Origin: an uncultured Collinsella sp.
GTDB lineage: Bacteria; Actinomycetota; Coriobacteriia; Coriobacteriales; Coriobacteriaceae
Length of the DNA stretch: 14,403 nt
Direction of reading: 5' to 3'
Assembly (NCBI GenBank): GCA_934654765.1
Contig: CAKUGX010000043.1
Coordinates: forward strand, 1 to 14,403
The position numbers were made by a program, and so were the translations under genes. The notes under the pieces are model-generated. The model saw nothing but the letters and a program-made list of their open reading frames with translations. It was not told the DNA's origin and made no database searches. Within the stretch, counting starts at the first letter, position 1. The number at the start of each line of letters is the position of its first letter. Positions 1-14,403 of this stretch are shown here, in pieces.

Positions 1-2
1 CT

Positions 3-92
3 GAGTTTTCGGATTTGAATCTATGCCCAATTAACAACCGTCAGGGAATTGTAATTGATGGTGAAGGTTCAAAGGTAATTTGCAAAGACTAA
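3..92 (+). CDS. C-terminal end of an unrecognised protein, cut by the window edge
   Basis: An open frame enters from the left edge and stops at TAA 90-92, giving 29 residues that end in GEGSKVICKD. The stretch is clearly richer in A+T than the rest of the window and is followed by further A/T-rich bases. I do not recognise a family. Composition and position beside a recombinase remnant suggest it belongs to a mobile or acquired segment. Such a short fragment could also be a chance open frame. Confidence 0.35.
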   Translation, partial: EFSDLNLCPINNRQGIVIDGEGSKVICKD

Positions 93-212
93 TTTAAAAA
101 TTCCAGTTTGCTGTACTCGTTCCTAGCAGGGTTTGGAGCAGGAGGGGCGCAAGAGACGGGAGGGCCTTGTACGCGTTCCTGCGCGAGGGCCGCGGGGAGG
201 GACTGCCTGGGT

Positions 213-362
213 ACGGCGCCTGTCAACTCGGTCTACGTCTTTGATGACCCGGTCGTACTCAATATCAACTTCACGGATGATGCCAAAACGGTCACCCGTG
301 AGGAAGTGTTGGGTTCGAGTGCTGTGGACAATGTTCCAACATGCTCGGATCGAACTCGCTAG
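213..362 (+). pseudogene. Remnant of a serine recombinase C-terminus
   Basis: The frame from about 213 to the TAG at 360-362 reads PVNSVYVFDDPVVLNINF, then TDDAKTVTREEVLGSSAV, ending in DNVPTCSDRTR. The pattern hydrophobic-x-VFDD-x-hydrophobic-VL-N-x-N-(F/Y)-x-D-x-x-KT, with EVLGS after it, resembles the last 40-50 residues of large serine recombinases found on conjugative transposons in Firmicutes and Actinomycetota (recognised from memory, not searched). Nothing upstream in this frame (93-210, very G-rich) resembles a recombinase: the catalytic domain and zinc ribbon are absent, so the gene is a fragment. It overlaps the 3' end of the DUF523 gene on the opposite strand by 71 nt. Large serine recombinases often sit at the end of their element, so the element boundary may lie just past 362. 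Confidence 0.45.
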
Positions 363-783
363 CCGGAATCACGCGGTAACCGTGGCGGAGTAGAAGGTCG
401 ACGAAAACACCGTTGCCCGCAGTGAGCGTGCCACTAAAGGTGCCGTCGTAGATACGGCCCGCCCCGCACGAGGGGCTGCGGTCCTGCAGGATGCACGCGG
501 CGATCTCTTCCGGGCCGCCCGCCTGCTCGCACATATCGAGCGCACGTTGGGCACCCAGGCGAAATTCGCGATCAACCGAGATGCCCTCGCAGGTACGAAC
601 CTCGCCGTTCACAATCTCGGACGGCTTGCGCGGCGTGGGAAGACCCCCAAAGACCTCAGGACACACCAAGAGGACCTCGGTCCCCGTACGCTCGCAGGCC
701 TCGACCAGTTCGCGAAGGTAATTGTCGAGCCCGTTATACTTGCAGCTCTCGCCCATCAAGCAGGCACTTACCACGATCTTCAT
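292..783 (-). CDS. DUF523 family protein
   Basis: A 163-residue cytosolic protein of the DUF523 family, whose biochemical role is not established. Visible family hallmarks are VSACLMGESCKYNG at residues 5-18, CPEVFGGLPTPR at 41-52, QDRSPSCGAGRIYDG at 100-114 and FSGTLTAGNGV at 116-126. Conserved cysteines at 8, 14, 41 and 106 would suit metal or Fe-S binding, which is inference. I chose the ATG at 783 because GGGAGG lies about 8 nt upstream; an ATG at 798 in frame lacks this. The gene lies downstream of ftsH on the same strand, with a terminator between them, so it may be separately transcribed, although no promoter is obvious. The last 23 residues (141-163) are encoded by DNA that also carries the recombinase remnant on the other strand, so the natural C-terminus may have been replaced. 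Confidence 0.85.
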   Translation of the reverse strand: MKIVVSACLMGESCKYNGLDNYLRELVEACERTGTEVLLVCPEVFGGLPTPRKPSEIVNGEVRTCEGISVDREFRLGAQRALDMCEQAGGPEEIAACILQDRSPSCGAGRIYDGTFSGTLTAGNGVFVDLLLRHGYRVIPASEFDPSMLEHCPQHSNPTLPHG

Positions 784-802
784 GCATATCCCTCCCAAGC
801 AA

Positions 803-839
803 AACGCCCCATTTGAGATAGAAGCTCAAATGGGGCGTT
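803..839 (-). terminator. Rho-independent terminator of ftsH
   Basis: Perfect 15-bp inverted repeat: arms AACGCCCCATTTGAG (803-817) and its complement (825-839), with a 7-nt loop. It lies 19 nt past the ftsH stop codon. Reading leftward, the stem ends in GCGTTTT, a short U tract. The hairpin separates ftsH from the DUF523 gene. Confidence 0.75.
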
Positions 840-858
840 CGATGCTGTGTAACCAGCC

Positions 859-2751
859 TTACTGCTGCTTCGGCATCAGCGGATTCTCGCGCGTGAGGAG
901 ATTCATGAACTCCTCGCCCGTGATCGTCTCCTTCTTGTACAGATAACGAGCCAGCTCGTGGAGCTTAAACTTGTTCTCCTTCAGAATCTGCAGAGCGCGG
1001 TCGTGCGCATCCTCGATCAGCTTGGCGACAATCGCGTCCACGCGCTCGGCCGTGCCGGGGGCGCAGGTGAGCGACGTATCCTGGTTGAGGTACGCGTTCT
1101 GAACGGTACCGAGCGCCATCATGCCAAACTCGTCGGACATACCAAAGCGCGTCACCATGTTACGGGCGAGCTTGGTGGCCTGCTCGATATCGTTGGCGGC
1201 GCCGGTCGTCATCTCACCAAAGATGAGCTCCTCGGCTGCACGGCCACCGCAATAGACGGCGAGCTTGTCCAGGACCTCCTGACGCGTGGTCAGGAAGCGC
1301 TCATCCTCCTCGACCTGCATGGTGTAGCCCAGAGCACCGCTCGTGCGCGGCACGATGGTGATCTTCGTGACCGGCGCAGAGCCCTTCTGGCGAGCGGCAA
1401 CGATGGCATGACCGATCTCGTGATAAGAAACGACCTGCTTCTCGTGGTCGGACAGCACCGTGGACTTGCGCTGCTGGCCGGCAATGACGACTTCCACCGA
1501 CTCCTCGAAGTCGTCCTGGGTTGCACGCTTGCGACCCTCACGGACGGCACGCAGGGCGCCCTCGTTGATGATATTGGCCAAGTCGGCGCCCGAGGCACCG
1601 GGCGTGGCGCGGGCAATCGCGGTCAGATCGATCGGCGGCTCGGTCTTCACACTCTTGGCGTGGAGCTCGAGGATGTTCTTACGTCCGGTCAGATCGGGCA
1701 ACTCGACGGGGATGCGGCGGTCAAAACGACCGGGGCGCAGCAGCGCCGGATCGAGGCTGTCGGGGCGGTTGGTTGCGGCAAGGACAACGATACCCTTGTG
1801 GTTATCGAAGCCATCCATCTCGGTCAGCAACTGATTGAGCGTCTGCTCGCGCTCGTCGTTGCCGCTAAAGCCGCCGCCATCGCGCTTCTTACCGATGGTA
1901 TCGATCTCATCGATAAAGACGATGCACGGGGCCTTTTCCTTGGCCTGCTTAAACAGGTCACGTACCTTAGCAGCGCCGCGACCGACAAACATCTCAACGA
2001 ACTCAGAGCCCGAAATGCTAAAGAACGGAACACCGGCCTCGCCGGCAACAGCCTTGGCAAGCAGGGTCTTACCGGTACCCGGAGGGCCAACAAGGAGAGC
2101 ACCGCGCGGCAGCTTGGCGCCGATCTCCTCGTAGCGCTGCGGCTTCTCCAGAAAGTCGACGACCTCCTTGAGAGACTCCTTGGCCTCTTCCTGGCCGGCG
2201 ACATCCTTAAAGGTCACGCCCACGTCCTTGGAGGCGATCACGCGCGCGCCGGACTTACCCAGTCCGCCGCCGCCAAAACCGCCGCCACCAAAGTTCATCG
2301 ACGGGCCGTCATCGCCCATAGCCTTCTTCATGCGGCGGTTGAGCCACCAACCGATAAGGAAGAAGATGGCCATGGGAAGGATAAGCGTGAGCAGGTAGTA
2401 GGTCATCAGACCCGAGTTCTTATCGGGAACGACCGACTCCAGGGACGCACCGGATTCAAGCACGCGGTCGGTAAAACCCGCATCATTCGGCACGCCGGTC
2501 GTCTTGTAGGCGATATTCTCGTCCTCGCCCTTTTTGGTGTAATAAATGGTGTAATCGTCGGTATTGTATTCGACCTTATCGACGCTCTTCTTATCGAGCG
2601 CTTTGACAAACGTCGAGTAATCGGTCTTCGTAATCTGCTGCGTGTGACCGATGTTGGGGAACAGAACGGTCGAGAGCACGAGGTAGACGACGAAGGCGAT
2701 GAGCACGTAGAGGATCATATTCCGTCTACGTTTGTTGTCATCCATCTCCAT
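859..2751 (-). CDS. ftsH: ATP-dependent zinc metalloprotease FtsH
   Basis: Membrane-anchored hexameric AAA+ protease that unfolds and degrades misfolded membrane proteins and short-lived regulators. From the chosen start (630 residues): transmembrane helix about 12-31, extracytoplasmic domain about 32-115, second helix about 118-137, and a Gly-rich linker at 155-165. The AAA module has Walker A GPPGTGKT at 222-229, pore loop FVG at 255-257, Walker B IVFIDEID at 277-284, and the second region of homology with Arg fingers in RPGRFDRR near 339-346. The protease has the zinc motif HEIGH at 444-448 and the third ligand Asp 521 in AANDIEQAT. Length is normal. The ATG at 2751 has GGAG 9 nt upstream; an in-frame ATG at 2766, five codons earlier, has no SD and is the alternative. 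The gene is divergent from the corrinoid adenosyltransferase gene and monocistronic, given the terminator after it. Confidence 0.97.
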
Positions 2752-2755
2752 CTGC

Positions 2756-2783
2756 TTGAACTCCATCTACTGGGGTTGATAAT
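2756..2783 (+). promoter_or_regulatory. Candidate promoter for the cobO-type gene
   Basis: TTGAAC (2756-2761), a 16-nt spacer and GATAAT (2778-2783) form a sigma-70-like pair pointing right, placing the transcript start near 2790 with a leader of about 54 nt. The -35 box overlaps the 5' end of divergent ftsH. No cobalamin riboswitch fits in so short a leader. Assigned by eye only. Confidence 0.35.
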
Positions 2784-2843
2784 GCTATCTAGAATACCCA
2801 ACCCAGACGGCGATAAACCGACGCCGGGCACGAAAGGACAGAG

Positions 2844-3329
2844 ATGGCATCACTGGAAGTCGGCAAGGTTCAAATCTATACGGGCGACGGCAAGGGCAAG
2901 ACGACGGCCGCGCTGGGGCTCGCGCTGCGCGCCACGGGCTATGGACTTAACGTGCTTATGCTGCAGTTTGCCAAGAAGCTACACTGCGCCGAGCATGATG
3001 CGGCGCCCCGTTTAGGTCTGCGCATCGTACAAGCCGACCGCGACACGCCCGAAGCCTGTGCCGCACAGATCATGGAGCTCGCACGCGAGCAGATTAGCCA
3101 GGTAGACGTGCTGATCTTAGATGAGCTGGGAGAGGCCATGCGACGAGGCTTTGTGACGCGCGAGGATGTGGAGGGGTTGATCGCGCTGAAGCCTGCCACC
3201 ACGGAGCTCGTGCTCACCGGCCGCGGATTACTGCCCCTCGCCGACCTTGCCGACCTAGTAACCGAAATGCGCCCCGTCAAACACTATTTCGACGAAGGAC
3301 TCCTAGCCCGCCAAGGCATCGAATACTAG
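2844..3329 (+). CDS. cobO: ATP:cob(I)alamin/corrinoid adenosyltransferase (CobO/BtuR type)
   Basis: Cytosolic enzyme that transfers the 5'-deoxyadenosyl group of ATP to the cobalt of a reduced corrinoid, making adenosylcobalamin or its precursor. The 161-residue protein has the family P-loop GDGKGKTT at 14-21, VLILDEL at 89-95 (Walker B-like, with Asp93-Glu94), ELVLTGR at 121-127, ADLVTEM at 136-142, KHYFDEG at 146-152 and the end motif R-x-GIEY at 156-161. It is somewhat shorter than the usual 170-200 residues, and the segment after the second strand (LQFAKKLHC) departs from the common FIKG-type loop, so the exact substrate is uncertain. AAAGGA lies about 5 nt before the ATG. No other corrinoid gene is in the window, which fits salvage of imported corrinoid, though that is inference. 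Confidence 0.88.
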   Translation: MASLEVGKVQIYTGDGKGKTTAALGLALRATGYGLNVLMLQFAKKLHCAEHDAAPRLGLRIVQADRDTPEACAAQIMELAREQISQVDVLILDELGEAMRRGFVTREDVEGLIALKPATTELVLTGRGLLPLADLADLVTEMRPVKHYFDEGLLARQGIEY

Positions 3330-3355
3330 CCATTGCGGACGTCCCCAATGGCTAG
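3326..3355. terminator. Palindrome containing both stop codons of convergent genes
   Basis: Arms CTAGCCATTG (3326-3335) and CAATGGCTAG (3346-3355) are exact reverse complements, and the centre CGGACGTCCC adds GG/CC pairing apart from one C/C mismatch. The TAG of the cobO-type gene (3327-3329) and the TAG of the MATE gene (3352-3354) sit symmetrically in the arms. It probably acts as a bidirectional terminator hairpin, but there is no clear U tract on either side. Confidence 0.5.
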
Positions 3356-4701
3356 GCGGTGGCGCGGCCTAGCCAGTTGCCGCTGTGGTGGTAGATGGTG
3401 AACATTGTGGCCGTGATGAGCCAGGTTACGGGGTAAACAAGCAGCAGGTGCTCAAGCGACGGATCGAACGGCATGATCGCAAACACCCAGATCACCCTGA
3501 GCACGACGGTGCCAAAAATCGTGAGCAGCATGGGCTGCAAGCTCACGCCGGCACCGCGAATGGAGCCCGACGCGTTTTCGATAATCGAGAAGATCGCGTA
3601 GAACGGCGCGATAAAATGAAGAATCGTCGTGGTGTACGCCGAAATCGAAGCATCGTCGACAAACAGACGCGACAACGGACCCGAGAACACCAGCAGCACG
3701 GCAGACAGGCCACCAATGAGCATAAACGACAGAACGAGCGACGTATGGTAGCCCTTGCGCATACGCTCGTAGTTGCGTGCGCCAAAGTTCTGTGCCGAGA
3801 ACGTGGTGATCGAAACGCCAAGCGCCTCGGTAACCATCCAGACAATGCCATCCAAACGGCCCGAAAGACCCCACGCCGTGGTGACATCGGCACCAAACGA
3901 ATTGACCGACACCTGAATCAAAACGTTGGAAATCGAATACGCAGCAGACTGGAAGCCAAGCGGCAGACCACACGAGATCATGCTCTTACAAATAGCAGGA
4001 TCAATGCCGAGTTTGGACAGTGAAAGCCGCCACGCACCCGGTGCGTGCATCATACGAATCACGATCATCGTGGCGTTGGAGCAAATAGTCAGCGCCACCG
4101 CGATGCCGCAGCCCAGAGCCTCCATATGAAGCACGGCAACGAAGATGACATCCAGCACCGCATTAACAAGGCAGCCGGAAGCGATGATCACAGCAGGCCC
4201 GCGCGTGTCGCCCACGGCGCGCAGCAATGCCGTTCCCATATTGAGCAGCAGCGCCGCAACCATGGCGGCAAAATAACAACGAGCATAGGCCACGCCCTCG
4301 GCCAATAGTTCATGCGGCGTGTTCATAAGCACCAGCATGGGCTCAACGAACACTATGCCAAGAATCGAGAAAACAATACCGCCCACCAGCGCGAGCGTCA
4401 TGGCCGTATGGACCGAACGACTCAGTCGCTCATCATCGTGCTGGCCAAAATACTGACCGGTAATGACCGCGCAGCCGGCACCGACGCCAACGCAAAAGCC
4501 AATGCAGAGCTCGGTGAGCACCATCGTGGCTTGAATGCCACCCAGCGCGAGCTTGCCGCCAAACTGACCGACGATATAGGTGCCGATTAGCGTGTAAGCC
4601 TGCTGAAAAAACGAACTAAAAAAGATGGGAACGCACAGCGAAAGCAATTGCTGCCAAATAACACCTTGCGTTACATCGATAGCCGTAGATTTCTTAGCCA
4701 C
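3352..4701 (-). CDS. MATE family multidrug/cation efflux transporter
   Basis: A 449-residue integral membrane protein with about 12 predicted hydrophobic helices in two halves, the standard size and layout of MATE antiporters, which export drugs or metabolites using Na+ or H+ gradients. Family-like segments include the N-terminal LLSLCVPIFFSSFFQQAYTL, the loop GQYFGQHDDERL, RAVGDTRGPAVI after helix 5, and the corresponding second-half FSAQNFGARNYERM and SGSIRGAGVS. I chose the GTG at 4701 (VAKKSTAID) because GGGGAGGG lies 3-5 nt upstream and it gives the usual length. The frame stays open to an ATG at 4794, adding 31 residues that are not typical of the family. The gene ends in a palindrome shared with the convergent cobO-type gene. 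The substrate cannot be told from the sequence. Confidence 0.92.
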   Translation of the reverse strand: MAKKSTAIDVTQGVIWQQLLSLCVPIFFSSFFQQAYTLIGTYIVGQFGGKLALGGIQATMVLTELCIGFCVGVGAGCAVITGQYFGQHDDERLSRSVHTAMTLALVGGIVFSILGIVFVEPMLVLMNTPHELLAEGVAYARCYFAAMVAALLLNMGTALLRAVGDTRGPAVIIASGCLVNAVLDVIFVAVLHMEALGCGIAVALTICSNATMIVIRMMHAPGAWRLSLSKLGIDPAICKSMISCGLPLGFQSAAYSISNVLIQVSVNSFGADVTTAWGLSGRLDGIVWMVTEALGVSITTFSAQNFGARNYERMRKGYHTSLVLSFMLIGGLSAVLLVFSGPLSRLFVDDASISAYTTTILHFIAPFYAIFSIIENASGSIRGAGVSLQPMLLTIFGTVVLRVIWVFAIMPFDPSLEHLLLVYPVTWLITATMFTIYHHSGNWLGRATA

Positions 4702-4825
4702 ACGCCCTCCCCACAAGCGTACGTCAAACAACAAAACAGCGATTTGAAACCAAAGCCAAAACCAGCTTAGCACCGGCCGGCGGCGACCAAACACCCCGAA
4801 TAAGAGCGCGGTGCGAAATATTTGC

Positions 4826-5740
4826 CTAGTGATACAAACCCGGCTGGTAGTGATACTCGTTGCTCACGTGCGGGCACAGCTGCCAAAAGGCGACGGCACT
4901 CGCCGCGGCCACGTTGAGCGAATCAACCCCGTGGGCCATCGGAATGCGCACGGCCTGGTCGCAGCCCGCAATGGTCTTGGCGCCCAGACCGGCACCCTCG
5001 GTTCCCATAAAGATTGCCAGGCGGTCAATCTCCTGCAGCACGGGATCGTCCAGCGACACCGAATCATCCGTCAGCGCCATCGCGGCACACGAAAAACCAG
5101 CATGATGCAACGACGCCAACCCGTCATGCGGCCACACGCGCGCCTCACTGCCGATACGCGTCCACGGCACCTGAAACACCGTGCCCATGCTCACGCGGGC
5201 AGAGCGACGATACAGCGGATCGCAGCACGTAGGGCTCACCAGAATGCCGTCGACATTGAGAGCGGCAGCCGAGCGGAAAATCGCGCCCACATTTGTGTGG
5301 TCGACAATACCCTCAAGCACGCATACGCGCACCGGGCGCTCCCCCGCCGCCTCGACGACGCCGCCCAAGAACTCATCAACCGGAATCTGACGCGGGCGAC
5401 GGAACGCCGCGAGCGCACCGCGCGTCACGTTAAAGCCCGTCAACTGCTCCATGAGCTCCATGGAGGCCACGAACACAGGAACCGGACCCGCGCCCGCGCG
5501 CACAACCAGGCGCTCAAACAGCGGCATCATCTGATCGAGCCAGCGCTCACCCAACAGAAAGCTCACCGGCTCGTATCCGGCGCGCACCGCACGCTCTATG
5601 ACCTTGGCACTCTCGGCGATAAAGATGCCCTTTTGCGGCTCCAGCACGCAGCGCAGCTCGCGCTCGGTCAGTCGCACGTAAGCATCGAGCCGCTCGTCCT
5701 CGAGCGAATCAATTCGCAGAACCTCAACGGCATCAGTCAT
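4826..5740 (-). CDS. SpoU/TrmH-family RNA 2'-O-methyltransferase
   Basis: A SAM-dependent RNA ribose methyltransferase of the SPOUT (trefoil knot) class, 304 residues. Residues 1-125 form a substrate-binding domain with the typical FIAESAKVIERA (40-51) and FNVTRGALAAFRRP (103-116). The catalytic knot has motif 1, NVGAIFRSAAALNVDGI (150-166, Asn150 and Arg156), motif 2, LAIFMGTEGAGLG (241-253), and motif 3, VRIPMAHGVDSLNVAAASA (264-282, Asn276). All key positions are present. Whether the target is rRNA or tRNA cannot be decided. It lies 110 nt downstream of folA, beyond a candidate terminator, and 124 nt upstream of the MATE start, on the same strand as both. No strong SD precedes the ATG at 5740. 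Confidence 0.9.
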   Translation of the reverse strand: MTDAVEVLRIDSLEDERLDAYVRLTERELRCVLEPQKGIFIAESAKVIERAVRAGYEPVSFLLGERWLDQMMPLFERLVVRAGAGPVPVFVASMELMEQLTGFNVTRGALAAFRRPRQIPVDEFLGGVVEAAGERPVRVCVLEGIVDHTNVGAIFRSAAALNVDGILVSPTCCDPLYRRSARVSMGTVFQVPWTRIGSEARVWPHDGLASLHHAGFSCAAMALTDDSVSLDDPVLQEIDRLAIFMGTEGAGLGAKTIAGCDQAVRIPMAHGVDSLNVAAASAVAFWQLCPHVSNEYHYQPGLYH

Positions 5741-5786
5741 AGCAGCCAGCCCGCACCCTTCTTACAGCAGCATCAATATCAAACGA

Positions 5787-5805
5787 GGCGACGCTAGGCG
5801 CCGCC
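5787..5805 (-). terminator. Candidate terminator after folA
   Basis: Read leftward, GGCGGCGC-CTA-GCGTCGCC folds into an 8-bp stem with one G-U pair and a 3-nt loop, followed by TCGTTTGATATT. It lies about 45 nt past the folA stop. On the plus strand the same stem has an A/C mismatch, which favours function on the minus strand. The U tract is interrupted. Confidence 0.45.
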
Positions 5806-5850
5806 CCCTCAATCATTCCAACCCGATAATACCGTGGGCAAATAGGAGAT

Positions 5851-6369
5851 TTACGCCTCAACGCGACGATACGTCACGAACTCATAATCGAGGCCTTCGT
5901 CACCCTCGCCCGCGGCAATCGTGGCAACCCCTTCGCGCCGCGCAACTTCCCACGCGGGATCGGCGTCCAAGTCGGGAAAGTACGTGTCCACGGGATGGAC
6001 GCAGTGGTTATGCGTGACCTCGGCCTCCACGCAGTACGGCAAAAACTGCCGATAGACATCGCCGCCGCCGATCACCCAGGCAACGGGCTCATCGGCAACC
6101 GCGGCGAGCGCCTCGTCAACGCTATGCACCACGTCGACGCCCTCGGGGGCAAAGCTCTCGTCGCGGGTAAGCACGATATTGCGGCGGTTCTTGAGCGGAC
6201 GCCCACCGGGAAAACTCAGCAGCGTCTTGCGTCCCATAATGACCGGGCAACCTTTGGTACACGCCACAAAATGGCGCATGTCGGCGCGATTGGACACGAC
6301 CATGTCACCCTCGCACCCAATGCCCCAATCGTCACACACGGCGACAATGGCAGAAAGCTTACACCTCAT
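5851..6369 (-). CDS. folA: Dihydrofolate reductase
   Basis: NADPH-dependent enzyme that regenerates tetrahydrofolate from the dihydrofolate released by ThyA; 172 residues, normal size. Visible are the N-terminal strand LSAIVAVCDDWGIG (5-18), catalytic Asp30 in RADMRHF, the NADPH-binding MGRKT (45-49) with LSFPGGRPL and NIVLTRD (64-70), VIGGGDVY (99-106) and Thr119 in EVTHNH. The Met20-loop position where E. coli DHFR has Pro-Trp is Val-Val (24-25), so the usual Trp is missing. I chose the ATG at 6369 because AGGTGA, overlapping the thyA TAG, lies 5 nt upstream. A GTG at 6378, directly after that stop, gives three more residues but has no SD. The arrangement implies translational coupling with thyA. 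Confidence 0.95.
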   Translation of the reverse strand: MRCKLSAIVAVCDDWGIGCEGDMVVSNRADMRHFVACTKGCPVIMGRKTLLSFPGGRPLKNRRNIVLTRDESFAPEGVDVVHSVDEALAAVADEPVAWVIGGGDVYRQFLPYCVEAEVTHNHCVHPVDTYFPDLDADPAWEVARREGVATIAAGEGDEGLDYEFVTYRRVEA

Positions 6370-6378
6370 GCGCGTCAC

Positions 6379-7227
6379 CTACACCGCAATGGGGATGTTC
6401 TTGACCTGAGGGCCGTGCTCATAGCCCTCGACGATCAGATCATCGGTCGTAAACGCATAGAAGTCATGCACATCGGGGTTGAGCGTTACCTTGGGCGCAG
6501 CAAACTGCGGACGCTCAATAAGCTCGCGAACGATATCGACATGACGGTCGTAAATGTGGGCATCGGCAATCACATGCAGCAGCTCGCCAGCGATCATATC
6601 GACCGACTGCGCGACCATCATCAGCAAAATGGCGTACTGGCACACATTCCAGTTGTTCGCAGCCAAAATATCCTGGCTGCGCTGGTTGAGAATCATGTTG
6701 AGCGTCGGTTTATCATCCTGCGGACGCTGCGTCACGTTATACGTCACGCTGTAGGCACACGGATACAGGTGCATCTCGGACAGGTCGCTAAACACATAGG
6801 TGTTCGTCATAATGCGGCGGCTGTACGGCGTGTTCTTAAGGTCGTACAGCACGCGATCCATCTGGTCAAAGTCGCCCTCGGCATAATGGCTCTTCTGCCC
6901 AATCTGATACCCGTAGGCCTTGCCGATGGAGCCAGTCTCGTCGGCCCACTCGTCCCAAATATGGCTGTTGAGGTCATGCACGTTATTGGACTTCTTTTGA
7001 TAGATCCATAGGATCTCATCCATGGCAGATTTGAGGGCCGTACGACGCAAGGTAAGCGCCGGAAACTCCTCACGTAGGTCATAGCGTGCCGTGACACCAA
7101 AGTTTTTAATGGTATAGGCAGGGGTGCCATCCTCCCACACCGGACGGACCTTTTGGCCCTCGGTGGTGGTGCCATGGTCCAGAATATCGCGGCACATGGT
7201 TACAAAGTGTTGATCAGCCTTGCTCAT
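6379..7227 (-). CDS. thyA: Thymidylate synthase
   Basis: Folate-dependent enzyme converting dUMP to dTMP using methylene-tetrahydrofolate; 282 residues. The sequence follows the form seen in Bacillus ThyA and its phage relatives rather than the short E. coli form: EILWIYQKKSNNVHDLN (71-87), HIWDEW (89-94), IGKAYGYQIG (101-110), the phosphate-binding SRR (136-138), catalytic Cys157 in LYPCAYS, NQRSQD (181-186), NVCQYAILLMMVAQ (194-207) and the nucleotide-binding HIYDRHVD (224-231). The residue after the catalytic Cys is Ala, not His as in E. coli. The ATG at 7227 has AGGAGGG 4 nt upstream; the frame runs open to 7371, but that extension has no SD or family similarity. It is first in a thyA-folA unit and divergent from the DUF134-NifX gene. 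Confidence 0.96.
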   Translation of the reverse strand: MSKADQHFVTMCRDILDHGTTTEGQKVRPVWEDGTPAYTIKNFGVTARYDLREEFPALTLRRTALKSAMDEILWIYQKKSNNVHDLNSHIWDEWADETGSIGKAYGYQIGQKSHYAEGDFDQMDRVLYDLKNTPYSRRIMTNTYVFSDLSEMHLYPCAYSVTYNVTQRPQDDKPTLNMILNQRSQDILAANNWNVCQYAILLMMVAQSVDMIAGELLHVIADAHIYDRHVDIVRELIERPQFAAPKVTLNPDVHDFYAFTTDDLIVEGYEHGPQVKNIPIAV

Positions 7228-7261
7228 TGACCCTCCTGTCAGTCGCCTAAAAGCGAGATTC

Positions 7262-7267
7262 ATTGTA
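7262..7267 (-). promoter_or_regulatory. Candidate -10 box of thyA
   Basis: Reading leftward, TACAAT (5 of 6 consensus) follows GGGA and lies about 35 nt before the thyA start codon. No good -35 hexamer is found 16-18 nt upstream. That position is instead occupied by the inverted repeat at 7280-7297, which could mean activator or repressor control. Confidence 0.4.
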
Positions 7268-7279
7268 TCCCAGGCGCGC

Positions 7280-7297
7280 AGTGTCGGATTGGACACT
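7280..7297. repeat. Inverted repeat in the thyA promoter region
   Basis: AGTGTC (7280-7285) and GACACT (7292-7297) are exact reverse complements with a 6-nt spacer. The repeat covers where the thyA -35 box should be, so it is a candidate regulator site. A 6+6 repeat can occur by chance. Confidence 0.3.
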
Positions 7298-7364
7298 TGG
7301 GTCGGCACACGCAATGCGCGGCAGCCAGCACCCCCACAATCGCAGACGTAACAACTTTGAATTT

Positions 7365-7430
7365 CTGACATATGCTAAAAAAGCTTGCGCGGAACCGCAT
7401 ACACGCTATCCTATTACTGACATATGTCAG
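7365..7430. promoter_or_regulatory. Paired CTGACATATG elements, candidate operators
   Basis: CTGACATATG occurs at 7365-7374 and again at 7417-7426. The second copy is part of a perfect 14-bp palindrome, CTGACATATGTCAG (7417-7430), 13 nt before the ATG of the DUF134-NifX gene. The copies are 52 bp apart, close to five helical turns. A weak promoter (TTGCGC at 7385, 16 nt, TATCCT at 7407) lies between them and would start transcription at about the palindrome. The layout suits looping repression or autoregulation by the DUF134 helix-turn-helix protein; this is inference. Confidence 0.5.
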
Positions 7431-7443
7431 ATTTGGAGAGAGT

Positions 7444-8208
7444 ATGGCAGGAAGACGCGAAAAATTACGCCGTGTTGGGATCATCCCCGAATATCGCGGC
7501 TTTACCCCCGACGGCCTTGCCAGCGGAGACGCCATCGAGATGACGGTCGATGAGCTCGAAGTACTGCGCCTGTGCGACCTGGAAGGCCTCAATCAGGAGG
7601 CCGTCGCCCAGCACATGGGCATCGCCCGCGCCACCGTGGCGGCCATCTGCAGCCGCGCACATCGCAAGGTGGCAAACGCGCTGGTCAACGGGCGGGCGCT
7701 CGTCATCGAGGGCGGCAATATCGCGTACTCCCCCATCACCGCAACGACGGCCGCATGGCCAGCAAAGGAGGTCGACACCATGAGGGTGGCAACCACGTAC
7801 GACAACGGCAACATCTTTATGCACTTTGGCCGCAGCGAGCAGTTCAAGATCTACGACATTCAGGATGGCAAGGTACTCAACGAGCAGGTCGTGGGCACCG
7901 ACGGCACCGGTCACGGTGCCCTTGCGGGCCTGCTCGCCAACGGTGGCGTGGACACGCTCATCTGCGGCGGCATCGGCGGTGGCGCCATCAACGCGCTTGC
8001 CCAAGCCGGCATCACGGTGTACGCAGGAGCTCAGGGCAGCTGCGACGCTTGTGTCGAGGCCCTTATCGCCGGAACGCTCGCACAGAACGGCGAGGCCACG
8101 TGCGGCTGCCACGGCCATGACCACGACCACGCCCACGAACATGGCGAGTCCTGCAGCTGCCACGGCCATCACGAGCACGAGGGCCACGAGGGCTGCGGCT
8201 GCCACTAA
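7444..8208 (+). CDS. DUF134 HTH regulator fused to NifX-type domain with Cys/His tail
   Basis: A 254-residue three-part protein. Residues 1-93 are DUF134-like, a small winged/sigma-like helix-turn-helix family, with IPEYRGFTPDG (14-24), MTVDELEVLRLCDLEGLNQ (33-51) and the recognition-helix region MGIARATVAAICSRAHRKVA (58-77). Residues 113-215 match the dinitrogenase iron-molybdenum cofactor-binding domain (NifX/NifB C-terminus): VATTYDNGNIFMHFGRSEQF, GHGALAGLLANGGVDTLICG, GGIGGGAINAL and a CDAC motif at 200-203. Residues 220-254 hold three Cys-x-Cys motifs and 12 histidines, a probable metal-binding tail. The Cys pair I remember near the start of many DUF134 proteins is absent here (LRRVGIIPEYR). 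The ATG at 7444 has GGAGAG 3-5 nt upstream. The likely role is a metal- or Fe-S-responsive regulator, which is inference. No nitrogenase gene is present. Confidence 0.88.
   Translation: MAGRREKLRRVGIIPEYRGFTPDGLASGDAIEMTVDELEVLRLCDLEGLNQEAVAQHMGIARATVAAICSRAHRKVANALVNGRALVIEGGNIAYSPITATTAAWPAKEVDTMRVATTYDNGNIFMHFGRSEQFKIYDIQDGKVLNEQVVGTDGTGHGALAGLLANGGVDTLICGGIGGGAINALAQAGITVYAGAQGSCDACVEALIAGTLAQNGEATCGCHGHDHDHAHEHGESCSCHGHHEHEGHEGCGCH
7764..7782 (+). promoter_or_regulatory. Internal ribosome-binding site and in-frame start
   Basis: AAAGGAGG (7764-7771), 8 nt of spacer and ATG (7780-7782) lie within the DUF134-NifX gene, in frame at codon 113, exactly at the first residue of the NifX-type domain (MRVATTYDNG). 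It is a stronger SD than the gene's own. Translation from here would give a 142-residue free NifX-like protein with the Cys/His tail. Confidence 0.6.
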
Positions 8209-8271
8209 CGGCACTGCACCGCGAGCTCGGGGCGCGACGCTGAACGCAGCCCAACTATCAAAGCCAACAAC

Positions 8272-8303
8272 AAAGGCCACCCGGTAGCTTCCGAGTGGCC
8301 TTT
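8272..8303. terminator. Terminator between convergent ffh and DUF134-NifX genes
   Basis: AAAGGCCAC (8272-8280) pairs with GTGGCCTTT (8295-8303), and an inner CGG/CCG extends the stem around a 6-nt loop. On the minus strand the one mismatch becomes a U-G pair and the stem is followed by TTTGTTGTT, so it serves ffh best, 25 nt past its stop. On the plus strand it has a C/A mismatch but could still end the DUF134-NifX transcript, 63 nt downstream. Confidence 0.7.
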
Positions 8304-8328
8304 GCCATATCAAGCTGGAATTACAGCC

Positions 8329-9804
8329 CTATTTCTTATTGCGCATCTGCGCTTCCATCTGGCGCAGCAGGTCCATATCGGACTTAGGACCACCCGTTCC
8401 CAGGCCGCCCATGCCGCCCAAGCCCATGGCATCCAGACCGGGAATATTGGGCATGCGCATCTTCTTGCCCTTCTTGCCCTTTTTGCCCTTCTTGCCGCCG
8501 GCCTGTGCCTGATTGGCCATCGTGCGCATGCGGCCCATCATCTTGTTCATCTCGCCCCACTGCTTCATAAGGCTATTGACCTCGGTGGGGGTCACACCGG
8601 CGCCCTTGGCGATACGCGCGCGACGCTGGCCGTTGATGATGGAGGGACGCAGACGCTCCTCCTTGGTCATCGACATGATGATGGCCTCGTTCTTGTCGAA
8701 GATGCCCTCGTCCAGGTTACCGCCCATCTGGTTGAGCGCGCGCTGGCCACCGGGGAGCATGCCCAGGATACCCTTCATGCCGCCCATCTTTTTGACGGCT
8801 TTCATCTGGTCGAGCATGTCGTTCATGGTAAAGCCCTCGCGCAGCATGCGCTCGGCAGCCTCGAGCTGTTCGGCATCGGCGGCCTCCTGGGCCTTCTCGA
8901 TGATGCCGACAACGTCGCCCATGCCCAAGATTCGCTTGGCCATGCGATCGGGATAGAACGGCTCAAGCGAATCGGGTTTCTCGCCCATGCTCACAAACTT
9001 GATGGGCTTGCCGGTCACCTGACGCACCGAAAGCGCGCCACCGCCACGGGCGTCACCGTCGAGCTTGGAGATAATCACACCATCAAAGTCGGTGCGCTCA
9101 GCAAACGTCGAGACCACGTTGACGATATCCTGGCCGGTCATGGCGTCGACGACCATCAGCACCTGGTCGGGCTTGACGGCCTTCTTGATGTCGACGGCCT
9201 CCTGCATCATCTGCTCGTCGATCTGCAGGCGGCCGGCGGTATCGACGATGACCACGTCACGCAGGTGGTCGACGGCCTCCTGGATGGCGCCCTTGGCGAT
9301 GTCGACCGGATGCTCGCCGTCACCGCGGAAGACCGGCACGCCGATCTCGCCACCGAGCGTGGCAAGCTGGTCGGCAGCAGCGGGACGGTAGACGTCGCAC
9401 GCGGCGAGCAGCGGCGAGCGGCCCTGCTTCTTGAGCAGGTAGGCAAGCTTTACGGCAGCCGTGGTCTTACCGGAGCCCTGCAGGCCCACGAGCATGATGA
9501 CATTAGGAATGCGGTTGCTAAAAACGAGCTTGCTCTCGGTTGAGCCAAGCATCTCGGTGAGCTCGTCGAGCACGATCTTGACGACGTTTTGCGCCGGCGA
9601 CAGCGACTCCATGACCTCGGCGGTCATGCAGCGCTCCTTGGTCTTAGCAACGAACTCCTTGACGACCTTAAAGTTAACGTCGGCCTCGAGCAGCGCCATG
9701 CGAATGTCGCGCATGGCCGAGGTGATATCGGCCTCGGTCAGCTTACCCTTGCCGCGCAGGCGGTCAAATGTGTCGTTGAGGCGATCGCTCAGAGAATCAA
9801 ACAC
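8329..9804 (-). CDS. ffh: Signal recognition particle protein Ffh
   Basis: GTPase subunit of the signal recognition particle. It binds 4.5S-type RNA and signal sequences of nascent membrane proteins and delivers ribosomes to FtsY. The 491 residues comprise the N domain (1-90), the G domain with GLQGSGKTT (107-115), DTAGRLQ (188-194) and SKLDGDARGG (246-255), and the methionine-rich M domain (about 325-430) with the RNA-binding PSIINGQRRARIAKGAG (387-403). After it comes a lysine run (KKGKKGKKGKK, 438-448) and a Gly/Met-rich tail to residue 491, longer than in E. coli Ffh (453). The start codon is GTG at 9804 with AAGGAG 6 nt upstream. That SD overlaps the ftsY stop codon, implying coupling. 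Confidence 0.97.
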   Translation of the reverse strand: MFDSLSDRLNDTFDRLRGKGKLTEADITSAMRDIRMALLEADVNFKVVKEFVAKTKERCMTAEVMESLSPAQNVVKIVLDELTEMLGSTESKLVFSNRIPNVIMLVGLQGSGKTTAAVKLAYLLKKQGRSPLLAACDVYRPAAADQLATLGGEIGVPVFRGDGEHPVDIAKGAIQEAVDHLRDVVIVDTAGRLQIDEQMMQEAVDIKKAVKPDQVLMVVDAMTGQDIVNVVSTFAERTDFDGVIISKLDGDARGGGALSVRQVTGKPIKFVSMGEKPDSLEPFYPDRMAKRILGMGDVVGIIEKAQEAADAEQLEAAERMLREGFTMNDMLDQMKAVKKMGGMKGILGMLPGGQRALNQMGGNLDEGIFDKNEAIIMSMTKEERLRPSIINGQRRARIAKGAGVTPTEVNSLMKQWGEMNKMMGRMRTMANQAQAGGKKGKKGKKGKKMRMPNIPGLDAMGLGGMGGLGTGGPKSDMDLLRQMEAQMRNKK

Positions 9805-9814
9805 TGGTTACTCC

Positions 9815-10732
9815 TTAATTGGACACGCCCACCAGGGCGCGGCAGAAATCTTTGGCATTGAACTCCTGCAGGTCATCGACCTGCTCGCCCACGCCAATGC
9901 GCAGGATCGGGAGCTTGAGCTTCTCAGCCACGGCCATGGCGATACCGCCTTTTGCCGTGCCGTCGAGCTTGGTCATGATAATACCGTCCAGGCCCAGCGC
10001 CTCGTTAAACTCGAGCGCCTGGTTCAGACCGTTCTGGCCGGTGGCGGCATCGATCACGAGCACGACCGAGACGGGCATGGGGCCGGCGGCCATATTGGCG
10101 GCGCGCTTACGCGTCACGTTGACCACCTTGGCAAGCTCGCGCATGAGTTCGGGGCTTGTGTGCAGACGACCGGCGGTGTCGATCAGCACCAGGTCGCTGC
10201 CGCGCCTGTCGGCCTCATCGAGCACGTCGTAGCACACGCTCGCCGGGTCGGAACCGCGATCACGCTTGATGACGGGGACGCCGGCGCGCTGACCCCACAC
10301 ATCGAGCTGCTCGATGGCGGCGGCGCGGAAGGTATCGGCAGAACCGATCACCACGTTCTTGCCGCGGGCAGCCATGGCGCTCGCAATCTTGCCGACCGTT
10401 GTGGTCTTGCCGGCGCCGTTGATGCCCACAAACAGCACGCAGCTCGGCGTATCGGAAAACGGATCACGCTCAACAGGCACAAAATGGCCCTCGAGCTGCT
10501 CGGCCAGAGCGCGGCGAAGCTGCGGGGCGGTCTTAAGGTTCTTCTTGGCAGCAGCATCGCGCAGGTCATCGGAGACCTGAATAGCGACCTCGGCACCCAT
10601 GTCACCCATGACGAGGGTGTCCTCAAGGTCCTCCCAAAAGTCCTCGTCGACCTCGCCGCCAAAGTAGAAGACCTCGTTGAGGGCCTCGCGGCTGCGCTCA
10701 AGTCCGCGCGAGAGAGCGTCAAAGAATCCCAT
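9815..10732 (-). CDS. ftsY: Signal recognition particle receptor FtsY
   Basis: SRP receptor GTPase that docks the Ffh-ribosome complex at the membrane translocon. The 305 residues hold the N domain (about 1-95) and the G domain with GINGAGKTT (103-111), DTFRAAAIEQL (133-143), DTAGRLHT (185-192), TKLDGTAKGG (254-263) and IGVGEQVDDLQEF (279-291). The long acidic A domain of E. coli FtsY is absent, leaving a short MGFFDALSRGLERSREALNE helix that probably contacts the membrane. The ATG overlaps the smc stop by one base (TAATG), and the ffh start follows 10 nt after its stop, so the three are one operon. Encoding FtsY beside Ffh is functionally coherent. Confidence 0.96.
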   Translation of the reverse strand: MGFFDALSRGLERSREALNEVFYFGGEVDEDFWEDLEDTLVMGDMGAEVAIQVSDDLRDAAAKKNLKTAPQLRRALAEQLEGHFVPVERDPFSDTPSCVLFVGINGAGKTTTVGKIASAMAARGKNVVIGSADTFRAAAIEQLDVWGQRAGVPVIKRDRGSDPASVCYDVLDEADRRGSDLVLIDTAGRLHTSPELMRELAKVVNVTRKRAANMAAGPMPVSVVLVIDAATGQNGLNQALEFNEALGLDGIIMTKLDGTAKGGIAMAVAEKLKLPILRIGVGEQVDDLQEFNAKDFCRALVGVSN

Positions 10733-13700
10733 TATGCATTCACGACCTTTCCGGTTTCGCGATCGAGTTTTTGCGAGACGACGCAGCTGACGCCGTCGGC
10801 TTGCATCGAGACGCCATAGAGAACGTCAGCGTCCTCCATAGTACGGCGCTGATGCGAAATGACCAAGAGCTGTGTATCGGAACGCAGCACATCGAGGGCT
10901 CCGATGAGCTTGGACAGGTTGGCGTCATCAAGCGCCGCCTCGACCTCGTCCAGCACATAGAACGGCACCGTGCGCGTGCGGTACACGGCAAAGAGCAGGG
11001 CGAGCGCCGTCAGACTCTTCTCGCCACCCGACATGAGCATCATCTTGGTAATGCGCTTGCCGCGCGGCTGCGCCACAACCTCAATGCCCGTCTCGGCAGG
11101 ATGCTCGGGATCGGTCATCTCAAGATGAGCCTGGCCACCCGGGAACAGCATGGCGAAGATCTCGCGGAAGTTCGCGTCGACCTTCTCAAACGTCACCAGA
11201 AACGCCTTGCGCATCTTGCGATCAATGGCCACCGTGATCTTGGTGAGCGCCTTGCGCGCGCTCTCCAGATCAGCCAGCTGCTCCTCGATGTAGTCGGCGC
11301 GGCGCTTGAGCTGCTCGTACTCCTCCATGGCAACCTGGTTCACGGGGCCCAGATTGTTGATCTGGCGCACAAGCTGGTTGAGCTCGCGCTCGGCGGCATC
11401 GCGATCGGTGGGCGCCGGCAGCATGAGCGCTTCCTCGAGCACCGTGGTACCGTCGGCGGTAATAGCCTTGATGGCCGCCTCTACCTGCACCTCGAGCTTG
11501 CCGCGCGCAACCTTGAACTCATTTTGCGTCGCCGTGGCGGCATCAACCCGCTCCTTGGCACGGGAGACCCCGGCCTTGGCATCCTCGATGGTCTTCTTGA
11601 GCGAAGCGGAGTCCGCCTCTTCCAGAGAGGCCTGGTCACGCAGGCGCGCTGCCCAATCCGATGCGCGTTCCAACAGGGCAGAATAGCGTTCGTGCATGGG
11701 GTCGACGCGCAGGCGCAGCAGCTCGAGCGAGCGCGAAGCCTGGCGTGTTCCGCGGATACGACGGTCGATGCCCTCAAGACGATGCTCAAGGTCGGGCACG
11801 CGGCCCTTCAGCGAACGCAGGCGCTCGCTCGTCTGGGCCAGGCGCACCTTGGCATCGGCGAGCTTACCGGCGGCCTCGGAATCGTCACGGCGAACGCGAT
11901 CGAGCTCATCGTTGGCCTCGGCAATCTGGAGACCCAGGTCGCTTGCCTGTGCACGCGCCTCGTCACGCGAACGGGTGAGCTCGTCAACGCGCGGGCGCGC
12001 AGCGCGAACGGCCTCGGAGGCCTGCTCGCGGCGCTTGGAGATGCGCACGCGCTCGACCTCGGCATTGTTGGCGCTTTGCTCAAGGCGGCCGATCTCGGAC
12101 AGCAGCGAGCGACGCTCACCCTCAAGGCGGGCAATCTCGCCGGCAGCATCGCCCTCGGCGGCACGGGCCTCCTCGACGGCAACGTTGGCCTCAACAACTT
12201 GGTCCGAAACATGCTCAAAGATAGCAGCCAGATCGGGCTCCAAGCCCTCGAGCTCACGGATGCGGCGCTTGCGCTCCAAGGCACCCGAAGCCTCGCCGGC
12301 ATCGAGCCCCACGCGCACCAAGCCGCCACAGGCAACGCGGGCGCCGTCGGGGGTCACATAGGTCACGCCATCCACAACCGGCGCAGCCAGCGCGGTGGCC
12401 AAATCGTCGACCACGTAATAGCCGCCGAGCAATGCCTCGACGACCGGACCGTAGCCCGCACGCACGGACAGGCGATCAACAAGACGGGTACCGGCGGCAC
12501 CCTCGGCGGCCGCAGAGCCGCTCACGCTGCGCGCCATCAGCAGTGCCTCGCCTGAGGCCTTCTTCTGGTCCAGGGCAGCGCGACCGGCGCGCTCGAGTGC
12601 GGCAGCGTTATCGAACAACAGAGCATCGATATCGCCGGCGAGCAGCTGCTCAACCAGACCCTCGAGCTCACGCGGTGCCTCGAGCACATCGCCCAGACGG
12701 CCCGAAACATCGTCGCCCAGCGCGCCCACCAGACGACTCACGAGCGGTGAGCTGTCTGCCATGCGGGCATCGAGCTTCTTTTGGCTGGCAAGCTCCGAGC
12801 GAACCTCGGACAGCTTGTTGCGCGCCTCGCTCTCGCGGGCTCGCAGGTCCTTGAGGGCAGCGCGTGCCGTCTCGGTGGCCTCGCGCGCATCGCTCTGGGC
12901 CTGACGAGCCGCCTCAAGGGCGCTCTCAAGCTCCTCAGCACGGTCGCGGCGGCTATCAAGCGATGCTGTGACCTCCTCGAGCTGTTCATCGATCTGCTCC
13001 AGGCGCGAGGCATACATGTTGTCCTCGACCTCGGCATTGCTCAGCGAGTCCTTCACCTTGGCGAGCTCGAGCGCGGCGTTATCGGCCACACGCTGGACAT
13101 CACGCTGCTCGCGCGTGAGCTGCGAAATCTGATTGTCAAGCGCAACGCGACGCTCGTGGAGCTCAGCGGCGGCAGGACCAGCGGCGTCAACGTCCTCCTG
13201 GGCCTGCATGTGCGCACCGGTCACTTCCTCAAGCTGGGCGCGCGCATCCTCAAGCTCCTCAACCACGCGACGGCGCTGATGCTCAGAGCTCGAGATCTGG
13301 CCGCGCATATCGGATAGGCGCGACACCATGTTATGGCCCTTTTCCTCGAGCAGGCGCATGTCGGAGTTAATGCGACCGACCACATCTTGCATATGGCGGC
13401 GCTGCTCGCCCAAGTCGCCCACGAACAGGCCCTTTTCCTCGAGCATGACCTGGAGCTTCTCTAGCTCGCGCTCCTTTTCGCCCAAGCGGTACTGCGCGAG
13501 CTCCAGCTCGGCGGCACCCTCCTTAGAGCGGCTCTCCAGATCGTTCCACTGCGACTGCAGCGAACGCAGCTCATCGACGGCCAGCATCTGCGTAAGCTCG
13601 TTCGCGCGCGAGGACAGCTCTTTGTACTTGCGCGCGCGATCGACCTGACGCTCCAGCGGCCGCAACTGGCGGGCGATTTCCTTATTGATGTCGCGGGCAC

Positions 13701-14268
13701 GGGTCAGGTGCTCATCCATCGACTTGATCTTTTTGAGCGCACGCTCCTTGCGGCGCTTGTGCTTGGAGATGCCGGCGGCTTCCTCGATGAGGGCGCGGCG
13801 CTCCTCGGGGCGGCTCTGCAAAATGGCGTCGAGCTTGCCCTGGCTGATGATGGAATGTGTATCCTTGCCCAAACCCGAATCGTGCAGAATATCCTGAATG
13901 TCCATCAGGCGGCACGGGCTCGAGTTGATGAGGTACTCGCTCTCACCCGAGCGGTACATGCGGCGGGTGATGGCAACCTCGTCAAAGTCGACGGGCAACA
14001 TATGGTCCGAGTTGTCGAGCACCAGCGTGACCTCGGCGACTCCCACCGGCTTGCGCGCCGACGAGCCCGAGAAGATGACGTCCTCCATGGCCTGGCCGCG
14101 CAGCTGCTTGGCGCTCTGCTCGCCCAGGACCCACAGGATGGAGTCGGAGATGTTCGATTTTCCCGAGCCGTTGGGACCGACGATAACGGTCAGGCCCGGC
14201 TCAAACGTCATATGGGCGCGGTCGGCAAACGACTTGAACCCTTTGAGCGTGAGGGACTTGAGATACAC
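10732..14268 (-). CDS. smc: Chromosome segregation ATPase Smc
   Basis: Core subunit of the bacterial condensin, a DNA-loop-extruding ABC-type ATPase that organises and separates chromosomes with ScpA/ScpB. The 1178 residues, normal length, contain an N-terminal head with Walker A GPNGSGKSN (31-39), QSAKQLRGQAMEDVIFSGS (51-69) and the Q-loop region ISQGKLDAIL (141-150), the first coiled coil about 170-500, a globular hinge about 508-660 (LGDVLE, YVTPDGARVACGG), the second coiled coil about 665-1010 very rich in E, R, A and L, and the C-terminal head with signature LMSGGEKSL (1078-1086), Walker B FYVLDEVEAALDD (1103-1115) and the ISHQRRTM switch. The start is GTG at 14268 with GAGGA a few bases upstream, just after the rnc stop. 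Confidence 0.97.
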   Translation of the reverse strand: MYLKSLTLKGFKSFADRAHMTFEPGLTVIVGPNGSGKSNISDSILWVLGEQSAKQLRGQAMEDVIFSGSSARKPVGVAEVTLVLDNSDHMLPVDFDEVAITRRMYRSGESEYLINSSPCRLMDIQDILHDSGLGKDTHSIISQGKLDAILQSRPEERRALIEEAAGISKHKRRKERALKKIKSMDEHLTRARDINKEIARQLRPLERQVDRARKYKELSSRANELTQMLAVDELRSLQSQWNDLESRSKEGAAELELAQYRLGEKERELEKLQVMLEEKGLFVGDLGEQRRHMQDVVGRINSDMRLLEEKGHNMVSRLSDMRGQISSSEHQRRRVVEELEDARAQLEEVTGAHMQAQEDVDAAGPAAAELHERRVALDNQISQLTREQRDVQRVADNAALELAKVKDSLSNAEVEDNMYASRLEQIDEQLEEVTASLDSRRDRAEELESALEAARQAQSDAREATETARAALKDLRARESEARNKLSEVRSELASQKKLDARMADSSPLVSRLVGALGDDVSGRLGDVLEAPRELEGLVEQLLAGDIDALLFDNAAALERAGRAALDQKKASGEALLMARSVSGSAAAEGAAGTRLVDRLSVRAGYGPVVEALLGGYYVVDDLATALAAPVVDGVTYVTPDGARVACGGLVRVGLDAGEASGALERKRRIRELEGLEPDLAAIFEHVSDQVVEANVAVEEARAAEGDAAGEIARLEGERRSLLSEIGRLEQSANNAEVERVRISKRREQASEAVRAARPRVDELTRSRDEARAQASDLGLQIAEANDELDRVRRDDSEAAGKLADAKVRLAQTSERLRSLKGRVPDLEHRLEGIDRRIRGTRQASRSLELLRLRVDPMHERYSALLERASDWAARLRDQASLEEADSASLKKTIEDAKAGVSRAKERVDAATATQNEFKVARGKLEVQVEAAIKAITADGTTVLEEALMLPAPTDRDAAERELNQLVRQINNLGPVNQVAMEEYEQLKRRADYIEEQLADLESARKALTKITVAIDRKMRKAFLVTFEKVDANFREIFAMLFPGGQAHLEMTDPEHPAETGIEVVAQPRGKRITKMMLMSGGEKSLTALALLFAVYRTRTVPFYVLDEVEAALDDANLSKLIGALDVLRSDTQLLVISHQRRTMEDADVLYGVSMQADGVSCVVSQKLDRETGKVVNA

Positions 14269-14278
14269 GGTTCCTCGC

Positions 14279-14403
14279 TTAAACAGGCTTCTTGTTGAGA
14301 ATCACGCCGTTGGTGGTGTAACCCATGCGGTCGAGCGCCTCGAGCGCAGCGGCTCCCTCGGCCTCCTTCTTGGAGGAACCGGTGCCGCGGCCCTGGCGAA
14401 TAC
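14279..14403 (-). CDS. rnc: Ribonuclease III, C-terminal end (cut by window edge)
   Basis: Forty residues up to a TAA at 14281-14279, continuing past the right edge. The sequence GRGTGSSKKEAEGAAALEAL matches the end of the double-stranded-RNA-binding domain of RNase III, where the G-x-SKKEAE-x-AAA helix closes the fold; the tail MGYTTNGVILNKKPV follows. RNase III cuts double-stranded RNA in rRNA maturation and mRNA turnover. The stop lies 10 nt before the smc GTG, and the order rnc-smc-ftsY-ffh is common in Gram-positive bacteria, which supports the call. Drosha-like double-strand-binding domains in other proteins are a less likely reading. Confidence 0.85.
   Translation of the reverse strand, partial: IRQGRGTGSSKKEAEGAAALEALDRMGYTTNGVILNKKPV

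Follow-up and report, generated by a model that had tools for sequence, protein, structure and literature searches.

A probable second translation start at the domain edge of the DUF134-NifX fusion gene in Collinsella and related fused genes

A gene of an uncultured Collinsella sp. in which a DUF134 domain is fused to a NifX/ORP-like domain carries, in the linker between the two, a Shine-Dalgarno (SD) site and an in-frame start codon, and this second start, which widely differing anaerobes have retained, is probably real and used. The gene was studied within a contig stretch of 14,403 nucleotides, hereafter called the window (features in Table 1). On the evidence of comparison between species, the SD and the start codon at the domain edge are under selection at the level of nucleotides. 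The second start is strongly supported, while translation from 7780 and the roles of the two products are inferred. The explanation that we favour, and consider likely, is that the fused gene would be a two-product, self-regulated unit which yields a full-length repressor-sensor and a free NifX protein.

Table 1. Position of the fused gene, its predicted products and its putative control sites in the window.
Feature	Position	Strand	Basis
Imperfect upstream dyad TGACATATGCTA, copy of the TGACATATGNCA operator candidate	7366..7377	.	position; comparison
Possible promoter TTGCGC-16 nt-TATCCT between the two dyads	7385..7412	+	by eye, weak
Perfect dyad TGACATATGTCA, candidate operator for autoregulation	7418..7429	.	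comparison, genome counts
Ribosome-binding site (RBS) of the full-length protein, GGAGAGAG	7435..7442	+	sequence
DUF134-NifX fused gene, product of 254 aa	7444..8208	+	ORF and Pfam
DUF134 domain, residues 3-93; also a Sigma70_r4 (helix-turn-helix) match	7450..7722	+	Pfam, AlphaFold2 model
Internal Shine-Dalgarno site AAAGGAGG	7764..7771	+	sequence, anti-SD pairing, codon choice
Internal start ATG, in frame, residue 113	7780..7782	+	sequence, AlphaFold2 model
Predicted free NifX/ORP-like protein, 142 aa	7780..8208	+	inference from comparison
His/Cys-rich C-terminal tail, common to both predicted products	8101..8205	+	sequence, model

A preliminary description of the window had placed the internal SD 8 nt before an in-frame ATG lying at the first residue of the NifX-type domain. 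This holds: the spacer is TCGACACC (7772-7779, 8 nt), and residue 113 opens strand 113-120, with which the C-terminal domain starts in the AlphaFold2 model; the predicted short product is a complete domain that starts at this edge. It may be noted that the model was made from 32 sequences and has a mean pLDDT of 75.7 and a pTM of 0.50, with pLDDT below 50 at the linker residues 99-102 and at residues 219-254. Both Pfam matches are above their curated cut-offs (77 bits against 27 for PF02001, that is DUF134, which we take to be the same family as UPF0251; 75.1 bits against 26.3 for PF02579, Nitro_FeMo-Co, the NifX/ORP-like domain, at residues 121-208). The match to the MrpORP profile NF041136 is below its cut-off (73.7 bits against 450), the ORP part alone being matched. 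By fold, the C-terminal half matches PH0822 (2yx6), TM1816 (1o13), MJ0327 (2qtd), the Desulfovibrio orange protein ORP (2wfb) and NifX (9ian), the match to NifX (E 1.5e-4) being weaker than those to 2yx6 or ORP. Free NifX genes start at, or a few residues from, the equivalent of the internal start of the window. No Rfam match was found within the window. Beyond the fused gene we observed by eye an inverted repeat, AAAGGCCAC...GTGGCCTTT (8272-8303), which separates it from a convergent ORF (8329-9804, ffh-like by eye) and is possibly a two-way terminator; the scan that was used for promoters lists just a 5-bp stem there.

The window's own sequence is unconvincing for a second start, because with the peptide fixed and the local codon usage kept, 46% of 500 synonymous shuffles pair with the anti-SD equally well or better (p=0.46). 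In the window there is a single copy of the exact pattern AAAGGAGG-N8-ATG, and a loose form with up to 2 mismatches gave 3 matches there against 2.45 expected, which is not significant. Folding of the mRNA showed the junction to be less structured than its flanks, but this is largely an effect of base composition. Also the close relatives cannot decide the matter on their own, as ordinary codon bias yields identical letters. The closest of them (L001-L020) are Collinsella with 92-97% identity, and of 24 distinct Collinsella genes 23 have AAAGGAG and the remaining one AAAGGGGG, the internal start codon being ATG in 22 and GTG, which can likewise initiate, in 2. Drift at synonymous positions, which had been suggested as a check on the site, is thus nearly absent here; this speaks in favour of the site, though weakly when taken alone. 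The comparison across species is decisive.

For this comparison we collected fused genes through protein and Pfam searches; the peptide patterns of the protein search exclude the junction. The named sources include Clostridia, Spirochaetes and one Solobacterium, to which class searches around one Collinsella and one Blautia genome were added, and the 212 fused ORFs found reduce to 160 distinct genes and to 91 clusters at 70% identity. Anti-SD pairing was measured in nucleotides -20..-4 relative to the start, and other in-frame ATGs of the same loci, at least 25 residues past the first Met, were used as control; the control ORFs are non-overlapping and of at least 200 codons, but they are not all proven genes and give no genome-wide background for the strain of the window. 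Pairing of -5 kcal/mol or lower was found at 87 of the 91 junctions against 242 of 1245 control ATGs, and pairing of -7 kcal/mol or lower at 71 of 91 against 66 of 1245. Unfused NifX genes, taken as a positive control, reach these two levels in 66 and 48 of 70 cases, after 4 ORFs with the domain far inside and 6 Mrp fusions were set apart and with domain edges that are rough, since they were placed by profile. The strongest pairing was found for 9-mers that begin between -17 and -13 (mean down to -7.7), and a weaker second dip lies within the NifX coding part at +24..+27 (mean down to -4.0; 23% at -6 or lower). Most often, in 46 of 91 clusters, 7 nt separate the pairing from the start.

When starts up to nine codons upstream and up to three codons downstream of the domain edge were accepted, a width at which no control was scanned, a start codon with an SD was found in 90 of the 91 clusters at -4 or lower and in 88 at -5 or lower; in 83 the start codon is exactly at the edge. 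The sole exception is L051, which has Lys at the junction position, a poor SD and no start codon near the edge. Judged from its sequence, the internal site has been dispensable at least once. L051 may also be a natural case of a fused-only protein. In five other genes the start is shifted together with its SD, by 1, 1 and 8 codons upstream (L056, L219 and L214) or by two codons downstream (L275 and L281). Among the 7 distinct genes with Val at the site, 6 have GTG (L116, L189, L221, L227 and the Collinsella genes L004 and L006), and the seventh, L214 with GTA, has an SD and ATG eight codons upstream. An SD and ATG are also present at the junction in three out-of-sample plasmid loci, namely L384 of Treponema saccharophilum, L385 of Pusillibacter faecalis and L386 of Subdoligranulum; in the records of L384 and L385 the gene is annotated as a single CDS with one product, and L386 is a putative DUF134 fusion. 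In the Treponema locus, the gene after the fused gene (L384:2431-2823) is annotated as a C-GCAxxG-C-C family protein. In one relative from the genus set (G014:C9:98719-99559; L102, L115, L233) the match to the fused gene is divided in two, which looks like a frame break within the NifX part.

That the SD is kept at the nucleotide level beyond what the codons constrain, a point which the preliminary description had wanted checked in homologues, was borne out by the synonymous choices pooled over the 91 clusters. Linker identity and base information were taken from the 86 clusters whose edge residue is Met or Val, five junction residues (K, K, I, D, L) being excluded owing to shifted starts, a lost start or misplaced edges. 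In these, mean identity is 6.6% at linker residues -16..-7, so that the linkers can otherwise not be aligned, and 63% at NifX residues +1..+29. Single-base information upstream is above 0.8 bit at -15..-9 only, the next highest value being 0.72 at -3; the near-constant G at codon base 3 is largely built in (82 Met of 86), therefore it was not counted as evidence. Each of the three codon phases is used for the SD core (by 55, 30 and 6 clusters), and 86 distinct hexapeptides encode it in the 91 clusters, Arg-Glu, Gln-Glu or Gly-Gly peptides doing so in some. Synonymous shuffles gene by gene are weak (p<0.05 in 6 of 91 clusters), so codon choice was instead pooled over the 71 of 91 clusters that have Lys before Glu or Gly, with the expectation computed from the codon usage of each locus. 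A Gly that follows Lys is GGA in 49 of 56 cases against 17.9 expected (simulation P about 1e-5, the floor), and GGC, the commonest Gly codon of those loci, does not occur there at all (0 of 56). Lys is AAG in 15 of 15 cases before Glu against 7.2 expected (simulation P 2e-5), and in just 12 of 56 before Gly against 24.3 expected (P 3e-4 for the shortage). These counts assume independent clusters, an assumption that related lineages do not fully satisfy, but the three results agree, and together they indicate selection on the SD itself. Across the relatives, both the internal SD and its start are retained at the level of nucleotides.

The preliminary description had given DUF134 and NifX as separate adjacent genes in several anaerobes, and 17 such split pairs are indeed present among the fetched loci, in each of which a NifX ORF comes after a DUF134 ORF on the same strand. 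In four of them (L064, L068, L151 and L199) the DUF134 stop overlaps the NifX start by 4 nt, and in some (L179, L204, L287 and L291) a TGACATATGCC-like dyad lies between the genes. On the NifX tree, which has 163 rows (89 of them fused) after removal of rows of less than 90 residues and many unresolved forks, the fused label changes 29 times, and at least 10 of these changes are forced by well-supported branches. Because of these changes, fusion has evidently been gained or lost many times. The earlier reading, in which the stop between the genes is gone and the RBS kept, stands as to the retention of the second start, but the state is recurrent and not a peculiarity of Collinsella, since fused and free forms interchange on the tree. 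As a whole that reading is partly supported. It was correct about the site and about what the site probably means, whereas the fixed ratio of products and the heteromers that it also suggests stay putative.

Such interchange also means that some internal sites may be young relics, and the site as a whole could be an SD and ATG left over from recently fused neighbours and without present function; at the 4-nt overlaps, one indel would be enough to fuse the genes and leave the RBS where it is. We regard this as unlikely. One supported all-fused clade, which includes the window, keeps the SD and start in 7 of 7 rows and a second one in 10 of 11, with differing codon phases and turned-over linkers, and this speaks against simple relics. 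Also the codon choice across clusters shows selection, and start codons that have moved take their SD along. A short product could instead come from a separate, shorter mRNA, transcribed from a promoter within the DUF134 part, and it would need an identical SD; we hold this to be quite unlikely, as a consensus scan of 7200-8360 found no promoter, but it missed that of the fused gene itself too. It is very unlikely that the SD-like stretch only slows elongating ribosomes between the domains to aid folding, without initiation. Its position exactly at the domain boundary would suit such a pause, but a pause needs no start codon, yet nearly all clusters have one near the edge and most exactly there, at a preferred distance from the pairing. 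Finally, that the SD is a by-product of codon bias and of a needed Lys-Gly/Glu...Met linker motif is very unlikely and is contradicted by the pooled codon choice: Lys108 and Met113 show a conservation of 90% or more among 32 aligned proteins and the codons of the window are the usual ones, but the most used Gly codon is never taken, the Lys codon varies with the following residue in the way an SD would need, and other peptides spell the SD elsewhere.

The second start is accompanied by signs of autoregulation. A conserved dyad lies in the fused gene's own upstream region, the possible promoter there having been read by eye. Of the 91 fused representatives, 88 have 200 nt upstream and were used for counting; within about 200 nt, TGACATATGNCA is present exactly in 37 of the 88 and with at most 1 mismatch in 62, the remaining 26 having dyads with 2 or more mismatches, while shuffled upstream regions gave none at 0 or 1 mismatch. 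At the level of at most 1 mismatch, the dyad was found for 9 of 68 free NifX genes (shuffle average 0) and 12 of 57 DUF134-only genes (shuffle average 0.6), so that close copies are absent from most genes of these two kinds. In Collinsella, all 24 distinct genes have a copy or close variant of the 7366..7377 dyad at the matching place, and both dyad copies, which lie on either side of the possible TTGCGC/TATCCT promoter, stay while the spacer drifts. Six Collinsella genomes hold 11 distinct exact sites, 9 of them just upstream of the fused gene and two elsewhere (L361 and L362), and 12 Clostridia genomes hold the wider form TGRCATATGYCA 0 to 7 times each. Seven extra sites that were examined (L361, L362, L366, L367, L378, L381 and L382) revealed no shared target. 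Three of them are without the start of an ORF of at least 90 aa within 250 nt, two have an ORF start 184-191 nt away, and L382 and L362 have an ORF 53-70 nt downstream, that of L362 being an ABC-transporter ATPase by eye. The fused gene is thus, from these counts, the main visible target of the candidate TGACATATGNCA operator.

In the two-product, self-regulated unit that we favour, initiation at 7444 would give the full-length protein, whose DUF134 helix-turn-helix may bind and repress at the TGACATATGNCA dyads of its own promoter and whose NifX/ORP-like domain would be the sensor. A separate initiation event at 7780, for which AAAGGAGG would serve as the SD, would give the free 142-aa NifX/ORP-like protein with the His/Cys tail, a putative effector that may carry or store a metal or a metal-sulfur cluster and whose synthesis the DUF134 part would control. 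The dyad in front of some free NifX genes at split loci suggests that fusion joins regulator and target in one frame, and the second start would preserve the free target protein once they share it. More tentatively, the whole circuit of operator, repressor-sensor and effector might lie in one reading frame, with sensor and free effector as one polypeptide from two starts; the free form could then compete with the full-length protein for the cluster or pair with it and so set its own synthesis, and the NifX/ORP-like domain could be a detachable module that retains its own start whether it follows DUF134 or the unrelated Mrp.

The Mrp partner comes from MrpORP (NF041136), in which an Mrp ATPase is fused to the same C-terminal NifX/ORP-like domain. 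An SD with ATG or GTG is present at the NifX start in 9 of 13 distinct Mrp-NifX genes; the loci include L152-L155, L170 and L324-L327, and four of the nine (L152-L155) are close relatives. The others have no edge start (L332 and L335), a weak TTG (L331) or a GTG five codons inside the domain (L193). Internal starts in bacterial genes are already known, as the excerpts of the papers on AerR (PMC6199135) and SpaO (PMC13059759) show. According to the excerpt on SpaO, the sorting platform protein of type III secretion, one gene has an internal in-frame start at GTG203 whose short product, SpaO-short, is the C-terminal domain, and a similar short form exists in several systems (PMC13059759). SpaO is however a scaffold protein and not a regulator, and the same excerpt describes no alternation with split genes (PMC13059759). 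AerR of Rhodobacter capsulatus is described as a regulatory, cofactor-binding protein with a second in-frame start that has its own putative RBS, the long and the short form both having roles (PMC6199135). Its short form, as given there, starts at CTG and loses just about 40-50 N-terminal residues (PMC6199135), whereas in DUF134-NifX the short form omits the whole DNA-binding domain. In archaeal type I-B CRISPR, internal in-frame translation yields the needed small subunit Cas11b, as reported in the excerpt available, but this is another protein in another domain of life and not a transcription regulator (PMC11899642). A literature search of open-licence full texts listed none on the DUF134-NifX fusion or on its internal start. 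As far as this search can say, three things are new: that a DUF134-NifX gene has an internal start, that this start has persisted while the genes fused and split repeatedly, and that a shared dyad links the regulator with the effector.

Should ribosomes initiate at the second start, gut Clostridia, Coriobacteriia and Spirochaetes would make a protein that has so far been overlooked, and DUF134, to which no function is assigned, would gain a candidate DNA site in TGACATATGNCA and a candidate target in the NifX/ORP-like protein. A two-gene operon may in this way shrink to one frame with neither product lost, and codon choice in the linker may reveal hidden starts in other fused genes.
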